DNA of 50,335 nucleotides from Clostridiales bacterium. Its GTDB lineage: Bacteria > Bacillota > Clostridia > Oscillospirales > Oscillospiraceae. Positions within the stretch are counted from its first letter, which is position 1; each line of letters opens with the position of its first letter. The DNA lies in contig JAAYOP010000142.1 in NCBI GenBank assembly GCA_012520295.1, forward strand, positions 1 to 50,335, in the 5' to 3' direction. Below the pieces are notes generated by a model. The model was not told where the DNA came from. It made no database searches and was given only the letters and a program-made list of their open reading frames with translations. A program made the position numbers and the translations under genes. This document shows, piece by piece, positions 1 to 50,335 of this stretch.

Positions 1-140
1 GGCAGATTAAAGAATAATTATGGGGATTACTGTTCCTTTCATTTGTTAACATCATTAATTTCAGCAAGCTTTTCTGAACAATTTCCCTTGTTATGAAACT
101 TGCCAACGTTTACTTGACACATACCCATATATAATAAAAC

Positions 141-169
141 TTTACAGTGATATATATGTGTGTTATAAT
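141..169 (+). promoter_or_regulatory. Sigma-A-type promoter for the gene at 200
   Basis: TTTACA at 141-146, a 17-nt spacer and TATAAT at 164-169. The -10 lies about 30 nt before the ATG at 200. Inferred from consensus match only. Confidence 0.6.
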
Positions 170-199
170 CCTTTATGATTAACTGTGGGAGGAAAAAGT

Positions 200-559
200 A
201 TGGACAACAACAGCGGAAATTTCAACTATAACCAGAACCAGCCCCCATATTTACCGGAACCGGGCAGGGGAAAAGCGGTGGCATCACTGGTTCTCGGCAT
301 AATCTCTGTAGTGTTTTTCTGGGCAGGCTACTTTTCTATACTGACGGCCATACTTGCCATAATAGGTCTCGTGCTTTCCGTCAACGCCAGAAAGGAAATG
401 CAGATGGCGGGGAACTATGCCTCCAGATCTATGGCCACAGCCGGCCTCGTCCTTTCAATAATTGGCCTGGTTTTGTCTGCAATAAGCATTATCAGCTGTA
501 TAATCTGCGTTTCCGCCATAAATTCATACAGATGGTGGGATTATTGGGACTTTTTCTAA
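200..559 (+). CDS. Small DUF4190-like membrane protein (119 aa)
   Basis: The protein has a Pro/Asn/Gln-rich cytoplasmic N-terminus (about 25 residues), then two long hydrophobic segments separated by a short polar stretch with NARKEM, and ends in an aromatic WWDYWDFF tail. This is the layout of DUF4190-type small membrane proteins of Gram-positives, whose function is unknown. The ATG at 200 is chosen because GGGAGG sits 7 nt upstream; a GTG at 185 overlaps that ribosome site and is unlikely. It is monocistronic: promoter at 141-169 upstream and a strong hairpin at 588-630 downstream. Confidence 0.75.
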   Translation: MDNNSGNFNYNQNQPPYLPEPGRGKAVASLVLGIISVVFFWAGYFSILTAILAIIGLVLSVNARKEMQMAGNYASRSMATAGLVLSIIGLVLSAISIISCIICVSAINSYRWWDYWDFF

Positions 560-587
560 GCTTTGCAGATTCATACAAATCGGATGA

Positions 588-630
588 ACCGATACGGTTA
601 ATAGCCAGCGTGGTTATTAACCGTATTGTT
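588..630 (+). terminator. Long hairpin, probable terminator
   Basis: Perfect 12-bp arms at 592-603 and 615-626, extended inward by GCCA/TGGT to leave a 3-nt GCG loop. The stem is strong but is followed only by TGTTAT rather than a full T tract, so termination is likely but not certain. Confidence 0.55.
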
Positions 631-688
631 ATAAAAAACGCCGATAGAGCGGCTTTTGCCATGCTCTGTCATGAAAATGGGGATTTAT

Positions 689-1486
689 ATGCTTCCATAT
701 ATTGAAGTGTTCGGCCACAAGGTCTCAATGTATGTGATAATGTGCCTGTCTGGCATAGGCCTTGCGATTCTGTCCGGAAGCTCACGCTCAAGAATAACCG
801 GTGTTCCCAGAGAAGATGTCTTTCATTCATATCTTTTGGGTGTCATAGGACTTTTAGTCGGCGGAAAAATCATGTATATAGCTTCCCTCTTCCCTCTCAT
901 ATTGAAAAACATGCGAAATATTATAAAAAATCCGGAGATGCTCCTGGTATTCGGAACCGGAGGTTTTGTTTTCTACGGTGGCATTATCGGAGGGATAGCG
1001 GTGGTTATAATATACTGCAAAAAGTATAAAATCAACACCCTGGCAATGCTGGATACCATTGCCCCTTCCATACCCCTTGCCCATGCTTTCGGAAGGCTGG
1101 GCTGCTTATCTGCCGGATGCTGCTACGGATGCGAATATCACGGTCCCTTTTCCCTGTTTTTTCCGGAGGGCGGAGCTGCCCCTCACGGTATCGGCCTTTT
1201 CCCCTCCCAGCCGGCTGAAGCTGCTGTGAATTTCGTGCTTTTTATTGTGCTTACACTGATAGGCAGGCAAAAGAGAAAAGACGGTATTTTACTGGGAATA
1301 TACGTTATCTTATACGCGGTTGCACGTTTTATTCTGGAGTTCTTCAGAGGGGACGCCGGCAGAGGTATTTTCTTCGGCTTGTCCTTTTCCCAGTGGCTTA
1401 GCATCCTGATTATTCCCGTTGGTTTTTATCTGATTGTAAGGCCACACCTGGTAAAAAACAGAGACAAAATTGACATAAAACCCTGA
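689..1486 (+). CDS. lgt: Prolipoprotein diacylglyceryl transferase family protein (Lgt-like)
   Basis: A multi-pass membrane protein of about 265 aa. It matches the Lgt family, which transfers diacylglycerol from phosphatidylglycerol to the lipobox cysteine of prolipoproteins. Visible signatures are GGFVFYGGIIGG in the middle and HAFGRLGCLSAGCCYG after it, followed by SQPAEA and a hydrophobic C-terminus containing ARFILEFFRGD. The Cys-rich GCCYG form is a Gram-positive variant of the usual GRxGN motif, so it could be a paralogue rather than the sole Lgt. Start: ATG 689 has GGGGA 5 nt upstream; ATG 671 and 677 lack a ribosome site. Four candidate lipoproteins encoded nearby would be substrates. 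Confidence 0.78.
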   Translation: MLPYIEVFGHKVSMYVIMCLSGIGLAILSGSSRSRITGVPREDVFHSYLLGVIGLLVGGKIMYIASLFPLILKNMRNIIKNPEMLLVFGTGGFVFYGGIIGGIAVVIIYCKKYKINTLAMLDTIAPSIPLAHAFGRLGCLSAGCCYGCEYHGPFSLFFPEGGAAPHGIGLFPSQPAEAAVNFVLFIVLTLIGRQKRKDGILLGIYVILYAVARFILEFFRGDAGRGIFFGLSFSQWLSILIIPVGFYLIVRPHLVKNRDKIDIKP

Positions 1487-1514
1487 CCGGCCTTTATGGC
1501 ACAATCAGGGTTTT
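1477..1514. terminator. Bidirectional terminator between Lgt-like gene and ABC exporter
   Basis: Inverted repeat AAAACCCTGA (1477-1486) / TCAGGGTTTT (1505-1514), with T-rich tails on both strands. It overlaps the stop of the plus-strand gene and lies just beyond the stop of the convergent ABC gene. Confidence 0.75.
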
Positions 1515-1536
1515 ATTGTTATCTCACATCCGTAAT

Positions 1537-3405
1537 TTAGCTGACATAGTTCTCCGCCTGATGAATAAACATCTCATAATACTTGCCCCTGGCCGCCATG
1601 AGCTCTTCGTGAGTACCGGACTCGATTATCCGGCCGTTTTCCATATGGTAGATAATATCAAAGTCCCGCACGGTACTCAGACGGTGGGCAATCATAATTG
1701 TTGTGGCGGTATTGGATGTGTCCAGTATAATCTGCATCAGCTTGTATTCGGCCATCGGGTCCAGAGCCGAGCTGGGCTCATCCAGCAGAAGCAGACCGAA
1801 GGAGCCGGTGAAAAGCCTGGCCAGAGCAAGGCGCTGGGCCTCTCCCCCGGACAGCACAACGCCGTCCTCGGTGAACTCCCTTGAAACCTGCACATCCAGG
1901 CTGCCTCCGCTTTTATCCAGGACAGATTTCAGGCCCAGCCTTTCTATACACTCCAACAGCTCCTCTTCTGAGGCGTCATTATATACCGTCAGATTATCCC
2001 GCAGGCTCATGGCCAGGATGCGCACATCCTGATATGCTATTCCGATTCGCCTGCGCAGCTTATGCACATCATATTCACGTATATCCCGGCCGTTTATAAG
2101 TATCTGGCCATCATCCACATCGTAAAGCCGCAGCAGAAGCTTTGTCAGTGTAGATTTTCCCGCGCCGTTTTCGCCCACTATGGCGATACGCTGTCCCGGC
2201 TCCACAGTCAGATTAAAGCCCTTTATGGCGAACCCGGAATTCCGGTAGGAAAAGGAGATGTCCCGCAGCTCCACTGAGTACTGGCCCTCCGGAGGCGGTG
2301 CGGCATCATCTTTCGGCGGCTCGATTTCGGATACAGTCTCAAAAAATTTTGCAATGCGCTCTCCGTAGACAATACTGCTGAAAATGCTGCTTACATTGCT
2401 GAAAAGACCTGTCAGATTCCCCGACAGCTGGGCTGCCGCGGCGGAAAGGCTGGCATAGAGTCCGATTTTCAGCGGATCTCCTTCTATGACGAATAATACG
2501 ATGTAGACTAATATTATCGAGGTTTGAAGCGACGTGATTGAACCCTGCGGCACCACAAACTTCATTACAGAGCGTATGTATTTTTTAAATAAAGCAGTTA
2601 CCTCGTCAATAGTAGAACGAAACGTTTTGAGAAGCTTTTCCCCCGCCTTGGATGTTCGCATTTCAGCTGTATTTTCTTTCATTTGCAGATTTCGATAGAC
2701 ATAGTTTACTCTTCGTGACCAGCCGGTAAGCTGTACGGATAAATCCGCGTTTTTCTTAATAACCGGCAGTTGCAAAACTGTCTGTAGTATAACAAAGCCC
2801 AGGGTCACAAACAGCAGAACCGGCCCCGCCGAGGTGATTATGGCGCCCATGGCCAGGGCTGTGATAAGACTTCTCAGAAGCATAGGTATTATCTGAATCA
2901 CCTGCTCGACCTGACTGGGATAGTTCTGCTGGGCGTATGAAAACTGCGTAAAAAACTCAGGATCGTCATAATATTTGAAGTCTGTGTGCAGTGCGCGTTC
3001 ATTTACTTCAAAAAGCAGATTGTACTGAATTCGCATTTGCATAAGCTGAGAGTAGGATTGAGAGATTACCATCTGAATAACATTAACTATAAGTATCACG
3101 GCAGTATATAATGCGATGGTCGTCAGAATTTGAGTCGATGTTTTTTGAAGCATGACGGCGTCAATGGCAGCCTTTGGCAGCAGGGTTGACATCACTGAGC
3201 TGAGGGGCGCCAGAACAACGGATGTAATGAGTGTGATAAGCGTAAATAATTTGCCATATTTCCAGTACGGCTTTGCCAGGAACAGTATGTACTTAAGCTT
3301 GGCCAGCCCCTTTATCTGCCCCTCGGTCGATTGATTTACCATGCCATTGGGCGGTGCTGCCCTCTGCTCCCGTTCAGTGGCGCTGATACCTTTCCCTTCA
3401 CTCAT
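1537..3405 (-). CDS. ABC exporter, fused permease and ATPase (622 aa)
   Basis: A half-size exporter: N-terminal transmembrane region of about 330 residues, then a nucleotide-binding domain with GENGAGKST (Walker A), LSGGEAQRLALARL (signature) and LLLLDEPSSALD (Walker B), plus the AHRLS switch histidine. Such proteins act as dimers and export lipids, peptides or drugs; the substrate cannot be told. The ATG at 3405 is chosen because GGAAGGAG lies 7 nt upstream; an in-frame ATG at 3456 has no ribosome site. No partner half-transporter is adjacent, so a homodimer is most likely. Confidence 0.85.
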   Translation of the reverse strand: MSEGKGISATEREQRAAPPNGMVNQSTEGQIKGLAKLKYILFLAKPYWKYGKLFTLITLITSVVLAPLSSVMSTLLPKAAIDAVMLQKTSTQILTTIALYTAVILIVNVIQMVISQSYSQLMQMRIQYNLLFEVNERALHTDFKYYDDPEFFTQFSYAQQNYPSQVEQVIQIIPMLLRSLITALAMGAIITSAGPVLLFVTLGFVILQTVLQLPVIKKNADLSVQLTGWSRRVNYVYRNLQMKENTAEMRTSKAGEKLLKTFRSTIDEVTALFKKYIRSVMKFVVPQGSITSLQTSIILVYIVLFVIEGDPLKIGLYASLSAAAAQLSGNLTGLFSNVSSIFSSIVYGERIAKFFETVSEIEPPKDDAAPPPEGQYSVELRDISFSYRNSGFAIKGFNLTVEPGQRIAIVGENGAGKSTLTKLLLRLYDVDDGQILINGRDIREYDVHKLRRRIGIAYQDVRILAMSLRDNLTVYNDASEEELLECIERLGLKSVLDKSGGSLDVQVSREFTEDGVVLSGGEAQRLALARLFTGSFGLLLLDEPSSALDPMAEYKLMQIILDTSNTATTIMIAHRLSTVRDFDIIYHMENGRIIESGTHEELMAARGKYYEMFIHQAENYVS

Positions 3406-3457
3406 GGCGAGGCTCCTTCCAATTTTTCCACCGACATTTGCGGTCGTAATTCTCATT

Positions 3458-3486
3458 ATTGTATACCATTATTTGCAATTTTTCAA
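3458..3486 (-). promoter_or_regulatory. Candidate promoter for the ABC exporter
   Basis: On the minus strand: TTGAAA (3481-3486), 17-nt spacer, TACAAT (3458-3463). The rest of the gap 3487-3793 shows only a weak imperfect repeat near 3610-3650 and no recognisable gene. Confidence 0.5.
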
Positions 3487-3793
3487 TAGTTTTAACAGCA
3501 ACGAGGATTGATTGTTTTCCGGCTTAAATACAACCTTTTGGCAACTTTATCGGGCTTTCCATGGCAGCAAAAATGAAAGCTTCTATATAGATTTCTAATA
3601 GCTGTAAACTCGGCGTTACGGCTACACACCATTACTTGAAACCGAGAGTTTTATATACTCATAATGTTCAATAATACTTTTTTCTGTCTTAGTCCAATAG
3701 GCAGATTCTGTTTCTGAAGGATGAGCGGCAGACAGGCAGCAACATCATCAGAAAATATGACTTATAATTTTTTCGGAATTTATCTGTTTATCT

Positions 3794-4510
3794 CTATATT
3801 CTTTCTGCTATTTGCAGCCACGTTTCCTTGGTTAAAAAACTCTCATCAACCTGATCTTCCAATTCCAAAAAACGTTTATATGGTATGCTGAAGGATAGCA
3901 GCTCTTTATCGATGAACTGGCGTGCCGAAGGGTCTGTCAAGCCAATGACGCACTTGGGGTTTTCCGCCTCTGTCTCTTTTAAAGCATATAGTATAGCTTG
4001 CGCGCAACCTGAACCGAAGTGGACTTTTACATTATCCTGCGTTGGTTTATCATAGTTGGCAAACTGAACCAACGCCGAAAGCTGGTCTGCATTGACTAAA
4101 AAAATAACAATCTCTGCCCCCTCCTTTGGTAACAATTCAGACAGAGGTTTAAAAACAACATAGTTTTTTGATGGGATTTCGGGTAAGCCTTTTACAAATT
4201 CCCTTGCAAGCTCGGGGTTCTTTTTATAATACTCCCCCTTTTTGTTTCCAACTCCGCCCGTTGATAGAAAATACTCGATGAAACCCAATTCAAATTTTTT
4301 CAGTCCCAAGCCTGATTTCCCGCCTATGCATGATGTGGTCTTGATGTCAAATGCGGCAGTTCGACCTTTGGATGCCGCACTGAGCATGGAAATGACGCAT
4401 CCCCATTTGCCCTCGGCAAATTGCAGGGCCCCTTCCGCCTTCTTATCGGTTCTGAATACTGCAACAGGATGATTTTTAAGCTTTATCGCCTTGCCGATCT
4501 TACTATCCAT
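3794..4510 (-). CDS. DUF169 family protein (238 aa)
   Basis: The sequence matches DUF169-type proteins: an N-terminal [15 protein letters not shown] segment, a Cys-Ile-Gly-Gly-Lys stretch ([12 protein letters not shown]), and a late [11 protein letters not shown] segment. The family is common in anaerobic bacteria and archaea; its biochemical role is not established. The start at 4510 (ATG) has AAAGGTGG 8 nt upstream; the GTG four codons earlier overlaps that site. It is monocistronic, lying downstream of the tRNA-Pro terminator in the same direction. Confidence 0.8.
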
Positions 4511-4638
4511 AATATAATCCACCTTTATATTTTATTTTAATAACTTATATTATTATCCGGGGTCAACAGGCCTATATTTATATAATCGATGCAATAACCA
4601 TTTATCTTTACAATTTAAAAGTCAATGGAGACCACATC

Positions 4639-4664
4639 AAAAAAGCAGGCCCAAACGGCCTGCT
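4639..4664 (-). terminator. Intrinsic terminator of tRNA-Pro
   Basis: Stem AGCAGGCC / GGCCTGCT (4644-4651 and 4657-4664) with six T on the minus strand (4639-4644). Located about 65 nt beyond the 3' end of the tRNA. Confidence 0.8.
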
Positions 4665-4729
4665 ATCACGGAAGGAGCAAAAAATTTGAGTGTTTTTCAA
4701 ACCACCTGGTTTTAAAAAAACACTCGTTA

Positions 4730-4806
4730 TGGTCGGAGTGGTGGGACTTGAACCCACGGCCTCATGGTCCCGAACCATGCGCGATACCAAACTTCGCCAC
4801 ACCCCG
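4730..4806 (-). tRNA. tRNA-Pro (anticodon CGG)
   Basis: The minus strand folds into a full cloverleaf of 77 nt including an encoded CCA end. The acceptor arm CGGGGTG pairs with CACTCCG with one G-T pair, the anticodon arm is CATGG-TTCGGGA-CCATG, and the T arm contains GGTTCAAGTCC-type sequence. The anticodon CGG reads proline CCG codons. It has its own promoter and terminator. Confidence 0.95.
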
Positions 4807-4826
4807 TTATACAACATGCACAGCAA

Positions 4827-4855
4827 ATTATATGTTTTTATCCTGCCGTTGTCAA
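4827..4855 (-). promoter_or_regulatory. Consensus promoter of tRNA-Pro
   Basis: On the minus strand: TTGACA (4850-4855), 17-nt spacer, TATAAT (4827-4832). This is a perfect sigma-A consensus, as expected for a stable RNA gene; the tRNA starts about 20 nt beyond the -10. Confidence 0.85.
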
Positions 4856-4905
4856 GCCCCAAAAAATGCTTCGCCTAAACTTTCGATAATCATTATATAC
4901 TTATA

Positions 4906-4934
4906 TTGAAAAAGCGTTTCAAATTATATATACT
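4906..4934 (+). promoter_or_regulatory. Candidate promoter for the nitroreductase
   Basis: TTGAAA (4906-4911), 17-nt spacer, TATACT (4929-4934), placing the start of transcription about 65 nt before the ATG at 5004. Confidence 0.5.
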
Positions 4935-5003
4935 TATGGAAAATACTTCGTTACTGGGCGGCAGACCGGCCCAAAATCGCCGCTCAGCGGAAAGGTGGTA
5001 AAA

Positions 5004-5522
5004 ATGTCTTTCTTGAAACTTGCCGAGGACAGGTATTCCGTGCGCAGCTTCAGCAGCAAACCCGTGGAGAAGGATAAGCTGGAGCTCATACTGAAAGCGG
5101 GCCAATTGTCGCCCACAGCCTGCAACTTTCAGCCCCAGCGCATTCTGGTGATAGAGAGCTCCGAGGCTCTTGAAAAGCTCAAAAAATGTACGCCATGCCA
5201 CTTTAACGCTCCGACTGCCCTGTTGGTGTGCTATGACAAGTCAAAGAGCTGGAAGCGCCCCCACGACGGGGATGACAGCGGTGCCGTGGACGCTTCCATA
5301 GTATGCACCCATATGATCCTTGAGGCCGCGGAGCTGGGACTGGGAACCACATGGGTTGGATTTTTTGACCCCGCTCTGGTGAGAAGCGAGTTTTCCCTTC
5401 CCGATGATATAATTCCGGTAGCCATTCTCCCCCTGGGCTATGCCTCCGAGGACAGTAAGCCCGCCGAAATCCACTATCAGAGACTCCCAATAGAGGAAAC
5501 CGTGTCATACAACAGCTTCTAG
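5004..5522 (+). CDS. Nitroreductase family protein (172 aa)
   Basis: A short member of the FMN-dependent nitroreductase superfamily. Visible hallmarks are DRYSVRSFSSKPV (FMN phosphate-binding region) near the N-terminus, LSPTACNFQPQRILVI, and a later GLGTTWVGFFDP followed by PVAILPLGYA. Members reduce nitro compounds or quinones with NAD(P)H; the true substrate is unknown. The start ATG at 5004 is preceded by AAAGGTGG; a GTG three codons earlier overlaps that site. It stands alone between a promoter and a terminator. Confidence 0.85.
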   Translation: MSFLKLAEDRYSVRSFSSKPVEKDKLELILKAGQLSPTACNFQPQRILVIESSEALEKLKKCTPCHFNAPTALLVCYDKSKSWKRPHDGDDSGAVDASIVCTHMILEAAELGLGTTWVGFFDPALVRSEFSLPDDIIPVAILPLGYASEDSKPAEIHYQRLPIEETVSYNSF

Positions 5523-5571
5523 TCTTCTATTAATATACATACACATACCCATATCTCAGGTAATAATACGC

Positions 5572-5618
5572 GAGGACAGCCGGTTGTCATTAACACCGGG
5601 TCTGTCCTCAGTTTTTTT
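5572..5618 (+). terminator. Terminator of the nitroreductase gene
   Basis: GAGGACA (5572-5578) pairs with TGTCCTC (5603-5609), with inner CCGGT/ACCGG pairing, followed by seven T (5612-5618). It overlaps the stop codon of the convergent ATPase gene. Confidence 0.8.
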
Positions 5619-6510
5619 GCGGCTTTATGACAATGCTGTCTCCTGAGAGCTCCATCCTGACCTTGTTGCCGGTTATGCCTATGCTCCGAAGAAACTCGTC
5701 GGGTATCTGTACCCTGCCGTTTCTGTCCAAAACCGCGTATTCCTCATGGGATTCGTCAGAGGAGGCATCGATAGCCTCAAGGGTATCCAGACTTTTCAGA
5801 TACTCGGCATAATCCGAGCGCATAATTCTCTCGCTGCTTATCTTCCCATCACGGATATTGGCCACCCGGTTCACCTTCCCCGCCACGGACATGTCATGAG
5901 TGACAATCACAATAGTCAGCCCCATTTCCCTGTTTAAACGCCTGAAGGTCTCGAATATTCTGGCGGAGGTAGCCGGGTCAACGCTGCCGGTAGGCTCATC
6001 GGCCAGCAGGAGCTTGGGATTGTTGGCAAGAGCAATGGCAATGGCCACCCGCTGCTGCTCACCGCCGGACAGTTCTGAAAGCCTTCTGTTTTTCTTGTGG
6101 GAAAGACCTACAATATCCAGAAGCTCATAGGCGCGCTCTCTTCCCCCTGATTTATTTGTCAGCAGCATGGGCATCTGCACGTTTTGCCAGGCAGGAAGAT
6201 ATGGGATCAGATTACGGGCGCTGTTCTGCCAGACAAAACCCACCACATTTCTCTTATAGGCTACAAGCTCCTTTTCACTGAGCTTGAACAGGTCCAGCCC
6301 GTCCACATAGAGCCTGCCTACCGTAGGCCGGTCCAATCCCCCGATCATATTGAGAAAAGTGGACTTGCCGCTGCCGCTGTTGCCGATGATGGCCATCAGC
6401 TCGCCTTTTTCAATCTTGCAGTCCAGCCCCTGAAGGGCCATGACTTCCGTATCCTCAGTCTTATATATCTTCACCAGGTTGTCACAGTCCACCATGTATT
6501 CAGTACTCAT
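5608..6510 (-). CDS. MacB/LolD-type ABC ATPase with C-terminal AbrB-like domain (300 aa)
   Basis: Residues 1 to about 230 are an ABC ATPase of the MacB/FtsE class: GNSGSGKST at 43-51, LSGGEQQ at 147-153, LLLADEP at 167-173. Residues about 256-300 (starting at EEYAVLDRNGR) look like a SpoVT/AbrB swapped-hairpin half: LDRNGRVQIPDEF, then SIGI and a short beta hairpin ending in IVIKP. AbrB halves normally dimerise to bind DNA; here the domain may instead drive dimerisation or sense the ATPase state, which is inference. The ATG overlaps the stop of the preceding ATPase gene by 11 nt, so the two are translationally coupled. Last gene of the efflux operon. Confidence 0.85.
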   Translation of the reverse strand: MSTEYMVDCDNLVKIYKTEDTEVMALQGLDCKIEKGELMAIIGNSGSGKSTFLNMIGGLDRPTVGRLYVDGLDLFKLSEKELVAYKRNVVGFVWQNSARNLIPYLPAWQNVQMPMLLTNKSGGRERAYELLDIVGLSHKKNRRLSELSGGEQQRVAIAIALANNPKLLLADEPTGSVDPATSARIFETFRRLNREMGLTIVIVTHDMSVAGKVNRVANIRDGKISSERIMRSDYAEYLKSLDTLEAIDASSDESHEEYAVLDRNGRVQIPDEFLRSIGITGNKVRMELSGDSIVIKPQKN

Positions 6511-7186
6511 TTTTTATCTCACCGTCCTCAAGCTCATAAGCCCTGTCTCCGATATCCATAAATCCCCTGTCATGAGTGGTCATCAGAATTGTGACGTTTT
6601 CCTTCTCATTGAGCTCCCTGAAAATCCTGACAACCTTTAGAGCTGTTGAAGTATCCAGCTCCCCTGTCGGCTCATCGGCCAAAATTATTTTCGGTCTGTG
6701 AGCGATTGCCCGGGCAATGGCCACCCGCTGCTGCTCCCCTCCTGAGAGCTCCTGGGGCATATGGCCTGCCCTTTTCTTCAAGCCCACCATGTCGAGGCAC
6801 CGGAGCGCCCTGTCTTTCAGGTTGCCGCTATAGCCCGAAAGGCGCAGAGCGTATTCAACATTCTCCTGGGCGGTCATAATCGGTATCAGGGCCACGGATT
6901 GAAACACAAAGCCTATTGACCGCCTGCGCAGCAGATTACGTTCCTTTTCCGGCATCTGAGAGATGTTTACGCCGTCAAATATCACCTGACCCTCGGTTGC
7001 ATCATCAAGAGCGCCGAGAATATTCATAAGCGTGGTTTTTCCTGAGCCGCTGCGTCCCTTTAATATGGTCAAACCTCCCTGGGGGATATCCACATCTACG
7101 CCTTTCAGAGCCCAGAACAGCTCTCCGCCCGGCAGAGGGTAGGCTTTTTTTATGCCTCTGGCGGTATATATGAATTTATCAGACAT
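6500..7186 (-). CDS. MacB/LolD-type ABC transporter ATPase (228 aa)
   Basis: A stand-alone nucleotide-binding subunit: GRSGSGKTT (Walker A), LSGGEQQRVAIARAIA (signature), IILADEPTGELD (Walker B), and THD with the switch histidine. The length is typical for LolD/MacB ATPases. GGAGG lies just before the ATG. It follows the FtsX-type permease by 47 nt and overlaps the second ATPase gene, so the permease may work with a pair of different ATPases. Confidence 0.9.
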   Translation of the reverse strand: MSDKFIYTARGIKKAYPLPGGELFWALKGVDVDIPQGGLTILKGRSGSGKTTLMNILGALDDATEGQVIFDGVNISQMPEKERNLLRRRSIGFVFQSVALIPIMTAQENVEYALRLSGYSGNLKDRALRCLDMVGLKKRAGHMPQELSGGEQQRVAIARAIAHRPKIILADEPTGELDTSTALKVVRIFRELNEKENVTILMTTHDRGFMDIGDRAYELEDGEIKNEY

Positions 7187-7233
7187 ATTTATCCTCCAAT
7201 CTTTCCATAAAAGAGCGGTAAAGTGACAGCACT

Positions 7234-10065
7234 TTAATCCTCGCCGAGCTTCAGCGCCTGGGAGATTTTAATCCTCTTTATGATGCTGCCCAGAAGAAGC
7301 ATACAGACCGCCATGACAAGGAAAACCACCGTCAGAAGACGCGCCATATCAGAGCTCTCGGAGACCACCTTCAGGGGAATGACCTTGTCTGCCGGGGAAT
7401 ATGCAATCTGGACAAGAGGTATGTAAAGCCGGGATGCCAGCAGCCCTATTACAATGCCTAATACCACGGAAAGGCCTGAGATATACAGCTGCTCGTTAAC
7501 AAGCATGCGAATAATCTCTCCCATGGACATGCCCATGGCCCGGAATACACCGAAAAGCAGCTGCCTGGAGCGTATGGACAAAATCCAGTAAATCAAAAAT
7601 CCGAAGGCACACAGCAGTAACGACACCACAAAGCCTACTGTCAGTATCCCGTTTGTACCCTGGAAGATGGGGTTGTTTTTCATATCGATGATATCCGATG
7701 CGGTATCACGAAAAACCGTAAAGGAGGTACCGGTATTGAGGGCAAAAGCGTAGATGAATTCCGATGTGCCCTCGGCTTTTATCCACAGCTGATAGGGAGT
7801 AAGGCCCCATTGGGATTGCAGATAGCTGAAATTTGCCACCACAATGTAGTTTGAAACCTCTTTTTCAACCCCGTCACTGCCTGTGGTAATTGTCAGGGGC
7901 TTGTATGTGGGCCAGAAGTCCACAAATCCGTATATGACCCCCCGCGCCGTAAAACCGTCGGAGCTTTTATATGTTATGGTATCCCCCAGACCATAGCCCA
8001 GATTGTCCTTCATATTTGAGGATACCAGCACGCTTGTGGGGTTTTGCGAAATAGCGTTCAGATATTCATACCAGTGAACCGGTAGGAGTCCGGGGTTAAA
8101 ATCCACTGTATGTCCAAACTCTTTTGTGTTTATGCCCATTATCGTGGCGTCAACCCAGTAGTTGTCTGCAGAGTTGCATTTGCCCCCCTCATCAAAGATG
8201 ACCTTGGTCATACTTTCAATGCCGTCAAGCTCATAGTATTTCCTGGTGTCGGGCTCTGTATAGACAAGCTTAATATTTGCCGCAGGGTTGTCGGCGGCAT
8301 CGGCTATTTCCGCCTTGTTGCTCTGCCAGGGCTCCTGAAGCACTATTTCCGCGCCGTTTAAATATCTGATACGTTCCTCCTCGTTTGTGTTTATGGTCCT
8401 GGCTGCCTGGGAGTTGAATATTCCGATGGCAATTGTCACAATCAGGAATGTGATTATGTATATCTGGTTGCGGCGCGTGCGCAATATCCACAGGAAGGAG
8501 GCATAAAACTCAGGCTTCCATTTTCTTTTCCCCAACCGGTATATGATATATACGATTGCCGGTATGAGCCTGAGACATATCAGTGCCGCGCTGATAATGA
8601 AAAGCGAGGAGGATAAAAACATGAGGGGATCCAGTCCTGCCCCTTCCATCACCTTCCTGGCCAGCTCCTCTTTTTGACCGTTGAAGGCATATAGCCCGTA
8701 AAGTGATACGGCCAGGAGTACAATATCAATATAAAACCGTTGGAAAAGCGGTTTTTCGGACCTGCGTTTTTTCTGCTTTTGGTTTACTATACTCACCTTT
8801 GAATGCTTTAAAACCGGGAGAAGCATTGCACAAACTGAAAACAGAGAGGCAACGAAGGCATACCCAAAGACCCTGCCGGTGAAGCTGACCTTCATAGCCT
8901 GCCTGGACACAAACTCCAGAAACACATTTGCAGAGCCCAGTATCTGACATATCAGTGCCGACAGGGGTATTCCCGCCACCAGTGCCAGAACTGCTATTAT
9001 GCCGCTCTGGAGCAGATAGATCAGTATTATCTGCTCTCTGCTCGCCCCGCGGCTTTGTACTACGGATATTTCCGAACTCTCCATATCGATTATCTGCCCT
9101 GCCGCCATAAATATAAAGGCGGCGAGCAAGGCATATATGGGTATCTGCAGGATTTGCAGCGTTACCGATATTCGCGCGGCTTCAACTATATACTCCTCAA
9201 GTATATGGCTGTAATAATCCCGATAGCTGATATTGTTATACTCTTTATGATATTCCCTATAGGTATTTATTTTTTCATATATATACTCCGCGTTATCGGC
9301 ATTAATGCCATTGTGGTCCATTATCACAAACCAAAGGCCCTTGATAGGATAGTTTAATTCCGTATAGTCTCCGACCAGAGTCTCAAATACATTTTTTGCC
9401 ATAAACAGGCATGCGGAATAGGCCGAGGGCGGTTTATACCAATAGCTGTCGTCCAGCCCGTCACTTTCAAATACGCCGGCAACACGCAGGCTCACAGGCT
9501 TCCCGTCGGGCCATTCAAGCTCCGGCACATACAGCTCCTGACCTACAACAAGGCGCAGATTTATCAGGGCCTTCTGGCTGATAATTACATCCGCCACACC
9601 GTCCTCCACGGTATCCGAGTATAGATTTCCGCTGATAATCTCAATATGCTCCTCAATATTTGACAAAAAGCCCAAATCAACTTCCCTGCCAAGCTGCTTA
9701 TGCCCACTGGAGGACGCGGGATATATGGGTACTCCCAGGCTTATATGGGACAGTACATGCTTTGCCTGAAGCCCCAGCTGCCCGGCCATATTATGAGCCA
9801 GTTCATCCTCGGCATGGAATGCTTTAATATAGGAACTGCCGGGCTTTACACCCTGATTTACCGTGGAAACTAAAAAAGCGGTGGACGCATAGCGCCCGTT
9901 TTCTTCCACATAATCTGTAAACGTGTTGCTCAGCATGCGTTCAAGAGCTGCCTTTGTATACATGGGGCTGCTGGCCGCTATGGAAACCAGCAGAATGTTT
10001 CCTATCAAAAGGGCGGCCATGAGCCATTTTTTATTGAGCATCTTTCTAAATACAAGTCTAATCAC
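7234..10065 (-). CDS. Large FtsX/MacB-type ABC permease (943 aa)
   Basis: One N-terminal membrane helix (roughly residues 12-35) is followed by an extracellular domain to about residue 300. A membrane bundle follows at about 305-560 with an internal repeat, then a second extracellular domain, and a final three-helix FtsX bundle at about 805-930 containing LFGVFRAMGMSMGEI. Two FtsX units in one chain make it about twice the size of MacB. These proteins couple cytoplasmic ATP hydrolysis to movement of periplasmic or extracellular domains rather than carrying substrate through the membrane. The GTG at 10065 has GGAGG 4 nt upstream; TTG 10083 is less likely. Confidence 0.85.
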   Translation of the reverse strand: MIRLVFRKMLNKKWLMAALLIGNILLVSIAASSPMYTKAALERMLSNTFTDYVEENGRYASTAFLVSTVNQGVKPGSSYIKAFHAEDELAHNMAGQLGLQAKHVLSHISLGVPIYPASSSGHKQLGREVDLGFLSNIEEHIEIISGNLYSDTVEDGVADVIISQKALINLRLVVGQELYVPELEWPDGKPVSLRVAGVFESDGLDDSYWYKPPSAYSACLFMAKNVFETLVGDYTELNYPIKGLWFVIMDHNGINADNAEYIYEKINTYREYHKEYNNISYRDYYSHILEEYIVEAARISVTLQILQIPIYALLAAFIFMAAGQIIDMESSEISVVQSRGASREQIILIYLLQSGIIAVLALVAGIPLSALICQILGSANVFLEFVSRQAMKVSFTGRVFGYAFVASLFSVCAMLLPVLKHSKVSIVNQKQKKRRSEKPLFQRFYIDIVLLAVSLYGLYAFNGQKEELARKVMEGAGLDPLMFLSSSLFIISAALICLRLIPAIVYIIYRLGKRKWKPEFYASFLWILRTRRNQIYIITFLIVTIAIGIFNSQAARTINTNEEERIRYLNGAEIVLQEPWQSNKAEIADAADNPAANIKLVYTEPDTRKYYELDGIESMTKVIFDEGGKCNSADNYWVDATIMGINTKEFGHTVDFNPGLLPVHWYEYLNAISQNPTSVLVSSNMKDNLGYGLGDTITYKSSDGFTARGVIYGFVDFWPTYKPLTITTGSDGVEKEVSNYIVVANFSYLQSQWGLTPYQLWIKAEGTSEFIYAFALNTGTSFTVFRDTASDIIDMKNNPIFQGTNGILTVGFVVSLLLCAFGFLIYWILSIRSRQLLFGVFRAMGMSMGEIIRMLVNEQLYISGLSVVLGIVIGLLASRLYIPLVQIAYSPADKVIPLKVVSESSDMARLLTVVFLVMAVCMLLLGSIIKRIKISQALKLGED

Positions 10066-10119
10066 GTTGCCTCCATCTCCCAAAACCCGAATACAGCAAT
10101 TACAAACCGATAATTCATA

Positions 10120-11223
10120 TTAGGATGTAAACTGGCTTGTAACTATCAAATCTCCCGGATTAACTCCCTGAAACACCGCCGTCTCCCTTGGAAGCTGTGG
10201 CCCGGCGATGATGTATCGTTTTCGAACAGTGTTCCCGTCCAGAATCGTAACAAAGCTTCTGCCCTTGTCTGTATCCACTCCGGAACGGGGAATTAATAAG
10301 GCATCCTTCAAAAGCATATATTCGCAGGACGCTTTTGCTTCCGCCGCCGAGCCTATAATGGCAGGGTCCTCAGGCTTTATGTATACAAATGTGCCGAAAT
10401 AACCGGGCAAAAGCCTGGAGGACGAGACTACCCTGCCGGTGGTTGTCCTGGTGTCATCGCCGGCCTTCACTGAAATATCCACTTGCTTGTTATACATAAA
10501 CATGTCTGCAGCCGTATTGGAATAGAGTACCAGGGAATCCGACCTGCTCAGGGTCATCAGTGGAGTCCCCGGGTCCAGCTCGATTCCCGGGCTGACGCTC
10601 TCCACACTCCTGACAATGCCGTCAAAGGGGGCGTATATGTACTGCATGCCCACGGACGCCCGGGCCTTTTCAATGCGCTCCCGCAGGGAGTCCAGATACC
10701 TTTCGGTATTCAGTTTATACAGCTCATAAGACGCCCGCTGTTTTTCTGTATTAAGCTCCTTAATCCTCTTGTCATACTCGTCCTCGGCAGGCATACTCTC
10801 AGCAGCCTCAACAGAGCCCTCCATTGCCGCACAGCTGTCCTCATAGGATTTCAGCGCATAGTCCAGCTCCAGCTCCAGCTGTTTCACCTCTGACAGACTC
10901 CCTGTCCCTGAAAAGACCGCCAGCACATCGCCCCGGGCTACAATGTCGCCCCGCTTTACTTCCATGCTCTCCAAAACCAGCCTGTCGCGGCCGGTGGTGA
11001 CGGTGCTGCGGTGAATATAAACCGGTTCCAGGTTTGCAGACACATTTCTGACAAGGTCCGATATTTTAGCCTGGGTGGTTCTGTATGTGGTTGTTTTATC
11101 TGCAATAAGCTCCGCGCCTGCCAGACCCGATGTTTTGTTCCCGGCCCTTGAACAGCCCACCGTCATCAGCAACACGGCAGCCAGTATCAGAGCCGTGGCT
11201 TTTTTATATTTAGCTTCCCACAT
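10120..11223 (-). CDS. Efflux adaptor (HlyD/MacA-type) lipoprotein, third of three
   Basis: About 367 aa with an N-terminal signal (KKATALILAAVLLMTVGC) ending in a plausible lipobox Cys, a lipoyl-type half followed by a coiled-coil hairpin rich in Glu/Lys/Leu, a second lipoyl half (YAPFDGIVRSVE) and a beta-barrel region, ending in a conserved FQGVNPGDLIVTSQ-type segment. Such adaptors link an inner-membrane transporter to outer partners in diderms; in Gram-positives they sit on the outer face with the permease. The ATG at 11223 overlaps the previous gene by 14 nt and has AGGGGA upstream. Confidence 0.8.
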   Translation of the reverse strand: MWEAKYKKATALILAAVLLMTVGCSRAGNKTSGLAGAELIADKTTTYRTTQAKISDLVRNVSANLEPVYIHRSTVTTGRDRLVLESMEVKRGDIVARGDVLAVFSGTGSLSEVKQLELELDYALKSYEDSCAAMEGSVEAAESMPAEDEYDKRIKELNTEKQRASYELYKLNTERYLDSLRERIEKARASVGMQYIYAPFDGIVRSVESVSPGIELDPGTPLMTLSRSDSLVLYSNTAADMFMYNKQVDISVKAGDDTRTTTGRVVSSSRLLPGYFGTFVYIKPEDPAIIGSAAEAKASCEYMLLKDALLIPRSGVDTDKGRSFVTILDGNTVRKRYIIAGPQLPRETAVFQGVNPGDLIVTSQFTS

Positions 11224-12301
11224 ATACTCTGTCCCCTTCCTCAAGGCCTTCTAATATCTGGATATAGGCATCGGTCTTAAGTCCCGGTTTCACAGTTTGC
11301 CGCAGTTGGGTTCCGTCTGGTGAAACAAGATAGACATAGTGCTCCGCCCCGTCCTGCATAACCGCGTTGGCCGGTACCGCAAGGGCTTCGGGTAGATAGC
11401 TGTCTACCAGAACGATATATGCGTACATGCCGTTTTCCGCTTCTATATCCATACTGTCAATTGTAAAGACAGATGTGGCGGCTGAGCCCGAAGCCATCTG
11501 GGACATATAGGTTACTCTGTCAAGGGGGATATGGGTTACCTGCGCTCTGCGTCCGCCGACTAAGCCATATACATCATATGCCTGTTCAATTTCATAGGGT
11601 TTTATGTACCGGCAAACTATGTTTATTGTGTTGTCGTCGGCAATCCATATGACCGTGGAATATGCCGTTGCCCATCCTCCGGCTTCGGCTGTGCAGTATA
11701 GCACGGTACCCTCGCATGGGGATATGATAACGCTGTTTTCAATAATCCTTTCATACTCGTCAAGCTGTTTTCTGCTTTTCTCTAAAGCAAGCTCCTGGAG
11801 GGCGATGGATGAAGCCAGGTTGTTTTTCAGATTTTCGATTTCTATTTCTTTCAGGCTGATTAAATCCGGCTCCGCTCCCTGTGCTGTCAGTTTCTCCAGC
11901 TCTGTTTCAGCAATTTTTATATCGCATTCCGACTGCTTGTTAATAAGCTCGTTGCTTTTAATGGTATATTCCATTTCGGCCGACAGGGCTTTTGCCATCT
12001 CACTGGCCGCCTCGGTATCCAACCGAGCCAGCACATCCCCTTTTTTAACCCTGCTCCCAATTCCCACAAAAACCTCGCTTATAATTCCCGATGAAGAAAA
12101 ACCGAGCTTCTCTACATTTGGCTGTGTAATTCCATCATAGAAACTTATATCTGCCAGCTCCCTAACCCGGGCCACAGCGATATCGGCTTCCACCACCGCC
12201 GGCTCCAGCAGCTCCGGGACATATTCAGTCCTGTTACATGAGGCCAGTATCAGAACCGCCAGAAGAGCTGAGGCCAAAATCTTTATATTTCTGGTTTTCA
12301 T
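11210..12301 (-). CDS. Efflux adaptor (HlyD/MacA-type) lipoprotein, second of three
   Basis: About 363 aa. Signal peptide with a clear lipobox LILASC near residue 22, then GFSSSGIISEVFVGIGSRVKKGD (first lipoyl half), a Glu-rich coiled coil (about 95-175), IISPCEGTVLYC (second lipoyl half), and a barrel region ending ILEGLEEGDRVYVGS. Same family as its two neighbours but clearly diverged from them. AGGAGAG precedes the ATG; the gene starts 10 nt after the first adaptor. Confidence 0.82.
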   Translation of the reverse strand: MKTRNIKILASALLAVLILASCNRTEYVPELLEPAVVEADIAVARVRELADISFYDGITQPNVEKLGFSSSGIISEVFVGIGSRVKKGDVLARLDTEAASEMAKALSAEMEYTIKSNELINKQSECDIKIAETELEKLTAQGAEPDLISLKEIEIENLKNNLASSIALQELALEKSRKQLDEYERIIENSVIISPCEGTVLYCTAEAGGWATAYSTVIWIADDNTINIVCRYIKPYEIEQAYDVYGLVGGRRAQVTHIPLDRVTYMSQMASGSAATSVFTIDSMDIEAENGMYAYIVLVDSYLPEALAVPANAVMQDGAEHYVYLVSPDGTQLRQTVKPGLKTDAYIQILEGLEEGDRVYVGS

Positions 12302-12311
12302 ATATGCTCTC

Positions 12312-13382
12312 CTAACTTATAATCACATAGTCGCCCTCGTCCAGGCCCCTTAATACCTCCGTATATCCGGTAGTTCTCAGACCGGTTTCAATTTCTTTTG
12401 GTGTTATCGAGCCGTCATCTCCCTGTACATAAACCATCGACCTGCCGTCAGCTTCAAATACTGCAGCGGTACTTAACATCAGTACATCCTCTCGCTTATC
12501 CTCAATAAGTGTTATTTCACCCCTGGCATTGTTTTTTTCAGGAGTTTGCGCATCCAGAACGACAAAATAAACTCTTTGCAGCCATTGACTTCTTTTTTGA
12601 TTGCCGATTTCCTCTATGCCCAGTTTGTCCGGAGACGTGACCTTGCATCTGTATGTAACTCCTTCCGAGAGAATATCCACCTCAAGACCCTCGGGAAAGC
12701 TTTTATAGCTTTCCGTATCGGCTACAAAGACGCGGGACATATCATCGGTAATGGTTACGATGTTCTCTCCCCTGACTGTGGTGCTTCTTTCGGAAATGCT
12801 TTTGACATAGGTCACAACTCCATCAATATCCGCAAACAACTGCCTGCTCTTTTTCTTTTCCTCCAGTTCGCTGAGCCTGGAGTGTTGTATTTCAAGAGAT
12901 TGCTTCGTATAGGAAATAAAGTCCAGATGAGCGTCGGACATGGCAGTGCCGGAGCCCGTCAGACTCTCGGAGAGCACCGCCAGCTCATAAGCCTTTTGCG
13001 CCTCCGCAAGTTTTATTTCAAGCATCCTTATGGTATTTTCGCACTCATCAATCTGCCTGTTTATATCAGAGACATCCATCTCTGCCAACAGCATTCCGGC
13101 AGATATCCGGTCTCCCACCTCTACGAAAATATCGCCAAAGCGCTCCCCGGAAACCGAAAAACCGTACTTAGCTTCTTTAGTTGCCTGATATGTACACTGG
13201 ATTGTTTTTTTAAGCTCCATATCTCCCCGTATAACCCGGGTATAGCGGAAATCAGAACCGTCATATGGTGTTACCGCAGGCAGTTCCGGCATTCTGGCTT
13301 CTTCCGGCAATAGAAAGCAGGAGCCGAGCACAAGGGATAAGGCCGCCGCCAACATAAATACTATGAGCTTTTTTAAAGTCAA
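12312..13382 (-). CDS. Efflux adaptor (HlyD/MacA-type) lipoprotein, first of three
   Basis: About 356 aa with signal peptide and lipobox LVLGSC, a lipoyl half (GDRISAGMLLAEMDVSD), a coiled-coil hairpin (about 105-185), FADIDGVVTYVKSIS as second lipoyl half, and a C-terminal RGLDEGDYVIIS segment typical of RND/MacA adaptors. It starts with TTG at 13382, preceded by AAGGAG 9 nt upstream. First gene of the six-gene operon running to 5608. Confidence 0.8.
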   Translation of the reverse strand: MTLKKLIVFMLAAALSLVLGSCFLLPEEARMPELPAVTPYDGSDFRYTRVIRGDMELKKTIQCTYQATKEAKYGFSVSGERFGDIFVEVGDRISAGMLLAEMDVSDINRQIDECENTIRMLEIKLAEAQKAYELAVLSESLTGSGTAMSDAHLDFISYTKQSLEIQHSRLSELEEKKKSRQLFADIDGVVTYVKSISERSTTVRGENIVTITDDMSRVFVADTESYKSFPEGLEVDILSEGVTYRCKVTSPDKLGIEEIGNQKRSQWLQRVYFVVLDAQTPEKNNARGEITLIEDKREDVLMLSTAAVFEADGRSMVYVQGDDGSITPKEIETGLRTTGYTEVLRGLDEGDYVIIS

Positions 13383-13424
13383 CCGTAACAGCTCCTTGGA
13401 TTCAACAAATATTACAATTTCATT

Positions 13425-13453
13425 ATTATAACATAAAATTTACTATATATCAT
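13425..13453 (-). promoter_or_regulatory. Candidate promoter of the six-gene efflux operon
   Basis: On the minus strand: ATGATA (13448-13453), 17-nt spacer, TATAAT (13425-13430). The -10 is perfect and the -35 matches 4 of 6 positions. Confidence 0.55.
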
Positions 13454-13473
13454 CCGAATCCTCCCAAAAAATC

Positions 13474-13519
13474 AAAAAAGTCCGCTATGACAGCCAATAC
13501 GGCTATCCCGGACTTTTTT
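13474..13519. terminator. Bidirectional terminator between HTH gene and efflux operon
   Basis: AAAAAAGTCCG (13474-13484) pairs with CGGACTTTTTT (13509-13519), with an inner GCC/GGC pairing. It insulates the efflux promoter from the small regulator gene upstream. Confidence 0.85.
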
Positions 13520-13542
13520 CGTCACACTATACAGTTCATTTT

Positions 13543-13869
13543 TTATTTGATTATCTTTCCCGCCTGATCTATCAGCTCAATTAAGGCTCTCATTTGTCTG
13601 CTAAACTCTGTCAGCCTGCTGCTGAGCTCATCAAAATCAATACGGCTATTAGTCCTTTCTTTTTGTGAGATATCCAAATACCCGTTTTTGTGATAGCTGA
13701 TAAAGGCTCTTTTCGGTATCCGGTAATCAGACGAGCCCAGATAATAGCCCCACGGAACACCTCGGCGTAATGCATCCCTTATATACCGGGAATCTTTATT
13801 CAGATACTTAGATACTGTTGGTATATCAAGGAATTCCACATTCATTCTTTCCAGGTCTTCCAGCGTCAT
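13543..13869 (-). CDS. Small excisionase/MerR-like DNA-binding protein (108 aa)
   Basis: The N-terminal half has the pattern of an excisionase-type winged helix: FLDIPTVSKYLNKDSRYIRDALRRG, then a GYYLGSSDYRIPKRAFISYH segment, which is the usual way such domains end. The C-terminal third is a short amphipathic helix with many charged residues and may dimerise. GGAGGGG precedes the ATG. Its target is unknown. No recombinase is nearby, so it is probably a local regulator rather than a phage excisionase. Confidence 0.65.
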   Translation of the reverse strand: MTLEDLERMNVEFLDIPTVSKYLNKDSRYIRDALRRGVPWGYYLGSSDYRIPKRAFISYHKNGYLDISQKERTNSRIDFDELSSRLTEFSRQMRALIELIDQAGKIIK

Positions 13870-13962
13870 TGTCCATCCCCTCCAAGGCTATCGGGCTATG
13901 TTTCTTCTCCCTTCATTTTATGAGCCTTTTCCTTGATTGGATACAAACGACTATCAGGCAAA

Positions 13963-14619
13963 TCACTCTACACTTGCAATCAGTTGTATTCTCGTAACCT
14001 TATCTGAGACTATGGTGAATTCTATTACCTGATAGGGGTCGATGCTTACAAACCTGTATATATTTCCTTCTCCGTCTCCTGTGTATGGAGATATATCATC
14101 CTTCTGATATTTTTCCAGTAGCTTTTCCAATGTGTCACCCACCTGAATTCCCCTGGAGGTGTAAATTCCCCCCTTCAATGCCGTCATCTGCGCTATCCAC
14201 GGCTCATCTTCGGTATCGGCAGCATACAGCACTACCTCCAGACCGTCAAAAACCAGGGTTCGAAAATAGGAATTAGGATAAACTCTCTCCTCATAATCAG
14301 GCTGACTTGTCGTATCGGAAATCTCATCCAGTGGCAGCTGGGAAAAGTGCTCGGTTCCACGCTGCCTGAGAGTAAGAGTCATATCACCTGTTATAAACGA
14401 GAACTCCGACTTTGCCTGCGCTCTTGGAGGCGCAGTGGTGTCATTGTCAAACCCTGCGTCTATGGGAGCAGGCGACAGCTCATCACCACGCTCAATTATG
14501 GGGGACCTTTCCGAGCCGGCCACCTCTCCTTGTTCCATTTCTCCTGCTCCGCATGAAGAGCACAGGAAAAAAGCTCCTGCGGCAAAAAGCAGGGCAACAG
14601 TACTTCTATAGTCTTTCAT
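13963..14619 (-). CDS. Hypothetical lipoprotein (218 aa)
   Basis: A secretion signal ends in LCSSC, a weak lipobox, so the protein is probably lipid-anchored. A Pro/Asp/Thr-rich linker of about 50 residues follows. The folded part contains LVFDGLEVVLYA and later a SRGIQVGDTLEKLLEKY segment, a motif common in clostridial lipoproteins with BamE-like repeats, then VIEFTIVSDKVTRIQL. Role unknown. GGAGGG sits just before the ATG. It is 93 nt upstream of the small DNA-binding gene in the same direction and may share a transcript with it. Confidence 0.7.
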   Translation of the reverse strand: MKDYRSTVALLFAAGAFFLCSSCGAGEMEQGEVAGSERSPIIERGDELSPAPIDAGFDNDTTAPPRAQAKSEFSFITGDMTLTLRQRGTEHFSQLPLDEISDTTSQPDYEERVYPNSYFRTLVFDGLEVVLYAADTEDEPWIAQMTALKGGIYTSRGIQVGDTLEKLLEKYQKDDISPYTGDGEGNIYRFVSIDPYQVIEFTIVSDKVTRIQLIASVE

Positions 14620-14776
14620 ATATACCCTCCACCACTTACTACTTGCTTAATTTTTTACCGCCGCAGGTGTTTTATTCAAACAGCATCAAATAATATTTTA
14701 ACTTAAGAGAATTGTGGATTTTTATGCCACTTACCAGTATAATGGACTTGAATTATTAGCTTGAGGAGTGTTAATA

Positions 14777-15430
14777 ATGGATCTGAACGCAATAAGGCAA
14801 ATTGCGGTTACATATCTTTCGGATGAGACGATAAATCCCCGGTTGAAAAAGGTAAACAGGCTTTATCACGGCCTGAGGGTGGCAAAGCTTGCCATAAAGC
14901 TGAGAAAATATGTTCTGCCCGGAGACAGCTCCAGGGATGATATAATAACCTGTGCCGCTTGGTTTCACGATATTGAAACCGGCTCGGAAAATCATGGAGT
15001 TTCAGGGGCGAGAAAGGTGAGGAAACTACTTACCGGCCACTGCTCTGACAGCCAGCTGAAAGAAATCTGCGATATTATAGCAAGACACTCCGACAGAAGT
15101 TCCGACAGAAGCCGGTTTTCCGACTATCTTAAGCTACACCAGGACGCCGATCTTCTGGACCATTTCGGAATGCCCGATGTCTGGAATGAAATCAGTAAAG
15201 CGTCATCCGAGGGGCAAAATATGAGCCAGGCCGCCTCCTCTTTTATTGAGGGAATCAAAAGATATGAGCAGTCCAGAGAACTGCTCAACTTTGAAATCAG
15301 CAAATATATAATGGATGAGAAAGGGGACTTTTTTCGAAAGTTCGCCGACAGGCTCAAGGCGGAGGGCAGCGGCGAAATATATAACGAAGAGCTGATATCA
15401 AACTATTTTTTCAACAAAAACATCTTCTGA
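14777..15430 (+). CDS. HD-domain phosphohydrolase family protein (217 aa)
   Basis: Metal-binding residues of an HD domain are visible: His31 (LYHGLRV), His64-Asp65 (WFHDIETG), a later ARHSDRS histidine and DADLLDHFG aspartates. HD proteins hydrolyse nucleotides or phosphate esters; the substrate cannot be told from sequence. The ATG at 14777 has GGAG 8 nt upstream; a GTG three codons earlier overlaps that site. A TATAAT at 14738-14743 could be its -10, but the -35 is poor. The gene is alone and converges with the double-XRE gene. Confidence 0.78.
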   Translation: MDLNAIRQIAVTYLSDETINPRLKKVNRLYHGLRVAKLAIKLRKYVLPGDSSRDDIITCAAWFHDIETGSENHGVSGARKVRKLLTGHCSDSQLKEICDIIARHSDRSSDRSRFSDYLKLHQDADLLDHFGMPDVWNEISKASSEGQNMSQAASSFIEGIKRYEQSRELLNFEISKYIMDEKGDFFRKFADRLKAEGSGEIYNEELISNYFFNKNIF

Positions 15431-15492
15431 GCTTCCCGTCCGTATTATCTCACTGCCCAATGCTGTTTGATATCGCTGTTTTCAATCTTTGA

Positions 15493-16407
15493 TTATTCGG
15501 ATTTAAGCGAGCGCATAAAACTGATGGCCATCTCCACTTCCTCACGGCTCATATCCCTTGCCATCAGCAAAAGGGCAAGGCATTCACCTCGGGTGCTGAT
15601 AAGCTCAATAAAAGGCCCCATATCAGGTTCGCCTATACCCCGGATTATATCGGAAAAACCGTCTTCTCCCGATATATACTCTATGGTGGTACCAAGGGTC
15701 CTGGCCAGCTTACCCAGCTTGTACCTGCGGATGTCTTTTATTTCTCCCGACTCCCACATCAGATATGTATTTATGTCCACATCCACAGCCTTTGCTACAT
15801 GGCCGGCCGAAAGGCCCTGCTGCTTGCGAAGCAGCCTTATTCTGTCGCCCGGCCTTCCGGGCCTCTCCTGCTTTGCTTCTTTTATGTATTCAACGGCCTT
15901 GGCCATCTCCACCGCCAACGCAAAATCTGGTTTCTGTTCCCCGGCATCATCACCCTCAGGCTTTTGTGCAGGTTTTATATTCTCTATATCTTTATATTTC
16001 ATATCCTCTTTATGCTCAAGTCTCCCACGCTCAGTTTTAGCTTGCTCTGTTTTACCGCTCTCATCTTGCCTGTCTGAAGCTTTCCCGGGAGTAGCCGATA
16101 TATCCCTTTTTTCCGGCACGGTGGTGCCGGATTTCTTTTCGGCAGCCTTTACAGCTGCTTTTTTGTGCCCGGAAGGCTTTGATTCCGCAGCTTTCACACT
16201 TTTTCCACCGGTGCTATCCGCTCCGGCAAGATACTCCTCAGACACACCGAAGTACTCAGCTATTTTTTTCAGGCCTTTTTTTCCGGGAGAACCGCCTTTG
16301 TTCTTCCAGTATGAAACGGAGCTCCTGTAAAAGCCCATTTCAACTGCAGCTCTGCTGGGCGAAACGCCCTTTTCGGCGCACAGCCGGGCATATATATCAT
16401 AAAACAC
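15493..16407 (-). CDS. Protein with two XRE-type helix-turn-helix domains (304 aa)
   Basis: An N-terminal HTH (about residues 5-60, with SPSRAAVEMGFYRSSVSYWKN) is followed by a low-complexity Lys/Ala/Glu linker of about 110 residues. A second XRE domain (RIRLLRKQQGLSAGHVAKAV...YLMWESGE) and an acidic helical tail complete it. Both HTHs read as intact. The start is GTG 16407, because GGAGG lies 8 nt upstream; the codons before it are not preceded by a ribosome site. It is divergent from the holin-like gene at 16628 and may control it. Confidence 0.8.
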   Translation of the reverse strand: MFYDIYARLCAEKGVSPSRAAVEMGFYRSSVSYWKNKGGSPGKKGLKKIAEYFGVSEEYLAGADSTGGKSVKAAESKPSGHKKAAVKAAEKKSGTTVPEKRDISATPGKASDRQDESGKTEQAKTERGRLEHKEDMKYKDIENIKPAQKPEGDDAGEQKPDFALAVEMAKAVEYIKEAKQERPGRPGDRIRLLRKQQGLSAGHVAKAVDVDINTYLMWESGEIKDIRRYKLGKLARTLGTTIEYISGEDGFSDIIRGIGEPDMGPFIELISTRGECLALLLMARDMSREEVEMAISFMRSLKSE

Positions 16408-16529
16408 CGTATTATACCTCCAATCAGGAAAGGTAACCAGGCAATACATGTCTGCATACTATAATGTCAGGAGCAGGCGTCTCCAATAAATCACATTTTA
16501 ACTGTGCAAACCCCTGTATCATACGTTTT

Positions 16530-16557
16530 TTGATAAAATAAAATTATTCAATATAGG
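16530..16557 (+). promoter_or_regulatory. Weak candidate promoter for holin-like gene
   Basis: TTGATA (16530-16535), 16-nt spacer, TATAGG (16552-16557). About 70 nt before the ATG at 16628, within the divergent region shared with the XRE gene. Confidence 0.35.
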
Positions 16558-16627
16558 GAAGAGGTCCGTTTTTCGCCGATATTAGTTAAAAACAATTGTT
16601 TTCCAAGTTAATATAAGGGGGTAGCAA

Positions 16628-16888
16628 ATGGATATGCTGGGCTTTGCATCTGTCTCATCCATAACCGTAATATGCTATCTGGCGGCCCTTATCATAAAGG
16701 CAACACCTGTCGACAATAAGTGGATACCTGCCGTCTGCGGGGTATTGGGGGGCATAATAGGCGGCTTTGCCTATCATATTATTCCCTCTTTTCCCTCCGA
16801 GGACCCTCTTTCTTCAATAGCCGTGGGCATTGTGAGCGGGCTGGCTGCCACGGGAGTGCATCAGGCATGCAAAAAACTGAAAAAATAA
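16628..16888 (+). CDS. Holin-like small membrane protein (86 aa)
   Basis: Three hydrophobic segments (about 5-22, 34-50, 63-78), a KATPVDNKWIPAVCGVLGGIIGG stretch and a Lys-rich C-terminus. This matches the Hol44-type phage holin family, small pore-forming membrane proteins. No endolysin or other phage gene is near, so it is a domesticated or orphan copy. AAGGGGG precedes the ATG. Confidence 0.7.
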   Translation: MDMLGFASVSSITVICYLAALIIKATPVDNKWIPAVCGVLGGIIGGFAYHIIPSFPSEDPLSSIAVGIVSGLAATGVHQACKKLKK

Positions 16889-16930
16889 AGGTCAAAATCC
16901 TCTCCCGCCCCGGGCTATGCCCCTATATTC

Positions 16931-17803
16931 TCAGGAAGTTCTTTTCCTTTTATCAGCTGTCTCACGGAGCTTCAGCTCTTTTTTTGCGGTCTTCCTTCTC
17001 ACATTCTCGCTGTTATTAAGTATAAAGTTAATTGCGTTTCCCATTATAAGGATGTTCCCGCATATAAACAGCCATATCATAAGAATTATTATCGAGGCGA
17101 GGGACCCGTAGATAAGGGGATACCGGGAAGACAGTTCCATTGTCCATGAAAAGAACATACTGGCGATAACCATTGCCACGGTGGCTATAAATGCACCTGG
17201 TAATCTGGCACTCCTGGGCTTTTCCCTCGGCGCGGACAACCTGTATACCCCGTATATTATGAAAAGGAGAATGATAAAAAGCAGGACAAATCTAATCCAG
17301 CGCCATATTCCCGCCCCCACAGCCGAAACTCCCAAATGCTCGGCGGCAAATTCCAAAAACCAGTTTCCCGTTACTACAACTATGCATGACAGATATATGG
17401 CTGCCAAAAACAAAATGGAATAGATAAAGCTGAAAACCGTTGACCAGAAGCCCCTGTATCTGTGCTCTCCCTGTATTTCAGCCATTATGCCCATAATAGA
17501 GCGAAACGCTGCCGATGAGGTGGTTGCCATCAAAACAAGAGCTCCGGCCAGCATTGCGGGAGAAAAGTGAACTCCCACATATTCAACATATTCGGCTATA
17601 ACCCTGAGAGTGGAGCCGGGTACTATCCCCTCTCCCAGGCTGATAATATCCACCTCATTGATGTTGAAGGTTGCCAGCATGGCATTTATGCAAATAAGCA
17701 GAGGAAAGAAAGACAGCGTCAGACAGTAGGAGAGCTCAGCCGCGGCTCTCGGTACTTTCTTCTTAAGATATATATTTATCAACTGCTTAAAAAAACGAAG
17801 CAT
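16931..17803 (-). CDS. YihY/BrkB family integral membrane protein (290 aa)
   Basis: The usual six-helix YihY/BrkB pattern: AAELSYCLTLSFFPLLICINAML near the N-terminus, a conserved MATTSSAAFRSIMGIM segment, then SRYPLIYGSLASIIILMIWLF in the last helices. The family is sometimes annotated as ribonuclease BN, a historical error, and its real function is uncertain. The ATG at 17803 has GGAGG 5 nt upstream. The basic C-terminal tail (NNSENVRRKTAKKELK) is cytoplasmic. It lies 37 nt beyond the YhfC-like gene and probably shares its transcript. Confidence 0.85.
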   Translation of the reverse strand: MLRFFKQLINIYLKKKVPRAAAELSYCLTLSFFPLLICINAMLATFNINEVDIISLGEGIVPGSTLRVIAEYVEYVGVHFSPAMLAGALVLMATTSSAAFRSIMGIMAEIQGEHRYRGFWSTVFSFIYSILFLAAIYLSCIVVVTGNWFLEFAAEHLGVSAVGAGIWRWIRFVLLFIILLFIIYGVYRLSAPREKPRSARLPGAFIATVAMVIASMFFSWTMELSSRYPLIYGSLASIIILMIWLFICGNILIMGNAINFILNNSENVRRKTAKKELKLRETADKRKRTS

Positions 17804-17840
17804 TCGCACCTCCGGTGAGGCTGCTCCGCTCTCTTTGGCT

Positions 17841-18692
17841 TCATAGCAGCCTTCTGTTAACGGGACCTGCCGCTACCTGTTCACCCTCATCCCACATTTT
17901 CGATACAATAATAGAAGCAGCCAGGGCAGCAAGGGAGACAGCGCAGTATATTATGCTGGTCAGGGCCATATTATCAGTGGCACCCGATGTGTATAGCCCT
18001 ATGGGCAATTCCATAAGGAACCGCAATATAAGGGCCGCCGGTATAAAAAGCCATGAGGGTTTACGCCTTTCACCCCGCAAAGAATACCAGAGCAACCTGC
18101 TCAGCCCGATTCCCGCTATGAAGAAGGCAGCATATTTCCCCACAGAATAATAGTAGTCAGCCAGCGGGGAGGCCGCCATCTCTTCAAGCTGCTCCAAAAG
18201 CTTTGACCTTTGGGCCTCTTCAACTGATCCCAATACTTTTTGAATACCTTCCTTGTTCACTGTATAGGCCATGGACATCCTATACATGGAATTCGCCCCG
18301 CCCTCCATTATCAGCACAAACAGCGGATATCCCAAGCCAAAGGATATGGGTGTGTTGAGCGAATCATACCTCTGGGATAACAATCTCAGGCAGACATAAA
18401 TCCCACCGACATTTGCAAGGCCAACAATCAGGGCACGGACTACACTATAAAATACGACACCTGTCTGCTGAATTCTGGCCTCCGGGACAATGTTTATCAT
18501 CAGTATACCATTTAGATAATAACCGAAAAGTAAATATCCAGCTATAGCGGCAAGTATGGAAACATAGTTTATTTTTCTCTTAAAGGCGAAATATATGAAA
18601 TAAAGTACCGGCAATGTGCAGCATACAATCAGCAAAAGCAGCATTGCGGCGATAAAGCCATCCGGAAATGCCAATTGGATATCTTCCACCAT
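17841..18692 (-). CDS. YhfC-like multi-pass membrane protein, possibly inactive (283 aa)
   Basis: About seven hydrophobic segments. The arrangement of a basic KRK loop, a middle ALIVGLANVGGIYVC helix and a SFGLGYPLFVLIMEGGAN segment resembles YhfC (DUF2324) putative intramembrane metallopeptidases. The EE and GHGGxE residues expected for metal binding are replaced (NV, GYPLFVLIME), so it may not be a peptidase. The assignment is tentative. GGAGG precedes the ATG. It is the first gene after the tandem ftsZ pair, separated from them by a hairpin. Confidence 0.5.
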   Translation of the reverse strand: MVEDIQLAFPDGFIAAMLLLLIVCCTLPVLYFIYFAFKRKINYVSILAAIAGYLLFGYYLNGILMINIVPEARIQQTGVVFYSVVRALIVGLANVGGIYVCLRLLSQRYDSLNTPISFGLGYPLFVLIMEGGANSMYRMSMAYTVNKEGIQKVLGSVEEAQRSKLLEQLEEMAASPLADYYYSVGKYAAFFIAGIGLSRLLWYSLRGERRKPSWLFIPAALILRFLMELPIGLYTSGATDNMALTSIIYCAVSLAALAASIIVSKMWDEGEQVAAGPVNRRLL

Positions 18693-18715
18693 AAACCTCC
18701 GTATTATGTCTAATA

Positions 18716-18757
18716 ACTTATAAAGCGGTCGGCAATCATGCCGCCCGCTTTATAAAC
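18716..18757 (-). terminator. Hairpin after the ftsZ genes
   Basis: TTATAAAGCGG (18718-18728) pairs with CCGCTTTATAA (18745-18755), with an inner CGGC/GCCG stem. T-rich sequence on either side is short, so it may attenuate rather than fully end the ftsZ transcript. Confidence 0.55.
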
Positions 18758-18778
18758 GGCGATAAGTTTTGATCGCCT

Positions 18779-19897
18779 TTATCTCGAATTGAATATCTCA
18801 AGAATTTTTGCCAGGGGATCCTCCTCAGGCTCCTCATCCTTCTTTGGCTCCGGAGCAGGCTGGGGAGCGGCCTGTTCGCCGCTGTATAGTCCCTGCGCGG
18901 GCTTTTCAGGCTTCTCAGGCTTTTCCTTGCTTTTTGTTGCCTTTTCCTCAAAGCCCGTGGCTATCACAATAACGCGAAGCTCATCGTCCATAGTATCGTC
19001 AAAAGAAGCGCCGAATATTATGTTCGCATCCGGGTGTGCGGCTTCCTCAATTAGTCCTGCCGCAATTTCCACCTCTTCCAGACCCATATCCATGGAGCCT
19101 GTGATGCTTATCAGAACGCCCTTCGCGCCGTCAATGGATGTTTCCATCAGCGGGCTGGCAATAGCCATGCGGGCGGCCTCTTCGGCCTTGTTTTTGCCGC
19201 TGGCACGGCCTACACCCATATGGGCGTAACCGGCGTTTTTCATTATTGTGGTAACGTCGGCAAAGTCCAGATTTATAAATCCGGTGTTTTTAATAAGATC
19301 GGATATGCTTGTCACTGCCTGACGCAGAACATCGTCTGCAATCTCAAAGGCATTAAACATTGTTATCTTTTGGTCGGTAGCATATTTTAACCTGTCATTT
19401 GGTATTACCAGAAGGGAATCCACCTTCTCTAACAGTTCCTGAATACCCTCTTCCGCCCTGGCCATGCGGCGCTTGCCCTCGAAGCTGAAGGGCTTTGTTA
19501 CCACACCCACTGTAAGAATATTGGCTTCCTTGGCAATATCGGCAATAACCGGGGTAGCTCCGGTTCCCGTGCCGCCGCCCATTCCTGCGGTAATAAAAAT
19601 CATATCGGTATCTTCAAAGGCTTTGACAATGTTGTTTCTGCTTTCCTCAGCTGACTTTTTTCCTATTTCGGGATCCGATCCGGCTCCCTGACCGTGTGTA
19701 AGCTTTTCGCCGATTTGGATTTTATTGTCCGCCGACGAAACAGCCAAAACCTGTTTGTCGGTATTTATTGCTATGAATTCGACACCCTTTGTATTGGATG
19801 AAATCATTCTGTTTACAACATTGTTGCCGGCCCCGCCGACCCCCACTACCTTTATGTTGACTACATTATCCGGCCCTGTCTCCAATGAAAATGGCAT
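18779..19897 (-). CDS. ftsZ: Cell division protein FtsZ, second copy in the tandem (372 aa)
   Basis: A tubulin-like GTPase that builds the Z ring. It has [13 protein letters not shown] at the N-terminus, [14 protein letters not shown] (tubulin signature), and the T7 synergy loop [11 protein letters not shown], so GTP binding and hydrolysis should be intact. The linker is Glu/Lys/Pro-rich (about 50 residues) and the end is [11 protein letters not shown], not the usual DIPxFLR peptide. The ATG at 19897 has AGGAGG 8 nt upstream; an ATG 12 codons earlier is unsupported. It follows a near-relative at 20177-21307 and has its own promoter. Confidence 0.95.
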
Positions 19898-20009
19898 TGC
19901 AGTAACCTCCTGTGTATTTTCTAGTTCTCCCATGACTTCGATATATATTCAAAAACTCCTTAACGGGGAATGAGTCTAACCAGTTATTTTGTTATTTTCA
20001 TACTATTTG

Positions 20010-20038
20010 ATTTTATATCTATTTTCGTAAGAGGTCAA
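20010..20038 (-). promoter_or_regulatory. Candidate promoter for the downstream ftsZ
   Basis: On the minus strand: TTGACC (20033-20038), 17-nt spacer, TAAAAT (20010-20015). It lies in the gap between the two ftsZ genes. The same gap holds a GC-rich hairpin around 20100-20113. Confidence 0.55.
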
Positions 20039-20176
20039 TAGCAATCGGCGCATTTTCTTATTTTATAGTGACAAAAAAGGCAAATAATGCATATGTTCAG
20101 GGCGGCGCGCCCATTTTTAGCATAATTTTCGAATCTTTATATGCTAATTTAAATTACATTACAAGGCCGAAGCTAT

Positions 20177-21307
20177 TTAGTCGTTATTAAAAAACTTCGC
20201 CAGCTCGTCCCACCCGTCTTCGCTCATTGACGGTTTTTCAGGTTCCTGGGGCTGTGGCTCCGCATTCCGGTCCGGAGCCTCCGGCACCGGCTTCGGTGGA
20301 GATGAAGACGAGGCTTCGGATTGCGACAGCTCAATCAGCCTTTTGGACGGCTTTGTGGCAAAATCCGTTGCTATCACTAATATTTTCACCGCATCAGACA
20401 TTTCTGTATCAAAATCACATCCGAATATTATGTTGGCATCCGGATGTGCCGCCTGATGGACCTTCTCAACAATACTCTCCACATCCTCCATTGTTATATC
20501 CATCGAGCCGGTCACATTGACAAGTACCCTGCGGGCTCCTTCAATGGTGGTCTCCATCAGGGGGCTGTGTATGGCGCTTTGGGACGCCTCTTCAATCTTG
20601 TTTCTGCCCGCAGCAGCGCCAACTCCCATATGGGCATACCCCGCACCCTTCATGATTGTTTTCAGGTCGGCAAAATCAAGATTTATAAAGCTTGTATTTC
20701 TCAGCAGATCGGCAATTCCGATAACAGCCTGCAGCAAAACATTGTCGGCAACATCAAAGGCGTTGGCAAACGTCACCTTTTGATTGGAAACCTCCTTGAG
20801 TTTTTCATTGGGTATGACAAGGAGGGTGTCCACCCGCTCAAGCATTTCTTTGACACCGGCTTCCGCTATCTTCATTTTCTTTGCGCCTTCAAATTTGAAC
20901 GGCTTTGTAACCACTCCGATTGTCAGAACACCGGCCTCCCTTGCCAGCTCTGCAACTATTGGAGCAGCTCCCGTACCTGTTCCGCCGCCCATCCCTGCGG
21001 TAATAAACGCCATATCCGTATCTTCAAATACTTTTTCTATGGCATTGCGGCTTTCTTCGGCGGAACGCCTGCCGATTTCAGGATTTGAGCCTGCGCCCTG
21101 CCCCCGGGTAATCTTCTTGCCTATCTGGACTTTTATATCCGCTCCCGAAACATCGAGTGTAGGCTTGTCCGTGTTGATACTGACAAATTTTATACCTTGT
21201 ACTCCGTTGCTTACCATTCGGCTCACAACATTGTTGCCTGCTCCGCCTACTCCGATAACCTTAATGCTGACCACATTTTCAACCACGTTATCGAGTGTAA
21301 ATGCCAT
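20177..21307 (-). CDS. ftsZ: Cell division protein FtsZ, first copy in the tandem (376 aa)
   Basis: A complete Fts[28 protein letters not shown], and NLDFADLKTIM are all present, so it should be an active GTPase. It is clearly homologous to, but well diverged from, the next ftsZ; differences are spread over the whole protein, so this is not a recent duplicate. The linker is Ser/Pro-rich and the end is DELAKFFNND, again lacking DIPxFLR. The ATG at 21307 follows GGAGGGG. It sits 127 nt after ftsQ/divIB. Confidence 0.95.
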   Translation of the reverse strand: MAFTLDNVVENVVSIKVIGVGGAGNNVVSRMVSNGVQGIKFVSINTDKPTLDVSGADIKVQIGKKITRGQGAGSNPEIGRRSAEESRNAIEKVFEDTDMAFITAGMGGGTGTGAAPIVAELAREAGVLTIGVVTKPFKFEGAKKMKIAEAGVKEMLERVDTLLVIPNEKLKEVSNQKVTFANAFDVADNVLLQAVIGIADLLRNTSFINLDFADLKTIMKGAGYAHMGVGAAAGRNKIEEASQSAIHSPLMETTIEGARRVLVNVTGSMDITMEDVESIVEKVHQAAHPDANIIFGCDFDTEMSDAVKILVIATDFATKPSKRLIELSQSEASSSSPPKPVPEAPDRNAEPQPQEPEKPSMSEDGWDELAKFFNND

Positions 21308-21390
21308 ACCTTTCCCCTCCAAAAAACAATCATTTTTCGGGCTGCAAACACTTGGTAATTATCGTTTGTCGTTTTATGCCACTAATAATA

Positions 21391-21419
21391 AAAATAACTC
21401 AAAGCTATGGTTATGTCAA
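21391..21419 (-). promoter_or_regulatory. Candidate promoter for the upstream ftsZ
   Basis: On the minus strand: TTGACA (21414-21419), 17-nt spacer, TATTTT (21391-21396). The -35 is perfect. It would give an ftsZ transcript separate from the dcw operon. Confidence 0.55.
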
Positions 21420-21433
21420 AATAGCCCTTCCCG

Positions 21434-22315
21434 TCAGTCGGGAATAAAGCGGGGCTCCCTGTCGTTAACCAGGAGTATTTTTCCTGTTTCGGTCTGGGAG
21501 ATATATTGGAGTACGCTTTCCAGCTTGTCCAGCTTTTGTTCCAGCCTTTCATGCTTACCCAACTCTACGGTAAACCGTTCCATATACCTGAAAGTGATAT
21601 TTGCAATGCTGGTGGCGTCTATCTCCGATATGCTTTTATGGAGCTCTTTTTCCAATATGAGTCCTAAAAGCTCCGTAAGATAATTAATTTTAGCGTTGTC
21701 CGGCTGCTGTAACTCCAATTTCCCACCTACTGTGGGAAGTATCGGCTCAATTCCAGTTATAGCTATTGTGCCGATGCTTCCCGAATAGTCTGTCTTTTCC
21801 AGTATGCTGCAGTTTTTATCAATTATGTAGTAATTGCCGCTAACGCAGACTGTGGCCAGCGGATAGGCTTCCTCCACTGAAATCACTATGGTGTCGGGCA
21901 GCTTTCTGTTTATCTTAGCCTCATCTATGTATGGGAGCGTTGAGAACAATTTGCTGGTCGCTTTAAATGTATTTATGAAAAACAAGCTCTCTCCGATTTC
22001 AATCTCGGATGACAATATGATCTGCTCGGATGAATATCTGCTGTTGCCCTTTACTATTATATTGGACACTTTAAAGAAAACACTTATTCCCGCCAGCATG
22101 GCAGCTATCATGAGCAGATATGCCAGGGGGCGAAAAAAAATGCCTCCCCTTCTCCTCCTGCGCTTTGCCGGCCTTCTTCCGTCATAATAACCGCGGTCAT
22201 AGTGACCACTGTCATTATAGCCTCTGTCCTCTCGTCTGCCGCCCTGTCTTCTCCGGTCATTGGGGCTGCCCTCATTGCGTCCCCTGCTGCTCCGGCGCTC
22301 ACCATTTGCCGCCAA
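21434..22315 (-). CDS. divIB: FtsQ/DivIB division protein
   Basis: About 293 aa: a very basic, Arg/Gly-rich cytoplasmic N-terminus of about 58 residues, one membrane helix (LAYLLMIAAMLAGISVFF), then a POTRA domain (IIVKGNSRYSSEQIILSS) and FtsQ-type beta domain with RKLPDTIVISVEE. FtsQ/DivIB holds the septal synthase complex with FtsL and FtsB/DivIC. It most likely starts with TTG 22315, with GAGGTG 6 nt upstream; an overlapping ATG in another frame is not coding. Directly after murA. Confidence 0.88.
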   Translation of the reverse strand: MAANGERRSSRGRNEGSPNDRRRQGGRREDRGYNDSGHYDRGYYDGRRPAKRRRRRGGIFFRPLAYLLMIAAMLAGISVFFKVSNIIVKGNSRYSSEQIILSSEIEIGESLFFINTFKATSKLFSTLPYIDEAKINRKLPDTIVISVEEAYPLATVCVSGNYYIIDKNCSILEKTDYSGSIGTIAITGIEPILPTVGGKLELQQPDNAKINYLTELLGLILEKELHKSISEIDATSIANITFRYMERFTVELGKHERLEQKLDKLESVLQYISQTETGKILLVNDREPRFIPD

Positions 22316-22347
22316 TCCATTTCACCTCTTTGGTAATAACTAATATC

Positions 22348-23610
22348 TCATGTAACAAGTTTCACATCGGCACCCAGGCATTGCAGCGCCGATTCCAGGC
22401 AATCGTAACCCCTGTCGATATGATGAAGGCCCGATATCTCGCTGGTGCCCTCGGCTCCCAGCGCGGCGACAACCAAAGCAGCTCCTCCCCGAAGATCAGT
22501 GGACCGCAGTTCCGCTCCTGACAGGTGATTTACGCCGCACACAATAGCGGTCTTTCCCTCTGTCTTAATATCCGCTCCAAGCCGTTTTAGCTCTTCCACA
22601 TGCCTGTACCTGTTCTCGAAAATGTTCTCCACAAAAACAGTTGTACCCTCTGCCTTTAAGACGGCGGCCATAATCGGAGGCTGGGCATCTGTCGGGAAGC
22701 CCGGATACGGGCTTGTTATTATCGGTCTTGCTGCTCTCAGTTTTCCTTTCCTCGAAGCTGTTATTACTCCTTTGTCCATATCATTTATTTCAATATTACA
22801 TCCGATTTCTCTCAGAACATCAATTACCGTCATAAGATGTCGCGGATTTGCTTCTTCCAATCGTATCAAACCACCCGCTGAAGCAACGGCCGACAAATAT
22901 GTTGCCGCGACAATCCTGTCGGATATAATAGTATGCTCCACATCCTTTTTTGCATCTGATCCTTCAACGGTTATAAGGGACGTGCCTGCTCCGCTGATAT
23001 TGATGCCAAGCTTTCTGAGGTAGTTTTGCAAATCCTCAATTTCCGGCTCCCTTGCCGGATTTGTTATTATAGTGGTCCCCTTGCATCGACAGGCTGTCAG
23101 CATGGCGTTTTCCGTCGCCCCCACGCTGGGCGTGGCAAGATTTATCCGACAACCCTTCAAATGCTTTGCCTTGCAGGTAATTTTCCCGCCGACTTCATTT
23201 ATTTCCGCTCCCAGCTGCCGCAATGCCGCTATGTGCAGATCAATCGGTCTTGGCCCCAGCTCACAGCCGCCCGGCAGACTTAATCTGGTTTCGCCGGTCC
23301 TGGCAAGTATGGCACCGAGAAATACAACGGATGAACGCATTTCCCTCATCAGCGCATCGGGTATATCGCTTCTTATAAGCCCTGCTGAATTGATATAAAC
23401 GCTTTCTTCATTGCGGTGCACTTCACATCCGAGATGCTCCAATATGCGCATTGAAACATCCACGTCTGCAAGCCGAGGACAATTATGTATTACGCTGGTC
23501 CCCTCCGCCAGTATAGAGGCCGCCATTATCGGAAGAACGCTGTTCTTAGCGCCTTGAATACGGATTACCCCGTCCAGCTCTCTGCAGCCGTTAATTCGCA
23601 GTATGCTCAT
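22348..23610 (-). CDS. murA: UDP-N-acetylglucosamine 1-carboxyvinyltransferase MurA (420 aa)
   Basis: First committed step of peptidoglycan synthesis: transfers enolpyruvate from PEP to UDP-GlcNAc. The catalytic cysteine is Cys116 within LPGGCELGPRPIDLH, so it is of the fosfomycin-sensitive Cys type. The inside-out alpha/beta barrel repeats are visible (e.g. GAKNSVLPIMAAS). The ATG at 23610 has GGAGG 7 nt upstream; the longer frame to 23667 has no such site. It lies between murG and divIB, a position found in some clostridial dcw clusters. Confidence 0.95.
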   Translation of the reverse strand: MSILRINGCRELDGVIRIQGAKNSVLPIMAASILAEGTSVIHNCPRLADVDVSMRILEHLGCEVHRNEESVYINSAGLIRSDIPDALMREMRSSVVFLGAILARTGETRLSLPGGCELGPRPIDLHIAALRQLGAEINEVGGKITCKAKHLKGCRINLATPSVGATENAMLTACRCKGTTIITNPAREPEIEDLQNYLRKLGINISGAGTSLITVEGSDAKKDVEHTIISDRIVAATYLSAVASAGGLIRLEEANPRHLMTVIDVLREIGCNIEINDMDKGVITASRKGKLRAARPIITSPYPGFPTDAQPPIMAAVLKAEGTTVFVENIFENRYRHVEELKRLGADIKTEGKTAIVCGVNHLSGAELRSTDLRGGAALVVAALGAEGTSEISGLHHIDRGYDCLESALQCLGADVKLVT

Positions 23611-23691
23611 GTTTATTCCTCCGCATAAAGAATGGGAGCATCGGCTCTGCCGCCGCTTCCAGACCATACTATGCGGAAGATTATCTATTAG

Positions 23692-24834
23692 TTAACGCAA
23701 ATTGGGGTTCCTTTCGCCTATAAGACTCAAAATAGTGTCCACTATTCTGTCTGTGGCGTCGGGTCTGTCTAAGGCCTTCATTGCCGCCGACATGTCCTGA
23801 AGGCGGGATTTGTTTTCTGAAATCTCGCATATGGCATCAAACAACATCCGCGCATTACATTCTTTTTCCCTTATCATAATTGCCGCGCCCCCTGACTGAA
23901 GAACCCGGGCGTTAATCTCCTGGTGGTTACCTGTCACATAGGGAGAGGGAATGAGTATGGCGGGTTTACCAAGGGCCGCCAGCTCATTGAGTGTGGATCC
24001 CCCGGCACGGCAGAGAACCAGATCGGCCGCCGCCATGATCATCGGTATATCATATATATAGGAAAAAAGCTGTGTATGCCGAAGCTGTTCGTCATCATCA
24101 AGTCCCAGCATTTCACGCATTGCCATAAGGCCTTTTTCGCCGCCGCCTGTCGAATGCATATGCTTAAAGCGGCCTTCCTTCTCATTAATATTAATAAGCT
24201 CGGCGGTCTTCTGATTCATATATAAAGCCCCCAGAGAACCCCAGAACGAGAGGACAAAAAAGCTGTTTTCCACTCCAAGGCGGCTCTTGGCCACATCCTT
24301 GTCCCACTGCCTGAACTCATTTCTGACAGGTGTACCCGTGAAATGTGCTTTATTATTGTTTTTAAAATTCGCCTTGCCTGCCTCAAAGCCCACCAGAATC
24401 CTGTCCACATGCTTTTCCAGCATTCTCGTGGTCAGACCCGGCAGCACATTTGATTCGTGCACAACAGTCGGTATACCCATCTTTGCCGCCGCTCTGAGCA
24501 CCGGATAACAGACATATCCTCCGGTTCCTATAACGGCATTGGGTTTAAATTCCTTTATTATCCTCCTGGATTGTCCCAGGGCGCGGGCAGTTCTTTCCGT
24601 GGCGCGGATATTATGGGCAATATCTCCGGGCCTCATGCCCCGACGCAGGTTTGATGCGGTAATACCCTCTATTTTATATCCGGCCTTGGGGACAAGCTCC
24701 ATTTCCATGCTGTTGTCTTTACCGCCTACAAACAGAAAGGCGGCATCCGGGAACAACTCCTTAAGTCTATCGGCAACGGCGATTGCGGGATTTATATGCC
24801 CCCCTGTGCCGCCGCAGGCAAACATGAATTTCAT
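23692..24834 (-). CDS. murG: MurG, lipid II-forming glycosyltransferase (380 aa)
   Basis: Adds GlcNAc to lipid I on the inner face of the membrane. GGTGGHINPA near the N-terminus, HESNVLPGLTTRML, and CRAGGSTLNELAALGKPAILIPSP followed by GNHQEINA are all conserved GT28 motifs. The start at 24834 has AAAGGA 6 nt upstream; a TTG 13 codons earlier is unsupported. About 80 nt separate it from murA. Confidence 0.95.
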   Translation of the reverse strand: MKFMFACGGTGGHINPAIAVADRLKELFPDAAFLFVGGKDNSMEMELVPKAGYKIEGITASNLRRGMRPGDIAHNIRATERTARALGQSRRIIKEFKPNAVIGTGGYVCYPVLRAAAKMGIPTVVHESNVLPGLTTRMLEKHVDRILVGFEAGKANFKNNNKAHFTGTPVRNEFRQWDKDVAKSRLGVENSFFVLSFWGSLGALYMNQKTAELININEKEGRFKHMHSTGGGEKGLMAMREMLGLDDDEQLRHTQLFSYIYDIPMIMAAADLVLCRAGGSTLNELAALGKPAILIPSPYVTGNHQEINARVLQSGGAAIMIREKECNARMLFDAICEISENKSRLQDMSAAMKALDRPDATDRIVDTILSLIGERNPNLR

Positions 24835-24933
24835 GGATAGTCCTTTCCGGCGCAGGTTTATGTCTGTTTTCAATTAAAATATGGCGCCCTCAGACCTTGA
24901 TAATGCTGCTATGGTTTATTTGTTTTATTACTG

Positions 24934-26127
24934 CTACTTATCTTTAATCTCACGCGATATGCTAAGTATAATACCCATTTCTAACATTTGCAACCATAAT
25001 GCTGTTCCACCGGAGCTGAAAAAAGGAAGGGATATTCCCGTGCAGGGTATAAGGTTGGTTACAACAGCCACATTCAGAAATACCTGCAGGGCAAGCAGGG
25101 ATGTTAATCCGGTTATTACAAGTGAGCCAAATCGGTCCCTTGCACGCAGTGCAAGCCAGAAGCCCCGCAGGATAAGTATGGCAAAGAGGATGAGTATTAA
25201 AGCCGCCCCGATAAATCCAAGCTCTTCGCATACCACGGCGAAAATAAAATCATTGTGCTCCTCAGGCAGGTAAAGATGTTTTTGCCTCCCCTGTCCAAGC
25301 CCCAATCCAAGGAGCCCCCCTGAGCCTACGGCATAAAGAGACTGAACAATCTGCCAGCCGCCCGTCAGCTTTTGAGACAGAGGATCTCTCCATGCGGCAA
25401 TACGTCCTGAGGCGTAATCAAAGTTCGACAGCAGCACCACCGCCGCCAGTGCCACAAAAATCGCGACTATGGCAAACCATCGCAGTCGTGTGCCTCCCAC
25501 AAACATCATAATGCCCCCAAGGGCTATTATGATAACACTTGCCGACAGGTGGGGCTCGAGAATTAAAAGCCCGACAATTATACCTATAATCAGTACGAAG
25601 GGCAGGACTCCGTATCTGAAGGTCTTCATTTTATCCTTATATATACAGATCATCGACGCAAAGGAAAGCACCACTGCCAGCTTTGCTATTTCCGAGGGCT
25701 GAAAACCGGTAATCTTCAGGTCAATCCAGCGCTTTGCTCCTCCGCTCTCCTCGCCTATTATGGGTACCAGAACAAGAAGTCCTATTGAAAAAACCAGCAG
25801 CCAGAAGGAATATCTTCTGAAAAATGTGGGTTTTATCCTGGAAGCAATAAGCATTATGGCGACTCCGCTTACCGAGAAGATGAACTGGCGCACAAACACA
25901 TATGCCGGATTGCCGGATTCGTAGTACGCCCTGGCAAAGCTGGCCGAGAAAACCATAATAAGGCCAATGGTCAAAATAACCAATGTCATAGCAAAAAAGG
26001 GCAAATCCATTTGACCGCGTTTGACCTCAGCTCTTTCACGAACCTGCTCTATATCCTTTACACCATACTCTCCGGTATCCAGGATGCCCTGGGAGCCTTT
26101 ATTGGGAAAACTATAAAAATCGGCCAT
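24934..26127 (-). CDS. ftsW: FtsW/SpoVE-type peptidoglycan glycosyltransferase
   Basis: A SEDS-family protein of about 397 aa with some ten membrane helices. MVFSASFARAYY, the ITGFQPSEIAKLA segment, ILEPHLSASVI and LPFFSSGGTALWLQM are typical. It polymerises lipid II together with a class B PBP; the partner here is likely the PASTA-PBP encoded in the same cluster. Whether it serves vegetative division or spore cortex cannot be told. The ATG at 26127 has GGAG 6 nt upstream; the ATG at 26139 follows its GGAGG too closely. Confidence 0.92.
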   Translation of the reverse strand: MADFYSFPNKGSQGILDTGEYGVKDIEQVRERAEVKRGQMDLPFFAMTLVILTIGLIMVFSASFARAYYESGNPAYVFVRQFIFSVSGVAIMLIASRIKPTFFRRYSFWLLVFSIGLLVLVPIIGEESGGAKRWIDLKITGFQPSEIAKLAVVLSFASMICIYKDKMKTFRYGVLPFVLIIGIIVGLLILEPHLSASVIIIALGGIMMFVGGTRLRWFAIVAIFVALAAVVLLSNFDYASGRIAAWRDPLSQKLTGGWQIVQSLYAVGSGGLLGLGLGQGRQKHLYLPEEHNDFIFAVVCEELGFIGAALILILFAILILRGFWLALRARDRFGSLVITGLTSLLALQVFLNVAVVTNLIPCTGISLPFFSSGGTALWLQMLEMGIILSISREIKDK

Positions 26128-26220
26128 TTTCAGCTCCATTCCTCCGCTGTGTGCCGGACGTTTTTTATTTACACAGAAAAGTTGCTTATTTTTTATTATA
26201 TTTTCATTACTATATTTCTT

Positions 26221-27213
26221 CTATTTAATATACCTCTCCATTACCCCCAGCCAGGCAATTAGAGAAAATATGGCGGAAACAAAAGTAAAAACAGCGAATA
26301 CCTTTCTCTCATTCCAGCCGCTTTTTTCAAAGTGATGGTGAATGGGAGCCATTTTGAAAAAGCGTTTGCCATGAGTAATTTTAAAATACAGAACCTGGAT
26401 AACAACCGAGAGGTTCTCTATTATATACACTATGCCAAGAGGCAGGAATATAAGAGGCATATCAAATGCAAACAGCAGTGCGCAAACGCAACCGCCGAGA
26501 AATAGAGAGCCCGTATCGCCCATAAAAACCTTGGCAGGGTTAAAATTAAAAATAAGAAACGCAGCCAGCCCCCCGGTCAGAGCGGCGGCAAATATGCCCT
26601 GTGCCAGCATCCCCCAGTATACGGACACGGCAACAAAAAAAACGGCTACAGGCAGTGTAACGCCTGTCAGAAGACCGTCCACCCCGTCGGTCAGATTAAA
26701 GGCGTTTACAATGGCCACAATGACAAAGGCGGCAAAAACCAGATATAGCGGCTCGGGCAGTATAATCGTCTCATGTATGAAGGGGACGTACAAATTAGGT
26801 GTAAGATATCCCATATTTCTCAGCAGCAGAATAAAGACCACCGCCACAATCAACTGGAGAACAAACTTCTGTATTGAGGTCAGACCCGTATTGACGCGCT
26901 TTTTGACCTTCTGATAATCGTCCAGAAATCCGATTATTCCATATATCAGAGCAAACAGCAGCATGACAAAGTGGGCATATTCCCCGTCCAGCAAACTTTT
27001 GAAACCGATTGCCGATATGGTTATAAGCATTCCAACTATAAATATAAAGCCACCCATTGTCGGCACGCCTTCCTTGGAAAGGTGCCAGACAGGTCCGTTG
27101 CGCTTAATTGTCTGTCCGGCTTTAAGTCGCCTTAAAATCGGTATTATAATCAGTCCCACTGCGACGGAGAGAGCAAACGAGCAAATAAGCGCCGTAATTA
27201 TAACTGTTATCAT
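26221..27213 (-). CDS. mraY: Phospho-N-acetylmuramoyl-pentapeptide transferase MraY
   Basis: Makes lipid I from UDP-MurNAc-pentapeptide and undecaprenyl phosphate. About 330 aa, ten helices; GFLDDYQKVKK (Asp-Asp motif), NAFNLTDGVDGLLTG, FMGDTGSLFLGG, and PIHHHFEKSGWNERKV carry the known catalytic and Mg-binding residues. AAGGGG precedes the ATG. It follows murE by 55 nt. Confidence 0.97.
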   Translation of the reverse strand: MITVIITALICSFALSVAVGLIIIPILRRLKAGQTIKRNGPVWHLSKEGVPTMGGFIFIVGMLITISAIGFKSLLDGEYAHFVMLLFALIYGIIGFLDDYQKVKKRVNTGLTSIQKFVLQLIVAVVFILLLRNMGYLTPNLYVPFIHETIILPEPLYLVFAAFVIVAIVNAFNLTDGVDGLLTGVTLPVAVFFVAVSVYWGMLAQGIFAAALTGGLAAFLIFNFNPAKVFMGDTGSLFLGGCVCALLFAFDMPLIFLPLGIVYIIENLSVVIQVLYFKITHGKRFFKMAPIHHHFEKSGWNERKVFAVFTFVSAIFSLIAWLGVMERYIK

Positions 27214-27268
27214 TGGTTTTGCCCCTTTTAAACGTGTACTACTTATTGGAAATGATGAAATGCCGCCG

Positions 27269-28735
27269 TCAATTAATGGGTTTTTCGGCCAATATGCCGG
27301 CCACTATTTCCCGCTCATCCATATGGTGCTTTTCTTTTCCTACAATCTGATAGGTTTCATGGCCTTTTCCCGCCAGAATGATGATATCGTCCTTCTGGGC
27401 ATTATCTATTGCCCAACGTATTGCCCCACGCCTGTCTTCAATCACCATAAAGGGAGTCTGAGTGCCCTTCATGCCCTCCAGTATATCATCTATTATGGCC
27501 CGGGGCTCTTCTTTCCGCGGGTTATCCGAGGTGACAATCACAAGGTCTGAATATTGCGCGCTTATCTTGCCCATAATCGGCCTTTTTGTCTTGTCCCTGT
27601 CCCCTCCGCAGCCGAAAAGGACAATGACCCTACCCTTTGCAAAGCTCCTGAAAGTTTTCAGTATATTCTCCAGGCTGTCGGGGGTATGGGCATAGTCAAT
27701 CAGAATAGTAAAGTCCCTGCCCGGAGTCGGCACAACCTCCAGCCGCCCCTTAACTCCCCGGCATTTGGCAATGGCATGGGAAATGCTCTTCAGGTCAAAT
27801 CCCAGAGCCAGGCAGGTTCCTATAGCCGCCAGAGCATTGTAAACAGAGAATCTTGCCGGAATTCCCAGCTTAATTCTCTCCCTTTGTCCTTCATACAGGG
27901 CATCAAAGGAAACCGAGTCGGGCCTGAGATCAATGTTTTCCGCCTTAAGAGCCGCTTCTTCCGAGTCAATGCCATATGTCAGCACCCTGCCCTTTGCCGA
28001 GCTAATCATAGCCCCGGCCCAGGGGTCATCACAGTTTATAACCGCGCATCTGCTTATTTTAAAGAGCTTGGACTTGGCCGCACCGTAGCTTTCCATGGTC
28101 TTGTGAAATTCAAGATGATCCTGCGTAAGATTTGTAAATACACCAACGCTGTATTCAATGCCCTCTACTCTGGATAGCTCCAAAGCATGGGAAGACGCCT
28201 CCATAACCGCGTAACGGCAGCCCTCCCCCTCCATAAGGGCAAGCAACTCCTGAACATCTCTGGACTCAGGGGTGGTGGAAGTTGTCAGCTCCGAGGCCAG
28301 CACACGGTCTCCGGCCATATTATCAATGGTGCCTATAAGCCCGGCCTTTTCCCCCGAACACATTTCTATAAGATTTTTTATTATTATGGATGTGGTGGTT
28401 TTTCCGTTTGTGCCGGTTACTCCTATCATATAAAGCTTTTCCGACGGATTTCCGAAAAACCTGGCGGATACCAGTGCAAGAGCCAGACGAGTGTTATCCG
28501 TCAGAATATAGGGACAGGGTATATCAGGCCTCTTCCGGCAGATAACTGCGGCGGCACCGTTATTGACGGCTGATGGGATATACCTGTGCCCGTCATCCTC
28601 AAAGCCTTCTATGGCCACAAAAAGTGAGCCCTTTTTTACCTTACGGGAATCATAGCAAATATCCGTTATTTCCGTATCACAGTCAGCAGTAGACTCCAAA
28701 ACATTCAAATCCTTCGAAATTTCTCCCAGCAACAC
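27269..28735 (-). CDS. murE: UDP-MurNAc-tripeptide synthetase MurE, DAP type (488 aa)
   Basis: Mur-ligase fold: VTGTNGKTTTSIII (P-loop), a TTSTTPES substrate loop, MEASSHALEL, and DNPRKEEP. The DNPR tetrapeptide is the known signature for meso-diaminopimelate rather than lysine, so the stem peptide should carry DAP. GTG 28735 is taken as start because AGGTGG lies 5 nt upstream and the protein then begins in the family's usual place; a TTG five codons earlier is less likely. Next to mraY and the PASTA-PBP. Confidence 0.95.
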   Translation of the reverse strand: MLLGEISKDLNVLESTADCDTEITDICYDSRKVKKGSLFVAIEGFEDDGHRYIPSAVNNGAAAVICRKRPDIPCPYILTDNTRLALALVSARFFGNPSEKLYMIGVTGTNGKTTTSIIIKNLIEMCSGEKAGLIGTIDNMAGDRVLASELTTSTTPESRDVQELLALMEGEGCRYAVMEASSHALELSRVEGIEYSVGVFTNLTQDHLEFHKTMESYGAAKSKLFKISRCAVINCDDPWAGAMISSAKGRVLTYGIDSEEAALKAENIDLRPDSVSFDALYEGQRERIKLGIPARFSVYNALAAIGTCLALGFDLKSISHAIAKCRGVKGRLEVVPTPGRDFTILIDYAHTPDSLENILKTFRSFAKGRVIVLFGCGGDRDKTKRPIMGKISAQYSDLVIVTSDNPRKEEPRAIIDDILEGMKGTQTPFMVIEDRRGAIRWAIDNAQKDDIIILAGKGHETYQIVGKEKHHMDEREIVAGILAEKPIN

Positions 28736-28774
28736 TTTAACCACCTGCAATTCTAAAGCCCTTAAGGGCTTTGA

Positions 28775-31060
28775 CTAAGCTGTCTCTATTATAGACTGAT
28801 CCCTGTCAATAAGGGTAACTTCAATCACCGAACCAATGCTGACTTCGTTGCCCTTTTCTATGCTTTGACGCGCTACCACAATGGTATTGGAGCCCGAGGG
28901 AATAACACCGGAGCTTCGAATATACAGCCCCGCCTGCTCAAGAGTTTCCCGGGCCTTTGAATAGCTCATGTCAAACAGGTCGGGAACTGTCACAAGGTTT
29001 GTGGGCCTTCCCGTTTCCGTGTACAGTATTATAGTCGATCCGGCGGCGACATTTACATTTGCTATTGGAATTTGATCAATAACAGTGTCCCCGCCGCCCT
29101 CAATTTGAACTTTGAAGCCAAGAGCTTTGAGCTTTTCCTTCGCCTCTTCCACACTCATATTCTTCACACCAGGAAGGGTAATATCTGCCTTTTTACTGTT
29201 ATCCTCGCTGTATACAGGCTCCACACCCATATAGGGCAGCACATCGGAAAATATGTTCCCCACTACGGGGGCTGCCATAAATCCGCCGCTTATGGGTATT
29301 CCCGAATCAGGACTGGGGTTATCCAGCAATACAAGGACCGCGATTTTCGGGTCGTCGGCCGGGGCAAACCCGACAAAAGACACTATATACTCATCGGTCA
29401 TCTGACCAACATCCTCAGAGGTACCGGTCTTTCCCGCAATTCTGTAGCCTTCCACATAGGCATTCTTGCCGGTTCCCTCCTTTGAGCCCACAACACTCTC
29501 CAGAATCTCGCAGACCCTGGCAGAGGTTTCCTCACTTATTACCTGCCTTATCACCCTGGGCTCTCTGGACAGGAGTATCTCACCCTCGGGGCTTACAATC
29601 TGCTTTACCACATAGGGCTCCATGAGATATCCGCCATTTGCCACAGCGCTGACGGCTGAAATCAGCTGCAGGGGTGTTATGTTAAAGGTCTGACCGAAGG
29701 ACGCAACGGCAAGGGAGGATAGGTTATCCGGGTTTTTAAACTGTGAATCAGGCCACCAAATGCTCTTCCCCTCACCGTTAAGATCAATCCCCGTTGAGTC
29801 CATAAAACCAAAGGACCTTACATATTCATAAAACTTATCGGCGCCCAGCATAAGTCCCATTGTTGTGAAGGCCACATTGCAGGAGTGCTGGGTTGCGGAC
29901 ACTAAATTCTGACTTCCGTGTCCGGCGTGCCGCCAGCAATGCAGAGGTCCTTTTCTGCCCTTGACGTCAATTGAACCCTTACAATAAAAATCAGTGTCCG
30001 GATTTACCACTCCCTCTTCAAGGCAGGAGGCGAGCGTGATAATCTTGAATGTGGAGCCGGGTTCATATGTATCTGAAATCGACCGGTTGCGCCACTGGTT
30101 TTGGAGGGCTTCGGTCAGCGCGGCGTTATAGGCATCCCCTTCCAATCCCTGTTCTTCCAGCTCCACCTTTGCTGCGTCGTTTAGTTCAAGATAGTTGTTA
30201 AGGTCGTAATCCGGCAGTGTACACATGGCCAGCACGGCTCCCGTATTGACATCCATTACAATGCCCACGGCGCCGTTTTGGACCATATAGTCGTTTATCG
30301 CCTGCTCAATATGCTTCTCCAGATAGTACTGAATTGTCGTATCCAGAGTCAGCACCAGCGCGTTTCCCTCCACCGCGTCAAAATAATCCTCATATTTATT
30401 GAAAAGCATATCTGTGCCTTCCGAGGAGGTGGCACGGACTATTCGGCCGTTTAACCCCCGCAGATACTTCTCGTAAACGGCTTCAACTCCCTCCAGGCCT
30501 TTGTTGTCAATACCGACAAATCCTATCACCTGGGAAGCAAGACTGCTGTAGGGGTAATATCTTTTTGTATCCTCCACTATGTGAACGCTCTTGAGTTTAT
30601 GCTCGTTCTTGAATTCCCTGACCTTATCGGAAACCTCCTGCTCAATTTTCACCGCCACAGTCTTATACCAGGATTTTGTGTCCTCCCACTTTTCCATAAT
30701 AGATTCATAGCTGACACCCAGTATCTCTGACAGGCCTGAGGCAATCAGGGACGGATCCTCTTCATACTTGAGCATCTCTATGGGGCTGATAAACACCGTA
30801 TCCACGGTAGCGCTCATTGCCAGTATTTTCATATTTGTATCGTATATTGTTCCCCGGGAGGCGTTGATAACCGTCTCCCTCACCTGTTGTTCGATGGCCT
30901 CGCTTTCCCATTTTGAATGCTCTAATATTTGGATTTTATACAACTGAAACAGTAAAACCACAAAAGAAAGTATGCCGCACACTATCATTAGAAATAGAGT
31001 ACGGCGAATTATTTGCCTGTTTGGCTTTAGTTTATTGGTCTTTTTCCCAGCAACATCCAT
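28775..31060 (-). CDS. Class B penicillin-binding protein with two PASTA domains (FtsI/SpoVD type)
   Basis: 761 aa. A cytoplasmic stub, one membrane helix (about 21-42), a dimerisation domain, and a transpeptidase domain with EPGSTFK (active Ser), SCN and KTGTSE motifs. Two PASTA units follow, beginning near DITLPGVKNMS and NLVTVPDLFDMS. It cross-links septal peptidoglycan with the SEDS protein. Whether this is FtsI/PBP2B or SpoVD cannot be settled here: only one such gene occurs in this cluster, where many Firmicutes have both. GGTGGGG precedes the ATG. Confidence 0.92.
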   Translation of the reverse strand: MDVAGKKTNKLKPNRQIIRRTLFLMIVCGILSFVVLLFQLYKIQILEHSKWESEAIEQQVRETVINASRGTIYDTNMKILAMSATVDTVFISPIEMLKYEEDPSLIASGLSEILGVSYESIMEKWEDTKSWYKTVAVKIEQEVSDKVREFKNEHKLKSVHIVEDTKRYYPYSSLASQVIGFVGIDNKGLEGVEAVYEKYLRGLNGRIVRATSSEGTDMLFNKYEDYFDAVEGNALVLTLDTTIQYYLEKHIEQAINDYMVQNGAVGIVMDVNTGAVLAMCTLPDYDLNNYLELNDAAKVELEEQGLEGDAYNAALTEALQNQWRNRSISDTYEPGSTFKIITLASCLEEGVVNPDTDFYCKGSIDVKGRKGPLHCWRHAGHGSQNLVSATQHSCNVAFTTMGLMLGADKFYEYVRSFGFMDSTGIDLNGEGKSIWWPDSQFKNPDNLSSLAVASFGQTFNITPLQLISAVSAVANGGYLMEPYVVKQIVSPEGEILLSREPRVIRQVISEETSARVCEILESVVGSKEGTGKNAYVEGYRIAGKTGTSEDVGQMTDEYIVSFVGFAPADDPKIAVLVLLDNPSPDSGIPISGGFMAAPVVGNIFSDVLPYMGVEPVYSEDNSKKADITLPGVKNMSVEEAKEKLKALGFKVQIEGGGDTVIDQIPIANVNVAAGSTIILYTETGRPTNLVTVPDLFDMSYSKARETLEQAGLYIRSSGVIPSGSNTIVVARQSIEKGNEVSIGSVIEVTLIDRDQSIIETA

Positions 31061-31196
31061 CTCAACAACCCCACCGCAAGATTATCCATATGAAGGCGCT
31101 CCTTTGTCCACCGCTTTCATATGTCACTATATCGTATTATTTTCACCATATAAAATATGCCTTCATGGGCACAAAAAGGCATAGCCGCACCTATGC

Positions 31197-31742
31197 TCAA
31201 ACAAAGAAATTCGCCAGGGACGAGAGCAGCGAGCTTATTGTATCCAGAATTCCTTTTTTGTTTTCGTTTTCATCCAATATAACGGCCTTGTCATCGGACC
31301 TGCTCTGAAGGTAATAGACCTCATTATCCCCGGCCTTCACCATCCCCAGGATATTTATAGCATAATCCTCTATCTCATTGAGATCAAAAGCGCTTTCATA
31401 CTCAAGCCTGAGCTTGTCTTCCTGTTCCTTTAAAATATTCAGCTCCGCTGTCAGCCGGGAGGTCTTGTGAGACAGTTCCGTAAGCCTAATATACGACATG
31501 ATAATGAGCAGGCAGAGACAGGCGATGCATATGCACCCCACTATGGCGAAAGCAGATATCCCCTGACTTTTCACCCTCCTGCGTGTTTTGACCTGGACCT
31601 TCGGTTTTTCGTAAACGACCTCGTTTTCCTGCTGCCTCGTTCTAGCCGGACGTTTAATGACTCCCGGCGCGGCTTCGGCGGCAGATGTACCCAAGGCCAG
31701 ATTCCCATATATTGCACCAGCGTATTTACTGCTCATAGTCAT
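31197..31742 (-). CDS. ftsL: FtsL-like septum protein
   Basis: 181 aa. A basic cytoplasmic region of about 60 residues, one membrane helix (about 62-84), then a leucine-zipper-like coiled coil (about 86-115) and a short extracellular tail with YAINILGMVKAGDNEVYYL. This is the architecture of FtsL/DivIC. Position between rsmH and the PBP gene makes FtsL by far the most likely. The N-terminal extension and the C-terminal DDKAVILDENENK tail are longer than in E. coli FtsL. Confidence 0.8.
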   Translation of the reverse strand: MTMSSKYAGAIYGNLALGTSAAEAAPGVIKRPARTRQQENEVVYEKPKVQVKTRRRVKSQGISAFAIVGCICIACLCLLIIMSYIRLTELSHKTSRLTAELNILKEQEDKLRLEYESAFDLNEIEDYAINILGMVKAGDNEVYYLQSRSDDKAVILDENENKKGILDTISSLLSSLANFFV

Positions 31743-31795
31743 TCACGCCACTCGACCTGTGGCTATTCCCTCCCGTGTAAATTGCACTGTCGACT

Positions 31796-32728
31796 TTAAA
31801 CCCGTTCCGCTATCCTGAGCTTGGCGCTTCGCGCCCTTGGATTGTTTTTTATCTCATCCTCAGAGGGTGTAATGGGGTTTTTGGTTATCACTTTTAAGGT
31901 TTGTACGAACCCGCAAGCGCAAACCGGAAGTTTCGGCGGGCATTTACAGCCCTTTTCCCGTTCCCTGAATGCCAGCTTCACAAGCCTGTCCTCCAGGGAA
32001 TGAAAGCTTATGATTGCAATTCTCCCTTTTGGCTTCAGCCTGTCCGGGGCATCCTCCAGCATTTTTTCAAGCTCGCCCAGTTCGTCATTTACCTCTATTC
32101 TAAGTGCCTGAAAGGTGCGCTTTGCCGGATGCTGCTTTTCTCTCAGAGAGGCGGCAGGCATTGCCCGGCTTATAATTTCCGCCAGCTCCAGGGTGGTTTC
32201 AATGGGTTGAATTTTCCGTTTTTTGATTATGGCTGAGACAATAGACGTGGCATGTCTCTCCTCGCCATATTTATAAAGAATCCTTTTTAATTCCTTTTCA
32301 TCATACCCGTTAACAATATCCCGGGCGGTCAGGGCCGCAGAAGTATCCATACGCATATCCAGAGGGGCATCGGCCATGTATGAAAATCCCCTTGAGGGAT
32401 CGTCAAGCTGTGGAGAGGAAACACCCAGGTCAAACAGCATCCCGTCAACCTTCCCGATTTGAAGCTTGTCCAGTATTCCGGCAATGTTGCCGAAGCTTCC
32501 GTGAACCGCAATAAATCTGTCTGCGTATTCACCCAGCGTGTCCCTTGTGGCCGCTATGGCTTTTGGATCCCTGTCTATTCCGATTAGCAGTCCTGTATCC
32601 AGCCTCTTTAGTATCTCAAGGGAGTGCCCTCCACGCCCCAGAGTTCCGTCAACATATACCCCGCCAGGATTTATTTCAAGCCCTTTTATACATTCTTCCA
32701 GCAGTACCGAACTATGCTTATAATCCAT
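31796..32728 (-). CDS. rsmH: 16S rRNA m4C1402 methyltransferase RsmH
   Basis: SAM-dependent N4-methylation of C1402. YVDGTLGRGGHS (SAM motif), GIDRDPKAI, DGMLFDLGVSSPQLD, and PLDMRMD are all conserved. About 310 aa, the family's usual length. GGGGTGA precedes the ATG. Second gene of the dcw operon. Confidence 0.97.
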   Translation of the reverse strand: MDYKHSSVLLEECIKGLEINPGGVYVDGTLGRGGHSLEILKRLDTGLLIGIDRDPKAIAATRDTLGEYADRFIAVHGSFGNIAGILDKLQIGKVDGMLFDLGVSSPQLDDPSRGFSYMADAPLDMRMDTSAALTARDIVNGYDEKELKRILYKYGEERHATSIVSAIIKKRKIQPIETTLELAEIISRAMPAASLREKQHPAKRTFQALRIEVNDELGELEKMLEDAPDRLKPKGRIAIISFHSLEDRLVKLAFREREKGCKCPPKLPVCACGFVQTLKVITKNPITPSEDEIKNNPRARSAKLRIAERV

Positions 32729-32770
32729 TTAAGTCACCCCGTTTGATATGTACGGACAACCCAATGGAGA

Positions 32771-33187
32771 TCACAGTCCAAGTTCCTTCATGGCAGCCGC
32801 AATGTTTTCCGGAGTAAGCTCCTCCGCTTCCAGCTCCGAATAAGCCTCGCAATCCCATATCTCGGCATGATTCGAAAAGCCGATTATAGTTACATTCTTT
32901 TTCAGATTTGCAAAATCTCTCAGATTTTGCGATATCAGTATTCTGCCTTGCCCATCCACTTCGCATTTGGAGGTGTTAGCAAAGACAACTCTCATTCGGC
33001 GGGATTGGGACAGAGGAAGGGCGTCAACCTTTGCCCGGAACGCTTCCCAGCTTTCGGTGGAATAAACTGAGAGACATGGGTCGATGGACAGGGTCACATA
33101 GCATACATCACCAAGCTCTTCTCTGAGCTTGGCAGGTATGAAGAGTCTTCCCTTGGCGTCTATTGTATGGTGATAAACGCCTGTCAT
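32771..33187 (-). CDS. mraZ: MraZ, transcriptional regulator of the dcw operon
   Basis: 138 aa with two AbrB-like halves: HHTIDAKGRLFIPAKLREEL and KCEVDGQGRILISQNLRDF, both carrying the DxxGRxxI core. MraZ forms ring-shaped oligomers and binds TGG-containing direct repeats before its own gene. Such repeats are present at 33324-33363. AGGGGTGG lies before the ATG. Confidence 0.96.
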   Translation of the reverse strand: MTGVYHHTIDAKGRLFIPAKLREELGDVCYVTLSIDPCLSVYSTESWEAFRAKVDALPLSQSRRMRVVFANTSKCEVDGQGRILISQNLRDFANLKKNVTIIGFSNHAEIWDCEAYSELEAEELTPENIAAAMKELGL

Positions 33188-33323
33188 ACCAACCCACCCC
33201 TCTTTTGTCCCATTTACATAGCCTTAGCTCGTATTATATTTCCCAAAATCAGTCCTGTGCTGGCTCCCAATCCCATCTCCAACTGCAGACTTTACGAACA
33301 CTCAGCTATGGTTTTGTGGTCTT

Positions 33324-33363
33324 TCTAAACACTCTCCACCATTTCGCCCCACTTTGTCACCTC
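33324..33363 (-). promoter_or_regulatory. MraZ-box-like direct repeats
   Basis: On the minus strand four consecutive 10-nt units: GAGGTGACAA, AGTGGGGCGA, AATGGTGGAG, AGTGTTTAGA. The TG core recurs every 10 nt, one helical turn, as in known MraZ operators. The block begins at or just after the expected transcription start, so binding would block initiation. Confidence 0.7.
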
Positions 33364-33364
33364 A

Positions 33365-33393
33365 ATTATAAATAACATAACCAAAAAATGCAA
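33365..33393 (-). promoter_or_regulatory. Promoter of the dcw operon
   Basis: On the minus strand: TTGCAT (33388-33393), 17-nt spacer, TATAAT (33365-33370). The MraZ-box-like repeats lie immediately downstream. The leader to mraZ is about 170 nt and shows no other clear element. Confidence 0.65.
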
Positions 33394-33523
33394 TAGAAAA
33401 GTGCAATTATTTTACTAAAACTATTGTTGATTTTTCGCGTTTTCGACTTTTTTCCTAACTTTCAAACGGATGTTCGATTTACATAATGCATTTTTGTTGT
33501 TCAGCAGACATTAAATAAAAAAA

Positions 33524-33552
33524 GATACAAACAGAAGTTAATATGCTATAAT
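33524..33552 (+). promoter_or_regulatory. Candidate promoter for the activase gene
   Basis: GATACA (33524-33529), 17-nt spacer, TATAAT (33547-33552). The -10 is perfect and the -35 weak, suggesting an activator or conditional use. Confidence 0.45.
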
Positions 33553-33581
33553 ATATTTTAAGCAGTAAAGCTGCGATAATT

Positions 33582-33638
33582 TGTTTGCCAGGCGGGCATG
33601 CCCAATGAGCATGCTCAATGGGCATTAATAAACAAACA
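33582..33638 (+). promoter_or_regulatory. Nested inverted repeats in the activase leader
   Basis: A perfect 12-nt palindrome TGAGCATGCTCA (33606-33617) lies inside GCCCA...TGGGC (33600-33623), and an outer TGTTTG (33582-33587) / CAAACA (33633-33638) pair frames it. It sits between the -10 and the ribosome site, so it could be an operator or an RNA hairpin. No T tract follows. Confidence 0.5.
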
Positions 33639-33654
33639 GCATTGGAGATAGGAT

Positions 33655-34608
33655 ATGGAAAAAACTTTGAAGGGAAAAACATTTGACATACAGGGATTCT
33701 CAGTACATGACGGCCCGGGGATAAGAATTACGGTTTTCTTAAAAGGCTGTCCCCTGCGCTGCCCTTGGTGCCACAGTCCGGAATCTCAGCTTTTTGAAAC
33801 AGAGCTAAACTGGATGCAGATAAGATGCATCGGAACAGAGCTTTGCGGTAACTGCCTGAATGTCTGTCCCCATGATGCAATAACGCCGGGATCTATGAAG
33901 AAGGCCCCGGACGGTAAAGAGATTCAGCTGGTTGATGTGGACCGCTCAAAGTGCGACAACTGCGGTAAGTGCGCAGAGGCCTGCAGCTCAAAAGCACTCT
34001 ATATGTGCGGAACAGACCAGACGGTGGACGAGGTTATGGAGCGCATAATGAAGGATGTCCCGTTTTTCAAGCGCTCGGGAGGAGGCGTAACCGTTTCCGG
34101 CGGAGAGTGCCTGTGTCAGCCCGATTTCACAAGGGAGCTGCTCAAGCGCTGCAAGGAAAACGGCATACATACCGCTGTGGATACCTCCGGATATGTCAGC
34201 TGGAAGGTCATTGAGTCCGTCATGCCATACACTGACCTGTTTTTATATGACCTAAAGCATATGGACGACGAGCTCCACAAGAGGGTTATAGGCGTTTCCA
34301 ATGAGATGATTTTGGAAAACGTGAAAAAAATCGCCCAGGCCGGAGGTAAACTTCAGATTAGAATCCCCATCATTCCCAGGTTTAACGACTCTTTGGAGGC
34401 TTTTGACGAATACGGCAAGTTTATTAAAGAGCTGGGAGACAGCGTGGAGCTGGTGCAGCTCCTGCCTTATCACAAATTAGGCGTTGTGAAATGGGAGCGC
34501 CTGCAGCGCGACACTCCTGTTCTTGAGGCTGTGCCTCCCTCCGATGAGCTTGTGGAAAAGCTTAAATCCCGGCTTGAAGAATACGGCCTGAATGTGACAA
34601 TACACTGA
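33655..34608 (+). CDS. Glycyl-radical enzyme activating protein (radical SAM, 317 aa)
   Basis: It generates the glycyl radical on a partner enzyme using SAM and a [4Fe-4S] cluster. Radical SAM cysteines are Cys32, Cys36, Cys39 (GCPLRCPWC). An insert holds two ferredoxin-type clusters (CGNCLNVCP and CDNCGKCAEAC), as in activases of choline lyase, hydroxyphenylacetate decarboxylase or benzylsuccinate synthase type, but not in plain PflA. GGE of the SAM-binding motif is present (VSGGECL). The ATG at 33655 has GGAG 7 nt upstream. No glycyl-radical enzyme gene lies in the window, so its partner is elsewhere. Confidence 0.9.
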   Translation: MEKTLKGKTFDIQGFSVHDGPGIRITVFLKGCPLRCPWCHSPESQLFETELNWMQIRCIGTELCGNCLNVCPHDAITPGSMKKAPDGKEIQLVDVDRSKCDNCGKCAEACSSKALYMCGTDQTVDEVMERIMKDVPFFKRSGGGVTVSGGECLCQPDFTRELLKRCKENGIHTAVDTSGYVSWKVIESVMPYTDLFLYDLKHMDDELHKRVIGVSNEMILENVKKIAQAGGKLQIRIPIIPRFNDSLEAFDEYGKFIKELGDSVELVQLLPYHKLGVVKWERLQRDTPVLEAVPPSDELVEKLKSRLEEYGLNVTIH

Positions 34609-34618
34609 TTGGAACATA

Positions 34619-34788
34619 ATCAAGTAGGAGGCCACCCATTAGCCAAGTGACCAACCTTTTACCCCACCGTGCATACCCTTCGGTACACGGCGGTTAACCC
34701 CATGAGAGCAGAGACTCGCACCGGTGAGGGATACTGAAGTATCCAGCCTGTGCGAGTCTTTGTCGTCATGCTCTTTTACGGCATGGGG
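34619..34788 (-). mobile_element. 3' end of an ORF-less group II intron (domains V and VI)
   Basis: On the minus strand the domain V hairpin is at 34664-34693: CCGCCGTG pairs with CACGGTGG, then a 2-nt bulge (TG), TACC/GGTA and a GAAG loop. Domain VI follows (34619-34660) with GGTCAC/GTGGCC pairing and the CCTACTTGAT end, where the bulged A and terminal AT are as in clostridial group II introns. Upstream is a nested helix set (CCCCATG/CATGGGG, AGAGCA/TGCTCT, AGACTCGCAC/GTGCGAGTCT, GGATAC-loop-GTATCC), probably domain IV without its ORF. No reverse transcriptase is present and the 5' end is not identified. 34789-35080 shows no clear gene. Confidence 0.72.
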
Positions 34789-35082
34789 ACGGCGGTGCTG
34801 AAAAGCTCTTCGGAAACGGGGAGCCTAACCCCAGATAAGGGTTGACGGCAAAAGCAGGACCGGACAACCACGCGGGCAATCAGCCCCGCCTGTGCGGCAT
34901 CGGCACTAAAATGAGGCTGGAGATCATCGACGACTTTATTGACATCATGAAACAGGAAATTTCAAAATAGTCACCATATAAAAGACAGGCAGAGGCTCCT
35001 TCTTCCTGATTTGAAAACTAGAGCAGAAATCTTCTCCTGCTCATATATCGGTAAAATTTTATCGTATATCAATAAATTATTA

Positions 35083-35111
35083 TTGACATTCCCTCGTTGC
35101 AAGCATATAAT
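35083..35111 (+). promoter_or_regulatory. Consensus promoter for the DUF2975/XRE pair
   Basis: TTGACA (35083-35088), 17-nt spacer, TATAAT (35106-35111): perfect sigma-A consensus, about 45 nt before the ATG. Confidence 0.8.
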
Positions 35112-35154
35112 CAATGAGGTTTATATTTACAATATCGGAAAAAGAAGTGATGTT

Positions 35155-35634
35155 ATGAATCAATTTTCTCTGTCAAAATGGCTGAAGTTAATAATTATTG
35201 TAGTCGGGCTGTGCGGCCTGTTTGTTTATCTTTGGGTGATACCATCACTGGCGCAAATCATGGCAACAAGCTATCCGGAGTATGCATTTTGCTATTGGCC
35301 CTGGTTAATCCTGATATGGTTAACGGCAATACCCTGCTATGTTGTCTTGGCAATTGGATGGAAAGTTTCCGAAAACATAAGAGATGACCGCTCTTTTTCC
35401 ACAGAAAATGCAAAGCTATTAAAATGGGTTGCCATATTGGCTGCGGCAGACAGCGGATTTTTCTTTGCGATGGGTATAGTGTTTTTGGTTCTCAACATGA
35501 ACCATCCGGCCATAGTGTTGATCTCCCTGATTGTATTGGTCATTGGAATTGCAATATCCGCAGTCTCGGCAACTCTGTCTCATCTTGTAAAGAAGGCATC
35601 CAATCTGCAAGAGCAGAGCGACCTGACGATATAA
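35155..35634 (+). CDS. DUF2975-family membrane protein (159 aa)
   Basis: Four hydrophobic segments: about 10-30, 44-64, 85-110 and 115-138, with a polar loop DRSFSTENAKLLKW between. This is the DUF2975 layout, a family regularly encoded next to a small YozG-like XRE regulator, as here. Function is unknown. The ATG at 35155 is taken rather than an upstream frame extension, because the extension covers the promoter at 35083-35111. The XRE gene begins 11 nt after its stop. Confidence 0.8.
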   Translation: MNQFSLSKWLKLIIIVVGLCGLFVYLWVIPSLAQIMATSYPEYAFCYWPWLILIWLTAIPCYVVLAIGWKVSENIRDDRSFSTENAKLLKWVAILAAADSGFFFAMGIVFLVLNMNHPAIVLISLIVLVIGIAISAVSATLSHLVKKASNLQEQSDLTI

Positions 35635-35645
35635 GGGAGATAGCA

Positions 35646-35861
35646 ATGGATAACGAAATCATTTTCAATATTGATGTCATGCTTGCAAAGCGCAAAATGA
35701 GCGTTACGGAATTAGCTGAGCGGGTAGGCATCACTTTGGCAAACATTTCAATTTTAAAAAACGGAAAAGCAAAAGCTATAAGAATTTCCACACTGGCAAA
35801 GCTGTGCGCTGCCCTTGACTGCCAGCCCGGTGATATTCTGGAATTCAGGAAAAAGGAGTGA
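35646..35861 (+). CDS. YozG-like XRE transcriptional regulator (71 aa)
   Basis: A single helix-turn-helix domain: FNIDVMLAKRKMSVTELAERVGITLANISILKNGKAKAIR is followed by LAKLCAALDCQPGDILEF, the usual ending of Cro/CI-type YozG proteins. AGGGAG precedes the ATG at 35646. It likely regulates itself and the DUF2975 gene with which it forms an operon. Confidence 0.88.
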   Translation: MDNEIIFNIDVMLAKRKMSVTELAERVGITLANISILKNGKAKAIRISTLAKLCAALDCQPGDILEFRKKE

Positions 35862-35981
35862 CTCCTTAAGACAGAAAACGGTTAGGTGTTTGCTCCATCG
35901 AAGCACTGAAAAAGTAACCACAGCAGGTGATATGAAAGGGAACGGTTACGCCTCCTGAACGTACAGAATCTCCCCTGTATT

Positions 35982-36563
35982 ATGATGAAAATGGAGAGTG
36001 AATTAATAAGCAGGAAATTATCCTTCCCGTGTGTGATGACCGTAATTTCCTTTGTAATGTTTATCATCGCCTATCTGGTCATCACAATATATACAGTTCG
36101 TCCCTATTATCTTACCGGGCTGCTATTTGCAATTCCGTTTCTCATATTCGGGATTATTGCGCTCATTACAGGAAAGCAAAACAAAAAGGCAAAATGGGTG
36201 GATATTCTGACCGGGGTGCTGATACCTGTATTTTTATTTGCGGCATGTTTGCTTTTCTATTCAATTTCCATGCACGCTGCGTCAATTAAAATTACCGATG
36301 TGCGCTATTACAGCCGCGCCCTTGCACGCTCCTCATACCCCAGATGGGCGCGGGACTTTCACCCTGTTATACGCGCGCTCACTGGGCGCACCAAAAAGGG
36401 GCGTACATTTCGCTGTCTTTATAACGAAATGTACACCCCTTATGTACTGTTGAGTGCAACCAGCACAAACGGAAATACCGCATTAGCGGACTTTTGCCGT
36501 TCATGCCTCTATTATCGCCGGATACTAATCATCAAGGAGCTCATCGAGAATTTCGCAAGCTGA
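35982..36563 (+). pseudogene. Decayed membrane protein gene
   Basis: The first 100 residues look real: three hydrophobic helices then SIKITDVRYYSRALARSSYPRW, a segment seen in clostridial membrane proteins of unknown role. After HPVI the frame becomes Arg/Cys-rich and runs into the opposite-strand C_GCAxxG gene, while a shifted frame reads GAYISLSL just downstream, so a frameshift near 36370-36410 is likely. No ribosome site precedes the ATG. An imperfect hairpin (36398-36440) lies in the damaged part. Confidence 0.5.
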
Positions 36564-36974
36564 GCTCACAAATCCGGGACATTTTTTTTCAATAAGCCCC
36601 TCTTGGCTGATTTTCATCTTTTCCTCTGGTATAGAGACATCCATCCCCAGCAAATCCTTGCATCTGTGGGCACCGTTTTTCTCCTTGAACTTCCTTAAAA
36701 ACTCCATGGTTTTTTCGTTGGCAATACCCTTGCCTATACTGTCGTTAGGCTCCGAAAAGCCATACTTTAAGCCGAGAGCCATTATGGCTCCGGTTACGCA
36801 GCCGCACATCTCGCCGAGAAGCATACCGCCGCCAAAGCCCGAAGCTATTTTCAAAGCCTCTTCCTCATCCAGCCCCAATTCCTCGGCAGCATGGGAAAAG
36901 ACTGCCTGAGCGCAGTTATAACCCTGTTCAAATAGCTTCCAGGCCGCCTTTTGGGTAGTCATAACATCCGACAT
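36525..36974 (-). CDS. C_GCAxxG_C_C family protein (149 aa)
   Basis: Family hallmark residues are present: YNCAQAVF, then ASGFGGGMLLGEMCGCVTGAIMALG, and two later Cys (HRCKDLLG, KKCPGF). The spaced cysteines suggest metal or redox-cluster binding; the family is common in anaerobes and its role is unknown. The ATG at 36974 has GGAGG 8 nt upstream; an ATG five codons earlier overlaps that site. It starts 27 nt after the anti-sigma gene, so is probably co-expressed with the sigma factor. Confidence 0.88.
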   Translation of the reverse strand: MSDVMTTQKAAWKLFEQGYNCAQAVFSHAAEELGLDEEEALKIASGFGGGMLLGEMCGCVTGAIMALGLKYGFSEPNDSIGKGIANEKTMEFLRKFKEKNGAHRCKDLLGMDVSIPEEKMKISQEGLIEKKCPGFVSSACEILDELLDD

Positions 36975-37001
36975 GGAACAGACCTCCACTCAAAAGTAAA
37001 T

Positions 37002-37928
37002 TTAGTTGATTTTCATTATTACTATACCATATTCGGCCTTGTTATTGTTATACATAATTTCTGTCAGGGATTTATTTCTTTGAAATTCTTCAATTATCTC
37101 AACAGGAACCTTATAATATATCTCACTGTCAGATTTGCTCAGCTGCTCATATCCGCTCAGCTCGCCGGCGGATGTATCGTTTATGACCGCCACACAGTAG
37201 TAGGCCTTGCTAAAGCTGTTTGCGGCCCAGATATCCTTTGCGCGCAGATCAATTCCGAACTTTGAGGACGAGGAATAGCTGCTTTTCGGGGTTTCCGTGG
37301 GCTCAGTTATTTGGGAAGTCGTTGAAACCGCAGCCTCATCAACCTTCATATTCCCAATACCTTCCACATCATGCTCCTGACCGGCGCCCTCGGGAATAAC
37401 AGGTGGGACTTCTTCCTCTTCCTTCCGCTGTTCCGGTATGGGAATGCTTTCCTCCAATGCCCCGTCATCGGTTTCCTTCTTCACATCAATATCGATTTTT
37501 TCTGCATAATTAAAGGCAGGGGTATTGAAAACCTCCAGCCGAGGATGGGGATCGACCTTATTGAGCACAACGACCGCGTTATACCCGGCGGCCTCCTGCA
37601 TATCCTTTATTGGCAAAACCCTATTTGCCGCAATTACCATAATAACCACCGCGGCAAAGGATGCGGCAACACGTCCAAAGACGGCAAGCCTGTTCCCTTT
37701 CCTCTTTGTCTGCCGCCTGATTTCCCTCATAACACCGGAGACAAGCCCCTGGGGCGGTTCAACCTGCATATCGGAAAGCTCTGCCGAAATTCTTTTAAAA
37801 ACATCAAGGAGAGAGCTGCATTCAGGGCATGCCAAAAGATGCGCATTGAGTTGCTTTTCATCATGCGCAGATATTTCGCCGTCAACAGCCAGGTTTATAA
37901 GCTCATGGTATTTTTTACAACCTGTCAT
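37002..37928 (-). CDS. Zinc-finger anti-sigma factor, membrane-anchored (308 aa)
   Basis: An N-terminal ASD-type zinc motif (Cys4; His30-x3-Cys34-x2-Cys37 in AHLLACPEC), one membrane helix (about 81-104) and a large extracellular part with an acidic/Pro linker and a C-terminal domain ending TEIMYNNNKAEYGIVIMKIN. It should hold the ECF sigma factor at the membrane until a signal arrives; the signal is unknown. Its ATG overlaps the sigma gene's stop by 4 nt, as for typical sigma/anti-sigma pairs. Confidence 0.85.
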   Translation of the reverse strand: MTGCKKYHELINLAVDGEISAHDEKQLNAHLLACPECSSLLDVFKRISAELSDMQVEPPQGLVSGVMREIRRQTKRKGNRLAVFGRVAASFAAVVIMVIAANRVLPIKDMQEAAGYNAVVVLNKVDPHPRLEVFNTPAFNYAEKIDIDVKKETDDGALEESIPIPEQRKEEEEVPPVIPEGAGQEHDVEGIGNMKVDEAAVSTTSQITEPTETPKSSYSSSSKFGIDLRAKDIWAANSFSKAYYCVAVINDTSAGELSGYEQLSKSDSEIYYKVPVEIIEEFQRNKSLTEIMYNNNKAEYGIVIMKIN

Positions 37929-38545
37929 CTGTCTCGCCCTTCCTTCGTTGTTTTAGACGTTTTTTTATTTAAAAAGTTTCCTTTTGAGTTCAGATATTTA
38001 GCCAGATTGGAGCGTGCTCTGAATATTCTGGATTTAACCGTGCCAATTTCCAAATTGAGAACCTGGGAAATCTCCGCGTAACTCAGTCCGTTTATTTCCC
38101 TCAGGACTAAAACCTGCCTGTGATCTTCAGGAAGTGCCTTGAGCCCTTCGCTTATTGCCTGTTTCAACTCGGCCTGTTCACAAAGAGCCTCAGGCTCCAT
38201 ACTCACATCCGGAATTTCCAGTTCTTTTTCCTCTTTTTCATCATTTATGTAGGCAAGGGGAAAGGTTTTTCGCTTTTTTTCCTTGCGCAAAAAGTCTATA
38301 CAGAGATTTGTTGCAAGTCTGTAAATCCATACGCCAAAACTGCTGTCTCCCCTGAAGCTCTTTAATGCCTTGAACGCTTTTATAAATGTCTCCTGGGATA
38401 TATCCCAGGCATCTTCTCTATTACCGACCATTTTAAGAGCGAGGTTATATATTTTCTTTTGATTTTCGTGGACCAATGCTTCAAACTCGTCAATATGTCC
38501 ATCCAAAACCCGTTTGATTATCTGCATTTCGGTTTCACGAGTCAC
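37925..38545 (-). CDS. ECF sigma factor (SigW-like, 206 aa)
   Basis: Region 2 includes LALKMVGNREDAWDISQETFIKAF and WIYRLATNLCIDFLRKEKK (-10 recognition). Region 4 ends with LSYAEISQVLNLEIGTVKSRIFRARSNLAKYL, a classical -35 reading HTH. GTG 38545 has GAGGTGA 6 nt upstream. Only 4 nt separate it from dusB, so it is read from the upstream housekeeping operon. Confidence 0.92.
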   Translation of the reverse strand: MTRETEMQIIKRVLDGHIDEFEALVHENQKKIYNLALKMVGNREDAWDISQETFIKAFKALKSFRGDSSFGVWIYRLATNLCIDFLRKEKKRKTFPLAYINDEKEEKELEIPDVSMEPEALCEQAELKQAISEGLKALPEDHRQVLVLREINGLSYAEISQVLNLEIGTVKSRIFRARSNLAKYLNSKGNFLNKKTSKTTKEGRDR

Positions 38546-38549
38546 AGTT

Positions 38550-39521
38550 TCACCTCAGTTCTCTTTTAATCCCTTCGGTAATTTCCCTTAACTCATCCAG
38601 ACTCTCGGCCCTGGCAATCCTGGATTTAAATCGGGACGCATTTCTAACCCCTTTCAAATACCAGGCATAGTGTTTTCTTGCCTCCAGGCAGGCTATTCTC
38701 TCTCCCTTATACTCGCAGGCCATTTCAAACTGCCGCATTGCCGTCTCGCAGCGCTCGACAACTGGAGGCAGCACAGGCACCTCATCGCCTGAAAGGGCGG
38801 CGTCAGCCCTGGAAAACAGCCATGGATTGCCCATTGCGCCCCGGCCTACCATGGCCAGGTCTGCGCCGGTATATTCAAGAATCCTCACGGCGTCCTCCGG
38901 CTCAAAAACATCGCCATTTGCCATAACCGGTATATTCACCGCCTGCTTCACCTTTGCTATTATGTCCCAGTCGGCCCTTCCCGAATATAGCTGGACCCTT
39001 GTCCTGCCGTGTACGGCCACGGCGCAGGCTCCCATGTCCTGGGCAATGCGGGCAAGTTCCACGGCGTTAACACTGCCCTTATCCCAGCCCTTGCGAATCT
39101 TAACGGTTACAGGCACATTGACGGCTTCGACAACAGCCTTGATTATCCTGCCCGCCAGATCAGGGTCACGCATCAAGGCGCAGCCTTCACCGTTTTTAAC
39201 GATTTTTCCGGTGGGACAGCCCATATTGATGTCCAGTATCTGGCACCCTGATATCTCAACCGCCTTTTCAGCGGCGACAGCCATCACATCAGGCTCACTT
39301 CCGAATATTTGAGTCACAAGAGGATAATCCCTCCCGTCAGTCATCAGTAGCTGTCTGGTCTTTTTATCCTGATAAACCAGCGCCTTTGCGCTTATCATTT
39401 CCGTGTAGGCAAGGGCCGCGCCCTGCTCTCGGCAAATCTTACGAAATGCCAGGTCCGCTACGCCGGCCATAGGTGCTAAAACCAGCTTTCCGTTGAGAGT
39501 GACGTCACCGATTTTTACCAT
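38550..39521 (-). CDS. dusB: tRNA-dihydrouridine synthase, DusB type (323 aa)
   Basis: Flavin-dependent reduction of uridine to dihydrouridine in t[18 protein letters not shown] at the start, [19 protein letters not shown] with the catalytic Cys, [22 protein letters not shown], and [11 protein letters not shown] (FMN phosphate site) are present. The start overlaps the end of exoA by 7 nt. Confidence 0.94.
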
Positions 39522-40270
39522 TTCAATTCAAGTCCCACCGGGCAATGATCCGAGCCGTAGATATCACTGTATATCTTCGCCTCATCTATATCCTTATTTA
39601 ATCTTTTGGAAACAAGGAAATAGTCGATTCTCCATCCCGCGTTGTTTTTTCTGGCATTGAACCTATATGACCACCATGTGTAGGCTCCGGTTACATCCGG
39701 ATATAAATATCTGAAAGTATCTGTAAACCCAGACTCCAGCAGCCTGCTGAATTTTTCACGCTCTTCATCGGTAAAACCTGCATTTTTCCTGTTTGTCTTC
39801 GGGTTTTTCAAATCTATTTCAGTGTGGGCAACATTCAAATCCCCGCAAATAATTACGGGTTTTTCCCTGTCCAGGGCTGTGATATATTCCCTGAAATCAT
39901 CTTCCCATTTCATCCTATAATCAAGACGCGCCAGCTGCTCCTGGGAGTTGGGGGTGTATACATTGACCAGATAAAAGTCGCCGTAATCCAGGGTAATCAC
40001 CCGTCCTTCCTGGTCATGTTCTTCTATTCCGATACCGAGGGAGGCCGACAGAGGCTGCTTCTTTGAGAAAACAGCAGTACCTGAATAGCCTTTTTTACGG
40101 GCGTAATTCCAAAACTGCACATATTCCGGAAATTCCAGCTCAATCTGTCCCTCCTGCAGCTTGGTCTCCTGAACACAGAATATATCCGCGTCTACATCAT
40201 CAAAATACTCTAAAAAGCCTTTTTTTACACAAGCTCTCAATCCGTTGACATTCCATGATATAAGCTTCAA
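39515..40270 (-). CDS. exoA: Exodeoxyribonuclease III / AP endonuclease (251 aa)
   Basis: Cuts DNA 5' of abasic sites in base-excision repair. [25 protein letters not shown] (metal Glu), [35 protein letters not shown] and [11 protein letters not shown] hold the known active-site residues. It starts with TTG 40270, preceded by AAGGAGGG. A gap of 52 nt separates it from trmB. Confidence 0.95.
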
Positions 40271-40322
40271 ACTAACCCTCCTTAATTGGGTTCGGGTTCA
40301 TTATATTGTTGTGCCCCGCTTT

Positions 40323-41009
40323 TCACGGCGCGGCATAATCCTGCTTTAAAGAGGCGGTATTTTGTGTGTCTTCCTGCTTTAATCTTGCTACAATGTGAAA
40401 TATGGGCAAGCCCCGGGCTATAAACTTTGCCTCGTAATCGGTCAAAACTGTACTTACTCCGTTTTCATGCAGGTTTTCAGATACCTCTGTAAGCTCGAAC
40501 CCATGATTCTTAAACTGATCGGCAGAATATTCAAAAAGACCGGGATTATCCGTTTTAAAGTGCACTTCCCCGCCGGGTCTTAATACCTTACTGTAGCTTA
40601 AAAGAAAATTGGGGGAAGTGAGCCTTCTTTTTGCATGCTTCCGGGAAGGCCACGGGTCGCAGAAGTTTAAGTATATCCGCCCTACCTCCCTGCTGTCAAA
40701 TACATTTTCCATCTCGGCGGCGTCCATGTCTATAAAAAATACGTTTTCTAAAGCAAGCTCCTTTGCCCGCTCCATGGCAACTATCATTGCTTCCCAGACC
40801 CGCTCTATGGCGATAAACAAAATATCCGGGTTTGCGGCAGCTGTTTCAACGGTAAATCTCCCTTTTCCACAGCCAATTTCGATATGAATATCCGTAAACC
40901 CCGAAAAAGCCGCCTTCCAACCGCCCCTGAGCTCATCCGGGTTTTTGATATGCAAATCCGAGACTCTCTCAATTCTGGCAGGTAGGTTTTTCTTTTTTCT
41001 CATCCTCAT
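40323..41009 (-). CDS. trmB: tRNA (guanine-N7)-methyltransferase TrmB (228 aa)
   Basis: Makes m7G46 in tRNA with SAM. DIHIEIGCGKGRF (SAM site), DAAEMENVFD, and the family-specific NFCDPWPSRKHAKRRL are clear. GGAG 7 nt before ATG 41009. Probably the first gene of the trmB-exoA-dusB-sigma group. A small hairpin (ACTGTTTT 41028-41035 / AAAACAGT 41044-41051) lies in its leader. Confidence 0.94.
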   Translation of the reverse strand: MRMRKKKNLPARIERVSDLHIKNPDELRGGWKAAFSGFTDIHIEIGCGKGRFTVETAAANPDILFIAIERVWEAMIVAMERAKELALENVFFIDMDAAEMENVFDSREVGRIYLNFCDPWPSRKHAKRRLTSPNFLLSYSKVLRPGGEVHFKTDNPGLFEYSADQFKNHGFELTEVSENLHENGVSTVLTDYEAKFIARGLPIFHIVARLKQEDTQNTASLKQDYAAP

Positions 41010-41165
41010 AATAATGCTCCGTATCTTACTGTTTTCCTATTTAAAAACAGTGGTTTTTGGGCATTTAAGATTTTATCATAAATACCGTTGCTTTTCCAGA
41101 ACAAAAGGAGACCATAGGGAAAACAACAATGTGTACTAGGATATTGTAAAACTGTTAAATAACTC

Positions 41166-41194
41166 TTGACATCCCAAACTGCGGTCTGTATAAT
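41166..41194 (+). promoter_or_regulatory. Consensus promoter for the PadR operon
   Basis: TTGACA (41166-41171), 17-nt spacer, TATAAT (41189-41194): perfect sigma-A consensus, about 50 nt before the ATG at 41246. Confidence 0.82.
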
Positions 41195-41203
41195 ATCAGA
41201 CAT

Positions 41204-41224
41204 ATACTATGTTCCGCATAGTAT
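41204..41224 (+). promoter_or_regulatory. Probable PadR operator
   Basis: Perfect inverted repeat ATACTATG (41204-41211), 5-nt TTCCG, CATAGTAT (41217-41224). It contains the ATAC...GTAT half-sites usual for PadR operators and covers the expected transcription start. Inference: autorepression. Confidence 0.7.
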
Positions 41225-41245
41225 TATGCGTCAGGAGGTATGTAA

Positions 41246-41569
41246 ATGGACCCTCAGCTGAAAAGAGGTCTTATCGAGGTGTGCGTACTCAAGGTGCTGA
41301 GCGCCGGGGCTTCCTACGGTTATAAAATTATTAAGGATATAAGCCCGATTGTGGAAATATCCGAGTCTACCCTGTATCCAATTCTCAGGAGACTTGAAAA
41401 CTCAGGGCTTCTGGATGTTTATACAAGGGAGCACAACGGAAGGCTGAGAAAATACTACCGGATAACCGATGCGGGCACCGGCAGGATAGCCGAATTTCTG
41501 GACGAGTGGAAAACCGTAATGAACGTATATAATTTCATAAGGGGAGGTATGGGTAATGACAAAATCTGA
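41246..41569 (+). CDS. PadR family transcriptional regulator (107 aa)
   Basis: A short PadR-s type protein: KRGLIEVCVLKVLSAGASYGYKIIKDI, then SESTLYPILRRLENSGLLDVY (recognition helix and wing), ending in a dimerisation helix. AGGAGG precedes the ATG. Overlaps the next gene by 14 nt. PadR/HAAS-DUF4097 pairs are common in Firmicutes and are usually regulator plus membrane-stress or envelope protein. Confidence 0.92.
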   Translation: MDPQLKRGLIEVCVLKVLSAGASYGYKIIKDISPIVEISESTLYPILRRLENSGLLDVYTREHNGRLRKYYRITDAGTGRIAEFLDEWKTVMNVYNFIRGGMGNDKI

Positions 41570-42491
41570 ATTCCTGGCTCAGCTGCGCAGGAGGATATCA
41601 AATCAACCCCCGGAGGAGATTGAGCGCTCCATAAGCTATTTTTCCGAGATTATAGACGACAGGATGGAGGACGGAATGGATGAGCAGGAAGCCGTATCCA
41701 GCCTGGGCAGTATCGACACCATTGTCAGGGAGATGCTGCCCAACGACAGCGAATTAAAACTGGGCAGCTACCCTGCCCGGGAGGTGTCCTCTGTCAGAAT
41801 CAGGGACATAAACTGCGCTGTAATACTGGAGTGCTCAGATGGCGACGTGATATCCCTAGACTATTATGAAAACAAGCATAAAAAATACGAAATTTTCTTA
41901 AGTCCCGAGGGGGAACTCTCCGTCAGGTCAAAATACAGTAAAATGCGGTTTTTTGGCTTCAATGCGTTCAGACCTTTTGTTCTGAGAATGCCGCGCAGCT
42001 ACAGGGGCAAAATCTCCCTGGAAACGGGAAACGGTCCCATCAGGGCAAAGGATGTGAATATTGAGGGCAGCTTCTCTGTCAAAACTTCAAACGGCGTCAT
42101 AGATATCATTGATGTCAGCATTGAGGGCATGGCTGAGATTCGGACCTCAAACGCCCGCATTTATCTGGAAAATCTGACAGCCTCTCACATCAGGGCAAAG
42201 ACCATGAACGGAAGAATCGATGCCATATCCACCCGAGCCAAAAATACTGTATCGCTGCAGACTATGAACGGTCGGATTCATGTGGAGAGGCTATATGCGG
42301 AAAAGGGTATAAGTCTTGTTACATCAAACGCCGGCATCCACGGAACAATCGATGACAACATAAGAACCTTCAGCATTAAGTCCCGGACCATGAACGGCAA
42401 CAGTACCCTGCCATCGAATATGGACGGCGGCACAAAGGACCTGTCCGTTCACACTATGAACGGCAACATAGATCTCCATTTCCTGAAGTAG
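41556..42491 (+). CDS. HAAS/DUF1700 plus DUF4097 beta-repeat protein (311 aa)
   Basis: Residues 1 to about 60 form the HAAS (DUF1700) helical domain, which is thought to interact with PadR partners: FLAQLRRRISNQPPEEIERSI. From about residue 145 eight units of roughly 20 aa recur with the core T-(M/S/G)-N-(G/A)-x-I, such as KTMNGRIDAIS, QTMNGRIHVER and HTMNGNIDLHF, expected to stack as a beta-helix (DUF4097). No membrane helix was seen, so it is likely cytoplasmic. A clear terminator follows. Confidence 0.85.
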   Translation: MTKSEFLAQLRRRISNQPPEEIERSISYFSEIIDDRMEDGMDEQEAVSSLGSIDTIVREMLPNDSELKLGSYPAREVSSVRIRDINCAVILECSDGDVISLDYYENKHKKYEIFLSPEGELSVRSKYSKMRFFGFNAFRPFVLRMPRSYRGKISLETGNGPIRAKDVNIEGSFSVKTSNGVIDIIDVSIEGMAEIRTSNARIYLENLTASHIRAKTMNGRIDAISTRAKNTVSLQTMNGRIHVERLYAEKGISLVTSNAGIHGTIDDNIRTFSIKSRTMNGNSTLPSNMDGGTKDLSVHTMNGNIDLHFLK

Positions 42492-42573
42492 AGGAGGCCG
42501 GGACTGCCCGGCTAAATATTACAGGCCTTAACGTCTTTACCTGTTAAGTCTGTTCCTGCGTGGGGTCCGGCAG

Positions 42574-42627
42574 AAAACAGGGCCTGTGCTCCTGCCTTTT
42601 TGGCAGTTGCACAGGCCCTGTTTTTGT
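42574..42627. terminator. Bidirectional terminator between the PadR operon and trpB
   Basis: AAAACAGGGCCTGTGC (42574-42589) pairs with GCACAGGCCCTGTTTT, with an inner CTGCC/GGCAG stem and T tracts on both sides. Among the strongest hairpins in the window. Confidence 0.92.
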
Positions 42628-42649
42628 TTTTCAATGCTCCCCATAGCTC

Positions 42650-44017
42650 TTATAACTGGGGTATTCCCTTAAAGCCCTGTTCCAGCTCCTCATCACTGGG
42701 GACATAGTCCACCAGCTCGTCGTTGATATATTCCTGAAAAGCCATCATGTCAAAATAGCCCGTACCGCTCAGGCCGAATATTATGGTCTTTTTCTCGCCC
42801 CTCTCCCTGCATTTAAGCGCCTCGTCAACAGCAACCTTTATCGCGTGGGAGGACTCGGGAGCGGGCAATATCCCCTCTGTTCTGGCAAAGCGGACTGCGG
42901 CTTCAAAGCACTCGGTCTGCTTTACTGCCCTGGCCTCATCCAAAAAGCCATCGTGGTAAAGCTGGGACAGGATGGGGCTCATCCCGTGATATCTGAGGCC
43001 GCCCGCATGTATGCCGGAGGGTATAAATCCGCTTCCCAATGTATACATCTTGGCCAGTGGCGTCACCTTTCCGGTGTCACAAAAATCATAGGCGAATTTC
43101 CCTCTTGTCAAGGTGGGACAGGAGGCAGGCTCCACTGCTATGAAATAGGGAGATTTTTTGCCTGCAAGCCTGTCGGTCATGTATGCGGACATGAGCCCGC
43201 CCAGGTTTGAGCCTCCTCCGGCGCAGCCTATCAGTATATCGGGAAATATATCATATTTCTCGGCCGCTATTTTGGTCTCCAGACCTATTATCGACTGGTG
43301 CAGCAGCACCTGGTTGAGAACGCTGCCCAGAACATAGCGGGTATTGGGTGTTGTCACAGCAACCTCCACCGCTTCGGATATGGCGCAGCCCAGGCTCCCT
43401 GTAGTATCGGGCATTTCCTGCAATATTTTCCTTCCCACTTCGGTGGTGTCTGAAGGGGATGGGATAACCTGAGCTCCGTAGGTTTCCATAACAGCCTTTC
43501 TGTAGGGCTTTTTCTCGGCAGAGTTTTTGACCATATACACCTTAAGGTCCAGGCCGAAATACGCGCAGGCCATGGAGAGAGCCGTTCCCCACTGCCCCGC
43601 TCCGGTCTCGGTCGTGAGCCCGGTCAGCCCCTGCTTTTTGGCGTAATAGGCCTGGGCCACGGCTGAGTTCAGCTTGTGGCTGCCCGAAGTGTTTGAGCCT
43701 TCAAACTTGTAATAAATATGTGCCGGCGTGTCCAGTTCCTTTTCAAGACAGTATGCCCTGACAAGGGGCGAGGGTCTGTACATCTTGTAAAAATCCTGCA
43801 CTTCTTCGGGAATATCGATAAATCTGTCCTTAGTATTCAGTTCCTGCCTGGCAAGCTCTTCACAGAATATTCCACTGAGCTCCTCTTCTGTCACAGGCTT
43901 CAGGGTCCCCGGATTTAAAATCGGAGCGTGATCAGTCTTCATATCCGCGCGAACATTATACCATTGCCGCGGAAGCTCCTCTTCTGAAAGATAGATTTTG
44001 TACGGTATCCGACTCAT
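42650..44017 (-). CDS. trpB: Stand-alone tryptophan synthase beta chain, TrpB2 type (455 aa)
   Basis: PLP enzyme joining indole and serine to make tryptophan. The PLP Lys lies in GSNTSGSHKLNSA; GAGQWGTALS, GCAGGGSNLGG and SSHAIKVAVDEAL are conserved. The extra N-terminal segment and overall length mark the TrpB2 subfamily, which often lacks a trpA partner; none is adjacent. The ATG at 44017 has AAAGGAG 7 nt upstream. Controlled by the T-box leader at 44045-44325. Confidence 0.93.
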   Translation of the reverse strand: MSRIPYKIYLSEEELPRQWYNVRADMKTDHAPILNPGTLKPVTEEELSGIFCEELARQELNTKDRFIDIPEEVQDFYKMYRPSPLVRAYCLEKELDTPAHIYYKFEGSNTSGSHKLNSAVAQAYYAKKQGLTGLTTETGAGQWGTALSMACAYFGLDLKVYMVKNSAEKKPYRKAVMETYGAQVIPSPSDTTEVGRKILQEMPDTTGSLGCAISEAVEVAVTTPNTRYVLGSVLNQVLLHQSIIGLETKIAAEKYDIFPDILIGCAGGGSNLGGLMSAYMTDRLAGKKSPYFIAVEPASCPTLTRGKFAYDFCDTGKVTPLAKMYTLGSGFIPSGIHAGGLRYHGMSPILSQLYHDGFLDEARAVKQTECFEAAVRFARTEGILPAPESSHAIKVAVDEALKCRERGEKKTIIFGLSGTGYFDMMAFQEYINDELVDYVPSDEELEQGFKGIPQL

Positions 44018-44044
44018 AACAATTCTCCTTTCCATTTTGGGGAC

Positions 44045-44085
44045 AAAAAAACTCCTGTCCCCCTTAAACTGTGCTGGGACAAGAG
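44045..44085 (-). terminator. Regulated terminator of the trpB T-box
   Basis: On the minus strand ACTCTTGTCCC pairs with GGGACAGGAGT, followed by seven T (44045-44051). The 5' arm would be taken up by the antiterminator when uncharged tRNA binds. Confidence 0.85.
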
Positions 44086-44325
44086 TGCTCTACTCCTGCG
44101 GTGCCACCCGGCTTGGCGCTTTTTTCTGCGCCCACCTCACTGCACACTCCTGAGAAATATACTCATTTATGTGCCGGTTGCCGTAACGGGCAACCACCCC
44201 GTCTTACCTACTGGCTTTTATTGGCGTTCGGCTCGCCCTCACGGGTCCATTCACTAAAAACTCAGGTGCCGCATTTCCACCGCCGGCGGCTCTCTTTGAC
44301 CATTGTTAATAGCTACTTCTCCCGA
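44045..44325 (-). promoter_or_regulatory. T-box leader, tryptophan type
   Basis: On the minus strand the conserved T-box GGGTGGCACCGC is at 44098-44109, followed by the terminator. Upstream is stem I with AGTAG, a GTGAATGGACC segment and related conserved blocks. The likely specifier is TGG (Trp) at 44247-44249, matching the trpB gene it precedes. Uncharged tRNA-Trp would turn expression on. Confidence 0.9.
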
Positions 44326-44357
44326 TCATAGGTTTTCGCTTATAATAATTATTGTAC

Positions 44358-44386
44358 ATATTAACCTTATAATTGCTATTTGTCAA
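44358..44386 (-). promoter_or_regulatory. Promoter of the T-box/trpB transcript
   Basis: On the minus strand: TTGACA (44381-44386), 17-nt spacer, TAATAT (44358-44363). Transcription would start near 44350, just before the T-box. 44390-44640 is AT-rich with a small palindrome (ACAATTGT near 44480) but no gene. Confidence 0.65.
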
Positions 44387-44656
44387 GTATTTTTTTATTA
44401 TATTTTATCGAAAACGGACCCTCTGACAGCGCTTTATGTTAACTTTCCATGAATAAAATCAGTTTTTTGATTAACATAACAATTGTTGATAACTCTGTGG
44501 AAATTGTGAAAAACCTTTCAAAAACGCGGTTTTAACGCCTTTACTATAATTACATGATATTCATTATCGCTGTATATTGTCCCCCCTTTGGTTACAAATA
44601 TTTATAAGAAAAAATGTGTATTTATCCCATTGAGCTCTCGCGGCTTTCCGTATTTA

Positions 44657-44685
44657 TTGACCTGCACAAAGGGTTGTGCTATCAT
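44657..44685 (+). promoter_or_regulatory. Promoter with inverted repeat in the spacer
   Basis: TTGACC (44657-44662), 17-nt spacer, TATCAT (44680-44685). The spacer contains a perfect inverted repeat GCACAA (44664-44669) AGGG TTGTGC (44674-44679), filling 16 of 17 positions. A regulator bound there would sit between -35 and -10. Confidence 0.6.
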
Positions 44686-44815
44686 TTTTTGTATCATACT
44701 GAACTGCGGCTATGTGAAAACCGGGACAAACCGGCAACAGTATTGGCGATGCCCGCCCCCGCTGGGGCGGCAATCATGACTTTTCTGGCCAAATAAATAG
44801 AAATAAGGGATTAAT

Positions 44816-46840
44816 ATGAAGCTTGGCATAGGCATAGACACCGGCGGGACCTATACGGATGCCGTGATATATGATTTTGACTCAAATTCCGTGCTCTGCT
44901 CCGGAAAGGCGCTTACCACGAAGCATGATCTTTCCATAGGCATCGGAAATGCTTTGGATGCTCTTGACCCGGACCTTTTGCACCGGGCAAAGGTCATCTC
45001 TCTGTCCACAACCCTGGCCACCAATGCATGCGTAGAGGGCAAGGGGGGCCGGGCAAAGCTCCTTTTCATCGGAATAGACGAGGGAACGATAGAGCGGGTG
45101 GGCAAAAGCTATGGGTTCAGAAATAATGGCGAGCTCTATTGCCTGGACGCGGAGGGCAGCTTTGACGGCTCTGTGGTCCCCAGCCCCGACTGGGACAGGC
45201 TGCTCTCGGATATTCAGGAGTGGCTGAAGGACGCGGAGGGGTTGGGAATAGTCGAGCGTTATGCGATGAAAAACGGTGCCGCCGCGGAAAAGATGGCTAA
45301 AAGGCTGTTTTCTGAGCGATATGATATACCCATCATAATGGGAAGCGAGCTGTTTTCCGGCCTCAACTCGGTCCAGAGGGGAGCAGGCACTCTTCTCAAT
45401 GCCAGACTGATTCCCATTATTAAGGATTTCCTGTCCTCTATAAAAAAAGCCCTTATCCTGAGAAAAATAAAGGCACCGGTAATAATCGTCAGGAGCGACG
45501 GCAGTCTTATGAGCGAGGAATTTTCCGTGCTGCGTCCCGTTGAGACCATTCTTTGCGGGCCGGCTTCCAGCGTAATGGGCGGAATGAAGCTTTCCGGACG
45601 CGGCGACTGCGTGATAGTGGATATGGGCGGCACCACTACGGATGTTTCCCTTGTAAAGGACGGTATACCCGTAAAGGCCCACAACGGCATAAGCATAGGA
45701 GGCTGGAAAACCTTTGTCAGGGGGGTTTATATAGATACTTTCGGATTGGGCGGTGACAGTGCCATATGGCCCCAATCAAAAAGCCTTGTTATTGACAGCA
45801 GGCGCGTGATTCCCATTTCCCTCCTTGTGCAAAACCACCCTGAAATACTGGGCGAGCTTGAAGAGCTGTTGAAAGAAAAGTCAGGACATACCAAACCCAT
45901 ATACGAGTTTTACTGCCTTGTACGTGATATAACGGAAAACGAAGGCTATACCGAAAAGGAGCGGGCATTTTGCAGAGCCCTTAAAAACAGGCCCCTGATC
46001 CTCAGGCAGGCCGCAGAGTCAGCGGGTACTGATGTTTACAGACTGGATATGGAGCGGCTGGAGGCAGAAGGTGTGGTGCTCAGAGCCGGGCTAACCCCTA
46101 CGGACATAATGCATATAAAGGGCGAATTTTCCTCCTATAACACCGAGGGGGCAAGGCTGGCAGCCAGATATGTGCTCAAGTGCCTGGGCCTTGACGACGG
46201 CGATGAAGGCGAACTGATGAAGCTGTGCAATATGATATATGACAAGGTCAAGCTGAAGCTTTACTCAAACCTTGTCCGCATATTGCTCAGGGATAAATAT
46301 CCAGACATAATAAAAGACGGTCCCGATGCCCAGCTGAGCAAGCTGATATCGAAAAGCTGGGAGGACTCAAAGAGCGGAAAAGTTCCGTATTTCTCACAGC
46401 TGTTTAAAACGAAGGCGGCCCTTGTGGGCATCGGCGCCCCGACACATATTTTTTTGCCGGATGTGGCAAAGGCCCTGGGAACGGAATGGATCATACCTGA
46501 AAACGCCGGTGTTGCCAACGCTGTCGGCGCGATAGTAGGAAATATAACCGTTACCGCCCAAGTGGAGGTGCGCCCCAATTATACACCCGGCGGCATAACA
46601 GGCTATACGGTACACAGCGCCTCGACAAATTACACAACAAAGGGGAAAGAGGACGCTTTGGAAATAGCCCTGGAAGAGGCAAAAAAACAGGCCCTTGAGG
46701 AGGCAAAAAAGCGGGGCATCGCTGGAGACATAAAGCTGGATACCCGGATAGTTTCAATGACCGGAACCGCCGCTAACGATACGACTCTTGATCTGGGAAA
46801 TCAGGTCATAGCCACAGCTATCGGCGGGATTATGCTCTAG
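44816..46840 (+). CDS. Hydantoinase/5-oxoprolinase family protein (674 aa)
   Basis: ASKHA-type ATP-binding core: GIGIDTGGTYTDAVIYD (phosphate 1), a VDMGGTTTDVSLVKDG second loop, and LCGPASSVMGG. The N-terminal and central parts match hydantoinase A / oxoprolinase A chains, which hydrolyse cyclic amides with ATP. No B subunit is adjacent, so the substrate and partner are unknown; the C-terminus carries a charged coiled region (KEDALEIALEEAKKQALEEA). AAGGGA precedes the ATG. Confidence 0.85.
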   Translation: MKLGIGIDTGGTYTDAVIYDFDSNSVLCSGKALTTKHDLSIGIGNALDALDPDLLHRAKVISLSTTLATNACVEGKGGRAKLLFIGIDEGTIERVGKSYGFRNNGELYCLDAEGSFDGSVVPSPDWDRLLSDIQEWLKDAEGLGIVERYAMKNGAAAEKMAKRLFSERYDIPIIMGSELFSGLNSVQRGAGTLLNARLIPIIKDFLSSIKKALILRKIKAPVIIVRSDGSLMSEEFSVLRPVETILCGPASSVMGGMKLSGRGDCVIVDMGGTTTDVSLVKDGIPVKAHNGISIGGWKTFVRGVYIDTFGLGGDSAIWPQSKSLVIDSRRVIPISLLVQNHPEILGELEELLKEKSGHTKPIYEFYCLVRDITENEGYTEKERAFCRALKNRPLILRQAAESAGTDVYRLDMERLEAEGVVLRAGLTPTDIMHIKGEFSSYNTEGARLAARYVLKCLGLDDGDEGELMKLCNMIYDKVKLKLYSNLVRILLRDKYPDIIKDGPDAQLSKLISKSWEDSKSGKVPYFSQLFKTKAALVGIGAPTHIFLPDVAKALGTEWIIPENAGVANAVGAIVGNITVTAQVEVRPNYTPGGITGYTVHSASTNYTTKGKEDALEIALEEAKKQALEEAKKRGIAGDIKLDTRIVSMTGTAANDTTLDLGNQVIATAIGGIML

Positions 46841-46951
46841 CTTTTAAAAAATCGGGTATTTATCCATTGCTTAAAATTAGTCACACTACGTGAAAAAACA
46901 ATTTTCTGATAATGGTATTTCCTGTTGTTTTTTAGCAACGGGCATATGTAA

Positions 46952-46992
46952 AGACGGTTCTGGATCTCCCTCCCGAGACTCAGAACCGTTGC
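46952..46992. terminator. Hairpin between the oxoprolinase-family gene and mutL
   Basis: ACGGTTCTG (46954-46962) pairs with CAGAACCGT (46981-46989). T-rich flanks are short on both strands. It probably serves the convergent genes on both sides. Confidence 0.55.
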
Positions 46993-47004
46993 TTGCTTAA
47001 AATA

Positions 47005-48921
47005 TCATTTCCTCTTAAATCCCTTTTCAATCTGGAGCTTTGTCAGGTCCATTGTGACAGGCCTGCCGTGGGGGCAGTATTTGACCTTTCCGGCCATGAC
47101 CTTCTCAATCAGGCTCCTGCGCTCCAGAGGGTCGGAGGACTTTCCTATCTTTACCGCCGCCTTGCAGGCCATGGTGCTCAGAATCTCGTCCCTCACCCCG
47201 AGGCTTCCGGGACGGTCGCCCTGAGAGATGCTTTTGCACAGCTCGCCTAAAAGGGCCGGAAGATCCTCCGTATCCATATCCGCGGGAAGCCGCCTTACCA
47301 AAACCGTGCCGCCTCCAAAATCCTCTATCTCAAAACCGAGAGGTTCAAATATGTCGGAACTGTCCAGCAGCAGAGCCGCGTCCTCCCTGCCCACATCAAC
47401 CGTAACAGGCTCCAGCAAAAACTGGGACATTTCTTCCCTTTGGCCGGATTTTAACCTGTCGAATATCAAGCGCTCATGGGCTGCATGCTTGTCTACAAAT
47501 ATCAGCCGGTCTTCCGTCTCCACTATGATATATCCGGAAAATACCTCGCCGACAATCTTAAAGTCCGGGGTTTCATCCGCCTCAGCTTCCTCAGCGGCAG
47601 ATGCGCCGCCCAGGGGCAGCCTTTCCTGCACATATTCGACTGCGGGCAATAGAGACTCTTCCTCATGGACCTCGGCCTTTGCAGCCGGGCTCTGGGACGC
47701 TTCTCTTAAGGAAGTCTTGGGGGCACAGGGTCTTGCATCTTCAGTCCCCGTTTTCTCTCCCCGCGCTACGGGTACCTCCGGTTCCGCCGTGGGCTTCGCT
47801 CCTGAGCCGTATCCGGCAACGGGAGTTTTAAAGACCCGTCCCTTTAAATACTCTTCCGCCGTTAAAGTCCTATAGTCGCCGTTTTGGATCTCGGCCGGTT
47901 CCGGTTCATTGATAATATACCTGTCGGGAAGTCCCTGGGCCTCAAGAGCTGATTTTACCGCATAATATACGCAGTTAAAGACCTCCCTCTCATTTAAAAA
48001 TCTCACTTCGATTTTTGCAGGATGAACATTGACGTCCACAGCGCCAGGCTTTACATTTAAATATAAAACGCAGCCCGGGTATCTTCCGGAGGGAAGATTG
48101 TTTTTATATCCCCGCTCCAGGGCAGCCTGAAGAAGCTGGGACTTTACATACCTGCCGTTAACATACATATACTGGGCGCTCCTGTTTCCCCTGGCCGCGT
48201 CCGGCGAGGTTATGTACCCGTTTACAGAAACCGTCTCGCCTTCGCTCTCGATATGCATAAGCCCCTTTGAGAAATCTCTTCCCAGAAGGGTATATATACA
48301 GGAGCGTATATCCCCATCTCCGGGGGTAACCGCTTCCTCCTTGCCATCTCTTATATATCTGAAAGCCACCTCTGGATGGGACAGGGCAATGCGAAACACG
48401 ACTGCGGTCACATTGGCGGCCTCGGCACTGTCCTTTTTCATGAATTTCAGCCTGGCAGGAGTGTTAAAGAACAAATCTCTGACAATAACAGTTGTTCCCC
48501 GGGGACAGCCCACCGGCGAGGTTTCTGTTATCTCTCCGGCCTCAACGGTCATGGCGGCCCCCTCCGTGCTGTCCTCCTCCCTGGTGAGCAGCTCAATGCG
48601 GGAAACCGACGAAATGGCCGCAAGAGCCTCACCCCTGAAGCCCAGGGTATGGATTGCCTCCAGATCCCTCTCTTCTTTCAGCTTGCTGGTGGCATGGCGC
48701 AAAAAAGCAAGCCCGGCGTCCTCTTTGGACATACCCGAGCCGTTGTCGCTCACCCTTATATAACTCATGCCGCCGTTTTGTATCTCGATTGTTATTGAGG
48801 TAGCCCCGGCGTCAATAGAGTTTTCAACCAGCTCCTTAACAACGGAGCCGGGCCTTTCCACCACCTCACCCGCCGCGATCATATCCGCCAGCTGAGGCGG
48901 AAGCATGTGTATTTTCCGCAT
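47005..48921 (-). CDS. mutL: DNA mismatch repair protein MutL (638 aa)
   Basis: GHKL ATPase domain: AAGEVVERPGSVVKELVENSIDAGA, SDNGSGM, and TLGFRGEALAAISSVS. After a Pro/Glu/Ala-rich linker (about 360-450), the C-terminal dimerisation domain contains DKHAAHERLIFDRLK, a form of the DQHAAHERI motif associated with metal-dependent nicking, and ends CPHGRPVTMDLT. No mutS is adjacent in the window. It starts 56 nt after the racemase-like gene and likely shares its promoter. ATG 48921 is favoured over 48930. Confidence 0.94.
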   Translation of the reverse strand: MRKIHMLPPQLADMIAAGEVVERPGSVVKELVENSIDAGATSITIEIQNGGMSYIRVSDNGSGMSKEDAGLAFLRHATSKLKEERDLEAIHTLGFRGEALAAISSVSRIELLTREEDSTEGAAMTVEAGEITETSPVGCPRGTTVIVRDLFFNTPARLKFMKKDSAEAANVTAVVFRIALSHPEVAFRYIRDGKEEAVTPGDGDIRSCIYTLLGRDFSKGLMHIESEGETVSVNGYITSPDAARGNRSAQYMYVNGRYVKSQLLQAALERGYKNNLPSGRYPGCVLYLNVKPGAVDVNVHPAKIEVRFLNEREVFNCVYYAVKSALEAQGLPDRYIINEPEPAEIQNGDYRTLTAEEYLKGRVFKTPVAGYGSGAKPTAEPEVPVARGEKTGTEDARPCAPKTSLREASQSPAAKAEVHEEESLLPAVEYVQERLPLGGASAAEEAEADETPDFKIVGEVFSGYIIVETEDRLIFVDKHAAHERLIFDRLKSGQREEMSQFLLEPVTVDVGREDAALLLDSSDIFEPLGFEIEDFGGGTVLVRRLPADMDTEDLPALLGELCKSISQGDRPGSLGVRDEILSTMACKAAVKIGKSSDPLERRSLIEKVMAGKVKYCPHGRPVTMDLTKLQIEKGFKRK

Positions 48922-48977
48922 ATTTACCATCCAAACAGTTTGTTATAAGCCTCAGGCGGTACTCAGAGCTTTCACAG

Positions 48978-50057
48978 TTATCTGTATACTATATCAAGTC
49001 CCTTTACCAGCCTGGGGTCACACTCTATTATAGCCTTGTCTCCTGTTGAGCAGTTTATATTGGTAATATCCACGGTAAGAGATGTCAGCCCCACCTGACC
49101 TATGGTTTTTGCCCTGACACCGTTTATTCTGATAATGGGAGAGCTGTCATTTTTAAATACTCTGTTCAGCCTGTCCCAAATATTTATACTCTCACCTGCT
49201 CCGGCCGCCGACAGGCCCACGCCGTTTGCCCAGCCTGCCGATATTACACCGATTTTTGTATTGTTTCTGAGAGTACGCACGGAGCCATAGCCCACCTTTT
49301 CACCTTTGGACATCCAGTCAATTTCCTCAATATCCGCTTCGATATAGCCTACCTTGATTAGCCCGTAATTGCCGCGGCCGGGTATCCTCCCCACTATGGC
49401 CGAACCTACACAAACCGCGTCCATCTGCTCAAAGTCATATCTGAAAAGAGCCGCTGAATCCAGGGCATGAATAACTCCCGGGTCATAACCCATATCCGAA
49501 ATTTTGTTAACAACTCTCTCAAAGCTCTCCAGCTGATTTCTTGTCATGGTTTTGCTTTTCCAGGATGCCGCCAGTCTGGTATACATTCCAGCGATGGCAA
49601 GGCCGCCCATATGCTTGTAAAGGTTGGCTATCTTGTCAGTCTCCGAGGGCATGAAGCCGAAGCCTCCAAAACCCGTGTCAATCTCGATTTTTACCTCTAT
49701 AGCAGTGCGCCTGCTTTCCGCCAGCGCGTTCAGGGCAATTCCCGCATCATAAGAGCCTACTGTGCAGGTTATACTATGGTCAACCAACTTTAAAAGCTCA
49801 TCTTTATCGGCAGTGGAGCGGAGCATCAAAATCTCCTCATGCTCAAAATTGTTCTCTCTGAGGCGTACCGCGTCGGACACCTCGGAGACCGCGAAGGAAT
49901 TTATTCCCTCCTCCCTGAGCATGGACGCGGCGGCCAGCAGTCCCATCCCCTGCCCATCGCCGCTGAGATTAGCTATTATCCTGGTATTGTCGGCGCGTCT
50001 TTTTACCTCCTGAATATTGTGCTTGACCGCCTGTTTGTCTATTATTAAAGCTTTCAC
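48978..50057 (-). CDS. Alanine-racemase-fold protein lacking PLP residues (359 aa)
   Basis: The overall fold is that of alanine racemase: an N-terminal barrel with KIEIDTGFGGFGF and a C-terminal domain with GYGSVRTL, NGVRAKTIGQVGLTSLTVDIT. But the PLP-binding Lys of the usual VxKANAYGHG is Asn30 (ANLSGDGQG), the following Tyr is Asp34, the Arg of DTGMxRLGF is Gly, and the Arg of DxVRxG is Cys (AVCVG). It should not bind PLP in the normal way. GTG 50057 is preceded by AAGGA 8 nt upstream and gives the family's usual start. Upstream of mutL. Confidence 0.85.
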   Translation of the reverse strand: MKALIIDKQAVKHNIQEVKRRADNTRIIANLSGDGQGMGLLAAASMLREEGINSFAVSEVSDAVRLRENNFEHEEILMLRSTADKDELLKLVDHSITCTVGSYDAGIALNALAESRRTAIEVKIEIDTGFGGFGFMPSETDKIANLYKHMGGLAIAGMYTRLAASWKSKTMTRNQLESFERVVNKISDMGYDPGVIHALDSAALFRYDFEQMDAVCVGSAIVGRIPGRGNYGLIKVGYIEADIEEIDWMSKGEKVGYGSVRTLRNNTKIGVISAGWANGVGLSAAGAGESINIWDRLNRVFKNDSSPIIRINGVRAKTIGQVGLTSLTVDITNINCSTGDKAIIECDPRLVKGLDIVYR

Positions 50058-50107
50058 ATCATCATTCCTTATCAAGCATCATCGTTTAAAACCAATTATC
50101 GTCCAAA

Positions 50108-50144
50108 CCCGGTAAAACTAATCTGAAAACAGGTTTTGACCGGG
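50108..50144 (-). other. Hairpin in the leader of the racemase-like gene
   Basis: CCCGGTAAAAC (50108-50118) pairs with GTTTTGACCGGG (50133-50144) with a single bulged G. Not followed by a T tract on the minus strand, so more likely a leader fold than a terminator. Confidence 0.45.
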
Positions 50145-50155
50145 CATCATAAAAG

Positions 50156-50179
50156 AGGTAACCAGTTCAAATATTACCT
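50156..50179 (-). promoter_or_regulatory. Palindromic operator candidate
   Basis: AGGTAA (50156-50161) and TTACCT (50174-50179) form perfect arms 12 nt apart, placed directly after the -10 of the promoter at 50183-50211, a usual repressor position. Confidence 0.5.
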
Positions 50180-50182
50180 GTA

Positions 50183-50211
50183 ATTATATCACGCAGGGTT
50201 TAAATGTGCAA
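50183..50211 (-). promoter_or_regulatory. Promoter of the racemase-like/mutL operon
   Basis: On the minus strand: TTGCAC (50206-50211), 17-nt spacer, TATAAT (50183-50188). The -10 is perfect, the -35 is weak. Confidence 0.55.
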
Positions 50212-50315
50212 ATGTATAGTGTACAATGATATGGTCTAAAAAAAGAAGAAGCTGACCCCTAACTGTGGTAAAATGGTAAGTGCTAACAAACCAATCACAG
50301 AAAGGGATAGCTTCT

Positions 50316-50335
50316 ATGAAAAGAATAGCACAAAA
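50316..50335 (+). CDS. Start of a gene cut by the window edge, possibly transposase
   Basis: ATG at 50316 with AAAGGGA 8 nt upstream; only MKRIAQ is visible. The preceding 70 nt include GAAGCTGACCCC, reminiscent of an insertion-sequence end, but this cannot be confirmed here. Confidence 0.35.

Follow-up and report, generated by a model that had tools for sequence, protein, structure and literature searches.

What does a protein with the fold of alanine racemase (Alr) do once the lysine for pyridoxal phosphate (PLP) is gone, and why does its gene stand in front of mutL? Alr is a fold type III PLP enzyme, known both as a textbook enzyme and as a drug target. The window, by which we mean the whole 50,335-nt stretch of Clostridiales DNA analysed here, raises this question on its minus strand. 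At 48978..50057 (stop codon included) it holds a gene for a Lys-less protein of 359 residues with the alanine racemase fold, which we call a pseudo-racemase. A preliminary description of the DNA had reported an open frame in which the PLP site was erased. The frame is indeed uninterrupted and runs from a GTG start at 50057, with AAGGA upstream, to a stop codon at 48978-48980.

A promoter-like site (TTTGCA-18-TATAAT with TG; a consensus match only) is found upstream of the gene at 50183..50212 on the minus strand. It is bordered by the end of a high-copy, insertion-sequence-like repeat at 50213..50335 (no strand assigned, start approximate), inside which the contig ends, 278 nt upstream of the pseudo-racemase. 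From about 50213 onwards, the repeat has 40 listed matches in its own genome, the window's own included, and several of these are located at contig edges.

Active site of the window protein

Both Pfam domains of Alr are recognised in the window protein above their gathering scores, Ala_racemase_N (PF01168) with 137.6 bits (cut-off 24.1) and Ala_racemase_C (PF00842) with 40.7 bits (cut-off 25). The NCBIfam alr model TIGR00492 scores 150.3 bits, which is below the curated cut-off of 168. A level of about 168 bits is reached by 10 of 53 aligned family members, the window protein not among them; ten is also the number of Lys-retaining rows, although the scan does not name the members. AlphaFold, run on an alignment that included 52 of the 80 named loci introduced below, predicts an Alr fold with a mean pLDDT of 92.7 and a pTM of 0.89, with a weak region at about residues 281-300. 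The top PDB match of the model is the VanTg serine racemase (4ecl; TM 0.85, 23% identity), and the best NCBIfam score of the protein, 152.7 bits, also falls to a VanT-type model (NF033131). Unlike VanT, however, the protein is missing the catalytic residues and stays far below the NF033131 cut-off of 460. Full VanT has an extra N-terminal region, which the 359-residue window protein lacks.

Residue numbers follow Bst Alr, and columns were assigned from an alignment to T. tengcongensis Alr (4y2w) together with family alignments. Here, IIANLSGDGQGMG of the window protein aligns on IMAVIKGDAYGHG of T. tengcongensis Alr. This places Ser32 in the column of the PLP lysine, Lys39 (the codons for Leu31-Ser32-Gly33 lie at 49959..49967 on the minus strand, a position worked out from the frame). 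The preliminary description had read the lysine as replaced by Asn30 and the tyrosine by Asp34. Both assignments are two columns off; the Tyr43 column is occupied by Gln36. Its two arginine replacements hold in the alignment, where Arg136 corresponds to Gly132 and Arg219 to Cys216. Beyond these four positions, His166 is also substituted, by Arg161. The second catalytic base, Tyr265, is retained as Tyr257, and His200, Ser204 and Gly221 are retained as well. With one of six key residues kept, the window copy is among the more degraded of the family.

According to the part of PMC6411801 that deals with the Alr mechanism, the two catalytic bases are Lys39 and Tyr265, and His166 tunes Tyr265. In the portion of PMC4517790 devoted to the Alr site, the pyridine ring is held by Arg219 and Arg136 and the phosphate by Tyr43 and Ser204, while Tyr265 is contributed by the other subunit, the active site being shared across the dimer. 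Judged from the aligned residues, the PLP internal aldimine can most likely no longer form, and racemisation is hence most likely gone.

The other motifs had been described as kept. This is true of the DTGxG loop, but the C-terminal ISYE segment of canonical Alr, which L001 (the Alr of the same genome) has, is absent from the window protein and from the other family rows aligned. The resemblance to Alr comprises the fold, both Pfam domains, a stretch LSGDGQGMG at the place of the PLP-lysine loop, and the DTGxG loop. In contrast to Alr, the protein lacks Lys39, Tyr43, Arg136, His166, Arg219 and the ISYE segment.

The Lys-less subfamily and the cell's own Alr

The window protein belongs to a distinct paralogue family. 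Among 60 genomes, comprising its own and those of relatives, the family occurs in 30, as 31 full copies that all have E values of 1.2e-37 or below; not counted is G040:C110, a partial match to the C-terminal part that lies at the end of a contig. The next full-length matches are of the canonical type, at E 8e-27 and weaker. Lys39 is absent from 13 of the 31 copies and kept in 18, and a Lys-less copy is found in 13 of 37 sampled genomes of the window's own taxonomic family, roughly a third. A scan of named genomes, for which the best 80 of 516 confirmed loci were considered, recovered the family from Bacillota groups, mostly Oscillospiraceae. Among these 80 are loci of the isolates Sporobacter termitidis DSM 10068 and Flavonifractor sp. 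An10. Lys39 is absent from 70 of the 80 loci and retained in 10, which is not a frequency, because the best 80 of 516 were picked by likeness to the query. Order-wide, 97 of 245 genomes carry the family at E under 1e-60 (Lys-less and Lys-bearing copies pooled), and the copies of 40 hand-picked genomes among these were read. Since 6 of the 40 order-wide and 7 of the 31 near-relative proteins are identical to named ones, the 151 copies reduce to 138 unique proteins: 83 Lys-less, 46 intact, and 9 with Lys but without Tyr265.

The Lys39 column of the 83 Lys-less proteins holds Ser (50), Thr (31), Ala (1) or Asn (1). None of the 83 has His at the His166 position (one has a gap there), compared with one loss in the 46 intact proteins. 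This is a free observation, because the groups were defined by Lys39 and Tyr265. Tyr265 is lost from 81 of the 83 and persists as Tyr only in the window protein and its congener, a 69% identical orthologue with the same changes at Lys39, Tyr43, His166 and Arg219. Five or six of the six key residues are kept by 45 of the 46 intact proteins. Nine relatives from family f2 (L187-L190, L198-L202) keep Lys39 and the PLP site, and their Tyr265 is either deleted or changed to Thr, Ser or Gly. As a Y265A change conferred aldolase activity on a laboratory Alr (reported in the same part of PMC6411801), these nine proteins may, by analogy, be natural aldolases or one-base PLP enzymes.

In a tree from which the catalytic columns were removed, 34 Lys-less rows form one clade (99/95) that is nested among Lys-retaining rows, and the paralogue family as a whole splits from canonical Alr at 100/100. 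The housekeeping alr is not the ancestor of the pseudo-racemase, which descends from the racemase paralogue family. The Lys-less clade consists of a mutL branch, which includes the window, and a dtd branch, each called after a neighbouring gene; the latter is named after most, not all, of its members. When the f2 relatives, in which FemAB is absent, are added, they fall beside the Lys-less branches in no settled order. An AU test does not reject a single Lys-less clade, the constrained tree fitting no worse than the free one (p 0.532). The trees with the f2 relatives are compatible with a single loss of Lys39, and we rejected an independent second loss in f2 on the grounds of this placement and the AU result. 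The same two observations make a stepwise path possible, in which Tyr265 was lost before Lys39. The Tyr265 kept in the window speaks against such a path, unless it was regained.

Close family pairs have dN/dS values of 0.008-0.32, as expected under purifying selection (the pairs have 75-99.9% identity and dS below 1.6; almost all belong to the mutL branch, and none includes the window protein). An intact pair listed with them gives 0.124. Averaged over alignment columns, entropy amounts to 1.23 bits for the mutL branch and 0.93 bits for the dtd branch, versus 1.75 in the more widely sampled Lys-retaining set. These and the conservation and consensus figures below are based on 77 Lys-less and 27 Lys-retaining rows, with the 40 order-wide copies left aside.

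The preliminary description had suggested looking for another alr, and the genome does encode a canonical Alr (L001). An intact canonical alr is present in 13 of 13 Lys-less genomes of the 60-genome set, and all 21 canonical loci examined keep Lys39, Tyr43, His166, Arg219, Tyr265, Met312 and Asp313. The proposal of a selected role other than racemisation is thus supported by the 83 unique Lys-less proteins, the purifying selection among relatives and the intact alr in the same cells. The Lys-less family under selection probably has a new, non-racemase job.

The presence of the canonical enzyme poses the question whether the pseudo-racemase pairs with it as a regulatory subunit, the mixed dimer acting as a dominant inhibitor. 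Because Alr sites are shared across the dimer, as the portion of PMC4517790 mentioned above describes, such a dimer would have no Lys in one site and usually no Tyr265 in the other. A partner is at hand in all 13 Lys-less genomes checked, and regulation of a partner by a dead paralogue is known from other proteins (PMC5201418 and, for antizyme inhibitors, PMC5518511); paralogues of the prozyme type are a further parallel. We nevertheless consider this arrangement unlikely. The paralogue family lies well apart from canonical Alr, with about 22-30% identity to canonical-type copies, so that mixed dimers are not obvious, and the partner-reaching loop around Tyr265 is shortened in some members (L007, L010).

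Pocket conservation and gene neighbourhoods

Pocket and far faces were assigned by hand from the secondary structure of the predicted model. In the mutL branch, conservation is 0.806 in pocket-face loops versus 0.666 on the opposite face, a difference as large as this arising in 7 of 10000 permutations. The Lys-retaining set behaves alike (0.742 versus 0.508; 0 of 10000 permutations), and in the dtd branch the difference is not significant (0.855 versus 0.829; 2268 of 10000; 11 sequences). In part, conserved pocket loops may reflect folding needs. The near-fixed pocket-face residues of the mutL branch are Asp30 (95%), Asp200 (98%), Arg80 (98%) and Asp84 (98%), and the dtd branch keeps Arg219, Ser204 and Gly221 in 11 of 11 sequences. 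No conserved lysine was seen among the listed pocket-face positions of either Lys-less branch. A migrated Schiff-base lysine was rejected on this basis, with the faces taken from the predicted model.

The near-fixed residues of either branch would also suit a new enzyme that works without PLP, or with PLP bound non-covalently, and whose reworked pocket does different chemistry. However, Asp30 and Asp200 are not common to the dtd branch, where Val and Gly mostly take their places. The window protein itself has Asn30 and Cys216 where the mutL branch mostly has Asp and Arg, and it gives no clue to a substrate. We therefore regard a new enzyme as quite improbable; together with the regulatory subunit, it is one of the two chief rivals.

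The gene downstream of the pseudo-racemase is mutL (47005..48930, minus strand; TIGR00585, 561.8 bits). The two are separated by 47 nt, in which a consensus scan detected no minus-strand terminator-like site, and mutL is a probable operon mate. The co-transcription that had been called unexpected is therefore plausible. A role in mismatch repair is not indicated, because in the sister branch the next gene is dtd, which encodes a D-aminoacyl-tRNA deacylase (identified by PF02580). The next gene on the same strand is mutL at 61 of the 70 Lys-less named loci and dtd at 6; one locus meets the contig end, and the other two are L147 and L098, the contig of the latter stopping about 0.5 kb beyond. 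The relatives thus keep the mutL linkage, but not Asn30, for which the mutL branch mostly has Asp. The 13 Lys-less loci of the 60-genome set have mutL downstream in 7 cases, dtd in 3 and neither in 3. In the dtd branch, L147 and the copies in G013, G027 and G030 are exceptions with neither gene downstream. Seven order-wide genomes of family f1 have mutL (2) or dtd (5, at 3-102 nt) downstream and a divergent miaB upstream at 146-1468 nt; one of these copies (L169) is identical in protein to the named L121.

A divergent miaB is also found within 600 nt upstream in 52 of the 70 Lys-less named loci. In the window it cannot be seen, because the contig ends in the repeat; in the congener (G001), it lies 223 nt upstream. 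Of the four traits that mark the mutL branch, the window thus shows three, namely no Lys39, no His166 and mutL downstream. At its far end, mutL lies tail to tail with a hydantoinase/oxoprolinase-like gene (44816-46840, plus strand), a relative of which is also found a few kb from the pseudo-racemase in L035 and L075.

Taken at face value, the 61 of 70 named and 7 of 13 near-relative Lys-less loci with mutL as next gene, and the gap of 47 nt in the window, would fit a pseudo-racemase that acts as a partner of MutL in mismatch repair. Yet dtd takes this place in the sister branch, at 6 of 70 named loci, 5 of 7 in f1 and 3 of 13 near-relative loci. In ten same-family genomes that lack the gene, a divergent miaB adjoins mutL in 3 and mutS is within 0.8 kb of it in 5, and no pseudo-racemase copy was detected in the mutL stretches examined there. 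The mutS-mutL-miaA-miaB neighbourhood is itself a housekeeping one. This makes a MutL partner very improbable, and the conserved linkage is probably housekeeping synteny.

The Lys-retaining copies have a different neighbour. femX, which encodes a peptidoglycan aminoacyltransferase of the FemAB type, stands directly upstream in 10 of 10 Lys-retaining named loci versus 0 of 70 Lys-less ones. Elsewhere among the Lys-retaining relatives, the pair of femX and racemase frequently precedes genes for an Orn/Lys/Arg-decarboxylase-like protein and a cyclic-di-AMP receptor, holB and a PSP1 gene, which we take to be the yaaO-yaaQ-holB-yaaT housekeeping operon of Firmicutes. Both loci are thus housekeeping neighbourhoods, and femX is the sole specific partner seen. 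A FemAB-family gene together with a racemase paralogue forms a conserved pair in Oscillospirales (L043, L053, L054, L059, L063, L145 and others), possibly a peptidoglycan-branching module.

At the level of whole genomes, PF02388 (FemAB) accompanies 39 of the 42 intact copies, one of the 20 Lys-less copies and none of the 9 copies with Lys but without Tyr265 (G013 being counted in two classes), and it is absent from all 20 genomes searched that belong to the window's family and lack the gene. The window's own genome (G000, 96% complete) gave no FemAB match. The three intact copies without FemAB are in G013, G049 and G076, the first of which has one Lys-less and one intact copy (L021, L061). G020 is the only Lys-less genome of 20 with FemAB; there, about 58 kb separate the FemAB gene and the pseudo-racemase on one contig (C3). 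On the tree, catalytic state has to change once and FemAB five times. In a pairs test with 5 independent FemAB contrasts, 1 agrees, 0 oppose and 4 show no change, and significance is out of reach. Because of the f2 placement, the AU test and the pairs test, the loss of FemAB and the catalytic loss count as one event. The association of FemAB with catalysis is thus a single event on the tree and not statistically independent evidence.

Relatives with an intact Lys do exist, as the preliminary description had allowed, but the 10 named ones sit elsewhere, behind femX, and the reading of the window gene as just mutated does not hold in that form. A decaying or mis-assembled racemase gene might explain why the window copy is among the more degraded, with Arg219 changed to Cys, but is scarcely credible given its open frame, the congeneric orthologue with the same changes, and the relatives' purifying selection and 83 unique Lys-less proteins, the last two of which, with the separate intact alr, also led us to reject a simple mutation of alr.

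Proposed role of the pseudo-racemase

The best explanation, in which we place about half of our confidence, is that the gene encodes a Lys-less, non-racemising pseudo-racemase that serves as a pocket-binding sensor or regulator at an inherited mutL locus. It would represent an old Oscillospiraceae subfamily, derived from a FemX-linked racemase paralogue, in which the capacity for racemisation was lost. The small molecule received by the remodelled pocket would be an amino acid or a related metabolite, and the protein would have a sensory or regulatory function. Of the reasons for which the pseudo-racemase might be maintained, a ligand-binding pocket is the likeliest. Sensing of an amino acid or a cell-wall intermediate, as had been suggested from the start, is a guess with which the conserved pocket-face loops of the mutL branch are compatible. 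The mutL link would then reflect inherited gene order and shared transcription, with no function in repair.

By tree, the FemX-linked racemase paralogues of Oscillospirales are the nearest Lys-bearing relatives of the window protein, with 28-39% identity and the same shortened C-terminus. Lys39 and Tyr265 are present in them, as is His166 with rare exceptions, and most are located behind femX. In contrast, the window gene has neither Lys39 nor His166, and its genome has no FemAB match. A more specific history can be offered tentatively, with more doubt than confidence: FemX may have been lost in an Oscillospiraceae ancestor, which freed the dedicated racemase; Tyr265 (a state that survives in the f2 relatives, where Lys39 is kept) and Lys39 would have been lost next, leaving a metabolite receptor that works without PLP and, in roughly a third of the family's sampled genomes, has a housekeeping operon or a wall enzyme under its control. 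If true, this would be a bacterial regulator made from alanine racemase.

Dead enzyme paralogues are a known kind of protein. Antizyme inhibitors, which are inactive homologues of ornithine decarboxylase, and the trypanosomatid prozyme are likewise dead paralogues that their genomes retain. As noted in PMC6411801, the ornithine decarboxylase of eukaryotes has the same fold type III as Alr. Antizyme inhibitors and prozyme differ from the window protein in being eukaryotic and members of other families. No Lys-less alanine racemase family is described in the open-licence literature searched, and a broad bacterial dead paralogue derived from alanine racemase appears, within that literature and as far as searched, to be new.

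Taken together, the Lys-less subfamily warns against the label of alanine racemase, which Pfam gives to these proteins, in many gut bacteria. With its relatives it forms a natural series, from intact copies with FemX, through copies in which Lys is kept and Tyr265 lost, to those that have lost both, for how a PLP enzyme becomes something else. The analysis also draws attention to the conserved FemX-racemase pair.
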